Source: Salinivirga cyanobacteriivorans (GTDB lineage: Bacteria; Bacteroidota; Bacteroidia; Bacteroidales; Salinivirgaceae). From it: a stretch of 64,000 nucleotides of DNA. A program made the translations under genes and the position numbers. Under the pieces are notes generated by a model. The model saw only the letters and a list, made by a program, of their open reading frames with translations, made no database searches and was not told where the DNA came from. Location of the stretch: assembly GCF_001443605.1 (NCBI RefSeq), contig NZ_CP013118.1, positions 1 to 64,000 on the forward strand, read 5' to 3'. Below are positions 1-64,000 of the stretch, one piece after another; the stretch's first letter is position 1; the number at the start of each line of letters is the position of its first letter.

Positions 1-1425
1 ATGGATCACAAAGAAGCATGGGATCATTGTCTGTCAATTATTCGCGATAACATACCTGAGAGAAGTTTCCAAACTTGGTTCAGTCCGATAAGGCCAATTA
101 AGTTATCCGATAAAGTACTCACGATAGAAGTACCAACATCATTTTTCTATGAGTACCTTGAGGAACATTTTATTGATATTCTTCGAAAAACCCTTTTTAA
201 GGTTATCGGAGCAGATGCCAAATTAGAGTACAGCATTATTGTGCATAATAATACACACAACTCAAAACCATATGCTGTAAAAATACCAACACAAAATAAA
301 TCTGACCTTACTAACCGTCCCGTATCCATGCCTATGGGATCTAATAGTACCAATAATATTAAGAATCCCTTTGTAATACCTGGTATTCAAAAACTAAATA
401 TCGATCCGCAACTTAATAGTGATTATAATTTTCAGAATTTTATAGAGGGTGAGTGCAACAGACTGGCCCGCTCAGCTGGATTTGCCATAGCGCAAAATCC
501 GGGTAAAACTGCCTTCAATCCTCTTTTTATATACGGAGCCTCAGGTTTGGGAAAAACTCACCTGGCGCACGCAATAGGAATACAGGTAAAGGAAAGGTTT
601 CCGGAAAAAACAGTCTTATATGTCGAAGCCAATAAATTCGAACGCCAATATGCCGATGCTACCCGAAGCAATGAGCGCAACGATTTTGTACATTTTTACC
701 AGATGATCGATGTGCTGATTATTGATGACGTTCAGCATTTAGCCGCAAAACAGAAAACACAAGATGTGTTTTTTCACATTTTTAACCATCTGCACCAGTC
801 AGGCAAACAGCTTATTCTAACTTCAGACAAACCACCAGTTGAACTTGAAGGTTTGGAGCAACGCCTGCTATCACGCTTTAAATGGGGACTGAGTGCCGAT
901 TTGCAGGTGCCGGATTTTGAAACCCGAAAGACTATTCTTCAAAAAATGGCCTATAAAGATGGTATTGAGCTACAGGATGAAATTATAGATTATATTGCCA
1001 ATCATATTAACACCAATGTGCGTGAATTAGAAGGTGCTTTGGTATCACTGATGGCGCAGAGTACACTCAATAGAAAAGAGATTACCATTGATTTGGCGAA
1101 GGACCTTATTGATAAATTGGTCAGCAATACCCGTAAAGAGATTACACTGGACGTGATTCAGCAAACAGTATGCGATTATTTCAGTATGCCGGTCGATCAG
1201 CTTAAATCAAAAACCAGAAAGCGTGAAATTGTGCAAGCCAGGCAAATAGCAATGTATTTTGCCAAAAGCAAAACCAAATCATCCTTGTCTACCATAGGTG
1301 CGCGTATCGGTGGAAAAGATCATGCTACTGTATTGCACGCCTGTAAAACGGTTAAAAACTTATTGGACACAGATAAAAGGTTTAAATCATTTGTAACAGA
1401 TATTGATAAAATGCTGGAAAACTAA
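1..1425 (+). CDS. dnaA: Chromosomal replication initiator DnaA
   Basis: This AAA+ protein binds DnaA boxes at the origin and opens the DNA for replication. The 474 residues show the usual order: an N-terminal interaction domain (about 1-80), a variable linker, the AAA+ domain with Walker A GASGLGKTH (179-187) and Walker B LIIDDVQ (239-245), and a C-terminal DNA-binding domain with the signature GGKDHATVLHA starting near 437. The length is normal. The window starts on its ATG, as is customary for a finished chromosome, so its promoter and any adjacent origin lie outside. No dnaN follows; map is next, after a terminator. Confidence 0.98.
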   Translation: MDHKEAWDHCLSIIRDNIPERSFQTWFSPIRPIKLSDKVLTIEVPTSFFYEYLEEHFIDILRKTLFKVIGADAKLEYSIIVHNNTHNSKPYAVKIPTQNKSDLTNRPVSMPMGSNSTNNIKNPFVIPGIQKLNIDPQLNSDYNFQNFIEGECNRLARSAGFAIAQNPGKTAFNPLFIYGASGLGKTHLAHAIGIQVKERFPEKTVLYVEANKFERQYADATRSNERNDFVHFYQMIDVLIIDDVQHLAAKQKTQDVFFHIFNHLHQSGKQLILTSDKPPVELEGLEQRLLSRFKWGLSADLQVPDFETRKTILQKMAYKDGIELQDEIIDYIANHINTNVRELEGALVSLMAQSTLNRKEITIDLAKDLIDKLVSNTRKEITLDVIQQTVCDYFSMPVDQLKSKTRKREIVQARQIAMYFAKSKTKSSLSTIGARIGGKDHATVLHACKTVKNLLDTDKRFKSFVTDIDKMLEN

Positions 1426-1448
1426 GTGATTAAAACATTTACAAAACG

Positions 1449-1478
1449 ATCCTTCCTTTTTTTGGGAAGGATTTTTTA
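1449..1478 (+). terminator. Intrinsic terminator after dnaA
   Basis: An 8-bp perfect stem, ATCCTTCC (1449-1456) with GGAAGGAT (1465-1472), encloses a T-rich loop and is followed by a T run. It lies 24 bases after the dnaA stop and separates dnaA from map. Confidence 0.85.
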
Positions 1479-1511
1479 TTTCAGTCTGCATGCGCTTTTC
1501 GGTATTTTTAT

Positions 1512-1542
1512 TTTGAAAAACTGACTTAAATCATCAATTTTG
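1512..1542 (+). promoter_or_regulatory. Candidate Bacteroidota promoter for map
   Basis: TTTG at 1512-1515 is followed after 19 bp by CAATTTTG (1535-1542), one base off the TAnnTTTG consensus. The map ATG is 20 bp further on, which gives a short leader. Confidence 0.5.
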
Positions 1543-1562
1543 TAACTTTAAAAAAAGTTTAC

Positions 1563-2330
1563 ATGTCAATTATTATCAAAACACCGGAACAAATAGAGGG
1601 CATACGCAAAAGCAGCAGGTTGGCCGCTAGTTGTCTGGATTATATCGAACCTTATGTAGAACCAGGTGTTTCTACCGGATATCTGGATAAAAAAATCGAA
1701 GATTATATAAGAGCGCATGGTGCCACGCCGGCGCCGTTAAACTATCACGGTTTTCCGAAAGCTACCTGCATATCACCCAATAATGTGGTATGTCATGGAA
1801 TACCCTCCGATGACCAAATATTAAAAAATGGAGATGTAATAAATATCGATGTAACTACCATATTAGATGGTTTTTATGGCGATACCAGCCGCATGTTCGA
1901 GGTAGGACCAATAGATGATGAAACTGCACGCTTACTTGACGTTACAAAGCATTGCCTGGATTTGGGTATTCAACAGGTTAAACCCGGGAATCGATTCGGA
2001 AATATCGGGTTTATGATTAACAGATATGCCAAAAGCAAGGGATACAGCGTTGTATACGAATTCTGTGGACATGGTGTAGGATTAGAATTTCATGAAGAAC
2101 CACAAGTAGAGCACATTGCACGCAAAAACTCTGGTGCTAAAATGAAACCCGGAATGGTGTTTACAATTGAACCAATGATTAATGCCGGAAAACCTAAAGT
2201 TAGTGTAGACAACGCCGACGGGTGGACTGCAAGAACCATTGACGAGCAGCTATCTGCACAATATGAACATACAATACTGGTCACTGAAGATGGTTATGAA
2301 GTCTTAACGGACTTGCACAACGAATATTAG
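1563..2330 (+). CDS. map: Type I methionine aminopeptidase
   Basis: This cytosolic dinuclear-metal enzyme removes the initiator methionine from nascent proteins. The 255-residue length fits the simple class Ia form without an N-terminal extension. The expected metal ligands are present: Asp96 (NIDVT), Asp107 (GDTS), His170 (CGHGVG), Glu203 (TIEP) and Glu235 (YEHTIL). The substrate-site histidines 78 (CHGIP) and 177 (FHEEP) are also there. The ATG at 1563 follows a likely promoter by 20 bp. A gene of its own after the dnaA terminator, it is followed by a 97-bp gap before the next gene. Confidence 0.97.
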   Translation: MSIIIKTPEQIEGIRKSSRLAASCLDYIEPYVEPGVSTGYLDKKIEDYIRAHGATPAPLNYHGFPKATCISPNNVVCHGIPSDDQILKNGDVINIDVTTILDGFYGDTSRMFEVGPIDDETARLLDVTKHCLDLGIQQVKPGNRFGNIGFMINRYAKSKGYSVVYEFCGHGVGLEFHEEPQVEHIARKNSGAKMKPGMVFTIEPMINAGKPKVSVDNADGWTARTIDEQLSAQYEHTILVTEDGYEVLTDLHNEY

Positions 2331-2427
2331 AAGCCGAATTTTACTTTATATAAATATACGCATTTATTAGTGAATCAATGCTTTATAATAAATTATAAAA
2401 AGAAATAGATCATTAAAACAAATAAAT

Positions 2428-3174
2428 ATGAAACTACTTGAAGGAAAAACAGCCATTGTAACAGGAGCCTCAAGAGGAATAGGCCGGGCAATTGCTTTGG
2501 TATTTGCAGAACATGGTGCCAATATAGCAGGAACCGATCTCAAATACGATGAGAATGCGAAAACGCTTGAAAAAGAGCTTAATGAAAAAGGCGTAAAGTG
2601 TAAAATGTATGCTTCTGATGCCAGTAATTTTGAAAGTTGCAATGAGTTGGCATCACAGGTAGTAAAAGATTTTGGCTCAATTGATGCCCTGATAAATAAT
2701 GCCGGAATTACAAAAGATAACTTGTTAATGCGCATGACAGAAGCCGATTGGGATGCTGTATTGACAGTAAACCTAAAGTCTGTTTTTAATATGACAAAAG
2801 CTGTGCAACGAACCATGCTTAAACAGCGCCATGGCTCAATTGTTAATATGAGTTCTGTAGTGGGTGTTTCGGGAAATGCCGGTCAATCAAATTACAGTGC
2901 ATCAAAATCGGGAATTATTGGTTTTACAAAATCAATTGCCAAAGAGCTGGGTTCACGCAATATCAGATGCAATGCTATTGCTCCAGGTTTTATTATTACT
3001 GAGATGACCGGTAAGCTGGGCGAAGATGTAGTGAAAAGTTGGAGTGAACAAATACCACTTAAGCGCGGTGGTGAGCCAAAAGAAGTGGCTGAAACAGCAT
3101 TGTTTTTAGCTTCAGATCTTTCATCATACGTAAGCGGACAGGTTATAAATGTTTGTGGTGCAATGAACACCTGA
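2428..3174 (+). CDS. fabG: 3-oxoacyl-ACP reductase-like SDR
   Basis: This is a classical short-chain dehydrogenase/reductase of 248 residues, most like FabG, which reduces 3-oxoacyl-ACP with NADPH in fatty acid elongation. The Rossmann motif TGASRGIG is at 12-19 and NNAG at 90-93. The catalytic set is Asn115, Ser143, Tyr156 and Lys160 (YSASK), followed by a typical IAPGFI segment. The family is large and paralogues act on other substrates. No acpP or fabF lies next to it, so the fatty acid role rests on similarity alone. Confidence 0.85.
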   Translation: MKLLEGKTAIVTGASRGIGRAIALVFAEHGANIAGTDLKYDENAKTLEKELNEKGVKCKMYASDASNFESCNELASQVVKDFGSIDALINNAGITKDNLLMRMTEADWDAVLTVNLKSVFNMTKAVQRTMLKQRHGSIVNMSSVVGVSGNAGQSNYSASKSGIIGFTKSIAKELGSRNIRCNAIAPGFIITEMTGKLGEDVVKSWSEQIPLKRGGEPKEVAETALFLASDLSSYVSGQVINVCGAMNT

Positions 3175-3189
3175 TTTAATTAATAATGA

Positions 3190-3233
3190 AAGTTGCTCCT
3201 GAAGTTACAATTTGGTAATTACAGGAGTAACTT
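3190..3233 (+). terminator. Hairpin downstream of the fabG-like gene
   Basis: AAGTTGCTCCTG (3190-3201) pairs with CAGGAGTAACTT (3222-3233), 12 bp with one G-T pair, around a 20-base loop. The following sequence is only moderately T-rich, so this may be a weak terminator or a structured leader of the next gene. Confidence 0.45.
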
Positions 3234-3300
3234 TACCTTTACATGCAGGTATATAGTAACCTTTTCCCGAAATTCAAATTTAACAGCTGATTTCACTCAT

Positions 3301-5346
3301 ATGTATACCACCGTAGCCTACCTTTTTTTAAGTATAATTCTGTCACTGGTCATGGCTATTGTGATATCCAGATTGCTATATCCATGGCCATGGAAAAAAA
3401 GCAGCGCGAGCAAACCTGTTGCCTGGATCTTGTTTTGTTTTAGGGTGCTTGCACTTACATTATTGTTTTTACTGCTTTTTAATCCGGGTATAAGGCAACT
3501 TAAAATAGAGTCGCAAAAACCTATACTGACCATTCTGAAAGATAACTCCCAGTCGATGAGGTATTTAAATGACTCTGCCAGGTTGCAAAGAGTTGACTCT
3601 CTTTGGGAGATTGGCCGCAGAACACTTTCAGGACATTACGACATCAAATCTTATACTTTTGCTCAGGATATCAAACAAGGTAAGCATTGGGATTTTTCAG
3701 GTAAAGGGACTGACCTGGGCTATGCCTTGCAGCAAATCAATCAATCTATTAATGAGCCAATTGCTGCGACTTTACTCATTACAGATGGTAATTATAATCA
3801 AGGTGAAAACCCGGTTTTCGTAAGTCAAAATCTTCCGTTCCCAATTTATGCCATTGGGGTTGGCGATAGTTTAGCCAGAAGTGAAGTATATCTGCATCAG
3901 ATATATCATAATCCTGTGGCGTACTTGAATGAGCGCACACCGGTAGAGGTGGATTTACGTTCAGGTGGAGTCAATATAGATACTGTTATTGAGCTATCTA
4001 TACAAAAAAATAACCGGGTTTTATCTACAAAAAAACTGACATTTAAAAAGGGTCATAAGCGGCAGAAGGTTAATTTGTATTTCACACCGAAAAATACAGG
4101 TTTGCAGCAATATAAAATTAAGCTCGGTCAGCAAAACTACCGAACGCTTTATATGAGTGTGAAAAAGCAGCGTCAGAAAGTACTGTTGCTATATCATGCT
4201 GTACATCCCGATATTGGTGTAATCAGAAAAGCCCTTGAGAATTCGAACCGCTTTGAGCCGGTATTGAAACAAGCCAGCCAGTTTAATGGAAACCTTACAG
4301 ACTATAACATGGTTTTACTTCATCAGGTACCTTCCGGAAATTTTTCTGAAGATCGTTGGTTTGCTGAAGTGGTCGAAAAAAAGATCCCATATTGGCTAAT
4401 ACTTGGCCCGCAAAGCGATTTCTCTACCTTTAACCAGGGGCAGAATGCCCTCGATATAACCGGCTTTAACGGTGATTTTGAGGAAGCTTCGGCACGTTAC
4501 AATAAAGCTTTTTCATGGTTCAGGGTTGAGCCTTTACTTCAGCGTAATATTGCATTTCTGCCGCCGTTAAATGTTGCCTTTGGAGATTACAGGCTTAACA
4601 GGGGCGTGGAGCTTTTTATGCAAAATCTGCATGGTGTGGAAACTGAACGTCCTGCGTGGATTTTTACTGATCAGCCTTATCGTTTTTCTGTACTGGCAGG
4701 TACGGGCCTTTGGAAATGGAGTCTGTATTTGTATCGGCAAACGGCCAGCCATCAAAGCCTTGAAGATCTCGTATACAAGACAGTTAAATTCCTTTCGCTT
4801 AATGAGCCCAGAAAACGGCTGATCATGAATCATGAAAATTTCTATAATGCTTCTCAGCCAATTGATATAGAAGCAACCTGGTACAATGAAAATTATGAGC
4901 CAGACAATAGTTTACCCGGCCATATTGAAATTACAGACTCTGCCAATAATAGATTTAGGTATACCTTTATACCTAAAGAAAAACGATTTGAGGCCCGGCC
5001 GGGGGTATTGCCTCCTGGTACCTATCAGTTTGAGGCTGTAATTGAGTCAGAAAAAAGAACGTATTCCGATACAGGTTCGTTTGTGGTTGGACAAAACAAT
5101 ATTGAACGAAGCAGTATGACGCTGAACAGCCAATTGCTGAAAAATATGACTGGAGCACAAAGGTATTTTGATCATAATGATATTGAAACACTTACTGCGC
5201 TTTTGCTGAATGAGAAGCAAGCTCCGCAGATACGTAAAACCGAAATTCGTATAACTGATCTGATAGAGCAAAATATTTTGCTATGGATAATCGTTTTATT
5301 AATGGTTTCTGAATGGATAATTCGTAAATTTAAGGGCAGGATATAA
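3301..5346 (+). CDS. VWA-like membrane protein, unknown function
   Basis: The reading frame is open from 3193, but the first 36 codons would begin with TTG inside a hairpin. The ATG at 3301 directly precedes a good membrane segment and is preferred, giving 681 residues. Two N-terminal membrane segments (about 4-24 and 40-60) are followed by a large soluble region. That region begins with a von Willebrand A-like stretch holding a metal-site-like DNSQS motif (81-85) and a later LLITDGNYN strand. One C-terminal membrane segment ends the protein. The layout resembles the large VWA and glutamine-amidotransferase-like membrane proteins common in Bacteroidota. No MoxR ATPase or Bat genes are adjacent, so no function is assigned. 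Confidence 0.75.
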   Translation: MYTTVAYLFLSIILSLVMAIVISRLLYPWPWKKSSASKPVAWILFCFRVLALTLLFLLLFNPGIRQLKIESQKPILTILKDNSQSMRYLNDSARLQRVDSLWEIGRRTLSGHYDIKSYTFAQDIKQGKHWDFSGKGTDLGYALQQINQSINEPIAATLLITDGNYNQGENPVFVSQNLPFPIYAIGVGDSLARSEVYLHQIYHNPVAYLNERTPVEVDLRSGGVNIDTVIELSIQKNNRVLSTKKLTFKKGHKRQKVNLYFTPKNTGLQQYKIKLGQQNYRTLYMSVKKQRQKVLLLYHAVHPDIGVIRKALENSNRFEPVLKQASQFNGNLTDYNMVLLHQVPSGNFSEDRWFAEVVEKKIPYWLILGPQSDFSTFNQGQNALDITGFNGDFEEASARYNKAFSWFRVEPLLQRNIAFLPPLNVAFGDYRLNRGVELFMQNLHGVETERPAWIFTDQPYRFSVLAGTGLWKWSLYLYRQTASHQSLEDLVYKTVKFLSLNEPRKRLIMNHENFYNASQPIDIEATWYNENYEPDNSLPGHIEITDSANNRFRYTFIPKEKRFEARPGVLPPGTYQFEAVIESEKRTYSDTGSFVVGQNNIERSSMTLNSQLLKNMTGAQRYFDHNDIETLTALLLNEKQAPQIRKTEIRITDLIEQNILLWIIVLLMVSEWIIRKFKGRI

Positions 5347-5414
5347 AAAAATATTCAATACGTAACTATGAAATAATTGTATTAATTTGGCAAATTGTTT
5401 GTAATTACATAATT

Positions 5415-6356
5415 ATGAGATTATCACACAATATATGGACAAAAGGCACAATTTTTATATTGTCTGTTGTGCTATTAAGCGGTTGTGCAACAGTTGGCAA
5501 AGTTGAGCTTGAGGTTTTGAAACCGGCCCAGTCGCCAACCATGGTACAATTGGAGGATATAAGACTACAAAATCAGTTTTTAAAATTCAACAAGAAGCAA
5601 AAAACAGATTTTGAAAACCTGGTAAAATATGACAAATTCAGGATAGACAGTTTGATTAGTGTAGAATTAATCAAAGCTGTTGGTAACGAAATACAGGCAA
5701 CTCAGGTAGTGAAATTACAACAAATTGATTCTTTAGGAAGGTATAAGGCACCGGCAAATAGTGGCATTTTGCTGAAGAATGTCGATGTGGTCTCAGAGGT
5801 TGAAACTGAACCCATTTATGTTAATAGCCGTGGGGCCTATTATGCTGCAGTGAGGGTACCCTACAAAATAGAATGGACGATAATAAGCAATGGTGAAGCT
5901 AAACCCTTCACTTATCAGGATACTGTTTGGGCTGAAGGATATAAACGGTCCTTTGATAAACTCGCAGACCTTGTTCGGTTTAATGAGGTAATTAAATATA
6001 TCATCAGAAAAACGGGAGTGGAGTTTGCACATCAATTGGTGCCACACTGGAAACTTGCAACACGCTATTATTACCGCAGTGGCAATAATGATTTTCAACG
6101 GGCAGCTTATTTTATGGATAATGGTGATTATGAAAAAGCAGCAAAAATCTGGAAGCAATACAGCCAATCGGGCAATCGCTCTATAGTTGGAAATGCCTTG
6201 TTAAACCTGGCGGTGTATCATGAGCTAAACGGGGATATTGACCAGGCGATGGAATATGCATCCCAGGCAGCCGAACAAAAAAATGAATTGGCTGTGAAAT
6301 ATCTTAAAACATTAAAAGAGAGAAAAGAAGAAATTAAACAGCTTTTGGAGGAGTAA
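5415..6356 (+). CDS. Lipoprotein with TPR-like C-terminus (DUF6340-like)
   Basis: An N-terminal signal ends in the lipobox LLSGC with Cys24, so the protein should be lipid-anchored in the envelope. The 313-residue protein then has a beta-rich middle region. From about 220 there are helical repeats with TPR character, including segments such as YEKAAKIWKQY and AVYHELNGDIDQAMEYA. The overall pattern resembles the Bacteroidota DUF6340 lipoproteins, but that family name is from memory and not certain. The gene ends 7 bp before the M48 protease gene, so the two are probably co-transcribed. Confidence 0.75.
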   Translation: MRLSHNIWTKGTIFILSVVLLSGCATVGKVELEVLKPAQSPTMVQLEDIRLQNQFLKFNKKQKTDFENLVKYDKFRIDSLISVELIKAVGNEIQATQVVKLQQIDSLGRYKAPANSGILLKNVDVVSEVETEPIYVNSRGAYYAAVRVPYKIEWTIISNGEAKPFTYQDTVWAEGYKRSFDKLADLVRFNEVIKYIIRKTGVEFAHQLVPHWKLATRYYYRSGNNDFQRAAYFMDNGDYEKAAKIWKQYSQSGNRSIVGNALLNLAVYHELNGDIDQAMEYASQAAEQKNELAVKYLKTLKERKEEIKQLLEE

Positions 6357-6363
6357 AAAGTAT

Positions 6364-7602
6364 ATGACGATATTGTACATTGTAATTGTAATTCTTATTT
6401 TAGAATACGCTGTTAATGAATTAGTTGACTATCTTAATTTAAAGCATGAACTTAAACCTGTTTCACCCTATTTGAGCCGCATATTTAGTTATATGCAGCG
6501 AAAAAAAATGCACTTATACCACCTGGCAAATTACCGAACAGGTTTTTTCAGTAGTCTGGTTTCGCTCATTGTAATTTTATCGCTTCTGATATTTAATGGG
6601 TTCGGGCAAATAGATTATTGGATTCGCAGTTATTTTGATAATGAAATTTTAATAACGCTGGCTTTTTTTGGAGTAATTGGTGTAGGAGGCTCAATACTCG
6701 CCTTGCCCTGGGAAGTATACAATACATTTTATATTGAGAAACGCTTTGATTTCAACAGGCAAACCCCTGTATTATTTATCCTCGACAAAATAAAAGGCAT
6801 GGCTGTAAGTATACTCCTTGGCGGAGGCATTCTGGCAATAGTAACATGGATTTATTACAACCTCAATGATCATTTTTGGTGGATAGCTTGGGCTGTGATC
6901 ACTTCATTTTCGTTATTCATGACCATGTTTTACTCCAATTTAATAGTACCCTTATTTAATAAGCAACGCCCATTAGAAGAAGGCGAATTAAGGGCCGAAA
7001 TTGAAGAGACCGCAGAAAAGGCTGGCTTTAAATTAGACAACATTTATGTAATCGATGGTTCTAAAAGATCCACAAAATCAAATGCCTATTTTACGGGTAT
7101 TGGTCCAAAGAAGCGCATCGTACTTTATGATACACTCATTAATGATTTATCAAATGAAGAAATTGTGGCGGTGTTGGCTCATGAGATAGGGCATTATAAG
7201 AAAAAACACGTCACACTTAATTTTATAACCGGTGTACTACAAACAGGTGTTATTCTGCTACTATTCGATTTCATAACAGGTTATGATGCCATTTATAAAG
7301 CCATAGGAGCAGTAAAGCCATCCTTCCATATGGGATTATTGGTCTTTGGGTTTTTATTTACACCAGCCTCCATACTAATTGGGCTGGTTACTTCCTATTT
7401 TAGCAGAAAAGCCGAATACCAGGCCGATGCATTTGCTGCAAAACTTGGAAAGGCCAGGGCTTTGATCGGGGCACTGTTAAAACTAACCGATAAAAACCTT
7501 TCTAATATTAATCCGCACCCTGCCTTTGTTTTTATGCATTACAGTCATCCACCTGTAAATGAACGAATCAAATACCTTGAATCTTTAAAAGATCAATCGT
7601 AA
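6364..7602 (+). CDS. M48 family membrane metalloprotease (Ste24-like)
   Basis: This is a multi-pass zinc metallopeptidase of 412 residues, the usual size of bacterial Ste24/CAAX-protease homologues. The zinc motif HEIGH gives His273, Glu274 and His277. The third ligand is Glu351 in the segment EYQADAFAAKLG. Several membrane segments lie before and after the motif. Bacteria generally lack prenylated CAAX substrates, so a role in membrane protein quality control is the more likely reading. It follows the lipoprotein gene by 7 bp. Confidence 0.92.
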   Translation: MTILYIVIVILILEYAVNELVDYLNLKHELKPVSPYLSRIFSYMQRKKMHLYHLANYRTGFFSSLVSLIVILSLLIFNGFGQIDYWIRSYFDNEILITLAFFGVIGVGGSILALPWEVYNTFYIEKRFDFNRQTPVLFILDKIKGMAVSILLGGGILAIVTWIYYNLNDHFWWIAWAVITSFSLFMTMFYSNLIVPLFNKQRPLEEGELRAEIEETAEKAGFKLDNIYVIDGSKRSTKSNAYFTGIGPKKRIVLYDTLINDLSNEEIVAVLAHEIGHYKKKHVTLNFITGVLQTGVILLLFDFITGYDAIYKAIGAVKPSFHMGLLVFGFLFTPASILIGLVTSYFSRKAEYQADAFAAKLGKARALIGALLKLTDKNLSNINPHPAFVFMHYSHPPVNERIKYLESLKDQS

Positions 7603-7781
7603 ACCCGCTAAATTTTTTTAACAGGATTATTGTTTCAAATAGCTATTTCTATGTAAATATACATGGCTCACATTGAGCATTTTGTAGTATTGATGTGTTT
7701 TTTTATGAATAAAAATGTAATTTCATTGTCATAAAACCTACATTCATTCGTCGAATAGATGAATTATAACCACAGAAAGGC

Positions 7782-8312
7782 ATGATCAAAGAAAAGGTGT
7801 TGAAAAAAACACTTTACGATAATAAAGATGCGATGTATCGCTTGGCCTTAAGCATCCTCAAAAGTGAAGCAGATGCTGAAGATGCACTGCAAGATGTTTT
7901 CGTAAAGTGTTGGCACCAAAAAAATGAAATACAAATTACCTCAGATATAAGAGGCTATTTAATGCGTGCCACAAGAAACAGATGCCTGGATATGGTTAAA
8001 AAGTATAATCGAAAATATGAACAATCAGGAATTTATGAAGATTTCATGGACATGGATAAAAATGGGGTTGAAGTCAAAGACCAACTTGTCTGGATAGATC
8101 GGTTTCTGGAGCAGCTGCCAGAGGTAAACCAAACGGTTTTTCACATGAGAGAAGTAGAAGGAATACCATTCGAAGAGATAAGCAAAACCGTTAATACGCC
8201 AATCTCCAATGTCAGAACAATACTAAGCCGGACCAAAAAACACCTGCGAAAACAGTTTAATATAATTAACCGGATCGATACACCAAATACACTCAAAAAA
8301 ACAGAAAGATGA
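7782..8312 (+). CDS. ECF-type RNA polymerase sigma factor
   Basis: This 176-residue protein has the two-domain structure of extracytoplasmic function sigma factors. Region 2 (about 14-80) contains the core-binding and -10-recognition stretch ILKSEADAEDALQDVFVKCW. Region 4 (about 110-160) contains a helix-turn-helix with EEISKTVNTPISNVRTILSR. Its stop overlaps the next start by 4 bp (ATGA), which suggests translational coupling to the small membrane protein gene. Sigma factor, small membrane protein and DUF4252 protein form a recurring Bacteroidota operon. The middle gene here is broken by an insertion element, so regulation of this sigma factor may be altered. Confidence 0.93.
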   Translation: MIKEKVLKKTLYDNKDAMYRLALSILKSEADAEDALQDVFVKCWHQKNEIQITSDIRGYLMRATRNRCLDMVKKYNRKYEQSGIYEDFMDMDKNGVEVKDQLVWIDRFLEQLPEVNQTVFHMREVEGIPFEEISKTVNTPISNVRTILSRTKKHLRKQFNIINRIDTPNTLKKTER

Positions 8313-8500
8313 CTAAAACTGATTTACATAAAAGCAACATACCAGAAAACATGGATTTTGATGAATTATTGCAACAAAGCATTAATCAAAAACAAAAAAA
8401 TACTTTACCTGATGACAAATTTGAGCTGCTATGGAACAGGGCAAAATCAAGGCAAAGTAATATTAGAAGACATTACTGTCCGATAAAAGCACGGAATTGA
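8309..8500 (+). pseudogene. 5' part of IS-interrupted small membrane protein gene
   Basis: The first 54 codons (8309-8470) belong to a small protein encoded right after the ECF sigma factor. After the IRR codons the frame enters an insertion element, adds nine foreign residues and stops at 8500. Removing the element and one copy of the 9-bp duplication joins this fragment in frame to 9877-10155. The restored protein has about 146 residues, with an acidic, Gln-rich cytoplasmic N-terminus, one membrane segment and a short periplasmic tail. That form and position suggest an anti-sigma factor, but no recognised anti-sigma domain could be confirmed. Confidence 0.85.
8462..8470 (+). repeat. Target site duplication, left copy
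   Basis: ATTAGAAGA occurs here and again, identically, at 9868-9876, flanking the insertion element. Both copies are read in the same codon phase (Ile-Arg-Arg) of the interrupted gene. Confidence 0.93.
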
Positions 8501-8572
8501 TCAATTGATTTTTCAAAACTATGATTTTCTGAGAATTAAGGTTTGCATTTAATGAATTTTTTAAAGTAAGCC

Positions 8573-9772
8573 TCAGAATAGAGAGGGCTGCATCAATTCG
8601 TCATAAGTTTTCTGCCAATCTTTGTCCGGATGCTCAAGAAACCTGAATAAATGAATGTAGTTAAACAAATGAATTTTACAGAAGCTAACTAAATTGGAAA
8701 ACGCCCATTTCCTCTTGAGCGTTTTTTGGATAACAGTCATCAATAGGTTTGCGATTAAGGCACAGTATATCTGTATTTTAATCGCATTTTCATTGTCCCC
8801 GAGAAAATATTTTAGCGGGAAATTTTGTTTTAATTGTTTGAACAGAAGTTCAATTTGCCATCGTAGTTTGTAAATAGCAGCTATTAAATCAGCCCTCATT
8901 TCAAACAAGTTAGTTAAAAACTCAAACCGTCTTTTAAGGTTTCTGTCGTAGAACTGGACTTTACGCAGCTTTAAAGGGCGTGTGTTATTCTCATATTTTA
9001 CCTGAACTTCTATGATTTCATCTTTTTCAACCCCACTATGAATATGTTCTTCTATCTTACAATCATTTAGCGTTTTATATGCTGCATTGTCTTTTATTCG
9101 GGTGACAAAACCTGTATCTGTTTGCGAAAATTTATCAAAGGCTTTGTAGTCATTATAGCCTTTGTCAAATACGTATATTGTGTTTGCATTATGCTTAAGA
9201 CTATTTAACAATACATGGTCATGAGTGGCAGCACTGGTGAGCCAAACCATCTTGGGTGCAGTTTCGTCTACATTTATCGTTGCATGAAGTTTTATACCGC
9301 CTTTCTTTTTACCGGTTTTAGGATGCCGTCCAACACACTTCAATATATCCTTAAACAAACTGATGGTTGAGCTGTCAATAATCTCTACTTGTTTGTTTAT
9401 TACATCTTTAATTCTGCTGTCCGAAATATAATGACCATATTGTTTGAGTAGCTTATTGTAGATTTCTCCGAACACATCACAATCTCTACGTTTATTTGAA
9501 TCTGACAAGGTACTTTTCTTTGGAATATGATTTAACTGAAAATGTTTGGTTTTACCTGATAAACCAAGCATTGCGCCACTTACTTCGCGTAAAGATGTGC
9601 ATTTAGCAAAAGAACAAAACAGCATGCTAATTAAGTGATCTTTAGTTTTAAACTTCTTTACATAGTGATCCGAACCGTGCTTTTTTGCACTTGCAGTAAT
9701 GATTTTTGAATCAATTAAGGAAATCAGCTGTCCGAAAACCGATGTTCCAAAAAAATGTGTAGTTTTATCCAT
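8573..9772 (-). CDS. IS4 family transposase (DUF4372 type)
   Basis: A 399-residue DDE transposase that catalyses movement of the surrounding element. The N-terminal part (about 1-75) resembles the DUF4372 domain found at the start of many Bacteroidota IS4 transposases. Catalytic acidic residues lie in IDSSTISLFKD and in YVFDKGYNDY. The IS4 signature Y-(2)-R-(3)-E-(6)-K is seen exactly in YKLRWQIELLFKQLK. The gene appears intact. A TAGATTTG -7 element at 9802-9795 sits 22 bp upstream of the ATG, and an inward-facing terminator lies just before it. Confidence 0.95.
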   Translation of the reverse strand: MDKTTHFFGTSVFGQLISLIDSKIITASAKKHGSDHYVKKFKTKDHLISMLFCSFAKCTSLREVSGAMLGLSGKTKHFQLNHIPKKSTLSDSNKRRDCDVFGEIYNKLLKQYGHYISDSRIKDVINKQVEIIDSSTISLFKDILKCVGRHPKTGKKKGGIKLHATINVDETAPKMVWLTSAATHDHVLLNSLKHNANTIYVFDKGYNDYKAFDKFSQTDTGFVTRIKDNAAYKTLNDCKIEEHIHSGVEKDEIIEVQVKYENNTRPLKLRKVQFYDRNLKRRFEFLTNLFEMRADLIAAIYKLRWQIELLFKQLKQNFPLKYFLGDNENAIKIQIYCALIANLLMTVIQKTLKRKWAFSNLVSFCKIHLFNYIHLFRFLEHPDKDWQKTYDELMQPSLF

Positions 9773-9794
9773 AAGTAGAGTGTTTGTGGTAAAA

Positions 9795-9802
9795 CAAATC
9801 TA
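9795..9802 (-). promoter_or_regulatory. -7 element of the transposase promoter
   Basis: On the minus strand this reads TAGATTTG, a full match to the Bacteroidota TAnnTTTG box, 22 bp before the transposase ATG. No good TTTG is seen at the -33 distance, so the promoter may be weak. Confidence 0.5.
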
Positions 9803-9845
9803 CTAAAAAAGAGAGAAGGAAGGCTACTGCAGTCTTCCTCCTCTC
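9803..9845 (-). terminator. Inward-facing terminator in the IS right end
   Basis: Read on the minus strand, GAGAGGAGGAAG (9845-9834) pairs with CTTCCTTCTCTC (9822-9811), 12 bp with one G-U pair, followed by six T residues. It lies between the element's end and the transposase -7 box, so it should stop transcripts entering from outside. Confidence 0.8.
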
Positions 9846-9867
9846 AAATTTTTATCGGACAACAGTG

Positions 9868-9876
9868 ATTAGAAGA
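9868..9876 (+). repeat. Target site duplication, right copy
   Basis: Second copy of ATTAGAAGA, directly abutting the right inverted repeat and identical to 8462-8470. Confidence 0.93.
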
Positions 9877-10155
9877 ATGAGCTGGGTTGTTACAGCCAGC
9901 GCAGCAGTTTTGGCTTTAATGATTTCATTTCTAATCATTAAAACGACACATCATAACGAGCAAGAACTCGAATTACAGTACCAACAAGCCACTGCAGCAC
10001 TATACAAAGTTTCGTATTATATGAATCAAAATATCGATAAATTATCACCAATTGATAAAATGATGAACACAACCAATTATTTCGAGCCCCTTGCAAAACC
10101 AATCGATGGGTTAGAAAAACTGGAACGCGTTAAAAGAATTCCACTAAAACATTAA
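9868..10155 (+). pseudogene. 3' part of IS-interrupted small membrane protein gene
   Basis: This fragment continues the frame of 8309-8470 after the element is removed. Following the duplicated IRR codons it encodes a strong membrane segment (WVVTASAAVLALMISFLII) and a tail of about 70 residues with no recognised domain. A GTG at 9865-9867, formed by the last bases of the element, is in frame, and an ATG at 9877 follows. A truncated product starting at the membrane segment could therefore be made. It ends 17 bp before the DUF4252 gene. Confidence 0.85.
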
Positions 10156-10172
10156 TCCTTAAAACATTAATT

Positions 10173-10673
10173 ATGAAAAACTTAATCACTATTATCCTGC
10201 TATTTATGACAGTTGTAAATGCAGATGCGCAGAGCATAAAAGCTATTTTTGATAAGCATATTGGAGAAGGTAATTATACCACAGTTACCATCAATGGTGC
10301 GCTTTTTCAGCTAGCTGCTGAATATGCCGAAGACAAAGAAGAAGCCAATGTAGCTAAAGGAATAGAAGGTATCCGGGTTTTTAGCGCCGAAGAGTGTGGC
10401 AATCATCAGGCAAAAAAAGCACTGATGAATGAATTATGGAGCTTTTTCGATAATTCTGTTTACAAAGAGTTTATGCGTGTAGAAGAGAAGCACGACAAAG
10501 TGGTTTTTTATATGAAAAAATCCGGCGAAAAAATCATTGAATTAACCCTTGTTGCAGAAGATGATGCCAGCGTTATTCAGATTACAGGCGATATAAACCT
10601 GGCTGAAATTGCCAAAATATCGAAGACAATGAATGTTCAGGGCATGGAGAACCTTGAAGAGATAGAACAATAA
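10173..10673 (+). CDS. DUF4252 domain exported protein
   Basis: A 166-residue protein with a signal peptide of about 20 residues ending at ADAQ. The rest matches the DUF4252 pattern: an early IFDKHIGEGNYTTVTING segment, a middle segment with EGIRVFSAE, and a C-terminal VIQITGDINLAEIAKIS. This family usually accompanies ECF sigma factors and small membrane proteins in Bacteroidota. Its biochemical role is unknown. It is the last gene of the sigma operon and is followed by a strong terminator. The insertion upstream may reduce its expression through polarity. Confidence 0.88.
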   Translation: MKNLITIILLFMTVVNADAQSIKAIFDKHIGEGNYTTVTINGALFQLAAEYAEDKEEANVAKGIEGIRVFSAEECGNHQAKKALMNELWSFFDNSVYKEFMRVEEKHDKVVFYMKKSGEKIIELTLVAEDDASVIQITGDINLAEIAKISKTMNVQGMENLEEIEQ

Positions 10674-10695
10674 ACAAACTTTAAACAAACCATAT

Positions 10696-10735
10696 AAAGT
10701 GCAGAAGCAGAAATGTTTCTGCACTTTTTTGTTTT
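10696..10735 (+). terminator. Intrinsic terminator of the ECF operon
   Basis: AAAGTGCAGAA (10696-10706) pairs with TTCTGCACTTT (10717-10727), a perfect 11-bp stem followed by a T-rich tract, 22 bp after the DUF4252 stop. Confidence 0.9.
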
Positions 10736-10904
10736 AGCTTCTCACAATTACACAATCTGAAAAAAATCAACAATTTTGACCACGAAATCTATCCGGGATG
10801 TGAAAAAAATTAGCATTGTGTATGAAAATTGGTTACTTTTATTTTTTTACAAATATAGTAAGTAAATCTATTAAAGGGTGTCGAATCTCATTGATCATAT
10901 AACC

Positions 10905-12182
10905 ATGAAAAGTTTATTCATTATTACAATTATACTTTTTACAAACACATTGCTTTGCGCACAAACGCAAGATCTAGATAAACTATACAATAAAGCACGA
11001 ACCCGTTATGCAACAGGGCATTTTGAAGATGCCCGTGATTTATATAAAAAACTCGTGAAAGCCAAACCCGATGACTTTGTATTTAATTACGAGTTGGCCA
11101 TGTTGTATTTTCATGAATTAAACAACAGGAGTGAAAGTATACCGTATTTTGAAACTGCAAGGCGCGTTATGCAAGATACCGTTGCCGATTTGTTTAACTA
11201 TTTGGGGCAAGCATATCAGGATAATTTACAATACGACAAGGCCATAAAGTCATTTAATCAATATAGTGCTATTCCGCCGGAGGAAGGTGTTATCAGGGTG
11301 AGTGTTAAACGATATATCGAAGCATGCCGAAAGGAAAAACAACGGCTGGCTGAGATTAAGAGCAAACGGGCAAAAGCCTCAGCTAAAGGAGTTGAAGTGA
11401 TTAATTTAGGTCCTGTAGTTAATTCCGAAAACGACGACCTGTCGCCCTTATTGTATGATGATAAATTGTTTTACACATCGGCCAGTACGTTTGACTATGT
11501 TTTTAACGAGTATATCAGGAAACCATATGTCACACAATACCAAAACAACGAATACCAGGAACCCAAATCCCTTATTGATGTTCCTTACGATAAGGCATTA
11601 GTGCTTGATCCCAACTGGCACCAGCAGATTACTTCTTTTACACTTGATTTTGACATGGCAACCGTTGTATATGAAAATAATATTTGGTCTATAGAAAAAA
11701 AAGGGCAGAACTGGGCTGAACCTCAAAAGCTTTCGCGTAAAATAAACCGGTCGAAAGATAATGCCTATGCAGCCCTTTCCGGTAAAGGTGACCGCATGAT
11801 TATCGTGCTTCAGGATCGTAAAACCAAGCAATATGACCTGTATCAAACAGTAAAAAAAGGAGAGGGCGAATGGAAGGAACCGGTTAAACTTAATTCGAAT
11901 ATAAATACTGCAAATAACGAACATTATCCCTATTTAAGTGCTGATGGCTATACATTATATTTTTCTTCGGATAAACCCGGTGGAAATGGCAAATATGATA
12001 TTTATAAGAGTCAGCTACAGGAAAATAATGAATGGGGACCAGCAATTCCACTTAAAGCGCCAGTTAATTCAAGTGGTAATGATATCACGTATAAGTTCTA
12101 CAAAGCAATTAACAAAGCATACTTTTCTTCAGACCGGGATGGAGGATTTGGCAAGCTCGATTTATATGAGGTTATCTATTAG
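10905..12182 (+). CDS. Exported PD40 beta-propeller protein with TPR
   Basis: The ATG at 10905 gives a clean signal peptide (MKSLFIITIILFTNTLLCAQ); a GTG nine codons upstream is less likely. The mature part of about 405 residues begins with TPR-like helices (LYNKARTRYATGHFEDARDL). It continues with PD40/WD40-like propeller blades, recognised by repeated YFSSD-GG-GKYDIY motifs (LYFSSDKPGGNGKYDIYKS and AYFSSDRDGGFGKLDLYEV). Many Bacteroidota relatives also carry an OmpA-like peptidoglycan-binding domain at the C-terminus; this one ends right after the propeller. A periplasmic or outer-membrane role is likely, the exact function unknown. Confidence 0.82.
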   Translation: MKSLFIITIILFTNTLLCAQTQDLDKLYNKARTRYATGHFEDARDLYKKLVKAKPDDFVFNYELAMLYFHELNNRSESIPYFETARRVMQDTVADLFNYLGQAYQDNLQYDKAIKSFNQYSAIPPEEGVIRVSVKRYIEACRKEKQRLAEIKSKRAKASAKGVEVINLGPVVNSENDDLSPLLYDDKLFYTSASTFDYVFNEYIRKPYVTQYQNNEYQEPKSLIDVPYDKALVLDPNWHQQITSFTLDFDMATVVYENNIWSIEKKGQNWAEPQKLSRKINRSKDNAYAALSGKGDRMIIVLQDRKTKQYDLYQTVKKGEGEWKEPVKLNSNINTANNEHYPYLSADGYTLYFSSDKPGGNGKYDIYKSQLQENNEWGPAIPLKAPVNSSGNDITYKFYKAINKAYFSSDRDGGFGKLDLYEVIY

Positions 12183-12720
12183 CCTGTCTAATTTAAAATA
12201 AGTCAACCAGGATATTTAGCAGGGGAAAGGTATGTTTATCCAATAAGTTTGTGTGTAAAAACAAAAATAATTGTTGTTTCCAGGTTATAATGCGCCCTGC
12301 TTTACTATGGATAATATAGCAAAGCTGAGAGCAAGAGGGGGCAACAAAGCATTTAATTTATAGCTGTCAATTAATCAAAATAAGAAAATATTTTGGATGG
12401 GATAGGGAAAACTTTTAACGTTCGGTATATGGAAAGTGCGTATTTATTAAATATATAATAGCAATTTATCTTCGTTGAACTGATATTTTGCACGCATTTT
12501 ATTAATGTTAAGGCTATTTAACATTAATGTATCAACCTATATATGAGTTATTTATAACATTTTATTAAACATAAAAATTAAAATAGAGCACACCCAGCCC
12601 TGACAAAATGACAAAAAGCTGTTAAAACGATAAGCTAGCCCAATACAACACATTGCTAGTCAGTGTGTTAATGTTTTTAGTAAAAGTATTATATTGGCTT
12701 GAAATTGGAGTAAATCTATT
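12183..12720 (+). other. Gene-free intergenic region with two dyads
   Basis: No convincing reading frame, tRNA or rRNA was seen. Two inverted repeats stand out: a perfect 11-bp dyad at 12501-12528, and AACACATTG/CAGTGTGTT at 12647-12669 (9 bp with one wobble, 5-base loop), followed by AATGTTTTTAG. The second could be a weak terminator for a transcript from this region. Confidence 0.5.
12501..12528 (+). repeat. Perfect 11-bp inverted repeat
   Basis: ATTAATGTTAA (12501-12511) and TTAACATTAAT (12518-12528) flank the 6-base spacer GGCTAT. No T run follows, so a protein-binding operator is more likely than a terminator. Confidence 0.6.
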
Positions 12721-12780
12721 TTTGCTTTGAAACCAATTATTGATTACATTTGTAAAAAACGATATAGTTACAAATATAAC
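12721..12780 (+). promoter_or_regulatory. Promoter and possible operator of the XRE gene
   Basis: TTTG (12721-12724), 20 bp, then TACATTTG (12745-12752) fits the Bacteroidota promoter pattern. The -7 box is embedded in the near-dyad TTACATTTGTAA (12744-12755). A related dyad, GTTACAAATATAAC (12767-12780), covers the region just downstream of the expected start. This suits autoregulation by the helix-turn-helix protein encoded next. Confidence 0.55.
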
Positions 12781-12797
12781 AATTAGCTTGTTTACAG

Positions 12798-13232
12798 ATG
12801 TCACTAACAGAACGAATAATACAAATACAGCAGAACGAGGGGTATACAGCCAGTCAATTTGCTGAAAAACTAGGAATCCAACGTTCCGGATTGTCGCATA
12901 TTTATAGCGGAAGAAACAAGCCAAGTATTGGTTTTATTCAAAAGCTTTTAACACAATTTCCCCGTTATAATGCCGAATGGATACTAAATGGTATCAATCC
13001 AATGCTAAAACAGCCTCCCAGGGATTCCGATAGTACACAATATCAGCAAGAAAAAGACCTGTTTTCCAGAGTGGAGAGTGAAGCTCCTGCCAATTACAGA
13101 TCCAATACGGAGAAAAGTGAGCAGCACAGCGCATTAAAACCTCCCTTAGTAACAAATAAGACCGTGAAGCAAATAATTCTGATATATGAAGATGATACAT
13201 TTGAGATAATGCATAGCAAAAACGCAAAATAA
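12798..13232 (+). CDS. XRE-type helix-turn-helix regulator
   Basis: A 144-residue protein whose first 65 residues form a lambda-repressor-like helix-turn-helix. The recognition region is in TASQFAEKLGIQRSGLSHIY, followed by SGRNKPSIGFIQKLL. The remainder is polar and low in recognisable features, possibly an oligomerisation tail. There is no phage or toxin gene nearby. Dyads overlap its promoter, so it probably represses itself; other targets are unknown. It ends 35 bp before pyrD, which may be co-transcribed. Confidence 0.85.
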   Translation: MSLTERIIQIQQNEGYTASQFAEKLGIQRSGLSHIYSGRNKPSIGFIQKLLTQFPRYNAEWILNGINPMLKQPPRDSDSTQYQQEKDLFSRVESEAPANYRSNTEKSEQHSALKPPLVTNKTVKQIILIYEDDTFEIMHSKNAK

Positions 13233-13267
13233 TTCTTATTTTTGCGGAAAAGTTATACTGTTTACAA

Positions 13268-14281
13268 ATGTATACATCTGTAATTCGCCCACTTCTTTTT
13301 AAATTTAATCCCGAAAATGCGCACTGGTTAACCTTCCAGGCACTTAAATTATTACAATCAATCCCTTTTGGTCCTGCTACGCTTTTATCTTTCATGCAAC
13401 CTGTGGAAGATCCGGTTAATTTAATGGGGCTAACATTTCGCAATCGTGTAGGGGTAGCTGCTGGTTTAGATAAAAATGCAGAACTCCTTCCTATATGGAA
13501 ATCACTTGGCTTTGGCTTTGCCGAAATAGGAACAGTTACGCCTCTTGGACAGCCCGGTAATCCACGTCCGAGGCTTTTCAGATTGCCCGATGATAAGGCT
13601 TTAATTAACCGTATGGGGTTTAATAATGATGGGTTGGATATCATTCAGGAACGGCTAAAAAACCGTCCTAAAGATTATATTGTGGGCGGCAACCTTGGCA
13701 AAAATACTGCTACACCAAACGAACAGGCATTAAAAGATTACCTCCGGGTGTTTAGCGGACTATACAACCTTGTTGATTATCTTGTCATTAATGTTAGTTG
13801 TCCCAATATCAGCGATCTGGATAAATTACAGGATCGCAAAGAACTTGATACCATACTTAAGGCAATTATGGAGCGCCGCAACCAAATGGTTATCCAGAAG
13901 CCCGTGTTACTTAAAGTATCACCGGATTTAAATGATCATCAGCTAATGGATACTTTACAATTGGTTGCCGATCATCGTGTGGATGGTATTATTGCTACAA
14001 ATACAAGTATCGGGCGCGTAGGATTAAGTGCCACTAAAAAACGCATAAATCAAATTGGTAATGGCGGTTTAAGTGGTTTACCCATATCAGAGCGGTCTAC
14101 ACAAATCATTGCTTTAGTTAAAAAAGAATTGGGGAACGATTATCCTGTAATTGGTTCAGGTGGTATTGTTAATGAAGCTCAGGCTAAGGCTAAACTTGAT
14201 TCCGGAGCCGACTTGTTACAATTGTATACAGGTTTCATATATCAAGGAATAAGTCTAATCAAGCATTGTTTACAAGTGTAA
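13268..14281 (+). CDS. pyrD: Dihydroorotate dehydrogenase, class 2 (quinone)
   Basis: This flavoenzyme oxidises dihydroorotate to orotate in pyrimidine synthesis and passes electrons to membrane quinones. The N-terminal helical extension (about 1-45) that docks class 2 enzymes to the membrane is present. Next come the FMN-binding segment VGVAAGLDKNAE (61-72) and GTVTPLGQPGNPRPR. The catalytic serine is Ser177 in NVSCPN, where class 1 enzymes have cysteine. The C-terminal GSGGI and LQLYTGFIYQG segments bind the FMN phosphate. The 337-residue length is typical. Confidence 0.96.
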   Translation: MYTSVIRPLLFKFNPENAHWLTFQALKLLQSIPFGPATLLSFMQPVEDPVNLMGLTFRNRVGVAAGLDKNAELLPIWKSLGFGFAEIGTVTPLGQPGNPRPRLFRLPDDKALINRMGFNNDGLDIIQERLKNRPKDYIVGGNLGKNTATPNEQALKDYLRVFSGLYNLVDYLVINVSCPNISDLDKLQDRKELDTILKAIMERRNQMVIQKPVLLKVSPDLNDHQLMDTLQLVADHRVDGIIATNTSIGRVGLSATKKRINQIGNGGLSGLPISERSTQIIALVKKELGNDYPVIGSGGIVNEAQAKAKLDSGADLLQLYTGFIYQGISLIKHCLQV

Positions 14282-14349
14282 CGTATTTGTGGCTGAAAAA
14301 TATATCGTATATTGCAAACTAAGTGTAGAATTAAATAAAAACAACCTTT

Positions 14350-15519
14350 ATGCTGAACATAGCTCTATTTGGTCCTCCTGGTGCGGGAAAGGGAACGCAA
14401 TCAAAAATGCTGATCGAAAAATACAACCTAACCTACATATCAACCGGTGATATCTTACGCGAGGAGATCGCTGAAGGCACTGAACTTGGTTTAAAAGCTA
14501 AGACAGTTATTGAAAAAGGAGGCCTTGCTTCCGATGAAATTATTGTGCAAATTATAGAACAAAAAATTCAAAGAAATCCCTATGCCAATGGGTTTTTATT
14601 TGATGGATTTCCCAGAACTATTGTGCAGGCCTATATTCTCGAGGGTATGCTATTTAAGATGAATACTAGGCTTACCTGTATGTTGAGTCTTGAAGTACCT
14701 AAAAATGAACTGGTAAAGCGGTTACGCGAACGCGGAAAGGTTTCGGGCCGAAAAGATGATAATGAGGAGGTTATACAAAATCGGTTAAGGGAATATGATC
14801 AAAAAACCATCCCTGTAGCGTCATTTTACAAAGATAAACACATATATTATGGTATTGAAGGAAGGGGATCGGTTGATGATGTTTTTCAGCGCCTTGATGA
14901 TGCTATTAAGCGCTCATTAGAGGACCGTTGGGTTAATATTATTTTGTTTGGATACCCAGGTGCCGGGAAAGGAACTCAGGCCAAAAAGGTAGCTGAGCAA
15001 TATAACCTGCACTATATCTCAACAGGCAAAATTCTGCGCCAGGAGATCAGAGATAATACCGATATTGGAAAACTGGCCAAACCCTATATGGAGAAAGGCG
15101 CCATTGTACCCGATGAGTATGCTATTAAATTGATTGAACGTAAAATGGAGGAGCATCATAAAGCCAATGGTTTTATTTTTAAGGGTTTTCCGCGTACCAT
15201 GGTACAGGCCTATATTCTGGACGGTATGTTGCATAAGGTGGGCTCTACAGTTACTTCTGTGTTCGAACTGAAAATTACTGCTACTGAGGCTGTAAAACGC
15301 CTTGTTGACAGAAGTAAAACAGAACGCCGGCGGCCATATGATATGCAAATTGAGACCATCATTTCTCGTTTGGAAGAGTATGAGCAACGTACATTAAAAG
15401 CCAAGGAGTTTTACGATAAAAAACATCTGCTGCATGTAATTGACGGAATTGGCAGTGAAGATAAGGTACAGGAGCGCTTAAAAAATGAAATTGACAAAGT
15501 GGTTCAACAGACACTTTAG
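14350..15519 (+). CDS. adk: Tandem (duplicated) adenylate kinase
   Basis: Two adenylate kinase domains lie head to tail in 389 residues. Domain 1 (about 1-190) has P-loop GPPGAGKGT (8-16), STGD (Asp34), DGFPRT (Asp85, Arg89) and a short lid with SGRKDDN, and should interconvert AMP, ATP and ADP. Domain 2 (about 195-389) keeps GYPGAGKGT (201-209), Arg230 and Arg282. It has Lys227 in place of the STGD aspartate and Lys278 in place of the DGFPR aspartate, and an altered lid. The second half may be weak, regulatory or have other specificity. There is no stop or frameshift between the halves. Confidence 0.93.
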   Translation: MLNIALFGPPGAGKGTQSKMLIEKYNLTYISTGDILREEIAEGTELGLKAKTVIEKGGLASDEIIVQIIEQKIQRNPYANGFLFDGFPRTIVQAYILEGMLFKMNTRLTCMLSLEVPKNELVKRLRERGKVSGRKDDNEEVIQNRLREYDQKTIPVASFYKDKHIYYGIEGRGSVDDVFQRLDDAIKRSLEDRWVNIILFGYPGAGKGTQAKKVAEQYNLHYISTGKILRQEIRDNTDIGKLAKPYMEKGAIVPDEYAIKLIERKMEEHHKANGFIFKGFPRTMVQAYILDGMLHKVGSTVTSVFELKITATEAVKRLVDRSKTERRRPYDMQIETIISRLEEYEQRTLKAKEFYDKKHLLHVIDGIGSEDKVQERLKNEIDKVVQQTL

Positions 15520-15530
15520 GGTATCCATTG

Positions 15531-16625
15531 TTAATTGTGATATCCTTGCATTTGTTGTTCTTCGGTACGGAATAATTGATATTCGCGTTCATTAAAAACA
15601 TAGTCCCAGCAGCCCTGGCGATGGAAAAGGTGACCACCGAATCCTTTTTTAAATCGATATAGTCCATACATAGGGTGGGTTGGGTCATCAGAAGGAGATA
15701 CTCCAAACATGTCATAGGTTTCGCAACCATTTTGTTGTGCGGTGAGCATGGCTTCCCACTGAAGTCTGTATGGGCCCATCAAATGGCGGTTTTTAGATGA
15801 AGAGGCGCCGTATAGATAGGTGGCACGTCCATTATTCATTGTCAGGATCATACCAGCTAATGGCTCATTGTCTTTTTCGGCCATAAGTAATTCAAGTTTT
15901 GTTTCGGGATCTTTTTTTTGGGCTTCCCAAAGCGCTTCAAAAAACTGATAATCATCGTAATGAATTTGGTTACGTAAAGTTGTTTCGCGGTATAAGCGAT
16001 ACCAGGTGGGAAGCGCTGTTTTATTGGCTCTCCGCACACTAACACCCTTGCGCTCTGAAAGTCGCACGTTATAGCGCGTTTTTGATTTCATTTTCTGCAA
16101 AATACTTTCCGGTCTTTTATTTAGGTCAACAAATAGTGTGTTACTTGGCAGCACATCGGTACCGGATTTGCGCAATGCATGTGTCCGGGTACCGAAGTTC
16201 ATGCGCAGTTCACGTACGTGTGGCGCAGGGTTACCAAGCCAATTGCCATTTTCATCGAATCTTTCGGGCTCATAAACCCATGGTGATTCCCAGGAAACAT
16301 CGAATCTCAGAAACAGACAATTCTTGGGCAAATAATGCTTAATGCTTTCTGTAATTTGCTCCAGCACATCGCCGTAATGATAGCTTTCCGGAATTTCAAA
16401 AGGAATGTAAGGTATATAGGCCATTGTAGCATCCGGTGCAATCCGCTGCGTGAGTATGAGCATATCGGCATAGGTAATTAAACTATCTGATTCCGATAGC
16501 TCGAGATGAAATGCCTGAACATTCCAGCCATTTCTTTGCTTGAAATTGGCCCAAAAAGTTGTTTGTTGGGGAATATAGTTTTCCGAAATTTCCATCGGAT
16601 GTTTTGCGAATACATTTAAATCCAT
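15531..16625 (-). CDS. FemAB/GNAT-fold aminoacyltransferase-like protein
   Basis: A 364-residue protein that reads as the FemAB type of double-GNAT fold, a family that adds amino acids to peptidoglycan stem peptides or to other acceptors. Typical features are the early TTFWANFKQRNGWN segment, the YIPYIPFE strand, the central arginine-rich SKTRYNVRLSERKGV, and the late LQWEAMLTAQQNGCETYDMFG that closes the second GNAT domain. Gram-negatives lack the classical interpeptide bridge, so the real acceptor is unknown. It converges on the adenylate kinase gene with an 11-bp gap. Confidence 0.85.
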   Translation of the reverse strand: MDLNVFAKHPMEISENYIPQQTTFWANFKQRNGWNVQAFHLELSESDSLITYADMLILTQRIAPDATMAYIPYIPFEIPESYHYGDVLEQITESIKHYLPKNCLFLRFDVSWESPWVYEPERFDENGNWLGNPAPHVRELRMNFGTRTHALRKSGTDVLPSNTLFVDLNKRPESILQKMKSKTRYNVRLSERKGVSVRRANKTALPTWYRLYRETTLRNQIHYDDYQFFEALWEAQKKDPETKLELLMAEKDNEPLAGMILTMNNGRATYLYGASSSKNRHLMGPYRLQWEAMLTAQQNGCETYDMFGVSPSDDPTHPMYGLYRFKKGFGGHLFHRQGCWDYVFNEREYQLFRTEEQQMQGYHN

Positions 16626-16719
16626 GATTCCATTTTAATTTCGGCCGCGAAACTAATATTCTCTTCTGTAAAATCCAAACCAATTATTGTCCTATAATTT
16701 ATATTATGTTAAATAGAAT

Positions 16720-16760
16720 TTATTAAAAGAAAGGGAGAAAACTGTTTGTCTTCTCCCTTA
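16720..16760 (-). terminator. Terminator of the TPR gene
   Basis: AAGGGAGAA (16731-16739) pairs with TTCTCCCTT (16751-16759), a 9-bp stem. On the minus strand it is followed by TTCTTTTAATA. It lies just after the stop of the TPR gene. Confidence 0.75.
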
Positions 16761-16768
16761 TATATTTT

Positions 16769-17938
16769 TTAAAGTGATTCTAATTTCTTTTTCACCTCTT
16801 CCAGCTTTTCTGTATATCCCTCTTTACCACGTAATTGCATATAAATGGTTTTAAGGTTTTTTAATACTTGCTTATCTTTTGGAGCTAGTTCATGTGCACG
16901 TTCAAAATATTTTGCTGCACGCATAAACTCTTTTTCAGCATCTTTAAGCAGTTGTTTGTACTCCTTCTCTTTTTCCAGAGGAAGATCGTTGGCCTGGTTC
17001 CTTAATTCTGCAGCTTTGTTGTAAAACAATCTGGCCATGTTGTACATTACATCCACATTATCGGGATCAATCTTCATGGCTTTGTCATAAGCTTCCTGCG
17101 CCTTTTCCGGATTACCCATTTCACTATGAACATTACCCATAGCAAAATAAAGGGTTACATTTTCCGGATCAGCTTCAATGGCTTTTTTCATGTATTTCAG
17201 TGCTTCTTCGAGCTTACCCGATTTGGTGTAATAATCCACCAGCAAAAGCATGATATTTTTATTATCTTCTGCTTTTTCCAGACCAGTTTTGAGTGTTTGT
17301 ACATATTGTACAGTATCTTTCTGATCTTTATAATTTTGGGCAATTAACAGGTAACATCTTGAAACTTCGTGTCCCATTTCAATGCTCTTACTGAACATTT
17401 CATTGGCTTTTTCAATGTTTTCTGACTGTTGTGCAGCAATACCGGTATAGAAATAAATACCTTTGTCAATATCCTCAATATTGAAGGTTTTCTCCAATTT
17501 AGCCGATTCAATTAGTTGCATAAAAGTATTGAAGGCTTTCTGAGGCTGCTCTGCCCTGAGCTGTCTAATCCCCTGGTTAAGTGCTTGTTGAAGTGCAATG
17601 TTGAATAAATTCAACACGTCATCCTCGTATCTACCCCGGTCGTCGAGTTCCAGTGATTTTTTAAACGATTTCATGGCTTCCACCAGTGGCGCTTCATGTA
17701 AATCAGTCAATGAAGTATCCTGATAAATCTTTTGATAAATCATTCCACGGTAATACCATGTTTTAGGATCATCCAGTGTTTTAGGATGGTCTTTTGCTTC
17801 GTCAATGGCTTTCATCGCCTTCTCGAGTTCGTTATACTTGGGCTTGGCGTAGTTATACGCGCTGACAACCTTCGAACGTTGAGCTTGTGTATAAGTGAAC
17901 CCGCTTATTAATAAAACTATTAAAACGATTCTTTTCAT
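16769..17938 (-). CDS. Exported TPR repeat protein
   Basis: The ATG at 17938 gives an immediate signal peptide (MKRIVLIVLLISGFTYTQAQ); the frame is open nine codons further upstream. The mature protein of about 370 residues is almost entirely tetratricopeptide repeats. The clearest are in the second half, for example LEEALKYMKKAIEADPENVT and PEKAQEAYDKAMKIDPDNVD. TPRs are protein-binding scaffolds, and partners cannot be read from the sequence. The gene lies directly downstream of gyrA on the same strand, with a terminator after it. Confidence 0.88.
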   Translation of the reverse strand: MKRIVLIVLLISGFTYTQAQRSKVVSAYNYAKPKYNELEKAMKAIDEAKDHPKTLDDPKTWYYRGMIYQKIYQDTSLTDLHEAPLVEAMKSFKKSLELDDRGRYEDDVLNLFNIALQQALNQGIRQLRAEQPQKAFNTFMQLIESAKLEKTFNIEDIDKGIYFYTGIAAQQSENIEKANEMFSKSIEMGHEVSRCYLLIAQNYKDQKDTVQYVQTLKTGLEKAEDNKNIMLLLVDYYTKSGKLEEALKYMKKAIEADPENVTLYFAMGNVHSEMGNPEKAQEAYDKAMKIDPDNVDVMYNMARLFYNKAAELRNQANDLPLEKEKEYKQLLKDAEKEFMRAAKYFERAHELAPKDKQVLKNLKTIYMQLRGKEGYTEKLEEVKKKLESL

Positions 17939-17998
17939 GTTGGTGTATTTTTTTGTACAGTTCAAAAATATGCGATTTTATGCGATTATCAAATATTT

Positions 17999-20494
17999 TT
18001 ACTGTTCTTCTGGTGAATTATCATCATCAACCTGTGCATCTTCTATCTCATCGTCCCCGTTACTTTCGGCATAAGCAATTGCAGCTATATGGTCATCTTT
18101 TTTGAGGTTGATTAGTCTCACTCCTTGTGTGGCTCTGCCCAATACGCGCATTTCTTCAACCGATAACCTGATGGTTAATCCTTTACGGGTAATAATCATG
18201 ATATCATCCTGATTCGTAACTCCTTTTAAAGCAATTAAATCACCTGTTTTATCGGTGATATTCATGGTTTTTACACCTTTACCACCTCTTCTGATGATAC
18301 GATAATCCTGAATCAAAGAACGTTTGCCGTATCCTTTTTCTGATACAACGAGTATATCTTCTGATTCATTTTCAACAGTAATCATGCCAATCACTTCATC
18401 ATTGCCTGAAATTGATATTCCACGCACACCTGCAGCATTTCTTCCGACCGTGCGTACATCTTTTTCAGGGAATCTTATCGCTTTGCCCGACTTCACACCC
18501 ATAAGAATATCGTGCTCGCCATTGGTAAGTTTAGCTTCCAGAAGTTCGTCTCCTTCTCTTATATTTACAGCCACAATACCGTTGGTTCTTGGCCGCGAAT
18601 AAGCTTCAAGCAAGGTTTTCTTGACTATACCTTTCTTGGTTGCTAAAACAATATAGTGTGATTTAAGATATTCATCATCTTTAAGATCCTGAATGTGAAT
18701 ATAGGCTTTTACCCTGTCGTCAGGCTCTATATTCAGCATATTCTGCATTGCTCTTCCCTTGGAAGTACGGGTGCCTTCAGGTATTTCGTAAACTTTAAGC
18801 CAGAAACATTTGCCTTTTTCTGTGAAGAAAAGCATAGTATTGTGCATTGATGCCACATACATATGCTCCACAAAATCGGCATCGCGGGTTGACGAACCAC
18901 GAGCTCCGGTTCCACCTCTGCCCTGCGTTTTAAATTCCGTAAGTACAGTGCGCTTGATGTAACCCATATGTGAAATGGTAATAACCACATCTTCATCGGC
19001 ATAAAAATCTTCCGGGTTGAATTCTTCCGCATTCATTACTATTTCTGTGCGGCGTTCATCACCATAGTGCTCTTTAACCTCAACCAATTCATCCTTCACA
19101 ATACCCATTCTAATCTCCCGGTCGGCTAATACCTTTTTGTACCACTCTATTTTCTCAAGCAGTTCATTATATTCATCGCGCAGTTTATCCTGCTCCAGAC
19201 CTGTCAGCTGCCCCAAGCGCATATCAACAATGGCACGAGACTGCGCATCAGATAATTCAAAGCGTTCCATTAAACGGTTACGAGCTTCTTCTCTGTTCGA
19301 TGACGTCTTGATTAGCTGAACAACTTCATCAATATTATCACTGGCAATGATCAATCCTTCGAGGATGTGTGCTCTTTTTTCGGCCTGATCGAGTTCATAT
19401 TGGGTCCGCCGTGTAACTACCTCGTGGCGATGCTCAATAAACTCATGAATAATCTCCTTTAAATTTAATAGCTTCGGCCTGCCTTTAACAAGGGCAATAC
19501 TGTTTACACTAAATGTGGATTGCAGCTGTGTATATTTGTATAACTTATTAAGTACGACATTGGCTATGGCATCCCGTTTTATATCATAAACGATACGCGT
19601 ACCATTTCGATCCGATTCATCGTTAATATTAGAAACTCCTTCCAGTTTCTTTTCATTGATCAACTCAGCCGTTTTCATAATCATCTCGGCTTTGTTCACC
19701 ATATATGGAATTTCGGTAACGATAATACGCTCTTTACCTGAACTGTCGGTTTCAATCTCGGATTTGGCCCTGATAACTACTCTTCCTTTACCGGTACGGT
19801 AGGCTTCTTTCACGCCGGAATACCCGTAAATGGTACCTCCTGTAGGGAAATCAGGAGCCTTCACATGTTCAATTAAAGTCTCAATATCCACTTCCGGTTC
19901 ATCAATGTATGCAACACAAGCATCAATTACATTGTTGAGGTTATGCGGTGGTATATTGGTGGCCATACCTACAGCAATACCAGAGGTTCCGTTAATTAAT
20001 AAGGTTGGCAGCCTGGTGGGCAGCACTGTTGGTTCTTTTAACGTATCGTCGAAATTTAATTGAAAATCTACTGTATTTTTGTCAATATCTGCCAAAGTAA
20101 GGTCAGAAATACGCTGCAACCTGGCTTCAGTATAACGAAGGGCCGCAGGGCTGTCACCATCAACAGACCCAAAATTACCCTGACCGTCGACAAGTTTATA
20201 GCGCATGGACCAGGGCTGTGCCATTCTGACCATTGTGAGATAGACAGAGGAATCACCGTGCGGGTGATACTTACCCAACACCTCTCCCACAATACGTGCT
20301 GATTTTTTATAAGCTTTATTATAAGTTACACCCAGTTCATGCATACCGAACAGCACCCTGCGGTGTACGGGTTTTAAACCGTCTCTAACATCCGGTAAGG
20401 CCCGGGCTACAATCACCGACATTGAATAGTCAATGTAGGCAGATTTCATCTCCTCTTCGATGTTAATCTTGTGAATTTTCTCTCCTTCAGCCAT
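17999..20494 (-). CDS. gyrA: DNA gyrase subunit A
   Basis: The breakage-rejoining subunit of DNA gyrase, which introduces negative supercoils. The 831 residues show the N-terminal [21 protein letters not shown] segment and the catalytic Tyr121 in [10 protein letters not shown]. The C-terminal propeller carries a GyrA-box-like QGRGGTG, which favours gyrase over ParC, and the tail is acidic. In the quinolone-binding segment [14 protein letters not shown], Ser82 matches E. coli Ser83, but Leu86 replaces the E. coli Asp87. gyrB is not in the window. Confidence 0.96.
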
Positions 20495-20521
20495 TCATTT
20501 TACATTTTGAAAATTAGCATT

Positions 20522-20529
20522 CAAAAATA
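20522..20529 (-). promoter_or_regulatory. Candidate -7 element for gyrA
   Basis: Minus strand TATTTTTG matches TAnnTTTG and lies 27 bp before the gyrA ATG. No clear TTTG is present at the -33 distance, so support is partial. Confidence 0.4.
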
Positions 20530-20657
20530 CAAATAATGGTGGTATATCCTATCGTTTTGGACCGAACTTTATCAACAGTTACATGTTCATAAATAATGGT
20601 CTGTTTTTTGAAACAAGAATGTTAAATTTACATATTCAAAAGAAAAGCAAAACGCTT

Positions 20658-23198
20658 ATGAATGCACAATTTTCTGAAAGATTACACGAAGTTTTATCAT
20701 ACAGCCGGGAAGAGGCCATACGCCTTGGAAATGAATCGATTAGCGTAGAGCATCTCTTCCTCGGAATTTTGCGTGAAGGCGAAGGGCCGGCCGTTGACGT
20801 GCTTATTTCAATGGGTATAAAACTCTTCGAACTGCGACAAATCATTGAAGAACAAATCAGGCAAGACAAAGTGACCGACATTGCTGAAAAAAATAATTTG
20901 CCACTGCTCAGGCCTGCAGAACGGGTACTGAAACTTATTTACCTCGAGGCCCGGTCACTTGAGAGTGAAGAGGTCGATACCCAGCACCTGATGATGGCTA
21001 TTTTAAAAGAAGAAAACTCCTTAACCGCCATGACACTGAGAGAAATGCAGGTAGATTATGATCGTTTTAAAGAGAATTATTTAAAATACAGCCCCCAGGC
21101 CAGAAGCGATTCCGGCTATGGAGACGAAGAGATGGACGAACCCGGTGATTTTCAATCATCGACCTCAAAATCAGACTCTGACACGCCGGTACTCGATAAT
21201 TTCGGTGTAGACCTTACCAAGGCTGCAGAAGAGAAACGTCTGGATCCGATTGTAGGGCGTGAAATTGAAATTGAACGACTTGCACAAATCCTGAGCCGGC
21301 GCAAAAAGAATAATCCGGTACTGATTGGTGAACCAGGAGTTGGTAAATCAGCTATTGTTGAGGGCATGGCTGCCCGTATTGTAAAACGACAGGTTTCCCG
21401 CGTTTTATTTGACAAAAGAATTATGACACTTGATCTGGCTTCTATTGTAGCCGGAACAAAATATCGTGGCCAGTTTGAAGAACGCATAAAGGCCATTCTT
21501 AATGAGCTGTCGAAGAATGACAATATTATTCTTTTCATTGACGAAATTCATACCATTGTAGGCGCAGGAGGGGCAACGGGATCGCTCGATGCAGCGAATA
21601 TGCTTAAGCCTGCACTAGCACGTGGCGAAATACAATGTATAGGCGCCACCACCCTGGATGAATATCGCCAGCATATTGAAAAAGATGGTGCACTGGAGCG
21701 TCGCTTCCAGAAAGTTATGGTCGAAGCAACTTCCCAGGAGGAAACCATGGAGATTCTGCACCGCATAAAGGATCGTTATGAAGAGCATCATAATGTGAAT
21801 TATACAGAGGAAGCACTTGATGCATGTATAAAGTTATCTATGCGTTATATAAGCGACCGCTACTTGCCGGATAAAGCCATTGATGCACTGGATGAAAGTG
21901 GATCGCGCGTGCATATTTCCAATATTAATGTGCCGGAACGGATTTTGGAACTGGAAAAAGAGATTGAAAAAATCCACGACGAAAAGATCCAAAAGGTACA
22001 TGAACAAAATTTTGAACAAGCTGCTGCTCTTAGAGATACAGAGCGAAAAAAGAACGATGAGCTCGAAAAAGAAAAAGAAAACTGGGAACAGGAGCTTGTC
22101 AAACATCGTGAAACCGTGACGGAAGAAAATGTGGCAGAAGTAATTGCCATGATGACAGGTGTACCTGTTCAGCGTATTGCTCAAACCGAAGGTAACCGCT
22201 TGTTGAAAATGGGCGAAGAGATACGTGAAAACGTTATTGGACAGGAGCAGGCCATTGATAAAATTGTGAAAGCAATTCAAAGGAATCGCGCAGGGCTTAA
22301 AGATCCTAATAAACCGATCGGTACATTTATTTTTCTTGGACCCACCGGTGTGGGTAAAACACAATTGGCCAAGGTGCTGGCCGAGTACCTTTTTGACTCA
22401 CAAGATGCCCTCTTGCGTGTCGATATGAGTGAATATATGGAGAAATTTGCAGTTTCGCGACTTGTTGGAGCACCTCCCGGATATGTAGGTTATGAAGAAG
22501 GCGGGCAACTTACCGAAAAAGTGCGCCGCAAGCCCTATTCAGTTGTTTTGCTCGATGAAATCGAAAAAGCACACCCCGATGTTTTCCATATTTTACTACA
22601 GGTGCTTGATGAAGGGCGTTTGACAGATAGTTTTGGACGCAGAGTAGATTTTAGGAACACCATCATCATTATGACTTCGAACATTGGTTCGCGAGAATTG
22701 AGAGAATTCGGACAGGGTGTTGGTTTTGCCACGTCTGCTACCGTTAAAAGTGTCGATGATCGTGCCAAGGGTATCATTCAAAAGGCTTTAAAAAATGCAT
22801 TTGCGCCTGAGTTTATTAACCGCCTCGACGATGTGGTGATGTTCAATTCTTTGGATAAAGCCGCTATTAACAAAATAATTGATATTGAGCTTAAAGGATT
22901 GTATATACGAACCGAAGAACTTGGCTATAAACTAGAACTTTCGGCACCAGCAAAAGAGTTCATTGCCGACAAAGGATTTGATACGCAATATGGTGCTCGT
23001 CCTCTAAAAAGAGCGATACAAAAATACTTGGAGGATGAAATGGCTGAACTTATATTGAAATCAGACATTAGTGCTGGTGATACCATAAAGGCAGTTTTCA
23101 GTAAAAAAGAAGAAAAAATTGAATTTAAAATAAAGAAAGCTTCCAATGAAGCGGACCCCTCAGGAGACAATGAGGAAAACAAAAAAGAAAATAATTAA
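20658..23198 (+). CDS. clpC: ClpC-type AAA+ unfoldase
   Basis: An ATP-dependent Clp unfoldase of the ClpC type that feeds proteins to ClpP. The ATG at 20658 is chosen because [20 protein letters not shown] aligns with known ClpC starts; the open frame extends 25 codons upstream without family support. In 846 residues the order is Clp-N repeats (about 1-140), a first AAA+ domain with Walker A GEPGVGKS (224-231), a UVR-type coiled coil (about 430-490), a second AAA+ domain with Walker A GPTGVGKT (561-568), and the D2 small domain. No adaptor genes (mcsA/mcsB, ctsR) are adjacent. Confidence 0.95.
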
Positions 23199-23220
23199 CC
23201 GACAATTTAAAATGAAGATA

Positions 23221-23256
23221 AAATACCGGATCACTCTTATGATCCGGTATTTTTTT
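23221..23256 (+). terminator. Intrinsic terminator after clpC
   Basis: AAATACCGGATCA (23221-23233) pairs perfectly with TGATCCGGTATTT (23240-23252) around a 6-base loop, followed by T residues. Confidence 0.93.
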
Positions 23257-23326
23257 GCCTTGCTCAAAACAAAAGCCCATTTCAACTGTCAGGAATAGTA
23301 AATAATTAACTAAAAAAACACAAGCA

Positions 23327-23836
23327 ATGGATAAAAACGATGTTAAGGTAACTTTTGGAGGAAATCCTGTAACTTTAGTAGGAAAAGAAATAAAAGTCGG
23401 GGAAAAAGCACCTGATTTTACCGTTATCAATAATGATTTGAAACCAGTTAAACTAAGTGACTACAAAGGTAAAACGCGTATTATTTCAGTTTTTCCCTCA
23501 ATTGACACACCTGTTTGCGCTACTCAAAACCGAATTTTCAATCAGAAAGCTGCTGAGCTGGATGATACAGTCATTTTATCAGTATCGAACGATTTACCAT
23601 TTGCTCAGAAGCGTTTTTGCGGCGCAGAAGGCATCGATCAGGTGGTAACCCTCTCCGATCATAAAGACCTTGAGTTTGGATCAAAATATGGCTTCTTAAT
23701 TGACGAATTAAGGCTACTTGCCAGAGGAGTTGTGATTGTTGATAAGGATGATAAAGTACAATACGTAGAATACGTAAATGAAATTGGAGAAGAGCCAGAC
23801 TATGAAAAAGCAATTGAAGTGGCTAAAAAGCTATAA
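23327..23836 (+). CDS. tpx: Thiol peroxidase
   Basis: An atypical two-cysteine peroxiredoxin that reduces hydrogen and lipid peroxides using thioredoxin. In 169 residues the peroxidatic Cys64 lies in PSIDTPVCATQ and the resolving Cys98 in RFCGAEG, at the spacing of E. coli Tpx (Cys61 and Cys95). The N-terminal VTFGGNPVTLVG and the central APDFTV are also typical. It stands alone between the clpC terminator and a shared convergent terminator. Confidence 0.96.
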   Translation: MDKNDVKVTFGGNPVTLVGKEIKVGEKAPDFTVINNDLKPVKLSDYKGKTRIISVFPSIDTPVCATQNRIFNQKAAELDDTVILSVSNDLPFAQKRFCGAEGIDQVVTLSDHKDLEFGSKYGFLIDELRLLARGVVIVDKDDKVQYVEYVNEIGEEPDYEKAIEVAKKL

Positions 23837-23850
23837 TAGACAATATGTAT

Positions 23851-23890
23851 AAAAAAAATGCTGATTTCGAAAATCAGCATTTTTTTTTTT
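23851..23890. terminator. Bidirectional terminator between convergent genes
   Basis: ATGCTGATTT (23858-23867) pairs with AAATCAGCAT (23871-23880). An A run precedes it and a ten-T run follows, so it can end transcripts from tpx and from the converging coiled-coil gene, whose stop is at the right edge. Confidence 0.9.
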
Positions 23891-26300
23891 ATTTTGAGGT
23901 CTCAGTCAAATATATTGATTTACTGATATTTCTATAAGTCAGATCATCATCTTCAATGAAATAAAAAACACCACCCCAGTCGTGTTTTACTTTCATATAA
24001 ACTTTTACCAACCCATTTTCATTTATAAACACTTTTGTAATCTTTTTATGTGGCTTTTCAATTTCTTTAACTGTCTTTTGCCGGGTATAAACTTCAGCTA
24101 ATTTATTTTTGTATGCTTTTATAGCCTTTTGGCGCTCTGCATCAGATAATTTAGAATTTTTGGCCATGTTTTCCAGTTCAGCGAGTGTACCTTCAGGCAA
24201 ATCGTCCCCGTTGGTCTGTTTACCTTGAGACTCAGCCTTTTGTTGTGCCAGTTTACGAGCCCGCTCAGCTGCTTCGCGTCTTCGTTGTTCGTTCTCTTCT
24301 TTACGTTTTTGTTCAGCTTCACGCTTTCTGCGCAGCTCTGCAGCTTCTTTTACCTTTTGAATGCTATCCTGCCGACTTTTAATCTCGGCCAGCTTTGCCT
24401 CACGGGCTTCAGCCACACGCCTGGCTTCTGCAATAGAGTCTTTGCGCCGTTGTGCTTCCTGGACCTTCAGTAAACTATCGGCGCGGGCTTTTTCGCGTGC
24501 CAACTTCCGGGTGCGTTTAATGGCTTCTTTACGTTTTTGCTCTGCTTCTTCTTTACGTTTTTGCTCAGCCTCTCGCTGCCTGCGCAGTTCTGCAGCTTCT
24601 TTAGCTTTTTGTATGCTGTCCTGCCGACTTTTAATCTCGGCCAGCTTTGCCTCACGGGCTTCAGCTACACGCCTGGCTTCTGCAATAGAGTCTTTGCGCC
24701 GTTGTGCTTCCTGGACCTTCAGTAAACTATCGGCGCGGGCTTTTTCGCGTGCCAACTTCCGGGTGCGTTTAATGGCTTCTTTACGTTTTTGCTCTGCTTC
24801 TTCTTTACGTTTTTGCTCAGCCTCTCGCTGCCTGCGCAGTTCTGCAGCTTCTTTAGCTTTTTGTATGCTGTCCTGCCGACTTTTAATCTCGGCCAGCTTT
24901 GCCTCACGGGCTTCAGCTACACGCCTGGCTTCTGCAATAGAGTCTTTGCGCCGTTGTGCTTCCTGGACCTTCAGTAAACTATCGGCGCGGGCTTTTTCGT
25001 GTGCCAACTTCCGGGTGCGTTTAATGGCTTGCTTACGTTTTTGCTCTGCTTCTTCTTTACGTTTTTGTTCAGCTTCCCGCTTTCTGCGCAGTTCTGCAGC
25101 TTCTTTAGCTTTTTGTATGCTGTCCTGCCTGCGTTTAAGCTCTGCAAGCTTTGCTTCACGAGCCTCTGCAGCGCGTTTGGCCTGGGCAATAGAATCCTGT
25201 CTTCTCTGTTCCGCCTGCGCTTGCTTAAGACTATCTGCCCGTGCTTTTTCACGTGCCAACTTTCTGGCCCGGGCTATACTGTCCTGACGACGCTGTTCGG
25301 CTTCAACTCTTTTTATGCTGTCGGCACGGGCTTTCTCCTTAGCCAAACGTTGTGCACGCTCAATAGCTTCCTGCCGCTTGCGCTCGGCTTCTTCTTTACG
25401 TTTACGTTCAAGCTCGGCCAACCTCCGTTTTTCTGCTTCTTCTTTAGCCTTCTGTATACTGTCCTGCCTGCGTTTTTCTGCTGCAAGTCTTCGTTCCCGT
25501 TCTTCGGCAATTCTTTTGGCTTCTGCTATTGAGTCCTTCCTCCTTTGTTCCGCCTGTGCTTGTTTTAGGCTGTCGGCACGGGCTTTTTGCCGTGCAATTT
25601 TGCGTGCCCTTGCTATGGAGTCTTTTCTTTTTTGCTCTGCCTCAACTCGTTTTAAACTATCGGCACGGGCTTTTTCTCTTGCCAGTCGCTTTGCTCGTTC
25701 CTCTGCTGCACGACGTTCTTTTTCTTTTTGAGCCAAACGTTTAGCTTCAATCTCAGCTGCTGCTTGTTCTGCTTTGTCCTGTGCTTTTTTCTGTTGGGCC
25801 TGTTCCTGCTTCTTTTCCTTTTCTTGCTGGGCTATTTTAGATTGTATTGATTTTGAATAGTCCATATCGTAACCAAAATCACGAATTGAAGGGTCGTATT
25901 TAATACGTCCTACGGGCTGATTAAAAACGACTATATTATCATCATTTTGTTCTTCAAGCGTAACACGAAACTCATATGGCCTGAAGGGAAACAACATCGG
26001 ATCGTTTTTCGCAGCTGCAGGTACTTTAGTATTTACCTGAATCTTTTTCGTGATATAACCCCGCCGCTTGAATGTAAGAATGTAATTTTTGTCGTAATCG
26101 AGCTCAAACTCAAATTTACCATTACGTGGAGGTTGAACTTCTTTGATCTGATTGCCGTTTTCTGTGAGCGTAATGGTAGATTTTTCTTCATCGCCTCCCT
26201 TTACCTTTAATTTACCAAAAACAATAAAAATATCTTTCTGGCCGACCAATAAAGCGGGCAGAAAAAAGAGTAAAGTAATGAAGATGTATTTAATGTTCAT
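23889..26300 (-). CDS. Exported repeat-rich charged coiled-coil protein
   Basis: The ATG at 26300 gives a signal peptide (MNIKYIFITLLFFLPALLVG); a start nine codons upstream is less likely. Of 803 residues, about 20-110 form a beta-sandwich of carboxypeptidase-regulatory or PEGA-like type. About 165-670 is an uninterrupted R/K/E/A/Q-rich helix with a recurrent ARADSL and RRQDSI pattern. About 680-803 is a C-terminal domain without a recognised family. Residues about 391-646 are three nearly identical 84-residue repeats. A long periplasmic rod or single helix is likely, and the function is unknown. Replication slippage may vary its length. Confidence 0.8.
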   Translation of the reverse strand: MNIKYIFITLLFFLPALLVGQKDIFIVFGKLKVKGGDEEKSTITLTENGNQIKEVQPPRNGKFEFELDYDKNYILTFKRRGYITKKIQVNTKVPAAAKNDPMLFPFRPYEFRVTLEEQNDDNIVVFNQPVGRIKYDPSIRDFGYDMDYSKSIQSKIAQQEKEKKQEQAQQKKAQDKAEQAAAEIEAKRLAQKEKERRAAEERAKRLAREKARADSLKRVEAEQKRKDSIARARKIARQKARADSLKQAQAEQRRKDSIAEAKRIAEERERRLAAEKRRQDSIQKAKEEAEKRRLAELERKRKEEAERKRQEAIERAQRLAKEKARADSIKRVEAEQRRQDSIARARKLAREKARADSLKQAQAEQRRQDSIAQAKRAAEAREAKLAELKRRQDSIQKAKEAAELRRKREAEQKRKEEAEQKRKQAIKRTRKLAHEKARADSLLKVQEAQRRKDSIAEARRVAEAREAKLAEIKSRQDSIQKAKEAAELRRQREAEQKRKEEAEQKRKEAIKRTRKLAREKARADSLLKVQEAQRRKDSIAEARRVAEAREAKLAEIKSRQDSIQKAKEAAELRRQREAEQKRKEEAEQKRKEAIKRTRKLAREKARADSLLKVQEAQRRKDSIAEARRVAEAREAKLAEIKSRQDSIQKVKEAAELRRKREAEQKRKEENEQRRREAAERARKLAQQKAESQGKQTNGDDLPEGTLAELENMAKNSKLSDAERQKAIKAYKNKLAEVYTRQKTVKEIEKPHKKITKVFINENGLVKVYMKVKHDWGGVFYFIEDDDLTYRNISKSIYLTETSK
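24361..25128 (-). repeat. Three tandem 252-bp near-identical repeats
   Basis: A 252-bp unit (84 codons) recurs three times, with starts near 24361, 24613 and 24865. The first two copies and most of the third are almost identical at DNA level, and divergence begins around 25000. Older, more diverged copies of the same protein pattern continue to about 25760. The repeat stays in frame. Confidence 0.9.
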
Positions 26301-26462
26301 GAATTCTTTTTTATCTATGAAAGCCACAGTTTAATTACTTTTAAATTAATTGTGACAAATCAGCAAAAATCTGTATTTAAATAAAACGGTGTTTCTACCC
26401 GTTTAATATTCCGTATAATTTTATATCTTATGCCTAACAAAAAAAGCTAAAATTTGCCGAAT

Positions 26463-26966
26463 ATGAAAAAATATTTAACGCTCATTTGTTTCGCTTTTAT
26501 CCTTTGTGCTTCTTATGCACAAGAAAACGATACATTGCTGGATTATAGTATGCAATTAATAAGCCAACAGGAATTTGAAAAAGCTATACCCTATTTAAAT
26601 ACCTACAGTCAAAACCATCCTGAAAATCTGAATGCAAAATTACAATTAGCTTTTTGTCTTACACAAACAGGTCAGCTGGAAAAAAGTATAACCCTGTACC
26701 AGCATATTTTATCGGCCAGGCCAGGCTATCACAGGGCGTATTATATGCTTGCCAATTTGTATATGCAGAAATCACAACTCGAAAAGGCATTAACTTTTAG
26801 CAATAAGGCTCTAGAATTGAAAAACAATCAGCCGGACTATTTACTCGTAAAGGCACAAATATTTAGGCGACAGGGTGACATAAAAGAGGCTTGCCGTTAT
26901 TATAAAAAAGCAAAACGTAAAGGCAGCAGCGAAGCTAAATACAGCCTCGACAAATACTGCAAGTAG
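26463..26966 (+). CDS. Small exported TPR protein
   Basis: From the ATG at 26463 the protein has 167 residues and a signal peptide ending near CASYAQ. A TTG three codons earlier is a less likely start. Three or four tetratricopeptide repeats follow, for example LEKSITLYQHILSARPGYHR and LEKALTFSNKALELKNNQPD, and a last partial repeat resembles Sel1 types (EACRYYKKAKRKGSSEAKY). It probably acts as a periplasmic protein-binding scaffold. It ends one base before the stop of the converging histidine kinase gene. Confidence 0.85.
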   Translation: MKKYLTLICFAFILCASYAQENDTLLDYSMQLISQQEFEKAIPYLNTYSQNHPENLNAKLQLAFCLTQTGQLEKSITLYQHILSARPGYHRAYYMLANLYMQKSQLEKALTFSNKALELKNNQPDYLLVKAQIFRRQGDIKEACRYYKKAKRKGSSEAKYSLDKYCK

Positions 26967-26967
26967 T

Positions 26968-28716
26968 TTATTTGAAGTGTTTACCTATTGTTTTCAGGAG
27001 TTGCCGTGGCCTTATTGGCTTGGATAAAAAATCATTACACCCTATTTTAAAACATTTCTCATCTTCATTGGCCATCATAAACGCTGTTTGAGCTATGATA
27101 GGGATATGCGGTTTTTTATCCTTGATGTATGCAGCGGCTTCATAACCATTCATTTCGGGCATTTGCAAATCCATAAGTATCAGGTCAATATCAGAATTTT
27201 CATCAACAGCCTGACACGCCTCTACACCATTTTTGGCCCAAATAACATTGGCACCTGTTGGAGCAATTATTTCGCGTAAGAAAATATAATTAAACTCTAC
27301 ATCTTCAGCTATTAAAATAGTTTTGGTGCTCCAATTGTCGGAGCTGCCCTCCTCTTTTTTACCTTCTGCCTTTTTAACTTTGAAAAAGCGATCTGGAAAG
27401 CCTAAATAGAAAGTTGTACCTTTATTCAGTTCTGAATCAAACCATAACGTTCCGCCCATTTGCTCAATCATCTCTTTTGCAATACTTAGGCCAAGACCTG
27501 ATCCTCCGCTTTCAAAAGTAAATGCATGTTCCTCGCTTTCGAAAAGATTAAAAATTTCACTTTGTTTATCCTTATCAATTCCTTTTCCGGAGTCTTTTAC
27601 GAAAAACACCAATTCTTCTTTTTCAAGCTTTGCACCTATCTCAATAGAACCCTCTTTGGTATGCTCCTGGGCATTTTCAAGTAGTATGTTGATTACCTGT
27701 TTTAAGCGAAATACATCCACATAAACATCGGTTTCTCGATCTTCTTTTAATTTATCGAACTGAATAAAAACCTTGTCTGTATGGGTTTCGGACTGTTTTT
27801 CATCAACATCAGTTTCCAGTTCATTTAATATTGAATTCACATTTTTCCACTCCTGTCTGAAGCGCATTTGTTCACTACGCAATTTACTTGCATCAATAAT
27901 ATTGTCAAACATTCTTACCAAATTCCTGGAGCTCTGTGTGATCAGGTTTATAAACTCCTCCCGTTCATCAATGGTTAGGTCAGGATCAGCAAGCAGGTCG
28001 CTAAATCCCACAATAGAATTTACCGGTGTTCGCACTTCGTGGGAGATATTGGTTAAAAAGGCTGTTTTTAGTTTGTTGGCCTTATCGACTCTGGTTAACA
28101 TATCTTTATTGGCTGCAATTACAGCAACCCGGTCGAATGCCTGGGCAAATACAAGTGCAACACTTTTATAAAAAGAGAATAAAAGGTTATTGACCGTGTT
28201 CAGATTCGGATTACGCACGACCAGCAAACCATAAACTTTGTCTTTGATTTGTACCGGAAAAATCCACCAGGATCCATCTTTAAAATCAAAATGCCTGACA
28301 AAGTAGTTTTGTAAAGGCTGTGTATCTGATGTATTATCGCTAAGGTGTATAACTTGTGTTGATCGGAGGAGTTTAATGATATTCTCATCGGATTGATAAT
28401 GCATATCGTCCGGAAATAGAGAATTTTGATCTTCATGCTGTTCACAATATTTTCCCTTTTGTATGAATTGTGATTGTGCAGTGTCAATTTTATAAATAGC
28501 TACAGGCTCTCCCGATACGGTTACAATTTTTTTGAGGGACTCTTTTATATTTTCTGATGAAATTTCACTGTCTTTACTTAATAATGGAATAATTTCTGCA
28601 ATAACCTCTTGCTGAAGCACACTCCATTGCAATGTATCAAAAAGTTCTTTGGTTGAAAGCGAGCTTTCACCAAAATTATCATCGAAAAAATTATTTTTGT
28701 CTTCTGAATGTGTCAT
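26968..28716 (-). CDS. Soluble hybrid histidine kinase with receiver
   Basis: A 582-residue hybrid sensor kinase without membrane segments. Residues about 30-200 look GAF-like and probably sense an internal signal. The HisKA domain carries His226 in NISHEVRTP. The ATPase domain has the N box around Asn348, DSGKGI (375-380) and GSGLGLSI (405-412). The receiver domain has Asp472, phospho-acceptor Asp516 in LMDLQMP and Lys566. No Hpt or output gene is adjacent, so the next relay step is unknown. It diverges from the thioredoxin-fold gene across a 29-bp gap. Confidence 0.93.
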   Translation of the reverse strand: MTHSEDKNNFFDDNFGESSLSTKELFDTLQWSVLQQEVIAEIIPLLSKDSEISSENIKESLKKIVTVSGEPVAIYKIDTAQSQFIQKGKYCEQHEDQNSLFPDDMHYQSDENIIKLLRSTQVIHLSDNTSDTQPLQNYFVRHFDFKDGSWWIFPVQIKDKVYGLLVVRNPNLNTVNNLLFSFYKSVALVFAQAFDRVAVIAANKDMLTRVDKANKLKTAFLTNISHEVRTPVNSIVGFSDLLADPDLTIDEREEFINLITQSSRNLVRMFDNIIDASKLRSEQMRFRQEWKNVNSILNELETDVDEKQSETHTDKVFIQFDKLKEDRETDVYVDVFRLKQVINILLENAQEHTKEGSIEIGAKLEKEELVFFVKDSGKGIDKDKQSEIFNLFESEEHAFTFESGGSGLGLSIAKEMIEQMGGTLWFDSELNKGTTFYLGFPDRFFKVKKAEGKKEEGSSDNWSTKTILIAEDVEFNYIFLREIIAPTGANVIWAKNGVEACQAVDENSDIDLILMDLQMPEMNGYEAAAYIKDKKPHIPIIAQTAFMMANEDEKCFKIGCNDFLSKPIRPRQLLKTIGKHFK

Positions 28717-28745
28717 ATTTGTATCACAAAATAAAGCCTAAAAGT

Positions 28746-30158
28746 ATGAAATTATTGTTAAAATTCCATCTATTGTTAGTGAGTTTATTAATTGCTCTTA
28801 CAGCATCAATGGCGCAAAAGGTTAATATTGAATTCAAAATAAACGGTTTAGAAAACGAGGAACTGATTATTGCGCACCATTATGGAGAAAATACTTTGGT
28901 GGATGATACCTTGCAACTTAACATCAACGGAGTGGCAACATTAAAGGCCGACACCCTCTTTCCCCGGGGGTTGTACCTTTGCATCTTCCCCGACCGCTCC
29001 TATTTTGAATTTATAATGCCTGAAGACCAGGTATTTGCCATTGAAACTGACAATGGAGCGAATGCCAGGGAATATATTCAAAACATGAAAATTAAAGGTT
29101 CAGACATAAATAAACAATTTATTGACTATCAGCTTTTTATGATTGATCGGAATCAGGAGTCTAATGACTTGCGTCAAGCCATGAAGGATGATCCGGGCAA
29201 CCAGGTCATAAAAGAAAAGCTCAATGATTTAAATAAACAGGTGAAAACGGAATGGGAACGCATTCAAAACAAATATCCTGACTCTTTTCTCGACAAAATG
29301 TTAAGTGCCCTGTCCGAGGTACAGGTACCTGAAGCTCCGCAAAATGAAAATGGCCAGCCAAAAGACAGCCTGTTTAAATATAATTACTACAAGAATCACT
29401 TTTTTGATCATATTGATTTTAGCGACAATCAGTTACTTTATTCACCGGTCTACCATCGCAAATTAAAATACTATTTTGACCGGGTAGTCATCAGAAGACC
29501 AGACTCGGCTATAGCAGCGGCCGATCGATTGCTTAAAAAACTTGAAGATAAACCGGAATACTTTCAATACACACTGGCTTATGTTTTTAACAAATATGCA
29601 CAAACAAAGTATATGGGTTTTGATCAGGTTATGGTTCATTTGGCTGAGAATTACTACCTAAATGGCCGGGCACACTGGGTATCAGATGAATATTTGGATA
29701 AATTGCGAGAGCGGGTACAAAAATTAAAACCAAACTTAATTGGTAACAAAGCCCCTAAACTTGATAAAGCACAGTCTATTGAAGGATATTTTTATCCGTT
29801 GCACGATGTAGAGGCTAAATACACAATTGTAGCTTTCTGGGAACCCAATTGTGGTCATTGCAAAAAAGTGATACCGAAGCTTCATGAAACTGTTTTCAGT
29901 GAAATGCATAATATTGGCGTACAGGTTTATGCTTTTTATACCCAAGTTGACAAAAAAGAATGGAGCAATTTCCTCAAAGAAAAAGGACTTACAGATTGGA
30001 TTAATGTGTGGGACCCCAATAATTTCACCGATTTCAGAAATAAGTACGATGTTTACAGTACACCGTCATTATTTTTATTAAACCAGGACAAAGAGATAAT
30101 AGCCAAAAGGGTTGATGTAGAAACCATCAAGTCCATAATTTTGGAAAAAGAAAAATAG
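28746..30158 (+). CDS. Exported thioredoxin-fold (TlpA-like) protein
   Basis: The ATG at 28746 gives a signal peptide (about 1-24, ending TASMAQ); the longer frame upstream overlaps the divergent kinase gene. The N-terminal half begins with a DUF4369-like beta domain, followed by a long helical region. The C-terminal thioredoxin-like domain holds the redox pair Cys369-Gly-His-Cys372 in EPNCGHCKKVIP and a cis-proline segment STPSLFLL. It is likely a periplasmic thiol-disulfide oxidoreductase. The plsY gene starts 5 bp after its stop. Confidence 0.87.
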   Translation: MKLLLKFHLLLVSLLIALTASMAQKVNIEFKINGLENEELIIAHHYGENTLVDDTLQLNINGVATLKADTLFPRGLYLCIFPDRSYFEFIMPEDQVFAIETDNGANAREYIQNMKIKGSDINKQFIDYQLFMIDRNQESNDLRQAMKDDPGNQVIKEKLNDLNKQVKTEWERIQNKYPDSFLDKMLSALSEVQVPEAPQNENGQPKDSLFKYNYYKNHFFDHIDFSDNQLLYSPVYHRKLKYYFDRVVIRRPDSAIAAADRLLKKLEDKPEYFQYTLAYVFNKYAQTKYMGFDQVMVHLAENYYLNGRAHWVSDEYLDKLRERVQKLKPNLIGNKAPKLDKAQSIEGYFYPLHDVEAKYTIVAFWEPNCGHCKKVIPKLHETVFSEMHNIGVQVYAFYTQVDKKEWSNFLKEKGLTDWINVWDPNNFTDFRNKYDVYSTPSLFLLNQDKEIIAKRVDVETIKSIILEKEK

Positions 30159-30163
30159 GAACC

Positions 30164-30784
30164 ATGGTTATAACGATTGCTACAATTCTTCTTGCATATA
30201 TTTTAGGATCAGTGCCTACCGCAGTATGGATCGGGAAAGCGAGATACAATAAAGATGTACGTGAACATGGATCGGGAAATGCCGGGGCTACAAATACGTT
30301 TCGGGTATTAGGTTGGAAACCCGGTGTGGTTGTATTTTTAACAGATACTGTAAAAGGCTTTCTGGCTGTATATTTTACACAAATATCGGGTATTACAACC
30401 CATGAATATGCTGCGCTGTTTTATATTGCTGCCGGATTATTGGCAGTTTTAGGACACATATACCCCATTCTTGCCGGTTTTAACGGAGGCAAAGGTGTAG
30501 CCACGATGCTTGGTGTTGTTTTGGCTCTGCATACGCCCGGAGCACTTATTGCACTTGCCGTATTTGCCATTGTTTTTTTTACTACTCAATATGTATCGCT
30601 GGGTTCGCTGGCATCTGCTGTTACCTACCCACTGGTTATTTTTATTTTTTTCCCTGAAACAGACCTTTATCTAAAGTCATTTGCTGTTATACTTGCAGCT
30701 ATTCTTTTCCTTAGCCATAGAGGCAATATTGTACGGTTAATGCGTGGACAGGAGAGTAAAGCTAAAATTTACGGAAAACGTTAG
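30164..30784 (+). CDS. plsY: Glycerol-3-phosphate acyltransferase PlsY
   Basis: An integral membrane enzyme that transfers acyl groups from acyl phosphate to glycerol-3-phosphate, the first step of phospholipid synthesis. The 206-residue protein has the conserved cytoplasmic loops GSGNAGATNTFRVLG (about 38-52) and FNGGKGVAT, and the short IWIGKARY-like first loop. Several membrane segments match the family. Its 3' end overlaps the converging cdaA gene by 23 bp. Confidence 0.95.
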   Translation: MVITIATILLAYILGSVPTAVWIGKARYNKDVREHGSGNAGATNTFRVLGWKPGVVVFLTDTVKGFLAVYFTQISGITTHEYAALFYIAAGLLAVLGHIYPILAGFNGGKGVATMLGVVLALHTPGALIALAVFAIVFFTTQYVSLGSLASAVTYPLVIFIFFPETDLYLKSFAVILAAILFLSHRGNIVRLMRGQESKAKIYGKR

Positions 30785-31610
30785 CCAACGGATTACCTGT
30801 TTGAGATGCCTCTTCTTTCTTTTGCTCATTAATACCGTACCAATTTTCCAGTTTCGAACGTAATACCTGACTGTTAATATTGTATTGATGAGAAGTTGGC
30901 TCGAAAATAGAAATACTGCCTGTTTCCTCTGAAACTGTTAGGACAAGTGAGTGGTAGTTTTCTGTCATTCCTTTGGCCGCCCTGTGTCTTAGTCCCATAT
31001 GGGCTGGCAGGTCGGTTGTTTTTGACAGAGGTAATACACACCGGGCAGCCACAATTTTACGATTAAAAATCACAATAGCGCCATCATGCAACGGGCTGTT
31101 TTTAAAGAAAATGCTCTCTATTAACCTGCCTGATACTTTACTGTTAATCACGTCACCAGATTCGATGACCGGTCCTGGCTCTGCACGGGTAGTTAGTACT
31201 ATTAATGCTCCCGTGCGTGTTGCCGACATGTTGACACAGCTTTTCACAATCTCATCAACTTCTTTGTCAGATAAAGATTTACGGTTTTTGTAAAATATTT
31301 GTTCGACTGAGAAGCTGCGACTAAAAAAGTCGCGGGTTCCAATCATTAATAAAAAGCGCCGCAGCTCTTGCTGAAAAACTATAATAAGGGCAATTAAACC
31401 AACTCCCATAAACTGACCTAAAATGGTACTAAGCAAGTCCATTTCGAGTGCTTCTACAAGTTGCCAAAAAAGATAAACAGAAAAAATAACCACAAATATA
31501 TTAATGGCAACAGAACCCTTTATAACCAGAAATATTTGGTACATAAGAAATGCCACCAAAAGTATATCAAGTATATCAAGAAATCTGAGTGATATAAAAC
31601 CTTCAATCAT
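30762..31610 (-). CDS. cdaA: Diadenylate cyclase CdaA
   Basis: Makes the second messenger c-di-AMP from two ATP. The 282-residue protein has three N-terminal membrane segments (about 12-90), a short coiled region and the DAC domain. The DAC domain carries the motifs DGA (176-178 in SPLHDGAIVIF) and GLRHRAA (Arg208, His209, Arg210). This is the membrane-bound CdaA/DacA form rather than DisA. Its start overlaps the end of folP by 8 bp, so the two are translationally coupled. No cdaR or glmM, the partners in Firmicutes, is adjacent. Confidence 0.95.
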   Translation of the reverse strand: MIEGFISLRFLDILDILLVAFLMYQIFLVIKGSVAINIFVVIFSVYLFWQLVEALEMDLLSTILGQFMGVGLIALIIVFQQELRRFLLMIGTRDFFSRSFSVEQIFYKNRKSLSDKEVDEIVKSCVNMSATRTGALIVLTTRAEPGPVIESGDVINSKVSGRLIESIFFKNSPLHDGAIVIFNRKIVAARCVLPLSKTTDLPAHMGLRHRAAKGMTENYHSLVLTVSEETGSISIFEPTSHQYNINSQVLRSKLENWYGINEQKKEEASQTGNPLANVFRKF

Positions 31611-32448
31611 ATTGTTTTTGTGTTTTATTAACTACGGCCGCCATTTGATAAGCCGGACTTACATCGTGTACCCGAATAATAGAGGCACCATTTTGTAGCG
31701 CTATGGTATGTAAAGCTATTGTTCCATGTAAACTATCTTCAGGCCTGATATTTAGCGGTTTATAAATCATCGACTTTCGTGACATTCCCACTAAAATAGG
31801 TTTCTTCAATACAAGGAGCTCACGCAGTCTTTGTAATAGCAAATAATTATCGTCTATGGTTTTGGCAAACCCAAAGCCCGGATCAATTATTAAGTCGCTT
31901 ATTCCTGCAGATGAAGCACGTTCAGACATCTGCGCAAAGTATAATGTCAATTCTCTTAAAATATCATCGTAATGGGTTTGCTGCTGCATATTCTGGGGCG
32001 TTCCCCTCATGTGCATCCCAATATAGGGTACGCCATGTTGCCCAGCCACTTCGAGTATTTCCGGATCAAGATGCCCGCCCGATATATCGTTTATTATGGC
32101 CACATTGTAATTCTCAATGGCCCAGTTGGCCACATCTGCCCTAAAAGTATCCACCGATACAGGGTATTGAGGATATTCTGATGCCAGCATATCCAAAGCT
32201 GGCATCAATCTCTCTTTTTCAGTTTTTGGCGATATATCATCGGCGCCGGGGCGAGATGAGTATCCACCGACATCAATCCAATCTGCACCTTCACTAATAA
32301 TCTGTGCAACCCTTTGCTCAATGCCGGCAGGTGTTACACGACTCCCCTCATAAAAGGAATCTGGTGTAACATTTAACACAGCCATAATGTAAGGGCGATC
32401 TAAATTGACCAATTGCTGATGTATTTTTATTGAGTGCGTTTGCTTCAT
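31603..32448 (-). CDS. folP: Dihydropteroate synthase
   Basis: Joins p-aminobenzoate to the pterin pyrophosphate in folate synthesis and is the target of sulfonamides. The 281-residue TIM-barrel protein shows both signatures: MAVLNVTPDSF near the N-terminus with the following WIDVGGYSSRPGA, and IINDISGG in the middle. Later segments DPGFGFAKT and the GMSRKSMI substrate lysine loop are also present. It is the first gene of a coupled pair with cdaA, an arrangement seen widely in Bacteroidota. Confidence 0.96.
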   Translation of the reverse strand: MKQTHSIKIHQQLVNLDRPYIMAVLNVTPDSFYEGSRVTPAGIEQRVAQIISEGADWIDVGGYSSRPGADDISPKTEKERLMPALDMLASEYPQYPVSVDTFRADVANWAIENYNVAIINDISGGHLDPEILEVAGQHGVPYIGMHMRGTPQNMQQQTHYDDILRELTLYFAQMSERASSAGISDLIIDPGFGFAKTIDDNYLLLQRLRELLVLKKPILVGMSRKSMIYKPLNIRPEDSLHGTIALHTIALQNGASIIRVHDVSPAYQMAAVVNKTQKQYD

Positions 32449-32658
32449 CTTAAATATAGACCGGAAATATTTATAGAATGTTTACAATAGTTTAAAATCC
32501 AGTACGAAGGTACAATTTTATACCTAAAAACCGATGGTCAATGGCTTTTTTAAAAACTTCCGTAACTTCATGGCCTTTTTTTTAATCAGCTTGACAAATG
32601 TTGAATAACGTGTTTATAAAAAACAAAGCTTTCACTTTTTACTGTAATGCAGGCTTAG

Positions 32659-32666
32659 TATATTTG
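32659..32666 (+). promoter_or_regulatory. Candidate -7 element for tmk
   Basis: TATATTTG matches the TAnnTTTG box in the 299-bp folP-tmk divergent region, 81 bp before the tmk ATG. The -33 position is only T-rich. No other feature was recognised in this intergenic stretch. Confidence 0.45.
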
Positions 32667-32747
32667 GAAGTTTAATTCGCAAGAGATGTGTAATGTAAAA
32701 CCAACCATGCGAATTTTCAAATGCTTTATTGATCAAAACGAATTACA

Positions 32748-33443
32748 ATGAATAAATTTATTGTGCTGGAAGGACTTGATGGTTCAGGGAAATCGACTCA
32801 GGTAGACTTACTTAAAGGTTTTTTCGATGAACAGGGAATTAATTACAAATTCCTGCATTTTCCACAAACCGAAACCCCCTATTTTGGGGAGATGATCGCC
32901 CGCTTTTTACGCGGCGAATTTGGTCCTATCGATGCTGTAGACCCCTATTTGGTGGCCATGTTGTATGCTGGTGATCGCTATTCAGCATCAAACGACATTA
33001 AAGAATGGCTTTCCATTGGAACTGTTGTGGTTGTAGACCGATACGTACTCTCCAATATTGCATTTCAATGTGCAAAACTTACCAGTGAAGCAGAAAAAGA
33101 GAAACTTCGAAACTGGATTTTTCAGTTCGAATACAACTATTATCAGATACCAAAACCGGGTTTATCAATCTTTCTGGATGTGCCGATGAACTTTGTAAAG
33201 CATAATCTTGAAAATGAGCGGAAAGGCAACGACAGGGAATATTTGCAGGGCAAACAGGACATCCACGAGGCAAAATCAAGTTTTCAGGAAATTGTTAGAA
33301 AAGAATACCTGGAAGCGATTAAACTTGATTCAACCTTTGAGAGATTGAACTGTTCGGAAAATGGAGAGATGAAATCTGCAGATGATATTTTTAATGAAAT
33401 ACATGCGCTACTTATAAAATACGGTATTATTTCTCACGAATAG
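32748..33443 (+). CDS. tmk: Thymidylate kinase
   Basis: Phosphorylates dTMP to dTDP. The P-loop is GLDGSGKST (9-17) close to the start, followed by the DRY-containing segment VVVDRYVLSNIAFQ typical of thymidylate kinases. The lid region NERKGNDREYLQGKQDIHE is also recognisable. At 231 residues it is slightly longer than the usual 205-215. It begins a run of plus-strand genes through to the 1,547-residue protein. Confidence 0.92.
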   Translation: MNKFIVLEGLDGSGKSTQVDLLKGFFDEQGINYKFLHFPQTETPYFGEMIARFLRGEFGPIDAVDPYLVAMLYAGDRYSASNDIKEWLSIGTVVVVDRYVLSNIAFQCAKLTSEAEKEKLRNWIFQFEYNYYQIPKPGLSIFLDVPMNFVKHNLENERKGNDREYLQGKQDIHEAKSSFQEIVRKEYLEAIKLDSTFERLNCSENGEMKSADDIFNEIHALLIKYGIISHE

Positions 33444-33494
33444 TTTGTACAGGATAATTTGACCTTAAACAAGTTTAGAATTAAAATCAATATC

Positions 33495-34727
33495 ATGAAG
33501 TTCATACAAAATATTTCCAGATTATTAATTGGGCTACTGTTTATATTCAGCGGTTTTGTAAAAGCTATCGATCCGTTAGGATCTACATATAAATTTACTG
33601 ACTACTTTATAGCCTTTAATATGGAGTGGCTCTCTCCTGCTGCTCTTTTCTTAGCTGTTGCACTATCTTCGATTGAATTTGTTATTGGTTTTGCACTGCT
33701 AAATAATGTATATACCAAAATCAGCAGTGTGCTCATGTTTGTTTTTATGAGTTTTTTCACATTGCTGACCTTTTATCTGGCACTAGCTAATCCTGTTACA
33801 GATTGTGGTTGTTTTGGAGATGCCATAAAGCTTACTAACTGGCAAACATTTTATAAAAACCTTGTATTCATGATTCCTGCCGGAATAGTATTCTGGAAGC
33901 GCAAACACTTTTCACCGCGTTTTAATCGACCTGCACAGTTAATAATTGCCATAGTGGGAATTCTAATATCATTATATATATCGAAGCAAAGCTACAATCA
34001 CTTACCGGCAATTGATTTCAGACCTTATAAAACCGGGACCGACATCAATCTGGCTATGAATGATAATTTGCAAGGTGCCCCCCAACCTCAATTTGAAACA
34101 AAAATTGTTTATGAAAAAAATGGCGAAAAAAAGACATTTACAACCGATAACCTGCCTGACAGTACATGGCAATGGGTAGAAACCATCAGTAATCAAACTG
34201 ACAAAGGTTATGAACCGCCCATTCACAATTTTCTTTTGACCAACAATATGAAGCAGGACGTAACCGACAAGGTGCTCAATGATGATGGTTTTACTTTAAT
34301 GATAGTAGCTTATGACATAGAGCAAATTCCGGAAGCGTCTTATGATTTACTGCATGAAATTTCAGATGTGGGTGGCGCCAATGGTTTTAATGTATTCTTA
34401 GCTACAGCGTCAAATCCTGAAGATGTGGATCAGTTTAAACGCGAGCAGTCCTTATTAACCAAAACTTATTTTGCCGATCCCATCACATTAAAAACAATTG
34501 TACGAAGTAACCCGGGTATTGTATTGCTTAAATCAGGAGTAATTTTGAATAAATGGCATTATAATGATTTTCCTCAAGCAAATAAAATGAGTGAATATCA
34601 TTTGTATAAAGCATCACTTCAAAAGCAGCACAGTAAAACAATGATGCTCATAGGCTTTTTTATTGGCATTTGGTTATTGTTGTCTGCTATTTTTGAAATT
34701 GTTGGATTTAAATCGCGGTATTCGTGA
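33495..34727 (+). CDS. BT_3928-like DoxX/MauE membrane protein
   Basis: The ATG at 33495 begins a membrane segment directly; the frame is open 12 codons upstream. The N-terminal half has four DoxX/MauE-type membrane segments with the cysteine motif TDCGCFGD. One more membrane segment near 150 is followed by a periplasmic domain that looks thioredoxin-like but lacks a CXXC pair. A last membrane segment is at the C-terminus. This 410-residue layout matches the Bacteroidota family named after BT_3928, often found next to tpiA as here. It overlaps the permease start by 4 bp. Confidence 0.82.
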   Translation: MKFIQNISRLLIGLLFIFSGFVKAIDPLGSTYKFTDYFIAFNMEWLSPAALFLAVALSSIEFVIGFALLNNVYTKISSVLMFVFMSFFTLLTFYLALANPVTDCGCFGDAIKLTNWQTFYKNLVFMIPAGIVFWKRKHFSPRFNRPAQLIIAIVGILISLYISKQSYNHLPAIDFRPYKTGTDINLAMNDNLQGAPQPQFETKIVYEKNGEKKTFTTDNLPDSTWQWVETISNQTDKGYEPPIHNFLLTNNMKQDVTDKVLNDDGFTLMIVAYDIEQIPEASYDLLHEISDVGGANGFNVFLATASNPEDVDQFKREQSLLTKTYFADPITLKTIVRSNPGIVLLKSGVILNKWHYNDFPQANKMSEYHLYKASLQKQHSKTMMLIGFFIGIWLLLSAIFEIVGFKSRYS

Positions 34728-35812
34728 TCAAACAAACACTATCGCAAATCGGCTATGCTGTATTGGTACTTTACGGCGTGGTTTCATTGGTTTTTCTTTT
34801 GTTCATCATTTTACCGGGCGATCCTGCACAAATGATGGTTGGCCAGCGTAGTGATGAACAAACGCTAAGCAATATAAGGAATGAATACGGATTTAGCGAG
34901 CCTGTCGGGGTGCAATATTTAATGTACCTGAACGATTTATCGCCAATTGGTATAATTGTAAAAAATGCCAGTGGATTTGCCCCAACTGAAGACAGATTTA
35001 AGCAATATCAAACACTTTTACCACTTGGAAAAAACACCAGGCTGGTTTTAAAATGGCCTTACCTGAGAAATTCATATCAAAGTAAGCAATCAGTAAATGA
35101 TTTATTAATGAATGCTCTGCCCCAAACACTCATACTTGCCCTGGTAAGTATTGCTATAGCCGCTTTTTTTGGCATAGTAATGGGATTTGTGGCAGCCTAT
35201 TTCAAAGGCACCGTGTTTGATAAGGGGTTGGTGTCACTTACGGCCCTTGGCATGAGTTTACCTTCTTTTTTTGCGGCTATACTTATGGGCTGGATTTTTG
35301 CCTACCTGCTCGAATCTTATACACACCTGAATTTAACAGGCAGTTTGTATGAAATGAACGCCATTACAGGAACACAACACCTTGCTTTAAACAACCTGAT
35401 TCTACCTGCATTGACTTTGGCAATAAGGCCATTAAGCGTTTTTATACAACTCATGAGAAACAGCTTATTGCAGGAAACAACCTCCGACTATTTTGTAACA
35501 GCACTGGCTAAGGGCAATTCAAAAATCGGAGCTATGCGAAACCACGCCCTTAAAAATGCATTAAATCCTGTAATTACAGTAATTTCAGGGTGGTTTGCCT
35601 CCATGCTTGCAGGTGTTGTTTTTGTGGAATACATCTTTGGTTGGAAAGGTATCGGGCAACTTTTAGTAAATGCACTTAATAATTATGATTTTCCTGTAGT
35701 TATGGGTTGCATTCTAACGATAGCTTTCATATTTTTATTGATTAATATGTCAGTCGATGTAATTTATCGTTGGCTCGATCCCCGAATACGATATCAAACT
35801 TTAAAAAAATAA
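34724..35812 (+). CDS. DppB-like ABC transporter permease (orphan)
   Basis: A 362-residue inner-membrane permease of the dipeptide/oligopeptide DppB/OppB type. An N-terminal membrane segment is followed by the family LPGDPAQMMVGQRSDE stretch. The C-terminal part has five membrane segments and an EAA-like loop around YFVTALAKGNSKIGAMRNHALKN. It ends with GVVFVEYIFGWKGIGQLL, typical of the family. Translation starts at GTG inside the preceding stop (GTGA). No ATPase, second permease or binding protein lies nearby, so its partners must be elsewhere. It is followed by tpiA after 6 bp. Confidence 0.88.
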   Translation: MIKQTLSQIGYAVLVLYGVVSLVFLLFIILPGDPAQMMVGQRSDEQTLSNIRNEYGFSEPVGVQYLMYLNDLSPIGIIVKNASGFAPTEDRFKQYQTLLPLGKNTRLVLKWPYLRNSYQSKQSVNDLLMNALPQTLILALVSIAIAAFFGIVMGFVAAYFKGTVFDKGLVSLTALGMSLPSFFAAILMGWIFAYLLESYTHLNLTGSLYEMNAITGTQHLALNNLILPALTLAIRPLSVFIQLMRNSLLQETTSDYFVTALAKGNSKIGAMRNHALKNALNPVITVISGWFASMLAGVVFVEYIFGWKGIGQLLVNALNNYDFPVVMGCILTIAFIFLLINMSVDVIYRWLDPRIRYQTLKK

Positions 35813-35818
35813 ATAATT

Positions 35819-36571
35819 ATGAGAAAAATGATTGTTGCCGGAAACTGGAAAATGAATACCACATTGCCAGAAGGCCAGAAACTAGCTGAGGAGTTAACAA
35901 GTTTACTAAGCAATTACACAGGCGAAAAAGACATTATCATTGCACCCCCATTTACCCATTTACACGCAATTGGTAATGTTATTGCCAAATCACCAATTCA
36001 TCTCTCTGCACAGAACTGTGCAAGTGAAGAATCAGGTGCCTATACCGGAGAGGTGGCTCCAAGCATGATCGCATCCACAGGCGCTCAATATGTAATTTTA
36101 GGCCACTCTGAACGCAGGGAGTATTTTGAAGAAAGCGATGAAATTTTGCTTCGCAAAACACAACTTACCTTAAAGAATAAGCTTAAACCAATATTTTGTA
36201 TAGGAGAGCAACTTACCCAACGCGAAAGCGAACAACATGAGGCTACTGTAAAAAAGCAGCTTGAAGAGACCGTATTTAAACTTTCAAAATCAGATTTTCA
36301 ACAAATTATTTTGGCCTATGAACCTGTATGGGCTATTGGTACAGGCAAAGTAGCAACCCCGGAACAGGCGCAGGAAATGCATGCATTTATCCGAAAGTTG
36401 ATACGGGATAAATTTGATGAAAGTACTGCAGAAAATATGAGCATCCTATATGGCGGAAGTTGCAAACCAGCTAATGCAGCAGAATTGTTTGGTCAGCAAG
36501 ATGTAGACGGAGGCCTGATCGGTGGTGCTTCATTAAAAGCCGATGATTTTTATGCCATTATAAACGCCTAA
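35819..36571 (+). CDS. tpiA: Triosephosphate isomerase
   Basis: Interconverts dihydroxyacetone phosphate and glyceraldehyde-3-phosphate in glycolysis. In 250 residues all active-site elements are present: Asn9 and Lys11 in GNWKMN, His96 in ILGHSERR, the general base Glu168 in AYEPVWAIGTG, the flexible loop after it, and the phosphate-binding GGSCKPANA and GLIGGASL segments. The start is 6 bp after the permease stop. It is followed by prmA in what appears to be one operon. Confidence 0.98.
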   Translation: MRKMIVAGNWKMNTTLPEGQKLAEELTSLLSNYTGEKDIIIAPPFTHLHAIGNVIAKSPIHLSAQNCASEESGAYTGEVAPSMIASTGAQYVILGHSERREYFEESDEILLRKTQLTLKNKLKPIFCIGEQLTQRESEQHEATVKKQLEETVFKLSKSDFQQIILAYEPVWAIGTGKVATPEQAQEMHAFIRKLIRDKFDESTAENMSILYGGSCKPANAAELFGQQDVDGGLIGGASLKADDFYAIINA

Positions 36572-36584
36572 TAATTTCAAATAA

Positions 36585-37412
36585 GTGGAATACACTGAAA
36601 TAAGTATAGATCAAAGGACCCTGAATAGTGCGGTTCAGGATATTGTGATTGCAGAACTTGGGGAGATGGGATTTGAGAGCTTTATGGAAGAAAATCAGTT
36701 TTTGCGTGCCTATATACCATCTGATGCTTATAATGAAACTGATTTAATTCAGCTAAGTGCTCAATACGATGACTTTAGCTATAGCGTTAAGATTATCCCT
36801 CAACAAAACTGGAATGCCCAATGGGAATCGAACTTTTCTCCGATCAGTATCGATCGGTATTGTCTCATTAGAGCTCCTTTCCATGAAGCGGGAAAAGGTT
36901 ATGATTTTGAGATCGAAATTGAACCCAAAATGTCGTTTGGTACCGGGCACCATGCCACAACAAGGTTAATGATAATGCTCATGAAGGGAATAGATATGAA
37001 GAACAAAAAGGTACTGGATATGGGTTGCGGTACTGGTGTGCTGGGCATTCTTGCCAAAATGACGGGTGCTGGTTCGGTTGATGGTATCGATATTGATCAA
37101 TGGGCAGTAGAAAACACCATAGAAAATGCCGCCCGCAATAGTGTTAATTTCGACAATGTAATGCTGGGAGGTGCTGAACAAATTACACGAAATTACGATG
37201 TAATTTTGGCCAATATCAATCGTAATATTTTATTGGCCGATATGGAGCAATATGCCCAGCATCTCAACCCGGGAGGATACCTCTTCCTGAGCGGCTTTCT
37301 TGAAGCAGATAAAACAATTGTTGCAAAAAAAGCCGAAACTTTTCAATTAACACTAACCGGTCAATTATCGGAAGATCAATGGCAGGCAATGGCTTTTAAA
37401 GCCTCAAACTAA
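36585..37412 (+). CDS. prmA: Ribosomal protein L11 methyltransferase
   Basis: Methylates ribosomal protein L11 using S-adenosylmethionine. The 275-residue protein starts at GTG. An N-terminal substrate-recognition domain (about 1-65) is followed by a Rossmann methyltransferase domain. That domain has FGTGHHATTRLM, the SAM motif VLDMGCGTGVLGILA and the catalytic-site segment NINRNILLAD. This order and the GTGHH motif are specific for PrmA. It lies 13 bp after tpiA and 11 bp before the next gene. Confidence 0.94.
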   Translation: MEYTEISIDQRTLNSAVQDIVIAELGEMGFESFMEENQFLRAYIPSDAYNETDLIQLSAQYDDFSYSVKIIPQQNWNAQWESNFSPISIDRYCLIRAPFHEAGKGYDFEIEIEPKMSFGTGHHATTRLMIMLMKGIDMKNKKVLDMGCGTGVLGILAKMTGAGSVDGIDIDQWAVENTIENAARNSVNFDNVMLGGAEQITRNYDVILANINRNILLADMEQYAQHLNPGGYLFLSGFLEADKTIVAKKAETFQLTLTGQLSEDQWQAMAFKASN

Positions 37413-37423
37413 AAATAACGATC

Positions 37424-40400
37424 ATGGCAATCAAAAAAGGGATCATAGGCATTGCGTGTTGGAGCTTATTAATATTGATAAGTTTCAATGCCTTTTCGCA
37501 GCAACAGGAGACCTTCAGAACCGATTCGGCTGGCTTTATAGAAGATCTGCACGATTTTATGGAGCAGGTAAAAAGACTCGAAGACCAGGGAAAAGCTACG
37601 GTAAACCGTATTGAAGCACTGTGGGAAACCGGCCGTGTGGATGATACAGTTAAGACGCTGATGTATAAGGTTGCCAATACGCTTGAAGCGCGCCGCGGAC
37701 GACCTTTTCCACATTTTGAGGGATGGTTGAATACCACGGCTCATTACCTGGAAAATGATGAAGTGAATGAAAACTTTTTTGCCTACCAAAACGCCATCAT
37801 CAATTTATGCAAGGCCAGAGACACAAGGTTAAGGCATATCAAACAGTTTATTGAAACCATCAGGGGACTGAAGGAATTTAACCGGCTGAGTAAAAACGGC
37901 TCTACCATTTGGAAAAGCAATGCCAAATCACATACTTTTGAGTTTACCACCGATACAATGCTTATTAAATTTCCGCTGAATACCCTTACCTGCAATGCTG
38001 TTCGTGACAGTATTCAGATTTTTAACACTTCTGGGGTGTACGATCCTATTGAGCGTATCTGGTATGGTAAATCCGGACAAACATACTGGGAACGTGCAGG
38101 TTATAACCGCGACTCTGTTTTTGCCCTTTATGAAAATTTCAGGATTGATTTGCGTCTGAGTAAATTTGAGGTCGATAGCGCAAAGTTTTATAACTATTAC
38201 TTTTACGAAAAGCCATTGACCGGCAAATTGTCAGACAAAGTCACGGAAATTGCTGATGCCAGCAGAGCCGCATTTCCGGAATTCGAGTCCTACGAATCAA
38301 ATTTCCTGATCGAGGGAATTTTTAAAGACATCAATTATACAGGTGGTTTTATTATGCGTGGCGCACAGTTGTATGGTTCAGGCAGGGATAATAAAGATGC
38401 ACGGGTCGATATATATCGCGATGTGGAGTATATTGAAAATGGCGATACCCTCATTAAACGCATGCTCTTTATGAAGGGCTTGAGCGATTTTTTTGTTTTT
38501 ACCGACAAATATATTCTCTCCCGCAATGCAAAGGTTGTAATGGTTCTTAACCAGGATTCTCTTTACCATCCCGGACTGCAATTTACTTATTTAGAAAAAG
38601 ATAAGGAGGTAACACTGCTACGTGACGACAATACCCCCAATATGTCGCGCAGCCCCTATTACGACAGTTACCACATGTTTGAAATCGATGCCCCGGTGGT
38701 TAAATGGAAAGTAGGTAGCCAATCGGTGAACTTTACATCATTGCAAAATAGTGCCATAAACAATGCTGCTTTTCTCTCGTATAACCTTTTTAACCGGGAG
38801 TATTATGATGTATTCCAGGGCCATGATTTCACACACCCCTTTTTCAGAATCAGACGTTACCTCAATAATAAGGAATCGCGCAATTTTACAGCAAAAGAAA
38901 TTGCCCGGATTATACAACAGCCTGAACATGAAGCCAGGAAATTCCTTTTGCACATGACCTACCTTGGATTTGCCGATTATGATAATACCAGCCATAGAGG
39001 TAAGATGAAACAGAAGTTTTATGACTATTTGCTCAATATTGCAGGACGAAAAGATTATGACCTGATAAAAATTGAATCGACCACACAGGGCAATACTCAA
39101 AATGCCGTATTGAATTTGCGGAATTTCGATATTTTTGTGAATGGTGTACCGCAAGTGCATATTTCTGATGCCAAGCGAGTTAACATTTTTCCAAAACAAG
39201 AAGAAATTATTTTAAAGAAAAACCGAAGTATTGATTTTGCCGGCGTGATTGAAACAGGATATTATACATTCTTCGGTAACAGTTTTCATTTCGATTATGA
39301 ATCTTTTGGTGTGGATTTGGAACATATAGACTCGCTACACATCAAAGTAGTTGATTATTACGATAACTATGGTGATCCGGTTTTTAAACCTGTAATGAGT
39401 ACCATCGAAAATATTACAGGAAATGTTTTTATTGATGACCCGGGCAACAAATCAGGAATTAAGGACAATCCGGAGTATCCCATTTTTCGCTCTACAAAAG
39501 ACTCTTATGTGTATTATGATGCAAAAAGTATTGCCGGGGGCGTTTATACAAGGGATACATTTTATTTCCGCATTGATCCCTATGAAATTGATAGTCTGAA
39601 CAGTTTCGATGCCGAGGGTATGAAATACACCGGAACCTTTCATGCAGGCGGAATTTTTCCTCCTATTGACGAAGAGCTTAAACTAAAGGAGGACAATTCA
39701 CTGGGATTTGACCATGTTACAGCTGATGCGGGACTTCCCGTTTACCAGGGTAAAGGCCGGTATTATGATTCCCTGGCAATGAGCAATGAGGGACTTAAAG
39801 GCGATGGTAAACTTGAATATCTTACATCTACCTCCTGGTCAGATGAGTTTAAGTTCTACCCCGATACCATGCGCACGCTGGCCAATCGCTTTGAAAATAA
39901 AAAGCAAAAAGCACCTTTCGAATCCCCCCAAATTAGCGCTGAGCAGCTCAACGTACTTTGGGAACAAACCGAAGATAATATGATTTGTATGACCACCGGG
40001 GATGAGCGCGCCTCAATGTACGCTAACCAGAGTCAATTGAAAGGTACTTTTTATGTAACACCTGCAGGAATTAACGGTAAAGGTCATTTTAAACTGGATA
40101 AAGGTAGGTTCCGGTCTGAGAACTATCATTTCTTAGCCGACCAAACCACTGCGGATGTAACCGATTTTAAAATCGAGGGTATGGAAGAGGATTTACTGGC
40201 ATTTGAAGCCGACAGCATTCAAACAAGAGTGGATTTCCCTTCGCGTACAGCAAGTTTTGAGGCCCTCTCCCCGCTTAAACCCATGTTTTTCCCGGTTAAT
40301 AAATATAAAGCCTTTGTCAATACATTTGAATGGAGCATAGATGAAAATGCGCTTGCACTAAAAGGATCATCTGTACACCGTTTCGGAAAAGGCAAACATA

Positions 40401-42067
40401 TACTTCAGGCTACACCCGATAAGCGTCACCCAAGAGGAAATCTATTTGTTTCAACCCACCCGCTCCAGTATGAGTTAAACTATGTTTCGCCAACCACGGA
40501 AATGGATCTGGACGAGAACATCATTGCATCGCACGGAGTTAAATTTATTGAAGTGGCTGATGCTACCGTTTACCCGGGCGATGGCGATTTTACAATTAAA
40601 CCCGATGCAAAATATAAAACTCTTGCCAATGCTGAAATACAGGCAAATAATGAAACAAAGTACCACCAGTTTTACGATGCTACAGTAAATATAAATTCAC
40701 GTAAAATGTACTCTGCAAGTGGATATTATGACTATATCGATAAAAACGAAACAAAGCAACAAATACGGTTTGATATCATTAGTGTAGATTCAACAGAAAA
40801 TACCTATGCAAGAGGTAAAATACTGGGTGACGATGACTTTACGCTCAGTCCCGCTTTTGCTTATCGCGGAGATATTTATCTGGATGCCCGGCAAAAACAC
40901 CTAACCTACGACGGACATTTTATGGCATCAAAGAATTGCCAGGTTTATGATAAGCACTGGGTTAAGTTTAAAGAAACCCTCAATCCGGATGCAATTCAAA
41001 TTCCGGTTGATTCTGTAACTACTGATATCAATAACAATCGCCTTTATAAAGGTATTATGCTCGAACATGATTCGATACACATTCTGCCTCGCTTTTTTAC
41101 AAGGCGGCATCACTATACCAATTATTACATTTCAACGGCGAATGGCTATTTGCAATACGATGAATATGGTAAAAAATATGAAATTGCACAGAAAGCAAAA
41201 CTCTCTGACAAAGATACTTTACTCAATTACATCTCAGCCAATACAGAAACCTGCAACCTTTATGGTGAAGGTGAATTATCATTTACCGGAGATTACGGGC
41301 AGGTAGCTTTCAATAACTTCGGAAACATAAACTATTTTCACGACCGGAACGAAGTTATAATGGACCTGTTCATGACCATAGACTTTTTCTTTACTCCAGA
41401 GGGACTGAAATATATGGCTGATACCATGAAAAATTTCACCGGACTGGAGCCAGTAAATATGCTGTCGGAGCGCTACAGAAGAGGCCTGAAGCATTTGGTG
41501 GGCTATAAGCTTACCGACCAGTTGCTCAATGAACAAAAACTATTCGGCGCCTATAAAAGCTTCCCGAATGAACTGAAGCATACCCTGGTAATATCAAATG
41601 CCAATTTTAAATGGGTGCAACGCGATGGTACTTTCCATTCTTTTGGCGATATCGGTATTACGAGTATAATGGATATTCAGGTCAATAAAAAAGTTAAAGG
41701 TGCCATACAGACCGGCACATCACGAACAGGTGATTATTTTGCTATATACCTGGAACTAAGTCCTTCCTACTGGTTCTTTTTCAAATATAAACGGGGCATT
41801 ATGATGGCCGTATCGAGCGATCCGGCATTTAATGAAATCATCAACGACCTGAGGGCCGGCCAAAGGCGACAGGATGTAGATCGTGGCGAGCCTAAATTTT
41901 ATTACCATTTGGGTTCAATGCGCGATAAAAACAGGTTTCTTGAAGATTTTAGAGAAGCTGAGCAAGCACCAGAAGAACCCCAGGAAGCGCCCGGGGAGAA
42001 AACACCTGAAAACAATAGTAAAGCAACCCAGCAAGAAGAAAAAGACGAAAACGAAAAAGAAGATTAA
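37424..42067 (+). CDS. Giant exported protein, unknown function
   Basis: At 1,547 residues this is the largest gene in the window. A signal peptide (about 1-26, ending FNAFSQ) is followed by a helical N-terminal region (about 30-150) and then more than 1,200 residues that read as mostly beta-strand, rich in Asp, Tyr and Phe. No internal membrane segment, no recognised enzyme motif and no sorting domain was found. From about 1,510 the tail is very rich in Glu, Lys and Pro. It is probably secreted or periplasmic. The coding frame is intact and sits between prmA and rsmE without a visible terminator. Confidence 0.8.
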   Translation: MAIKKGIIGIACWSLLILISFNAFSQQQETFRTDSAGFIEDLHDFMEQVKRLEDQGKATVNRIEALWETGRVDDTVKTLMYKVANTLEARRGRPFPHFEGWLNTTAHYLENDEVNENFFAYQNAIINLCKARDTRLRHIKQFIETIRGLKEFNRLSKNGSTIWKSNAKSHTFEFTTDTMLIKFPLNTLTCNAVRDSIQIFNTSGVYDPIERIWYGKSGQTYWERAGYNRDSVFALYENFRIDLRLSKFEVDSAKFYNYYFYEKPLTGKLSDKVTEIADASRAAFPEFESYESNFLIEGIFKDINYTGGFIMRGAQLYGSGRDNKDARVDIYRDVEYIENGDTLIKRMLFMKGLSDFFVFTDKYILSRNAKVVMVLNQDSLYHPGLQFTYLEKDKEVTLLRDDNTPNMSRSPYYDSYHMFEIDAPVVKWKVGSQSVNFTSLQNSAINNAAFLSYNLFNREYYDVFQGHDFTHPFFRIRRYLNNKESRNFTAKEIARIIQQPEHEARKFLLHMTYLGFADYDNTSHRGKMKQKFYDYLLNIAGRKDYDLIKIESTTQGNTQNAVLNLRNFDIFVNGVPQVHISDAKRVNIFPKQEEIILKKNRSIDFAGVIETGYYTFFGNSFHFDYESFGVDLEHIDSLHIKVVDYYDNYGDPVFKPVMSTIENITGNVFIDDPGNKSGIKDNPEYPIFRSTKDSYVYYDAKSIAGGVYTRDTFYFRIDPYEIDSLNSFDAEGMKYTGTFHAGGIFPPIDEELKLKEDNSLGFDHVTADAGLPVYQGKGRYYDSLAMSNEGLKGDGKLEYLTSTSWSDEFKFYPDTMRTLANRFENKKQKAPFESPQISAEQLNVLWEQTEDNMICMTTGDERASMYANQSQLKGTFYVTPAGINGKGHFKLDKGRFRSENYHFLADQTTADVTDFKIEGMEEDLLAFEADSIQTRVDFPSRTASFEALSPLKPMFFPVNKYKAFVNTFEWSIDENALALKGSSVHRFGKGKHILQATPDKRHPRGNLFVSTHPLQYELNYVSPTTEMDLDENIIASHGVKFIEVADATVYPGDGDFTIKPDAKYKTLANAEIQANNETKYHQFYDATVNINSRKMYSASGYYDYIDKNETKQQIRFDIISVDSTENTYARGKILGDDDFTLSPAFAYRGDIYLDARQKHLTYDGHFMASKNCQVYDKHWVKFKETLNPDAIQIPVDSVTTDINNNRLYKGIMLEHDSIHILPRFFTRRHHYTNYYISTANGYLQYDEYGKKYEIAQKAKLSDKDTLLNYISANTETCNLYGEGELSFTGDYGQVAFNNFGNINYFHDRNEVIMDLFMTIDFFFTPEGLKYMADTMKNFTGLEPVNMLSERYRRGLKHLVGYKLTDQLLNEQKLFGAYKSFPNELKHTLVISNANFKWVQRDGTFHSFGDIGITSIMDIQVNKKVKGAIQTGTSRTGDYFAIYLELSPSYWFFFKYKRGIMMAVSSDPAFNEIINDLRAGQRRQDVDRGEPKFYYHLGSMRDKNRFLEDFREAEQAPEEPQEAPGEKTPENNSKATQQEEKDENEKED

Positions 42068-42084
42068 TTAAACGGCTTTGAGCA

Positions 42085-42798
42085 ATGCAAAAAAGGGCAA
42101 CGCAAGAATACTATTTTTATGCAGATAAAATCAGTCCAAATGAAATTATTTTAGGGAAAGATGAATTTCATCATATAACTAAAGTGCTTAAAATAAGCAC
42201 AGGAACTACCATCACATTAACCGATGGTAGAGGTATTATTGCAACAGCTAATGTTCAATCAATTGAAAAAAGGCACATTGAATTTTCAAATATCAACATA
42301 GAGCGTATCCCGGAATCGTTAAATAAGTTGCATATTGCCATTGCCCCGACAAAAAATATAAGCCGCTTTGAATGGTTTCTGGAAAAAGCAACAGAGATTG
42401 GGGTATCTGAAATTACACCGATAATTTGCAGTCATTCTGAACGCAAACAGCTTAGGGCCGATCGCCTTGAGAAAATCCTTATTGCAGCCACAAAACAGTC
42501 GAAAAAGGCCTGGAAACCTATATTCAACCCACTTATTTCTTTCAATGAATTCATTACCGGGCAAAACATTTCAGGCAGGTATATTGCATACCTGGGAGCA
42601 AAGAGTGCGCATCTGAAAAACCTGATTCATGCCAAAGAAAATCTGGTTCTTGTGGGCCCTGAAGGCGGTTTCAGCGAAACAGAACACCAGGATGCCCTAA
42701 AGCAAGGATATAAAACAGTGAGCCTTGGATCGAACAGGCTCAGAACCGAAACCGCAGGAGTTGTTTCTGCAACAATAGTAGCAATGCACCATGAATAA
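42085..42798 (+). CDS. rsmE: 16S rRNA m3U1498 methyltransferase RsmE
   Basis: Methylates U1498 of 16S rRNA. The 237-residue protein has an N-terminal PUA-like domain (about 1-75) and a C-terminal knotted SPOUT domain. The SPOUT domain is recognised by KATEIGVSEITPIICSHSE, the LVGPEGGFSE loop and the final SLGSNRLRTETAGVVS, which form the SAM knot. Its stop overlaps the following DUF4159 start by 8 bp. Confidence 0.94.
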   Translation: MQKRATQEYYFYADKISPNEIILGKDEFHHITKVLKISTGTTITLTDGRGIIATANVQSIEKRHIEFSNINIERIPESLNKLHIAIAPTKNISRFEWFLEKATEIGVSEITPIICSHSERKQLRADRLEKILIAATKQSKKAWKPIFNPLISFNEFITGQNISGRYIAYLGAKSAHLKNLIHAKENLVLVGPEGGFSETEHQDALKQGYKTVSLGSNRLRTETAGVVSATIVAMHHE

Positions 42799-43444
42799 AA
42801 AAAACCTAATATTCGTTTTATTGCTCGGCTTAAGTATGACTTTGCAGAGCCAGCAAATACAAATCGGGCTTTTGAAATACAATGGCGGTGGCGATTGGTA
42901 TGCCAATCCTACTGCTCTTCCCAATCTGGCCCGGTTTTGTAACCAGGAGCTCAACACCAATTTCGACATCGAATACCTGGAGATTGCACCTGGTGATATT
43001 GATTTGTTTAACGTGCCATATGTACATATGACAGGACATGGTAATGTTATTTTTAATGAAACAGAAAGACAAAACCTTCGGGAATACCTTTTTGCCGGAG
43101 GCTTTCTGCATATCGACGACAATTATGGAATGGATAAATATATCAGACGAGAGCTTCAGAAGCTATTTCCAGACAAAAAAATGGTTGAACTTCCATACGC
43201 CCATCCTATTTATCATCAAACATTTAAATTCAAAAACGGGCTACCCAAAATACACCGACACGATGGTAAAGCTCCACAAGGCTTTGCAATTATGCACAAA
43301 GGCCGGGTACTCGTATTTTACAGCTATGAAAGTGATTTGGGCGATGGCTGGGAAGATCCTTCGGTGCACAACGATAGCCCGGAAAAACACCGCGAGGCTT
43401 TACAAATGGGTGCCAATATTATCGAATATGCTTTACATAACTAA
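42791..43444 (+). CDS. DUF4159 domain exported protein
   Basis: A 217-residue protein with a signal peptide (about 1-21, ending LQSQ). It matches the DUF4159 family: YNGGGDWYANPTALPNL near the start, the VHMTGHGNV strand, GGFLHIDDNYG, and a late SYESDLGDGWEDP. The fold of this family resembles class I glutamine amidotransferases, but the role is unknown. It overlaps rsmE by 8 bp, so co-translation is likely. Confidence 0.88.
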   Translation: MNKKNLIFVLLLGLSMTLQSQQIQIGLLKYNGGGDWYANPTALPNLARFCNQELNTNFDIEYLEIAPGDIDLFNVPYVHMTGHGNVIFNETERQNLREYLFAGGFLHIDDNYGMDKYIRRELQKLFPDKKMVELPYAHPIYHQTFKFKNGLPKIHRHDGKAPQGFAIMHKGRVLVFYSYESDLGDGWEDPSVHNDSPEKHREALQMGANIIEYALHN

Positions 43445-43462
43445 TGGCCTAACTCAATAAAT

Positions 43463-44467
43463 TTGGAAAAAATACTCATCATACAGACGGCATTTATAGG
43501 CGATGTAATTCTATCGACAGCCGTTGCGCATAAAATTGCACAATATACCCCTAACGCACAAATAGATTACCTGGTGCGCAAAGGAAACGAATCGCTTGTT
43601 GCAAACCTGGATTTCATCAACAATGTATGGGTTTGGGATAAGAAAAACGGTAAACACCGCAATTTGTGGCGTCTTATTCAACAAATTAGACAAGAACGTT
43701 ATGACAGAGTCGTTAATTTACAGCGATTTCTATCATCGGGCATTGTAACAAGCCTGAGCCGGGGTAAATATACTTATGGGTTCGATAAAAATCCTCTCTC
43801 GTTTTTATTTACATATAAAGCCAAACACGAAATCGGCAATGGTTTGCATGAAACCGATCGCAACCAAAACTTAATTTCCTCGTTTACCGACACAAGGGGT
43901 CTTAAACCAATATTACAGCCAGGCGTTGATAACTATAAGCAAATCAGTAAGTTTAAGGAAAAACCCTATATTTGTATTGCGCCGGCATCAGTATGGTACA
44001 CCAAACAATTTCCGGCTAAAAAGTGGGTGGAGTTTTTAGATCAATTACCACCTGAACTACCTGTTTACATGTTGGGAGCACCATCAGATAGCCAGCTTGT
44101 AGAAAATATAAAAAGGGGTACAAAAAAAACTGTAATACATGATCTTTGCGGACAATTGTCGCTATTGGAATCTGCTGCATTGATGGAGCACGCTGTAATG
44201 AACTATGTAAACGACTCAGCGCCGCTTCATTTGGCTTCGGCTGTTAATGCACCAGTAAGAGCTATATTTTGCTCTACTGTGCCCGAATTTGGTTTTGGGC
44301 CGCTAAGTGATAACGGAAAGGTTGTGCAAATTGAATATCCATTAAGTTGCCGACCTTGCGGTTTGCATGGTAAAAAGGCTTGTCCTGTGGGTACTTTCGA
44401 ATGTGCCCTGGGTATTGATACAAAAAAGATGGCTGAAGAGTTAAAAACTATTCTGAAAAGCCGGTAG
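43463..44467 (+). CDS. Glycosyltransferase family 9 (heptosyltransferase-like)
   Basis: A 334-residue GT-B glycosyltransferase of family 9, which adds heptose or related sugars to lipopolysaccharide core. It opens with ILIIQTAFIGDVILSTAVA, the usual first strand and loop. The central segment APASVWYTKQFPAKKWVEF matches the family's donor-site start, and NDSAPLHLASAVNAPVRAIF is the donor-binding helix. No ATG gives this start, so initiation is at TTG 43463. The C-terminus has four cysteines in RPCGLHGKKACPVGTFEC. Its 3' end overlaps the converging gene by 20 bp. Confidence 0.9.
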   Translation: MEKILIIQTAFIGDVILSTAVAHKIAQYTPNAQIDYLVRKGNESLVANLDFINNVWVWDKKNGKHRNLWRLIQQIRQERYDRVVNLQRFLSSGIVTSLSRGKYTYGFDKNPLSFLFTYKAKHEIGNGLHETDRNQNLISSFTDTRGLKPILQPGVDNYKQISKFKEKPYICIAPASVWYTKQFPAKKWVEFLDQLPPELPVYMLGAPSDSQLVENIKRGTKKTVIHDLCGQLSLLESAALMEHAVMNYVNDSAPLHLASAVNAPVRAIFCSTVPEFGFGPLSDNGKVVQIEYPLSCRPCGLHGKKACPVGTFECALGIDTKKMAEELKTILKSR

Positions 44468-44957
44468 GTGGCGTTGGTCGCGTTTCGATAAGCAGTCCAA
44501 TACAGCCGCTGATTTCATGCAGTGTGTCCTGCACTATTGCTGAGGGTGTTTCAATATAAATTTTGGCATTAACTTCCTTTACAGCACTAAATTCAAGATT
44601 CAGGTTCATATTGTCCTCCGTATTGTCATATAGTACATCACCAGAATCATCATCAATAATTTGAACATACAATTGCTGGGCAAACACATCATCAACAGCA
44701 AAACTCACATGATAATCCTGCCCATCGTTAAGCCGCACTTTTTGCCTCGCAAAACCACCTTTGGTTAAATGAAAGCTTCTGGATTGAGGCATGGGTGTAT
44801 ACCCCTGTTCCTCATAGGATATGCAATATTTCTGATGAAAATTAATGCAATCCTGCGTAAAGGCAGTTGTTTCCGCATGCAACAAAAAGGTTGTTGCAAT
44901 TGCTATTAAAAGCCTTTTCGAGGCGTTACCATATATTCTATGAGCAATCCTACACAT
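44448..44957 (-). CDS. Small exported protein, paralogue of the next gene
   Basis: A 169-residue protein with a somewhat long signal peptide (about 1-35). The only ATG lies 52 bp inside the upstream gene, and no later in-frame ATG or GTG keeps the signal. The mature part shares a pattern with the neighbour: an early Cys-X(7)-C pair (CINFHQKYC against CMEYHKNHC), then DGQDYHVSFAVDDVF against NGRDYRISICHDDVF, LYDNTEDN against LYDNSNDN, and CIGLLIE against CVGLLIE near the end. The two arose by tandem duplication. The fold is probably beta-rich and the function unknown. Confidence 0.75.
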   Translation of the reverse strand: MCRIAHRIYGNASKRLLIAIATTFLLHAETTAFTQDCINFHQKYCISYEEQGYTPMPQSRSFHLTKGGFARQKVRLNDGQDYHVSFAVDDVFAQQLYVQIIDDDSGDVLYDNTEDNMNLNLEFSAVKEVNAKIYIETPSAIVQDTLHEISGCIGLLIETRPTPPTGFSE

Positions 44958-45406
44958 CCTACATTAGAGTCACGACGAATAATTGATTTACTATCTATCC
45001 CTGTGAGCGGTGAATCTCCCTGCACTTCTATTTCAATCCACAGGTCAATACTTGTAGTAACTGTAAATTCAAAATCCTGGGCATAGTTGTCATTACTATT
45101 ATCATATAAAACCTGATCACGGGTTTTATCTATTACACGCATAATTATGGGTTTATCAAACACGTCATCATGACAAATCGAAATACGATAATCTCTACCA
45201 TTAAAGGCTTCGAGCAAGGTTTTTGATTTCTGCCCTTTATGAAACAAACCGCTTCTCGATTCTGAATTATACTTATAATATTTATTTGTGGATTTTTCGC
45301 AATGGTTTTTATGGTATTCCATGCACCTTGATTTTGAATAATCACTGGTCTGCCCTGTTAGGCCGATAGCTGATAACAAAAATATTGCGATTAAAAGATT
45401 CCTCAT
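44906..45406 (-). CDS. Small exported protein, paralogue of the previous gene
   Basis: A 166-residue protein with a signal peptide (about 1-19, ending LTGQ). It is homologous along its length to the gene that follows it on the minus strand; shared features are the N-terminal cysteine pair, the DYR/DYH-ISI-DDVF strand, the LYDNS motif and the C-terminal VGLLIE strand. Its start overlaps the upstream stop by 4 bp (ATGA), so three genes form a coupled operon. No known domain was recognised. Confidence 0.78.
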   Translation of the reverse strand: MRNLLIAIFLLSAIGLTGQTSDYSKSRCMEYHKNHCEKSTNKYYKYNSESRSGLFHKGQKSKTLLEAFNGRDYRISICHDDVFDKPIIMRVIDKTRDQVLYDNSNDNYAQDFEFTVTTSIDLWIEIEVQGDSPLTGIDSKSIIRRDSNVGCVGLLIEYMVTPRKGF

Positions 45407-45831
45407 TGGTAAACAAATTTAACTTTTATGGTGTCGATTTCCGGAATGAAAAGATCATCGTCGCCGTGCCGAATAACGATACCTTCAAGGTTTATATAAC
45501 GGTAATTTATGCGTTTATCTAATACTGCCCTTTTAAGTTTTTCGGGAATTAAACTGTCGTGCACAGTTGCTCTGATGTTATTTCCAAGTGCAAACATGCT
45601 GTATGTATATTGATCAACAGTGCAACCCTTTTGATTTACGTTTATTTTCCCGGTTTTTAAAAAGGCTTTTTTAGTCATCTCAATTTCTCTGGCTTTAACA
45701 GGTTTATCGCCCAGTAATATAAGCGTATCTTTTGGCAGACTATCGCTTTTTTGGGCCTTTAGCGTTAAAGCAGCAAGAGATACGAATAAGAAAATAAAAG
45801 TCGCCTTTTGTATATATTTAAAATTCAACAA
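45403..45831 (-). CDS. Small exported protein, weakly GldM-C-like
   Basis: A 142-residue protein with a signal peptide (about 1-26, ending TLKAQ). No ATG is available before the signal, so TTG at 45831 or 45828 is the likely start. The second half (about 75-142) resembles the C-terminal domain of GldM in outline: LIPEKLKRAVLD helix, NLEGIVIRHGDDD strand, and a final IDTIKVKFVYQ. That resemblance is weak and no gliding or type IX secretion genes are adjacent. It is the first gene of the three-gene minus-strand operon. Confidence 0.7.
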   Translation of the reverse strand: MLNFKYIQKATFIFLFVSLAALTLKAQKSDSLPKDTLILLGDKPVKAREIEMTKKAFLKTGKINVNQKGCTVDQYTYSMFALGNNIRATVHDSLIPEKLKRAVLDKRINYRYINLEGIVIRHGDDDLFIPEIDTIKVKFVYQ

Positions 45832-45922
45832 TTGCTGTCTATGATTGATTATTCTATACCGAAAATTGCTCGAATAGTTTTGCTCAGGTAAAAAAACAAA
45901 AATTTTGAATTGAAAGCAAAAA

Positions 45923-45954
45923 AAAGGCTGTCAGATCGGAATCAAACAGCCTTT
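45923..45954 (-). terminator. Terminator of the ribosomal protein operon
   Basis: AAAGGCTGT (45923-45931) pairs with ACAGCCTTT (45946-45954). On the minus strand the stem is followed by a T run, 19 bp after the rplI stop. Confidence 0.88.
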
Positions 45955-45972
45955 ATATCTTTATTATTGCTC

Positions 45973-46419
45973 TTATTCAGAGAAAACTTCGAATTCAATT
46001 TCAACAGTTACCTCGCGGTGTAAGCTAATTTTAGCTTTATAAGTACCGGCTTCTTTAATGGCATCACCATCAATTGAAATCTTTTTACGGTCAATATCAA
46101 AACCTTTTTTCTGAAGTGCCTCAGCAATTTGAATTGTATTAACAGAACCAAATATTTTTCCGGCAGAGCTGGTTTTAGCACCAATTTTAATCTCTTTTCC
46201 TTTTATTTGTTCTGCAAGTGCTTCAGCTTCTTCTTTCAGTTTTGCTTCTTTGTGGGCACGTTGACGTTTATTCTCTTCATGCATTTTCTTGTTCGACTCG
46301 TCGGCCATAACCGCATAACCTCTTGGAATAAGGTAATTACGTGCATAACCATCTTTAACGTCTACAATGTCATCTGCATGCCCCAGATTAACTATATCTT
46401 GTTTTAGTATAATTTCCAT
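45973..46419 (-). CDS. rplI: 50S ribosomal protein L9
   Basis: A 148-residue large-subunit protein that binds 23S rRNA at the base of the L1 stalk. The N-terminal domain MEIILKQDIVNLGHADDIVDV with GYARNYLIPRGYA is diagnostic. A long connecting helix and a C-terminal domain containing GKIFGSVNTIQIAEAL follow. It is the last gene of the rpsF-rpsR-rplI operon and is followed by a terminator. Confidence 0.98.
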   Translation of the reverse strand: MEIILKQDIVNLGHADDIVDVKDGYARNYLIPRGYAVMADESNKKMHEENKRQRAHKEAKLKEEAEALAEQIKGKEIKIGAKTSSAGKIFGSVNTIQIAEALQKKGFDIDRKKISIDGDAIKEAGTYKAKISLHREVTVEIEFEVFSE

Positions 46420-46434
46420 ATCTGAAAAGTTTTA

Positions 46435-46704
46435 TTATTTCATCATATCGGTTACATAAGGCAATAAAGCCAGGTGGCGAGCACGCTTGATCGATGTAGA
46501 TAACTTACGCTGGTATTTTAGCGATGTACCTGTAATGCGACGAGGAAGAATTTTTCCTTGCTCGTTAAGGAATTTTTTCAAAAACTCCGGATCCTTGTAA
46601 TCAATATATTTAATGCGGTTTTTCTTAAACCGGCAGTACTTTTTCTTTTTGATTTCCACAGAAGGTGGCGTCAAATATCTGATATCGTCTTTTCCTTGTG
46701 CCAT
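46435..46704 (-). CDS. rpsR: 30S ribosomal protein S18
   Basis: An 89-residue small-subunit protein that forms a pair with S6 on the platform. The conserved segment [21 protein letters not shown] is followed by [12 protein letters not shown]. Cys23 and the basic N-terminal stretch are family features. Placed 3 bp after rpsF and 15 bp before rplI, with no priB or ssb gene in between. Confidence 0.98.
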
Positions 46705-46707
46705 GGT

Positions 46708-47067
46708 TTATTCCTCCTCTTGTTTTTGTTTTGCTTGTTCTTTTTTAGCTCGCTTTTTCTCGTTGTACTCGATCGCATACTTGTCCAAACTTACAGTCAG
46801 GAAACGCATGATGCGCTCGTCACGACGGAATTCTACTTCCAACTTGTTAATGAATTCAGGATCAGCCTTGAATTCAAACAAATGGTAAAATCCAGTTGAT
46901 TTTTTCTGGATTGGGTAGGCAAGCTTACGAAGTCCCCAGTCTTCCTCGTGGATAACCTCTCCTCCTTTGGATTGGATCAATTCACGAAACTTACCAACCG
47001 CTTCCTTCATCTGTGCTCCAGACAAAACGGGATTTGCAATGAAAACGGTTTCGTACTGTTTCTGCAT
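46708..47067 (-). CDS. rpsF: 30S ribosomal protein S6
   Basis: A 119-residue small-subunit protein that binds 16S rRNA together with S18. The N-terminal [13 protein letters not shown], the central [23 protein letters not shown] and the [14 protein letters not shown] strand are typical. A charged C-terminal tail extends about 20 residues beyond the core. It is the first gene of the operon; a TAnnTTTG box lies 73 bp upstream. Confidence 0.97.
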
Positions 47068-47139
47068 TTTTAATAAAATTTAGTTATTAATTAATGTGTT
47101 CTAATTAAGCAACCTAACTTTAATTTGCTTAACGGCCTG

Positions 47140-47147
47140 CAAAAATA
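47140..47147 (-). promoter_or_regulatory. Candidate -7 element for rpsF
   Basis: Minus strand TATTTTTG matches TAnnTTTG, 73 bp before the rpsF ATG. The best upstream partner is TTTCG, about 18 bp away. This gives the ribosomal operon its own promoter, downstream of the terminator at 47220-47247. Confidence 0.5.
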
Positions 47148-47215
47148 GGGTTATTTTTTTATTTTCGAAAATATTTTACTCTTTTTATCTCATCCTTATT
47201 AAGATCGTACGCTAT

Positions 47216-47327
47216 AAATAAAAAAGAGCCCGGATCGCCGGGCTCTTAAGAAGCAAACATTAAACTAATTGTGAAAATTTAATAAAGTTCTAAATAAAAA
47301 TAAGTGATTATGTCTTGAAAAGTTCTG
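47216..47327 (-). ncRNA. Candidate small RNA of about 110 nt
   Basis: No reading frame of note lies here. A consensus promoter box (TATATTTG, 47338-47331) upstream and a strong GC-rich terminator (47247-47220) at the end define a short minus-strand transcript. Its first 75 nt are A/U-rich and look unstructured. The neighbouring rpsF operon has another candidate promoter closer in. The transcript could alternatively be an attenuated leader of rpsF. No known RNA family was recognised. Confidence 0.45.
47220..47247 (-). terminator. Strong minus-strand terminator without a gene upstream
   Basis: On the minus strand AGAGCCCGG (47246-47238) pairs with CCGGGCTCT (47233-47225) around a CGAT loop, followed by a T run. 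On the plus strand no T run follows. No minus-strand gene lies upstream to account for it. Confidence 0.9.
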
Positions 47328-47330
47328 GTA

Positions 47331-47357
47331 CAAATATATAATGTAACTGTAAACCAA
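47331..47357 (-). promoter_or_regulatory. Candidate promoter of the small RNA
   Basis: Minus strand TATATTTG (47338-47331) is a full TAnnTTTG match. TTG at 47357-47355 lies 16 bp upstream as a slightly short-spaced -33 element. Its upstream side abuts the GGTTAAA repeat array. Confidence 0.5.
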
Positions 47358-47359
47358 TA

Positions 47360-47398
47360 GGTTAAACCTCGGTTAAAAAGGGTTAAAGAAAGGTTAAA
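47360..47398 (+). repeat. Four GGTTAAA repeats spaced one helical turn apart
   Basis: GGTTAAA occurs at 47360, 47371, 47381 and 47392, with start-to-start distances of 11, 10 and 11 bp. All point the same way on the same face of the helix. Such direct repeats are the usual binding pattern of OmpR/PhoB-family regulators, and one is encoded downstream. The array lies between divergent promoters. Confidence 0.8.
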
Positions 47399-47425
47399 GT
47401 AGATTTAAAAACACAAAATAGATGT

Positions 47426-47433
47426 TAGATTTG
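47426..47433 (+). promoter_or_regulatory. -7 element of the rprXY promoter
   Basis: TAGATTTG matches TAnnTTTG, 30 bp before the histidine kinase start. The -33 position holds TTTA (47404-47407) rather than TTTG, which fits a promoter needing an activator bound at the adjacent GGTTAAA array. Confidence 0.55.
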
Positions 47434-47462
47434 TCAGTGAAAGTCAAAAAAAGGAAGCTGGT

Positions 47463-48971
47463 TTGAAAAAAAGACAGATAAAATACATTATTGGGTTAGT
47501 CAGTTTTGCCATGGCAGGCATCATCTTAGTTCAGCTATTATGGATAAACAATACCATGTCTGAAAATGAAAAACGTTTTAGTGCCCGGGTATATGCCATG
47601 CTTAACCGCGTGGTACAAAAAACTGAACGTAATGAAGTGGCCCTGATGTACCGCCTGAAACCCCAGAATTTAAGGCAATATCAGGGTAATTCTAATCGGA
47701 GAAATACCCAATTGGACTCCATTTTCAAAGAACTAAATAACCAATCAATGGAGCAAATGCGGGAGATGACAAAAGCCAGTCCTTTTGGGAAGGAAATAAA
47801 TAAACTACTGGACCATTTCGACAGCATGCAATCGATGATGGATAGGAGAATGCAGGGAAAGGATCAACAATTACAATCAATGCACCAATGGTTGAGTTTT
47901 GAAGCAGAAGTAAAACAGTTACCATTGAAAAAGCGCCTGCAATTGAGTGGTCTGGAACCCATTCTAATGGCAGAAAAACGTAATTTTAATATTACCATTC
48001 CTATGGAATATGGCGTTGTAAAGCCCGATTCAAATAAACCTGCCATTGCATCAGGCCAATTCATTAATGATAAAACTGATGCCACATATAAAGCAGAAAT
48101 ATTTCCTAATGATGTATTGGGCACCAGTCCGAAATTAATTGTACAATTTCCGGGTAAACAGCGCTTTCTGATGCACTCTATTCAATGGTTGCTAGTGCTT
48201 TCGCTGTTGTTTACACTCATAATTTTAGTGGCTTTTTATTTAACTGTACGTACCATTATTCAGCAAAAAAAGTTATCGGAAATAAAAAACGATTTCATTA
48301 ATAACATGACCCATGAGTTAAAGACGCCCATTGCCACTATAAGTCTGGCGTCAGATGCCATGAACCGTACTATTAATGAATCGGCATCGGGTTTTACAAA
48401 AATTATAAAACAGGAAAGCGAGCGCATGCACAAACATGTGGAGCATATTCTGCAAATGGCCAGAATAGATAAAAATGAGTTTAAAATACAGCCTGAGCTT
48501 ATTGAAGTGAACGAATTTGTGCAGGATGTCCTGGAAAATCAAAAATTACGCATAGAAGAAAAAGACGGAAGCAGTCAGCTAAATTTGAGTGATGAAAAAC
48601 TACAGGTTGAAGCAGATCGTGACCATTTTGCCAATGTGTTGTATAATTTGATTGACAATGCTATTAAATATACAACAAAGGCCCCGGAAATAACTATAAA
48701 TATATGGAAAAGAGATAGTTATGCTTTTATCTCCCTGGCCGATAAAGGAATTGGTATGTCAAAGGATACACAAAAAAGGATTTTCGATAAATTTTATCGT
48801 GCCAGCACAGGAAACGTACACAATGTAAAAGGTTTTGGGCTGGGCCTTAGCTATGCAAAGGCAGTTATGGAACGTCATAATGGCGACATTTTGGCAAAAA
48901 GCGAATTAAATAAGGGGTCGGTTTTTACACTTAAACTCCCCATTGCTGAAGAAAATTTCGACAATAAATAA
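47463..48971 (+). CDS. rprX: Sensor histidine kinase, RprX-like
   Basis: A 502-residue membrane sensor kinase. Two membrane segments (about 8-28 and 242-264) enclose a periplasmic domain of about 210 residues, rich in Gln and Met in its first part. The HisKA domain has His284 in NMTHELKTPIA. The ATPase domain has NLIDNAIKYT, DKGIGM and GFGLGLSYAKAV. No ATG suits the start, so TTG at 47463 is used. It pairs with the regulator gene 11 bp downstream. The RprX name rests on the strong RprY likeness of that partner; the signal is unknown. Confidence 0.88.
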   Translation: MKKRQIKYIIGLVSFAMAGIILVQLLWINNTMSENEKRFSARVYAMLNRVVQKTERNEVALMYRLKPQNLRQYQGNSNRRNTQLDSIFKELNNQSMEQMREMTKASPFGKEINKLLDHFDSMQSMMDRRMQGKDQQLQSMHQWLSFEAEVKQLPLKKRLQLSGLEPILMAEKRNFNITIPMEYGVVKPDSNKPAIASGQFINDKTDATYKAEIFPNDVLGTSPKLIVQFPGKQRFLMHSIQWLLVLSLLFTLIILVAFYLTVRTIIQQKKLSEIKNDFINNMTHELKTPIATISLASDAMNRTINESASGFTKIIKQESERMHKHVEHILQMARIDKNEFKIQPELIEVNEFVQDVLENQKLRIEEKDGSSQLNLSDEKLQVEADRDHFANVLYNLIDNAIKYTTKAPEITINIWKRDSYAFISLADKGIGMSKDTQKRIFDKFYRASTGNVHNVKGFGLGLSYAKAVMERHNGDILAKSELNKGSVFTLKLPIAEENFDNK

Positions 48972-48982
48972 AGCATTATACC

Positions 48983-49672
48983 ATGAAGGTTTATAGAATA
49001 TTTTTAGTAGAGGATGACATCAATTTTGGTACTGTATTACGATCGTATCTCGAAATGAATAAATATACGGTAACCTGGATTGATGACGGTGAAAAAGCTA
49101 TTGACGCCTTTCAAAAACAATCATATGACATTTGTATTCTGGATGTCATGCTTCCCCATACCGATGGTTTTACCATAGCAAAAGAAATACGCAAGATAAA
49201 TCCGCATATTCCATTTATATTCCTTACGGCTAAATCAATGAAGGAAGATATACTGGAAGGATTCAAAATTGGTGCTGATGATTATATTACCAAACCTTTC
49301 GACTCAGAAGTATTGCTTTACAAGATAAAAGCCATTTTGCGCCGCAAATCCATTAACCAGGAGGAAGAGAAAGAGGTTAAAGTTGGTAAGTACACTTATA
49401 ACATTTCCAGACGTATACTCAAGCTGGGAGATAACGAACAAAAACTAAGTCCGAAAGAGGGCGCTTTAATGCACCTTTTTGCGCGTAATGTAAATCAGGT
49501 CGTTAACAGAGACCTGGCGTTGCGCGAGATTTGGGGCGAAAGTTCATATTTTACCACGCGCAGCATGGATGTATACATCACTAAACTTAGGAAATATTTA
49601 AAAGATGACCCGGCGCTCCATATCGAAAATGTGCATGGAAGTGGCTATATACTTCACCACAATCCAAATTAA
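48983..49672 (+). CDS. rprY: OmpR-family response regulator, RprY-like
   Basis: A 229-residue regulator with a receiver domain (about 1-122; Asp11, Asp12, phospho-acceptor Asp54 in ILDVMLP, Thr82, Lys104 in DDYITKPF) and a winged helix DNA-binding domain (about 135-227). The segment KEDILEGFKIGADDYITKPF closely resembles Bacteroides RprY as remembered. This family binds direct repeats about one helical turn apart, like the GGTTAAA array in front of the kinase gene, so it may autoregulate. Its last 4 bp overlap a small minus-strand reading frame. Confidence 0.9.
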   Translation: MKVYRIFLVEDDINFGTVLRSYLEMNKYTVTWIDDGEKAIDAFQKQSYDICILDVMLPHTDGFTIAKEIRKINPHIPFIFLTAKSMKEDILEGFKIGADDYITKPFDSEVLLYKIKAILRRKSINQEEEKEVKVGKYTYNISRRILKLGDNEQKLSPKEGALMHLFARNVNQVVNRDLALREIWGESSYFTTRSMDVYITKLRKYLKDDPALHIENVHGSGYILHHNPN

Positions 49673-49779
49673 ACGGTTTTGCGGCCTCTTTCAGACTTGC
49701 TATCCCATTTCTGACGTTTTTGTTTGCGGGAATAATCAATAAAAGCGATGAGCATAGATATGACAATGACATAAAACAT
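49669..49779 (-). CDS. Small single-membrane-segment protein, 36 residues
   Basis: The ATG at 49779 opens a 36-residue reading frame: a hydrophobic stretch MFYVIVISMLIAFI followed by a strongly basic tail (YSRKQKRQKW and RGRKTV). That is the form of an inner-membrane miniprotein with a cytoplasmic C-terminus. A near-perfect promoter lies 48-78 bp upstream. The frame ends on the 3' edge of rprY, converging with it. The frame is open 40 codons further upstream, but that part crosses the promoter. No homologue is recognised. Confidence 0.5.
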   Translation of the reverse strand: MFYVIVISMLIAFIDYSRKQKRQKWDSKSERGRKTV

Positions 49780-49793
49780 AGTAGGCAGTATTT

Positions 49794-49808
49794 TTAAGTG
49801 AAACTTAA
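49794..49808 (-). repeat. Short dyad in the leader of the small ORF
   Basis: TTAAGT-GAA-ACTTAA is an inverted repeat between the expected transcript start (about 49820) and the ATG at 49779. It resembles the hexamers clustered at 49863-49958. Confidence 0.5.
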
Positions 49809-49826
49809 TTATTTTATTTTCTACCG

Positions 49827-49857
49827 CAAACTTACTACCTTGCAAAAAGGGCGCAAA
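49827..49857 (-). promoter_or_regulatory. Consensus promoter of the small ORF
   Basis: On the minus strand TTTG (49857-49854), 19 bp, then TAAGTTTG (49834-49827) matches both elements and the spacing of the Bacteroidota promoter. It points to the 36-residue reading frame. Confidence 0.65.
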
Positions 49858-49862
49858 CACTT

Positions 49863-49958
49863 TTAAGCAGACGATTACGTAATTTAAGCGAAAATACAAC
49901 TGCTTAATTTTAGTTAAGCAAAGCTTAAATATTTTTAAGTATCCCTGAATTTGCTTAA
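49863..49958. repeat. Cluster of GCTTAA/TTAAGC hexamers
   Basis: TTAAGC occurs at 49863, 49884 and 49914, GCTTAA at 49902, 49923 and 49953, and TTAAGT at 49935. Two sets form inverted repeats with a 6-bp spacer (49902-49919 and 49923-49940), 21 bp apart. The cluster fills the divergent region between the small ORF and the next gene and looks like an operator array. Confidence 0.65.
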
Positions 49959-49980
49959 TTTTGCTGAAAAGATTTTAGCC

Positions 49981-51093
49981 ATGCTTCAGTTCAATTTTAA
50001 AAGGCCACTCCAGGAAGTCCTTTCGAGGCTTCTACTGCGTACCTTTCCGGGTATCGATAAGGTATGGCTTATTGCTGAAGACGCCGAATCTGAAAACTTT
50101 AATCTTTTTGAAGCCAATCAGCATAATCAAAAAGCGCAGCTTGTAAATAAGGTTCAGGTGAAAAAGAATAACTACCTGAATTCCAAAAACTTTTACCGAT
50201 GGACCAGTTTAAACGAAACGCCATTAACCGCTGACAAAGAGGCTCAAAAACAGTTTAATATTTTTGATGAATACAAAAATAGAATACTACACCTGTACAT
50301 TCCCCCTGTTGATGATCAGTTTATAGTACTGTATATATTTTTTAATGAGCGACAGGCATTGACAGGAGCTCGTGCCGACAGCCGTTTATCGACAGAGCAT
50401 AAAGAGCTTGTGGCCCACACCATTTACCATTTACTCAATTATGAATGTGAACGCTACAGTTCCGATAACCGGGTTGCTGACCACATTCGCAATATGCAAC
50501 AAAGAATGAGCTCTGCACGTCAAAGCACTGGTCAGGAAGATTTCATGGAAGCTTATATCGAAGAGTACCTTGTGCAGGCCGCGCAAAAACATGGGTATAC
50601 AATTCAAATCAATAAAAATGCCCTGAACTACCTCACCAATCAACAACTAAGCCCGTCGGAGCTAAAACAAATACTTGAAGAGGCCATTGCCTGGCTGAGT
50701 AACTTTGGCACAGACGAAGAAGTTTTGACCATTGAAGAAGCGCATGTAATCAAACCTGCTCAGGCTACCCCCCAAATGCATGGCAATCATGATCACCGGC
50801 ACGACGGAAAATACAATCGAACATTTGATTTACTTGAAAAGCTGGAAGCAGCAGGCCAAAGAGTTGTACAAAACGGACAGCGATTAACCGGTGTGAATGT
50901 TGGGTTGGCCTGGGAGCCCTCTATTAGTGCGCCCGCCATAACAGATGCCCTACGTAAACACCGACAAAAAATACAAACACTGGCACGTTTGTATCCTGAC
51001 CGCTGGCAGGTTATGCGTACCCAGTTTAAACCGCTGCATAATGTACTTGAATCAAATGATGAAATATTGCCCGGCGAGATGCAAAGTGCCTAA
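49981..51093 (+). CDS. Unknown cytoplasmic protein, possibly GAF-like
   Basis: The ATG at 49981 gives 370 residues; a start ten codons upstream would lie in the hexamer cluster. Residues about 10-165 alternate strands and helices in a GAF-like way (VWLIAEDAE, LHLYIPPVDDQFIVLYIFF). Residues about 210-255 (QINKNALNYLTNQQLSPSEL) recall the helical lid of NtrC-type activators, but no AAA+ core is present. The C-terminal 90 residues are helical and basic. No signal peptide or membrane segment is seen. Function not recognised. Confidence 0.7.
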   Translation: MLQFNFKRPLQEVLSRLLLRTFPGIDKVWLIAEDAESENFNLFEANQHNQKAQLVNKVQVKKNNYLNSKNFYRWTSLNETPLTADKEAQKQFNIFDEYKNRILHLYIPPVDDQFIVLYIFFNERQALTGARADSRLSTEHKELVAHTIYHLLNYECERYSSDNRVADHIRNMQQRMSSARQSTGQEDFMEAYIEEYLVQAAQKHGYTIQINKNALNYLTNQQLSPSELKQILEEAIAWLSNFGTDEEVLTIEEAHVIKPAQATPQMHGNHDHRHDGKYNRTFDLLEKLEAAGQRVVQNGQRLTGVNVGLAWEPSISAPAITDALRKHRQKIQTLARLYPDRWQVMRTQFKPLHNVLESNDEILPGEMQSA

Positions 51094-51150
51094 ATAGTGT
51101 CTGCCCAAAAAATACCTTTTATAGCCTATTTTAATCGAATAGCTTACAAC

Positions 51151-52527
51151 CTATTTTAGTACCTTTTTAATGAGTTTCCATTTCTTTTCGGAATATGGCG
51201 GATAGCGCATAGCCGGATCGGTCCAGGTGGTTTGATGTAAAAAAGACCTTTGGTATGAAAAAGCTTCGAAACTAAAGCGGCCATGGTACCGACCAATGCC
51301 ACTTTGCCGAACCCCGCCAAAGGGTAAATACATATTTGTCAGTTGCATAATCACATCATTTTTTACCATAGCACCGCTTTGCGTGTGTCGCTGTATCTGT
51401 TCAAAAGTACTTTTTGCACCTGTAAAAGCATATATAGCCAATGGCGGATGCAGCCTGTTGATATAAAGAATGGCATCATTGATATTTTCATAGCTCTGCA
51501 CTGGTAGTATGGGACCAAAAATCTCCTCTTTCATCAAAGTATGAGCAGGTTGTACATTATCAACAATGGTTGGTTCAATATACCGTTCTTCAGCATTATA
51601 GTTACCACCACAGAATATTTCGGCCTGATCAAGCATATTAACCAATCGCTCGAAATGGGCCTTGTTCACTATTCGCGCGTAAGCAGCCGATTCTGCGGGG
51701 TTTTTGCCTAACATTGCTTTAAATTCCTTGCACAAAAGCTTCAACAAACGATCCTTAACCGACTTATGCACAACGATATGATCAGGGGCAATGCACGTTT
51801 GGCCGGCATTCAGAATTTTGCCCCATGCAATGCGGCGTGCAGCAACCTTAAGATTGGCATCTTTATGGACCAGTACCGGACACTTTCCTCCCAGTTCTAA
51901 AACTACAGGAATAAGTTTTTGAGCAGCCTGTTCATATATTTTTTGACCTATTGCAGTCGATCCTGTGAAAAAAATCATATCCCAGTCGAGCTTTGACAGC
52001 TCCTGTGCCACGGTAGCATCACCCTGCACTACCGCAATATATTTTTCAGGAAAAATTTCACTAATCATTTGCTCCAGCACAGAAGAAACCGTAGGTGCAT
52101 GTTCCGATGGTTTAAGCACCACAGTATTTCCCGCAGAAATAGCACCAATCAATGGTGACATAAATAGCTGAAAGGGATAATTCCAGGGAGCATAAATCAA
52201 CACCTGCCCCCGCGCCTCAGAATGTAGATAACTTTTGGTCGCAAAGAGTAATTTCAACGACTTTTTTACTTTCTGGGGCTTTGCCCATTGTTTGAGGTGT
52301 CTTTTTACAAAGCTTATTTCATGCTGTACAAAACCTGTTTCGGTAATAAAAGATTCATAACTACTTTTACCCAAATCGGCTTTCAGGGCAGCATGTATCG
52401 GGTCTTCATATTTTTTTATAACCTCTGCGAGCTTGTTTAGTGCTTTTATTCTAAAGTCCACATTCAGGTTTGCTTCTTCATAAAAAAATGCAGACTGACG
52501 TTTGAGTAATGCCGAAATATCTTGCAT
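51151..52527 (-). CDS. Aldehyde dehydrogenase (class 3-like)
   Basis: An NAD(P)-dependent aldehyde dehydrogenase of 458 residues. The catalytic residues are Cys245 in NAGQTCIAPDH and Glu211 in LELGGKCP; PWNYP (about 114-118) holds the oxyanion asparagine, and FFTGST (186-191) is the nucleotide loop. The short length and the C-terminal hydrophobic/basic end resemble the class 3 and fatty aldehyde enzymes. The substrate is not determined. It lies 3 bp after the SiaC-like gene, probably in one operon. Confidence 0.93.
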   Translation of the reverse strand: MQDISALLKRQSAFFYEEANLNVDFRIKALNKLAEVIKKYEDPIHAALKADLGKSSYESFITETGFVQHEISFVKRHLKQWAKPQKVKKSLKLLFATKSYLHSEARGQVLIYAPWNYPFQLFMSPLIGAISAGNTVVLKPSEHAPTVSSVLEQMISEIFPEKYIAVVQGDATVAQELSKLDWDMIFFTGSTAIGQKIYEQAAQKLIPVVLELGGKCPVLVHKDANLKVAARRIAWGKILNAGQTCIAPDHIVVHKSVKDRLLKLLCKEFKAMLGKNPAESAAYARIVNKAHFERLVNMLDQAEIFCGGNYNAEERYIEPTIVDNVQPAHTLMKEEIFGPILPVQSYENINDAILYINRLHPPLAIYAFTGAKSTFEQIQRHTQSGAMVKNDVIMQLTNMYLPFGGVRQSGIGRYHGRFSFEAFSYQRSFLHQTTWTDPAMRYPPYSEKKWKLIKKVLK

Positions 52528-52530
52528 AAA

Positions 52531-52905
52531 TTACATTTCAATAATTTCAAAAGGAATATCTATACGTTCTTTATATGCCAGGCCAGACTCGTACATATCT
52601 TCATCCTCTGCATCATGGTACCATTCAATTGTAATGGCATAACCTTTGTCATACAATTCTTCGAATTTTTCAAAAATAGTATGAATGATTTTTGATGAAG
52701 AAGTATTATAATAAGTTAATTTGAAACACAGGCAAAGTTCATCAAGCGGGTCTTCCATGAATTCATCAATCCACTCCAGAACCGGTTTAAAAAATTCGTG
52801 TGCATCCTCCGGAAAAGATGTACCTCCAATTTCAAAAGTTCCGGTGCGGCTGTCCAGTGTTATTGAAGGTAAATCAGAAGTGGGCTCATGTATATAAATA
52901 CTCAT
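52531..52905 (-). CDS. SiaC-like regulatory phosphoprotein (DUF1987)
   Basis: The ATG at 52905 gives 124 residues; a TTG two codons upstream is the other option. The protein matches DUF1987: an N-terminal IHEPTSDLPSITLD strand pair, FEIGGTSFPEDAHEFF, then LCFKLTYYNTSSSK and EWYHDAEDEDM. In Pseudomonas, SiaC is phosphorylated on Thr68 by SiaB and, when unphosphorylated, activates a diguanylate cyclase. The equivalent Thr here is also residue 68 (YYNTSSS). No SiaA, SiaB or SiaD gene lies nearby. Confidence 0.85.
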   Translation of the reverse strand: MSIYIHEPTSDLPSITLDSRTGTFEIGGTSFPEDAHEFFKPVLEWIDEFMEDPLDELCLCFKLTYYNTSSSKIIHTIFEKFEELYDKGYAITIEWYHDAEDEDMYESGLAYKERIDIPFEIIEM

Positions 52906-52972
52906 AATCAATCAGCGTTTTATTGTAAACAAAATAATTTGATTTAAGTTCCCCTGTTAAAAACATAAAGAT

Positions 52973-53284
52973 ATGGATAAAGCATTAAGAAAGGAAAAAA
53001 TATACAACCTTATTGAAAATTACAACCTGGAAGAGGCTTTGCATGAAATAGATGAAATTTTAAAGCAAAATAGCCAGGATATAGATGCACTTTGCTTTAA
53101 AGGGAAAATTCTAACCAAACAACAGCAATACGGCGATGCGCTCAATATTTATAAACATGTACTTAGAATTGATCCAGACCATGAAAAAGCAACAACCTCA
53201 ATTAACATGATTAACAATATTTTAAAAATCAGGAGAACCTTCTATTTTGAAAATACGTATACAGATGATGAATTATATTCATAA
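52973..53284 (+). CDS. Small TPR protein
   Basis: A 103-residue cytoplasmic protein without a signal peptide. Two TPR motifs fill most of it: LEEALHEIDEILKQNSQDID and GDALNIYKHVLRIDPDHEKA. The end (RRTFYFENTYTDDELY) is aromatic and acidic. It diverges from the SiaC-like gene and has its own terminator. It is likely a protein-binding adaptor, with partners unknown. Confidence 0.8.
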   Translation: MDKALRKEKIYNLIENYNLEEALHEIDEILKQNSQDIDALCFKGKILTKQQQYGDALNIYKHVLRIDPDHEKATTSINMINNILKIRRTFYFENTYTDDELYS

Positions 53285-53359
53285 TTTATGGCATAGGTTT
53301 TGTAATATTCTAAGTGATTCATGGCTATTTTTTCATATGCAGTAATTTAGTTAGTGATT

Positions 53360-53400
53360 AAGACCCGGATTTCTCCCAGATTTCCGGGTCTTTTGTTTTA
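53360..53400 (+). terminator. Intrinsic terminator after the small TPR gene
   Basis: AAGACCCGGA (53360-53369) pairs perfectly with TCCGGGTCTT (53383-53392), followed by a T-rich tract. Confidence 0.92.
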
Positions 53401-53487
53401 TTCCTTTGTCTCTCAATAGATGAGTTCCTTATAAAATAAAACTGTTTAAATTAAGCCGCTGCTTCAAAATTTTAATCAATTTGATTT

Positions 53488-53517
53488 AACCTACATGAAA
53501 AAAAATATGTAGGTTTG
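53488..53517 (+). promoter_or_regulatory. Operator-like dyad over a -7 box
   Basis: AACCTACAT (53488-53496) and ATGTAGGTT (53507-53515) form a perfect 9-bp inverted repeat with a 10-base A-rich spacer. The right arm overlaps TAGGTTTG (53510-53517), a full TAnnTTTG box 36 bp before the LysM gene. A repressor bound here would block the promoter. Confidence 0.6.
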
Positions 53518-53552
53518 AGGCTGGAAAAGCTTTATGAAAAAAAATATATACA

Positions 53553-55598
53553 ATGCGTTTAAACAAATATGTATTGTTTACCATATTTGCCTTTGCTGTA
53601 ATGCATAGTCAGCAATTGGTAGCTCAGGACACCCTTAAAGTAAACAAGACTAACAATAAGGTATTTATATCCGGAAAACCCTTTTACATACATATAGTAA
53701 AAAGAGGACAGACATTATACAGAATTGCTAAAGCCTACCATGTAACAGTGGAAGATATTGAAAAGGAAAATTTCAATATAAAAGCTGAAGGATTGTCAGT
53801 TGGCCAGCCTGTAAAAATTCCCATAGGAAAAGAAAAAACACCTTCCCCTGAAAAAACAGATATGCCGCGCATCCATGTGGTTGATTCGGGGGAAACAGCC
53901 TATTCGATTGCCAGAAACTACCATATTTCACTCAAAAATCTTTATTCGCTTAACCCTGGTGCTAAAGATGCGATTTACCGCGGACAAAAACTTTTTCTGC
54001 CCGAAAAACCCGACACCACCACAACAAAAGTTTTGCAGGATGCCGATTTCATATACCATATTATAAAGAAAGGCGAAACACTTTATTCCATTGCCCGTGC
54101 ATATGGTGTTAAAGCGCGTAAAATAAAGAGAGAAAACAACAATATTGACCCAAATGATTTGCAACCCGGCCAGGTAATTAAAATCCAAAAAGGTGAAATA
54201 AAATACACGGACCAAAAACCTACAGCCAAAAAGGAAAAATACTACTATCATAATGTTAAACCCGGCGAAACATTGTATTCAATTGCCATAAAATATGAAA
54301 CCACCGATACTAAAATAATTGAGCATAATCCACAACTGACCAGAAGAGAACTACTTTCGGGTGAATACATTAAATTGCCAAAAAATGAAATAACCCTACC
54401 CGATACCCTTCAATCTCAATCTGCCGGAATGGTAACTCAAACCTCAGACTCATTGCTGCAGGACACCTGCCAATGCCCGGTTGATGGCGGGAAAGACAGA
54501 ATGCAAGTTGCGTTAATGCTCCCGCTTTACAGCTTTACAAACGATACCATTAACCGCAACCTTACATATCAAAAAATATATAAACCCAGTCGTATATTTT
54601 TGGACTTTTATGAGGGTGTGTTGCTTGCAGTCGACGATATGAGTAAAAAGGGAATGAATATCGACCTGCATGTTTTTGATACAGAAAACGACACGCTAAA
54701 AGTTAAATCCATAACTGAAAGCTCACTTTTCCCCTATTTCGACCTAATTATAGGCCCGGTTTACAGCCAAAATTTACCTATTGTAGCCGAGAGAGCCAAA
54801 CTCTTTGATATTCCACTGGTTAGTCCGCTAAGTACAGAATCGGACTTTTTAAAAAACTATGTTAAAGGTTTCCAGGTAAGTCCAACCGAAAACATTCTGT
54901 ATAGAAAAACCATTGCTACTACAAAGGAATTTAAAGCCGATAATTACATCATCATTAAAAAAGGTAACCGACCTGAAGATGCATTTGTAAATGCATTTAA
55001 AGATGAGTTTTTCAGGGGTAAAACAGTTAATGAAATTGAACACCTTGGCTATGCCGAAATAACTTACTATGCAGGTGACGAAGAACTCAACCTTGATCCG
55101 TTTGTTGATAGTCTGCATAATTTTGTCATACTGCCATCATCCGACAAAGCATTTGTAAGTGACGTGGTTGCCAGGCTCAATACCCTAAGCGAAAACCACG
55201 ACATTACACTCTTCGGTCATCCCCGGATGATTAACTATGAGAACATTGATATACAGTTTTTCCATAATCTGAATACCCATATTTTTAATCTCAATTACAT
55301 AGATTATGAATCTGAGGCAGTGCTCGATTTTGTATATAAACACCGTAAGTTTTTTGAAAAAGAACCAGGCAAGTATGCATTTTACGGGTATGATATAAGT
55401 TATTACTTTATGCATGCCTATCAATTATTTGGCGGGCGGTTTTATTGTTGTTTCGACCAGTTTTACCCAGCTTTGCTACAGATGAATTTCAATTTTGAAC
55501 AGCAAAATCAGGGTAACGGTTTTATCAATGAAAAAATGCTGCTTTTAAATTTTCAACGGAACTATTTACTTCGCCCCGTAACAGAATCAAAACGATAG
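53553..55598 (+). CDS. LysM protein with periplasmic-binding-like domain
   Basis: A 681-residue exported protein. The signal peptide (about 1-24) is followed by four LysM peptidoglycan-binding repeats (about 45-90, 106-150, 167-212, 231-276), each with a GETLYSIA-like start. From about 315 a type I periplasmic-binding fold begins with MQVALMLPLY and includes FYEGVLLAVDDM, LIIGPVYSQN and IPLVSPLS. This pairing is common in Bacteroidota and recalls LpoA-like cell wall regulators; the ligand is unknown. The transporter gene starts 3 bp after its stop. Confidence 0.88.
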   Translation: MRLNKYVLFTIFAFAVMHSQQLVAQDTLKVNKTNNKVFISGKPFYIHIVKRGQTLYRIAKAYHVTVEDIEKENFNIKAEGLSVGQPVKIPIGKEKTPSPEKTDMPRIHVVDSGETAYSIARNYHISLKNLYSLNPGAKDAIYRGQKLFLPEKPDTTTTKVLQDADFIYHIIKKGETLYSIARAYGVKARKIKRENNNIDPNDLQPGQVIKIQKGEIKYTDQKPTAKKEKYYYHNVKPGETLYSIAIKYETTDTKIIEHNPQLTRRELLSGEYIKLPKNEITLPDTLQSQSAGMVTQTSDSLLQDTCQCPVDGGKDRMQVALMLPLYSFTNDTINRNLTYQKIYKPSRIFLDFYEGVLLAVDDMSKKGMNIDLHVFDTENDTLKVKSITESSLFPYFDLIIGPVYSQNLPIVAERAKLFDIPLVSPLSTESDFLKNYVKGFQVSPTENILYRKTIATTKEFKADNYIIIKKGNRPEDAFVNAFKDEFFRGKTVNEIEHLGYAEITYYAGDEELNLDPFVDSLHNFVILPSSDKAFVSDVVARLNTLSENHDITLFGHPRMINYENIDIQFFHNLNTHIFNLNYIDYESEAVLDFVYKHRKFFEKEPGKYAFYGYDISYYFMHAYQLFGGRFYCCFDQFYPALLQMNFNFEQQNQGNGFINEKMLLLNFQRNYLLRPVTESKR

Positions 55599-55601
55599 TA
55601 T

Positions 55602-57380
55602 ATGGATGTATTTGGCGGTACGCTGGTCATTATAGCTGTGCTTTTTATTCTATTAAGTCTTTATCTTGAATGGATTGGACCTGCCTATACATTTTTGGTA
55701 GCGGTTGTTTTTTTGGGTATTTTCGGCGTCCTTTCACCTTCTGAAATATTGGCCGGATTTGCCAACGAGCAACTGGCTGTTATTATACTGCTTATTTTGC
55801 TTGGCGACATCATCCGACGAACTTCAGTCATTGAAATTGCTTTTGAAAGAATTTTTAAAAGAGCCAATACTGTCTCGCGATTCCGGAATCGGATGATGAT
55901 AATGGTGGGGTTTTTCTCGGCCTTTTTAAATAATACACCCCTTGTCGCCATTATGATGCCATTTGTACACAATTGGTCGAAAAAACATAACGAATCACCT
56001 TCAAAGCTGCTCATCCCGCTTTCATATGCAGCCATTTTGGGTGGTTGTGCTACTTTGATTGGAACTTCTACCAACCTTATTGTAAGTGGATTTGTACAGG
56101 ATCAAAGCATTGTTCCCAACCTGGAGCCACTCAATATGTTCGATTTTGCCTATGTGGGTGTTCCTATGCTCATACTTGGTTACCTTTACCTGGCGCTATT
56201 CAGCGATAAATTACTGCCATGGAATAAAGATGCTTTATCGGATATTTCCCGTTCATCAAGAAAATTCATTCTTGAGGCCCAAATTCGGCCCAAATCTCAC
56301 CTGATTAATAAACCATTGCATCAGTCGGGACTAATTGGAATTGAAGGGCTGTTTTTATTTGAAATTATTCGCGACAAACAAACCATCAAGGTAAGTGATG
56401 AAGGACTTATATTGAAAGAAAACGACATGCTGCGATTTGCAGCAGAGTCAAACAATGTGGCTGACCTGTTAAGCGACACCAGCGGCCTGACTTTCCCCAA
56501 AGTTGGGATGCTCAAGCACAAAAGTAAAACCGAGTTGGTTGAAGTTGTTGTATCACATAATTCCACACTCATCTCCAAAGAGGTACAACAGATCAATTTC
56601 AGAGCTAAATTTAATGGTGCGCTTATTGCTATACACCGAAATGGTGAACGTTTAACAGGAGTTATTGATGATGAAAAACTGCGCGCAGGCGATGTCCTTC
56701 TTTTGCTTGTAGATGACCTGTTTGAAGAACGCATCACTTATAGTTCTGATGTGTACTACATTTCACAAATCAAGGAAGTACGCAGATTAGGTGTCTTCCG
56801 CACTACCCTGTTACTAGGCGGCACACTTGTAGCTATTATGCTTTCGGCATTTCGTATTATTCCATTGTTTATGGGGATAATGGTGTTATTACTTATTCTT
56901 TTACCTTTAAAAATTACCAGCCCTAAAGATCTGCATAAAAGCATAGATTATGACCTGATTCTGATTATAGCCCTGGCCATTGCACTTGGAAATGCAATGC
57001 TCAAAACAGGTGTCGCCGATATGGTGGCAAATATCTTTATTGAGGCTTTCCTGCCATGGGGGCATGTTGCACTGCTTGCAGGTATATATTTTGTAACATC
57101 GATTTTAGCTGCCTATATTACCAATAAAGCTGCTGTTGCACTGATCTTCCCCATTTCATTGTCGCTGGCAGCCAATCTGGACCTCAATCCTATGCCTTTC
57201 ATACTCGTTGTGGCTTTTGCTGCAGCTGCAAATTTCATAACCCCGCATGGTTACCAAACAAACCTCATGGTTTATGGTCCGGGGCGCTATACTTTCAGGA
57301 ATTTCTTCCGAATAGGTTTTCCCCTTACGCTAATTTATATGGCTGGCACCATTGCTATTTTAAGTCTTATGTATTTTTAG
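55602..57380 (+). CDS. SLC13-type membrane transporter with TrkA-C domains
   Basis: A 592-residue inner-membrane permease of the divalent-anion:sodium symporter group. Five or six N-terminal membrane segments include the family motif FLNNTPLVAIMMPF and LGGCATLIGTSTNLIVSG. A cytoplasmic insert (about 205-385) holds two TrkA-C-like domains (GLFLFEIIRDKQTIKVSDEG and GALIAIHRNGERLTGVIDDE). The C-terminal half repeats the motif as AAYITNKAAVALIFP. The anion, such as sulfate or dicarboxylate, cannot be told from sequence. It is likely co-transcribed with the LysM gene. Confidence 0.9.
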   Translation: MDVFGGTLVIIAVLFILLSLYLEWIGPAYTFLVAVVFLGIFGVLSPSEILAGFANEQLAVIILLILLGDIIRRTSVIEIAFERIFKRANTVSRFRNRMMIMVGFFSAFLNNTPLVAIMMPFVHNWSKKHNESPSKLLIPLSYAAILGGCATLIGTSTNLIVSGFVQDQSIVPNLEPLNMFDFAYVGVPMLILGYLYLALFSDKLLPWNKDALSDISRSSRKFILEAQIRPKSHLINKPLHQSGLIGIEGLFLFEIIRDKQTIKVSDEGLILKENDMLRFAAESNNVADLLSDTSGLTFPKVGMLKHKSKTELVEVVVSHNSTLISKEVQQINFRAKFNGALIAIHRNGERLTGVIDDEKLRAGDVLLLLVDDLFEERITYSSDVYYISQIKEVRRLGVFRTTLLLGGTLVAIMLSAFRIIPLFMGIMVLLLILLPLKITSPKDLHKSIDYDLILIIALAIALGNAMLKTGVADMVANIFIEAFLPWGHVALLAGIYFVTSILAAYITNKAAVALIFPISLSLAANLDLNPMPFILVVAFAAAANFITPHGYQTNLMVYGPGRYTFRNFFRIGFPLTLIYMAGTIAILSLMYF

Positions 57381-57393
57381 CGCAGGTTTTGTT

Positions 57394-58494
57394 TTATCCT
57401 TCATTTTTTTTCAAGGATGGTAAAAAAGTCAGAATTAAAAGTACCGTCCATGGAAGAAACACAAAATTAAAAGGTTGTAAGCCCGCCACTATAAATCGTG
57501 TGGTTAAAGCTAAAATGACGAAATACCCAAAGAGTTGAAATATTGTTTTATTGTTTCTTACCTGGTTTACAAAGAGCAATATGTATAACGGATTCATCCA
57601 CAATAGATTACAGTTATTCAGAAACTCTGCATGCTCCGAAAAGAACTGAAGTCCCAAAATTAAAATGCCTGGCAATGCAGTAAGCACCCACATAACTTTA
57701 ACGAAAAGTTCCTTAGATATAAACAGCCACACCATTACAAGCAGCAAATAAAAAACAATAATGTAAAACCACCCCCGGGTATTAGTCTGCTTTGAAAGGC
57801 TAACCACATTTACGCGCTTTTTTACAACCGGCCTGCCATTGGATATTAATGTATCGATACCCTCCATTAGCTTATATGGCAAAGCCATTGCTTGTAGCTG
57901 GTCCAATTCCCGGTCAAGCTTAGTCCCGGTAATTAAGTCAATGCCGGCCCTTAAAGCAGGTTTTTTGCTGAGGTAATGCTCCAGTATTTGCCTGAAGGTT
58001 ATACCTGCAGGTTTTTGGGTTAATGATATTTTTTTTTCTAAAGCCTCAATTATCAGGTCGCGAACCTCTGTTGTGCAGTTTTTATCCATAAAATGGTAAA
58101 AATAATAGCGGTTTTCAGGACGGTACAAAAACCGGAGTGTATCAACCAGCTGTTTTTTCTGTGCTGTGGGCATATCAATTTCCTGCTCTACAACCGATCG
58201 GCCGTGAGAACTGTATTTTGCAAGAAATTCCAGGTAGGAATGAATACCCAGGCGGTATTTTAATCTCCCCTGTAGAAATTTCATGTAAAAATTTGGCGTA
58301 TCAAAATCAAATTGACCGAAGTTATAAACCAAATCATCGCCGGTTTGCCGGTTATGAACTCTTAAGGCCGTATGCCCAAAGGCACTGTACAACTCATCGC
58401 CCGCCGAGCAGGTCAATACGCTTATTTTTATTTTATCGTTGGCCCAGGCATTTAGTGATAAAAACAGGAATATGACCAACAGAAATCGTTGCAT
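57394..58494 (-). CDS. DUF4105 membrane protein
   Basis: A 366-residue protein with a signal peptide (about 1-18) and a periplasmic DUF4105 domain (about 20-200). The domain shows TCSAGDELYSAFGHTALRV, YNFGQFDFDTPNFY and YHFMDKNCTTEVRD; the conserved His and Cys suggest a papain-like or NlpC-like catalytic site, which is inference. Four or five membrane segments follow to the C-terminus. It converges with the SLC13-type gene with a 13-bp gap. Confidence 0.87.
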   Translation of the reverse strand: MQRFLLVIFLFLSLNAWANDKIKISVLTCSAGDELYSAFGHTALRVHNRQTGDDLVYNFGQFDFDTPNFYMKFLQGRLKYRLGIHSYLEFLAKYSSHGRSVVEQEIDMPTAQKKQLVDTLRFLYRPENRYYFYHFMDKNCTTEVRDLIIEALEKKISLTQKPAGITFRQILEHYLSKKPALRAGIDLITGTKLDRELDQLQAMALPYKLMEGIDTLISNGRPVVKKRVNVVSLSKQTNTRGWFYIIVFYLLLVMVWLFISKELFVKVMWVLTALPGILILGLQFFSEHAEFLNNCNLLWMNPLYILLFVNQVRNNKTIFQLFGYFVILALTTRFIVAGLQPFNFVFLPWTVLLILTFLPSLKKNEG

Positions 58495-58580
58495 TTGGTA
58501 AAGGAATTATTGTCAGTTGCAAAATTGCACAATAAAAGTAAAAAAACAGCTATATGGTGCGCTTTTCTTAAACTTGACAA

Positions 58581-61500
58581 CTAGTTTTCTTTAACTACCA
58601 CACTGTATAAAACCGGAACTACCACAAGTGTTAAAAATGTAGATATAAGCAATCCTCCAATGATGGTCCATCCCATTGGTGCCCATAAGTCACCGCCTTG
58701 TAAGGTCAGAGGTAATAGTCCGCCGGCAGTGGTCAGTGTGGTCAGAATAATGGGTGTAAACCTGGTTTCGCCTGATATGCGCAATGCTTCAAATTTTGAA
58801 TAACCCTCCTTTCGCAGCCAGTTTGTATAATCCACCAGTATTATTGCATTGTTTATGACAATTCCGACAAGACTCGTAAGACCAATAAATGCTGTAAATG
58901 AGAAGGTATTGCCTGTAATCATCAATGCATAGACTGAGCCGATCATAGCCAGGGGAATAGTGGCAAAAATAATCAATGGCTGTGTATATGACTTGAATTG
59001 TAGCACCAACACGGCAAAAATCATGAGAATCGCAATAAGCACGGCGCGCTGCATACCTCCGAAGCTCTCCTTGCGACTTTCGAGTTCACCCCCAATATAG
59101 TAATCATAACCATCAGGGAAATTATAACTTTTCAGTCTGGCAATAACCGGTTCAAGTGCATCATCGAGGCTGGCTCCTTTTTCCAGGTCTGCCGTCAGAA
59201 GGGCGGTTCTCTCGTAATTAAACCGCCTGATTTCATTTGGTGCTTTTTGAAATTTTATTGAGGCCAGTTGATGCAGCGGAACAGCATATCCGGCCATTGA
59301 TTTAACGTATACCTTCCTGAAATCATCAGGACTAAATTCATCACCCTGGGGCATGCGAAGTGTAATTGGATACTCCTCTCCTTTTTCATCGCGGAATTGA
59401 TCGACCTGCATACCTGCAACGGCAGTGCGCACTGCTTTGTCGATTGCATGAACAGGGACTCCATACATGTTGGCTTTGTCGCGGTTAATATCTACCAGTA
59501 AATCGGTACGCACCTTTGAAAGAGAATTGTCCAAATTTATTACGCCTGGTTGGCTGGCGAGCAAATTTTCGAATGTCTTTGAAATTTTACGCAATCGCTC
59601 CAGTTCATTGCCTTTAATGTACACCATTATGGGGGCATCGACAGGTGGACTCTGTTCAAATTCTTTTATCTCAATGCGGGCATCAGTGTACTTATCAAAT
59701 AAACCACGAAGACGATCCACAAGGGCATCAAATTTATCCACGTCATAGGATTCCAACTGAACAAAGACCTCACCAAAGCTTTTTTGATAGTTTTTAGACA
59801 GTACATTGTAATAAATCCGAGGATTGCCGTGGCCGATATTGCTGGCATAAAATTTAACATCGGGAATAGTATCAAGTACGGTTTCTATGTGCGTTACCAC
59901 TTCACTCGTATGCTCCAGGCTACTTCCTTGCGGAAGGTGTGCTCGCACCAAAAATTGTCCTTTCTCTGCCTTGGGAAAAAAACTTATACCTAAATACAAA
60001 TAAGCCATCAACATGGTAATAGAAAAAACACCAATTGCGCCCCAAATTACAAGCCACCTGTGCTTTAATGCAAAAACAATAGTGTCGCGGTAACTGTGCT
60101 CCACCAGGTAGTTTAATAAGCGTTTGATGCCCTTCGCCTGTTTACCATCATTTTTGGTTGTTGGTTTACTCCTGTTTTTAAAAAAACGACTGGCTAATAG
60201 AGGTGTGAGTGTTAAGGCCAATAATAGCGAAACAGATAATGTTAAAATAATGGTCACCGGCATACTCCTGATAAAAACACCAGCCTTGTCGGGCATGGCT
60301 ATGATCGGCACAAAAGCCAATACCGTAGTGAGCGTAGCCGTAATAACGGGCCATCCGATTTCTGCAGCAGCAAGCACAGCAGCCTTAGCCGGTTTATTAC
60401 CCTGATCAATGTAGCGATTAATACCTTCGGTCATTACAATGGAGTTATCGACCAGCAATCCAAGTGCAATTACCAATCCTGCAATTGTCATCTGCTGCAT
60501 GGCAAAACCTGATATGTCAACCCCGAACAGGCCAATAATGATAGAGAGCGGAATGGCAATAATGACCAGAAAGGCTGACCGCACACCAAGCGCAAGAAAG
60601 ATTAAAATCCCCACCAGGGCAATGCCCTGAAACAGGTTACCCTGAAAGTTAGAAATCTTGTTTTCAACCTCACGTGATTGTTTAAACACCTGATTTAATT
60701 CAATATTGGCACCAATCTGACTGTCAATTTTTTGTAAAACCCGGTCTACCTCTTTAGTGGTTTCAAAAACATTGCGCCCTTCTTTTTGGTATATGGCCAC
60801 GAAAACTGATTTGGTACCCTTGAAACGAGCTTTATATTTTTCATCTTCATCCCCCATTCGTATGGTTGCCACATCTTTGAGGCGAATTAAATACCCATTT
60901 TTTGCATGCACAACCGTAGCTGCTATTTGGTCCAAATTGGTGTAAGCACCACTTGTTTTAACTCCAAAACTACGTTTACCCAGCTTCACTGAGCCACCTG
61001 GAATATTAGCATTGTTGCTCTTTATGGCTTTTTCCACACGATCGATACCCAGGTTCAAAACGCCCATTTTTTCCATATCGAGCTCTACAATAACCTCTTG
61101 TTCAGGAGCAGCAAGTACTTCTACTTTGCGTATAGCTGATAATTTTTTAACAGCATCTTGAATTTTTTCGGCTTTCGTGCGCAATACATGATAAGGCAGA
61201 CTATCTGCAGTAAGGGCTAATTGCATTAAAACCTGATCTGAAACCCGCCATTTTAAGGTTTCCAGGCTGTATAAATCATCAGGCAAAACTTCCCGCACGC
61301 TATTTATCTCCTGCACTACCTTGTTGTATTTTTCATCGGTATCTACACCAAAATAAAATTCCACATTAACCACCACAAGTCCATCACGAATAGAGGTAGA
61401 AACCCGCTTGATATCTTCAAGTTCGCTAATGGCATCTTCAATGGGCTGTGCAATAAGCTGCTCAAGATCAACCGGATTGGCTCCCGGATAAATAGCAAAA

Positions 61501-61640
61501 ACTGTTGCTGCAGGTACCGTTATTTGTGGATTTTCAGTACGTGGCATGTTCAGAAATGAATTCATGCCAACTACAAACAATAGCAGAAAAATAATGGTAG
61601 CAAATTTATGGTGCTTAAGTACAAGCGATGTAATGCCCAT
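58581..61640 (-). CDS. RND efflux transporter, inner membrane subunit
   Basis: A 1,019-residue proton-driven RND pump of the AcrB/HAE1-like class. Twelve membrane segments and two large periplasmic loops follow the usual plan. TM4 carries GLLVDNSIVMTEG with Asp398-Asn399, where AcrB has Asp-Asp; Asp-Asn also occurs in other RND pumps. The last half contains GLTSLVGIVINNAIILVDY. It is the third gene of an outer membrane-adaptor-pump operon, 4 bp after the adaptor. The exported compound is unknown. Confidence 0.95.
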   Translation of the reverse strand: MGITSLVLKHHKFATIIFLLLFVVGMNSFLNMPRTENPQITVPAATVFAIYPGANPVDLEQLIAQPIEDAISELEDIKRVSTSIRDGLVVVNVEFYFGVDTDEKYNKVVQEINSVREVLPDDLYSLETLKWRVSDQVLMQLALTADSLPYHVLRTKAEKIQDAVKKLSAIRKVEVLAAPEQEVIVELDMEKMGVLNLGIDRVEKAIKSNNANIPGGSVKLGKRSFGVKTSGAYTNLDQIAATVVHAKNGYLIRLKDVATIRMGDEDEKYKARFKGTKSVFVAIYQKEGRNVFETTKEVDRVLQKIDSQIGANIELNQVFKQSREVENKISNFQGNLFQGIALVGILIFLALGVRSAFLVIIAIPLSIIIGLFGVDISGFAMQQMTIAGLVIALGLLVDNSIVMTEGINRYIDQGNKPAKAAVLAAAEIGWPVITATLTTVLAFVPIIAMPDKAGVFIRSMPVTIILTLSVSLLLALTLTPLLASRFFKNRSKPTTKNDGKQAKGIKRLLNYLVEHSYRDTIVFALKHRWLVIWGAIGVFSITMLMAYLYLGISFFPKAEKGQFLVRAHLPQGSSLEHTSEVVTHIETVLDTIPDVKFYASNIGHGNPRIYYNVLSKNYQKSFGEVFVQLESYDVDKFDALVDRLRGLFDKYTDARIEIKEFEQSPPVDAPIMVYIKGNELERLRKISKTFENLLASQPGVINLDNSLSKVRTDLLVDINRDKANMYGVPVHAIDKAVRTAVAGMQVDQFRDEKGEEYPITLRMPQGDEFSPDDFRKVYVKSMAGYAVPLHQLASIKFQKAPNEIRRFNYERTALLTADLEKGASLDDALEPVIARLKSYNFPDGYDYYIGGELESRKESFGGMQRAVLIAILMIFAVLVLQFKSYTQPLIIFATIPLAMIGSVYALMITGNTFSFTAFIGLTSLVGIVINNAIILVDYTNWLRKEGYSKFEALRISGETRFTPIILTTLTTAGGLLPLTLQGGDLWAPMGWTIIGGLLISTFLTLVVVPVLYSVVVKEN

Positions 61641-61644
61641 ATTT

Positions 61645-62676
61645 TCAGTTCTTTTGAATGATTTTTACTTGCTGGCCTGTCGAAACAAAGCTTTTGCCAC
61701 TTGTAATAACTTTTTCTCCATTTTTTAAACCTTTCTGTACGTAAACATTAGCGTGGTCCACACGTACAATTTCTATTTTACGCCGTTGGGCTTTAGCTTG
61801 TTCTACGACAAACACATACCCCTCATTTCCACTGGCTTCTACCAGTGCATCGACAGGTACTTTAATGTACTGTCGTGTTGTTTTTGGATAAATTTCAACC
61901 CGCGTAATCATACCTGTAGTTATTGACAAACTGTTTTTTTCAAAAATTAGCTTTACGCGATACGTACCAGTATATTTTTCAGGTAATGGATTGATTTGTT
62001 CTATATGTGCATTAAAAGACTTACCCGGGTGCGCATCCATTGTAACAACAGCGCTGTCGCCTTTTTTAATTTGCACCCACTCACGATCTGTTACCTGGGC
62101 TACTACACGATATTTCCTGCCGGTTGTACCAAGTACAATAACCGGATACCCGGCACCAACCATTTCGCCGGGTTGGGCCAGTTGCTTTAAAACAGTTGCT
62201 GATGCGGGTGCTTTAATGGTAGCGTGTTTTTGATTAAAGCGGGCCATTTGCAAATCGGCACGCGCTGCTTCCAGGGCAGTTTTTACATTTTGCCATTGTT
62301 CAAGTGTGGCCACACTATCTTTATACAAATTATTTACACGTTCAAAATCACGATTTGCTTTATCAACGGCGAGTTTGGCTTGTTTTACCCTGGAGGCTAT
62401 TTCAACCGTGTTCAAACTGGCTAGTGTTTGGTTTTTAGCTACCTGCTCTCCGGGTTCAACGTTTATCTGATCAATGATCCCCCCTATTTTAAAGCTCAAT
62501 TTAAGGTTTTTGTCTGCTTCTATGGTGCCAACTGTGTGAATGGGCCATTGCCTGGTAACCCGCTCCACAGCTTCAACGGCCACTTCAGGGTTTGTCGATT
62601 CCTTTTTGCCGGGGTTATCGATCTGGCAACTTGCCAAAACCATTAATACAATTATAATAAATGGACTATTTTTCAT
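61645..62676 (-). CDS. RND efflux periplasmic adaptor lipoprotein
   Basis: A 343-residue membrane fusion protein linking the RND pump to the TolC-like channel. The lipobox VLASC places Cys17 as the lipid-anchored first mature residue. A short lipoyl half, a coiled-coil hairpin (about 90-150, VKQAKLAVDKANRDFERVNN), a second lipoyl half and beta-barrel domains follow, with VTMDAHPGKSFNAHIEQINP typical of the family. Its start overlaps the upstream TolC-like gene by 11 bp and the pump starts 4 bp after it. Confidence 0.94.
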   Translation of the reverse strand: MKNSPFIIIVLMVLASCQIDNPGKKESTNPEVAVEAVERVTRQWPIHTVGTIEADKNLKLSFKIGGIIDQINVEPGEQVAKNQTLASLNTVEIASRVKQAKLAVDKANRDFERVNNLYKDSVATLEQWQNVKTALEAARADLQMARFNQKHATIKAPASATVLKQLAQPGEMVGAGYPVIVLGTTGRKYRVVAQVTDREWVQIKKGDSAVVTMDAHPGKSFNAHIEQINPLPEKYTGTYRVKLIFEKNSLSITTGMITRVEIYPKTTRQYIKVPVDALVEASGNEGYVFVVEQAKAQRRKIEIVRVDHANVYVQKGLKNGEKVITSGKSFVSTGQQVKIIQKN

Positions 62677-64000
62677 ATTGATCGTATTTTTGCTCCATAT
62701 TTATTTGGGCGGCAGCCTTTTCTAGTTGTGCCTTTTTTATGTAAAAATCATACCTGGCAATAACCTGTTGTTCCTCTGCTATTCGAAATTCTTCCAGGGC
62801 ATTAATATGTTCAAGTTGATTTACCATACCTTGACGGTATTTTTTATTAATGATTTTCCAGGTAGCTTTTGTATGTTTTACCTGCTGTGTTTTGGCCTCA
62901 TACTTTTTGTAAGCAGCCCTGAGACTGTAATATGCGTTAATAAGCTGTATATCAATTTTCTTTTGCACTTTTTGTTTTTCCAGCTCAGCCTCCTGAAGAC
63001 CAATGCGTGCTTCTTCCAGTTTTGAATTTCGCCTCATTCCCTGGAAAAGAGGCCATTGCAACACAAGTGATGCAATGTAAAAGTCATCATCGTGCTCAAA
63101 CTGATAATGTTTACCCTGAAAACCATAATCAAAAACAAATGTGAGTTCTGGCCAGTAGTTCGATTTCATGAGTTTTTCATTATATCGGGCAGCCCTGGCC
63201 GCAGCATACACCTGTTCTATTTCTTCACGCTTTGAAGCGTTCTGTTTAAAAGTATCAATTTTTTGGATGGGAATAAGCGAATCATATTGAGTATCTTTTT
63301 CAATAGTATGCCCTGGCTCCCTGTTAAGCAAAAAGTTAAACCACGATGTGGCCTTTTGCATTTTTTCTGTTGCACCGGCATGTGCCTCCTCCCATTCGGC
63401 AATGCGGGTTCTGGACTTTAAAACATGGTCGTAGGTCACTTTCTGGTTTTCATACATTTTTTTGTTTACATACAGGTTCTCATCTAAAATACGCTTGTTT
63501 TTATTTAAAACCTCCAATAAACCAATACTTTTCAGATAATTAAAATATGCCTTTTTAATTTCTGATACCAGTTCCCGGGCATAGGCATTGCGACCCTGTT
63601 TTTTTACATTGCTTATGGCCCGGCTCATTTTGGAATTATAATAGATTTCTCCATTTAGTATCGGCTGCGTTAGCCTGATTTTGGTTTCATGCTCCTGCGT
63701 ACGTAAAAAATCAAATTGCTGATTCTCTATCTGTGGAAACATTGCAGTACCGGTAAGCTGATTGAGTGTACTGTAAACAGGATTTAACATATCTCCAACG
63801 GGCAAATCAATGGTTCGTCCGCCATCTGCCTTTGAAAATCTTGCATTGACAGTTATTTCGGGCCAGTAATAGCTTTTTGCCTGTTTAATTATTTCAACGC
63901 TTTTTCGGTAATCAAGCGTTTTCTGTTTTAGTACAATATTATTTTCAAGACCTTCATTTATATAATCGCCCAATAATGATGATTGACCAAAAGCATTGGC
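62666..64000 (-). CDS. TolC-family outer membrane protein (partial)
   Basis: The outer membrane channel of the efflux system. The frame is open to the end of the window, so the true start and most of the signal peptide are missing. The visible part begins with ANAFGQSSLLGDYI, which looks like the end of a signal peptide and the mature start. Two long helical repeats typical of TolC follow, with beta-strand segments such as TEIRLTQPIL-like KIRLTQPIL and LVLQWPLFQGM. The C-terminal half ends in long coiled coils. It is first in the operon. Confidence 0.93.
   Translation of the reverse strand, partial: ANAFGQSSLLGDYINEGLENNIVLKQKTLDYRKSVEIIKQAKSYYWPEITVNARFSKADGGRTIDLPVGDMLNPVYSTLNQLTGTAMFPQIENQQFDFLRTQEHETKIRLTQPILNGEIYYNSKMSRAISNVKKQGRNAYARELVSEIKKAYFNYLKSIGLLEVLNKNKRILDENLYVNKKMYENQKVTYDHVLKSRTRIAEWEEAHAGATEKMQKATSWFNFLLNREPGHTIEKDTQYDSLIPIQKIDTFKQNASKREEIEQVYAAARAARYNEKLMKSNYWPELTFVFDYGFQGKHYQFEHDDDFYIASLVLQWPLFQGMRRNSKLEEARIGLQEAELEKQKVQKKIDIQLINAYYSLRAAYKKYEAKTQQVKHTKATWKIINKKYRQGMVNQLEHINALEEFRIAEEQQVIARYDFYIKKAQLEKAAAQINMEQKYDQYEK

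Follow-up and report, generated by a model that had tools for sequence, protein, structure and literature searches.

Response regulators of the OmpR/PhoB family, once phosphorylated, occupy direct repeats in a head-to-tail arrangement and touch RNA polymerase from a position immediately upstream of the core promoter. On the pho box, PhoB occupies 11-bp direct repeats that stand in for the upstream promoter element, and in the CpxRA-CpxP divergon of Escherichia coli the direct-repeat regulator sites, with the half-site GTAAA, lie between the sensor/regulator operon and a divergent gene for a secreted protein. RprX/RprY is the only two-component system that was called essential in a transposon screen of Bacteroides fragilis (PMC4072883), and RprY of Porphyromonas gingivalis is reported to bind its own promoter by EMSA (PMC3646045) and is described as a repressor (PMC6032018). 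No RprY binding motif was found in the main text of either of the latter two papers, and in the papers looked up on GTTAA and response regulators the GTTAA was part of primers. According to one report, TAnnTTTG is the -7 consensus of the primary sigma factor in B. fragilis and is seen in Flavobacterium johnsoniae too, no -33 box having been found in the promoters of the latter generally (PMC7366714).

Here, we focus on a 64-kb window (the whole stretch of DNA that was analysed, 64,000 nucleotides of Salinivirga cyanobacteriivorans) in which an array of four half-sites lies between two divergent TAnnTTTG boxes. Judged from sequence comparison, this array is probably an autoregulatory, bidirectional operator of an OmpR/PhoB-type regulator, which would bind it and activate from it. 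The features concerned are the following:

47360-47366, plus strand: half-site 1, GGTTAAA (sequence match)
47371-47377, plus strand: half-site 2, GGTTAAA, step 11 (sequence match)
47381-47387, plus strand: half-site 3, GGTTAAA, step 10 (sequence match)
47392-47398, plus strand: half-site 4, GGTTAAA, step 11 (sequence match)
47426-47433, plus strand: TAGATTTG, assigned to the kinase/regulator operon as its -7 box; it follows the last GTTAA start by 33 bp, a distance kept in relatives
47463-48971, plus strand: sensor histidine kinase (HisKA, HATPase_c) with a TTG start (ORF and domains)
48983-49672, plus strand: clade-A response regulator (Response_reg, Trans_reg_C), a sister of RprY (ORF, domains, tree and NCBIfam)
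47338-47331, minus strand: TATATTTG, assigned to the divergent transcript as its -7 box; it precedes the last GTTAA start by 55 bp, a distance kept in relatives
47313-47218, minus strand: relic, the 3' end and downstream stretch of the divergent secreted-protein gene (comparison with congener G002)
47247-47224, minus strand: terminator-like hairpin that would end the relic transcript (sequence)
47147-47140, minus strand: TATTTTTG, separate -7 box of the rpsF operon (sequence)
46708-47067, minus strand: rpsF (ribosomal protein S6), neighbouring operon outside the proposed switch (ORF and domain)

The likeness to CpxRA-CpxP lies in the relatives of the window, where direct repeats are placed between a sensor operon and a divergent secreted-protein gene. 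Such a gene sharing the regulatory region is present in many relatives and in the congener G002, but was not found in the window genome; the likeness is one of layout, the half-site being GTTAA instead of GTAAA and two of four scanned secreted proteins carrying a type IX tail. With PhoB and its pho box, the window shares a regulator of the same type and 11-bp direct repeats that would replace the upstream promoter element, whereas its steps alternate (11-10-11), its layout is bidirectional, its half-site is different and its -7 box is that of the Bacteroidota. The nearest family by profile is RprX/RprY of B. fragilis and P. gingivalis (NF051850): the B. fragilis RprY locus (L148) has a GTTAA half-site and 33 bp to the -7 box, as in the window, and the autoregulation reported for P. 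gingivalis RprY (PMC3646045) is like that proposed here. However, the window regulator falls below the NF051850 cut-off, belongs to a sister clade and has a step of 11 instead of 10 bp, and the kinase adjoins the regulator in the window, unlike in P. gingivalis (PMC5706477).

A first-pass annotation of this DNA had described four identical GGTTAAA heptamers at 11-, 10- and 11-bp spacing, and these are borne out, with starts at 47360, 47371, 47381 and 47392 on the plus strand. GGTTAAA is without overall enrichment in the 64-kb window (19 occurrences on both strands versus 17.87 expected), and the improbable part is its clustering, not the window-wide count. When the 395-bp intergenic region was shuffled 20000 times with its dinucleotides preserved, no shuffle contained four GTTAA at 10/11-bp steps, and two contained three; across 300 shuffles of the 64 kb, no phased GTTAA chain was longer than two, and more than two GGTTAAA never fell inside 40 bp in the shuffles. 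Direct repeats about one turn apart at a promoter, by which OmpR/PhoB-family sites are recognized, are seen in the steps of 11, 10 and 11 bp, as well as in a periodicity over 118 related regions described below.

The window regulator matches PF00072 (7.1e-30) and PF00486 (5.2e-18), a receiver and a Trans_reg_C winged helix, and by its domains is of the OmpR/PhoB type. It had been called RprY-like, which stands insofar as the RprY model NF051850 is its best NCBIfam match, but its score of 291.1 bits is below the cut-off of 370, compared with 438.8 for B. fragilis L148. Five other clade-A regulators score 268-286, one set-C regulator 297.5 and the own-genome paralogue 241.3, while among three more clade-B regulators L127 (384.7) passes and L139 (357.9) and L134 (321.3) fall short, so that the cut-off is narrower than clade B. 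A quick tree without bootstrap separates the 31 rows of clade A from the 82 rows of clade B, B. fragilis RprY being among the latter, with SH-aLRT values of 96 and 95; by this placement, the window regulator is a sister of RprY, outside the RprY clade, and not RprY itself. Support for set C is weak (85 for 13 rows), and the placement of L204, L092 and L344 is ambiguous. Downstream of the regulator, a 380-aa ORF at 49951-51093 has no Pfam or NCBIfam match at E 0.001. At L148, L145, L160 and other Bacteroides-type loci, rpsF is located within about 1 kb downstream of the regulator on the same strand, and it neighbours this regulator family in differing orientations.

The comparison covered 118 distinct regions of up to 400 bp before kinases that are followed by a regulator related to that of the window; the region of the window is one of them, one pair (L141 minus) is unrelated, and the relatives in all counts are not independent of one another. 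GTTAA pairs recur at step 10 in 58 regions and at step 11 in 26, on the plus strand only, versus 0-5 regions each for steps 5-9 and 12-18, 7 for step 19 and 0-3 for the minus strand, with harmonics of the periodicity at 20-21 and 30-32. A pair at step 10 or 11 is present in 69 of the 118 regions, and there the distance from the last GTTAA to TAnnTTTG is 32 (23 pairings), 33 (27), 34 (4) or 31 bp (2), 56 in total, the others being scattered. The exact pair is missing in 49 regions; among the 37 pairless regions with a -7 box, the right place carries 8-9 of 10 letters in 10 regions, compared with 12 of 370 at control offsets. The first-pass annotation had staked its reading on the presence of the array in close relatives, and within the genus both congeners carry it, with the steps of the window in G002 and 11-10-10 in G001; the exact pair was not found in three genomes of the same family, one of which (G005) has 9 of 10 letters at an 11-bp step. 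In the search for GGTTAAA repeats that it had suggested, the heptamer pair is unenriched in 60 relatives (17 matches in 11 genomes versus 18 in 13 genomes for the control, summed by hand), and on this comparison the conserved unit outside the genus is GTTAA, not the full heptamer. The array-plus-box pattern matches in 261 of 393 genomes and is not specific to kinase/regulator operons; it gives 64 matches in genomes G000-G059 versus 12 for the control (summed by hand), and 14 of 32 matches judged by eye lie clearly, and 3 possibly, before a kinase. Taken as a whole, the comparison supports a tie between the array and this kinase/regulator operon across genera and families, at a fixed distance from the -7 box.

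Exact GTTAA tetrads whose middle step is 10 bp are found in 83 of 393 genomes of the order, a pattern whose reversed control also matches (49 in 11 of the 393 genomes, summed by hand). When 15 satellite places in three genomes were dropped from the 119 places listed, 104 non-satellite tetrads were left: 70 with steps 11-10-11 (58 genomes), 19 with 10-10-10, 12 with 11-10-10 and 3 with 10-10-11. Among the places listed, 11-10-11 is the commonest kind, and it appears as a conserved architecture. Tetrads with an 11-bp middle step were found in 13 genomes, 14 of the 26 places listed being tandem satellites in three genomes; satellite-like tandem GTTAA is seen in G342, G096 and G215, with a layout unlike that of the tetrads. 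Forty of the 119 tetrad places were examined in context, genomes with several arrays being preferred. Within this sample, 27 of the 33 arrays with 11-10-11 lie upstream of a kinase (14 with a clade-A regulator, 12 with a set-C regulator and 1 cut by the contig end) and 6 upstream of other genes. Three of six 10-10-10 arrays precede a clade-B pair, one precedes a kinase at a contig end and two are without such a pair, and the single 11-10-10 array examined is located before another kinase/regulator pair. One 11-10-11 array (L325, G176:C1:296625-296661) has a -7 box 13 bp after the last half-site start and a secreted peptidase-like gene (by eye) downstream, a target that is possibly repressed.

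Clade-A arrays include an 11-bp step in 22 of 23 cases, the exception being L174 (Tenacibaculum), and arrays of the RprY clade, clade B, have 10-bp steps only (42 of 42). On a second tree, for which 25 array-bearing clade-B rows drawn at random were combined with new loci, the step trait needs 2 changes versus 23 for shuffled labels, and in G017, G107 and G352 a set-C pair with 11-10-11 occurs together with a clade-B pair with 10-10-10. Across the rows compared, the recognition helix, RSMDV[YF]I[TS][KR]LRK[YHF]L, is nearly constant, and the residues kept in A and C and changed in B include G185 (39/43 in A, 14/15 in C, 7/82 in B). In clade A, the base preceding GTTAA is mostly G or A, with G accounting for 21 of 25 cases at site 2; in set C it is T, in 11 of 14 cases at site 2 and in all 14 at site 4. 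Linker length was rejected as the reason for the step difference, the lengths overlapping.

The array ends 27 bp before the plus-strand -7 box and leaves the box itself uncovered. No TTTG lies 18-22 bp upstream of this box in the window, and the lack of a -33 element remarked on earlier extends to 58 of 59 promoters of the same type: TTTG is found at this distance in 1 of 59 versus 2.1 expected by shuffling, and TTG in 5 of 59 versus 8.4. Since none has been found across the promoters of F. johnsoniae in general (PMC7366714), the absence of a -33 box is weak evidence. The earlier proposal that the regulator activates its own operon is supported by comparison, given the linkage to the operon across genera and families, the fixed -7 distance and the lack of a detectable -33 box.

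The bidirectional layout recurs in relatives. The plus -7 box lies 32-33 bp after the last half-site start in 28 of 37 clade-A arrays, and a minus-strand TAnnTTTG is found 54-56 bp upstream of this start in 26 of the 37 distinct arrays of clade A and in 14 of the 16 arrays of set C (55 in the window), two more clade-A arrays having it at 65 because a further half-site shifts the anchor. Measured from the first half-site, the minus box lies at 22-24 bp in 13 of 23 clade-A flanks versus 0.06 expected by shuffling. The divergent transcript had been added to the regulator's targets with a mere "perhaps", and the kept distance makes a stronger case for it. The view that the minus -7 box is unconserved in the genus was rejected, as it is kept in 3 of 3 when measured from the array. 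Among 41 clade-B arrays, the minus box is at 43 in 9 and at 53 in 7, which suggests that some of them likewise have a spaced minus box.

The gene on the side of the minus box encodes a secreted protein in many relatives. By a crude home-made signal-peptide rule, which missed at least one case (L109) and passed another doubtfully (L120), a divergent ORF with a signal-peptide-like start is present in 13 of 31 clade-A rows (an ORF being present in 23), 8 of 14 clade-A tetrad loci (ORF in the short flank in 9), and 13 of 16 set-C rows (ORF in 14), versus 6 of 45 other rows having an ORF. The type IX secretion tail PF18962 scores above cut-off in two of four scanned divergent proteins of clade-A loci, and pairwise BLAST groups 14 divergent proteins (12 from clade A, 2 from clade B) into a loose family that evolves fast. 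In set C, the divergent genes at L090, L212, L327 and L329 encode short secreted proteins that are Lys/Cys-rich, several being also Asp-rich.

In the congener G002, a 234-aa ORF with a signal-peptide-like start lies between the array and rpsF; its product has no match in the window genome or in congener G001 at E 0.001, and no Pfam family above cut-off. Positions 47313-47218 (minus) of the window have 78% identity to the G002 stretch that spans the 3' end of this gene into its terminator, and the minus promoter of the window leads directly into this relic and then the terminator. By this comparison, the divergent secreted-protein gene is lost in the window genome, and the divergent output here would therefore be a short relic RNA of about 110 nt. 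As a sequence, the divergent promoter in the first-pass annotation is real, but it has lost its gene and the rpsF operon is not its target; array-driven expression of rpsF was rejected in view of the separate rpsF -7 box and the intervening terminator. A conserved small RNA was also rejected, as the G002 comparison identifies the minus-strand transcript with the 3' end of the gene lost here. Rfam gave no match at gathering in the 64-kb window, and weak sRNA matches within 47206-47315 (minus) were dismissed as chance (MicF 27.7 bits vs 79, rteR 23.8 vs 72). A 30-bp stretch of the relic, 47284-47313, has 97% identity to the leader and start of a SusC-like gene (named by eye) in the same genome (C1:2909739-2909768), with similar copies in both congeners, so that one gene's 3' end resembles another's 5' leader.

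In the whole genome, GGTTAA-N4/5-GGTTAA gives six matches at three loci, a number that is unremarkable alone because the reversed control gives 3. The loci are this array, the region upstream of a paralogous kinase/regulator pair (C1:1625173-1625200, minus) and the inside of a gene at 3919408, the last being judged chance. A GTTAA pair plus a -7 box occurs at three places, with 0 for the control: this array, the paralogous pair (C1:1625139-1625188, the array reaching 1625200) and C1:3448101. At the paralogous pair (C1:1625139-1625200; L204, L225), three GGTTAA at 11-bp steps are followed by a -7 box 31 bp after the last start, and a divergent 472-aa ORF has a signal-peptide-like start. The pair and box at C1:3448101-3448150 (L226), located before a 221-aa membrane-protein-like ORF and a small HTH-regulator-like ORF (by eye), may mark a possible further target. 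As three places in the genome fit the pair and box, the strong-site regulon looks small.

From these data we infer binding by the window regulator, dimer pairing, activation over repression and a role for the secreted protein, along the following lines. The regulator encoded 1.6 kb downstream would bind the array as its operator in the form of two head-to-tail dimers, on half-sites 1+2 and 3+4, with 11 bp inside each and a 10-bp step between them; 11-10-11 would most simply represent two dimers side by side. The bound phosphorylated regulator would end just upstream of the would-be -33 box position and recruit the Bacteroidota RNA polymerase to the plus -7 box, thereby activating its own kinase/regulator operon. 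The same array would activate the divergent promoter, the -7 box of which begins 22-24 bp from the first half-site, and which would drive the secreted-protein gene in many relatives and the short relic RNA here.

The main rival is auto-repression, in which the regulator on the array would lower both its own operon and the divergent transcript. P. gingivalis RprY, called a repressor (PMC6032018), binds its own promoter (PMC3646045), and the -7 box of the L325 array, 13 bp after the last half-site start, is at a place suiting repression; in the window, however, the array stops 27 bp short of the plus -7 box without covering it, and 58 of 59 such promoters have no TTTG where a -33 box would be, which suits activation. 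We regard repression as unlikely. The array might instead be read mainly by another regulator, such as the set-C-like paralogue at C1:1623134, which has three GGTTAA at 11-bp steps in its own promoter. The nearly equal recognition helix in the rows compared would allow this, and 11-10-11 is shared by sets A and C, which occur together in G176, G219, G234, G121 and G338; yet every array is located at the operon to which it belongs, and the base in front of GTTAA is not the same, being mostly G/A in clade A and T in set C, which leaves such cross-reading very improbable. That the array is a functionless AT-rich chance repeat or satellite, of the kind suggested by tandem GTTAA satellites in a few genomes (G096, G342, G215), is scarcely credible against 0 of 20000 shuffles and a place, step and distance to two promoters kept across families. 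Given the OmpR/PhoB mode of binding and the two-dimer pattern, autoactivation with a coupled divergent output is the best reading.

Beyond this locus, it may tentatively be proposed that sister regulators of one cell, all reading GTTAA, are separated by the step (11 bp in clade A and set C, 10 bp in the RprY clade), with a few non-helix positions (e.g., G185) tracking the step, and that each array, itself directional, serves two promoters whose distances from it are fixed but unequal, and in this way links a secreted protein to the sensor operon; we consider this broader scheme possible rather than probable. If the reading given here is true, the arrays would provide a ready operator, testable base pair by base pair, for this regulator family across a bacterial order, a handle on the regulon of the family, and a natural experiment on whether sister regulators can be kept apart by a difference of 1 bp in the repeat step.
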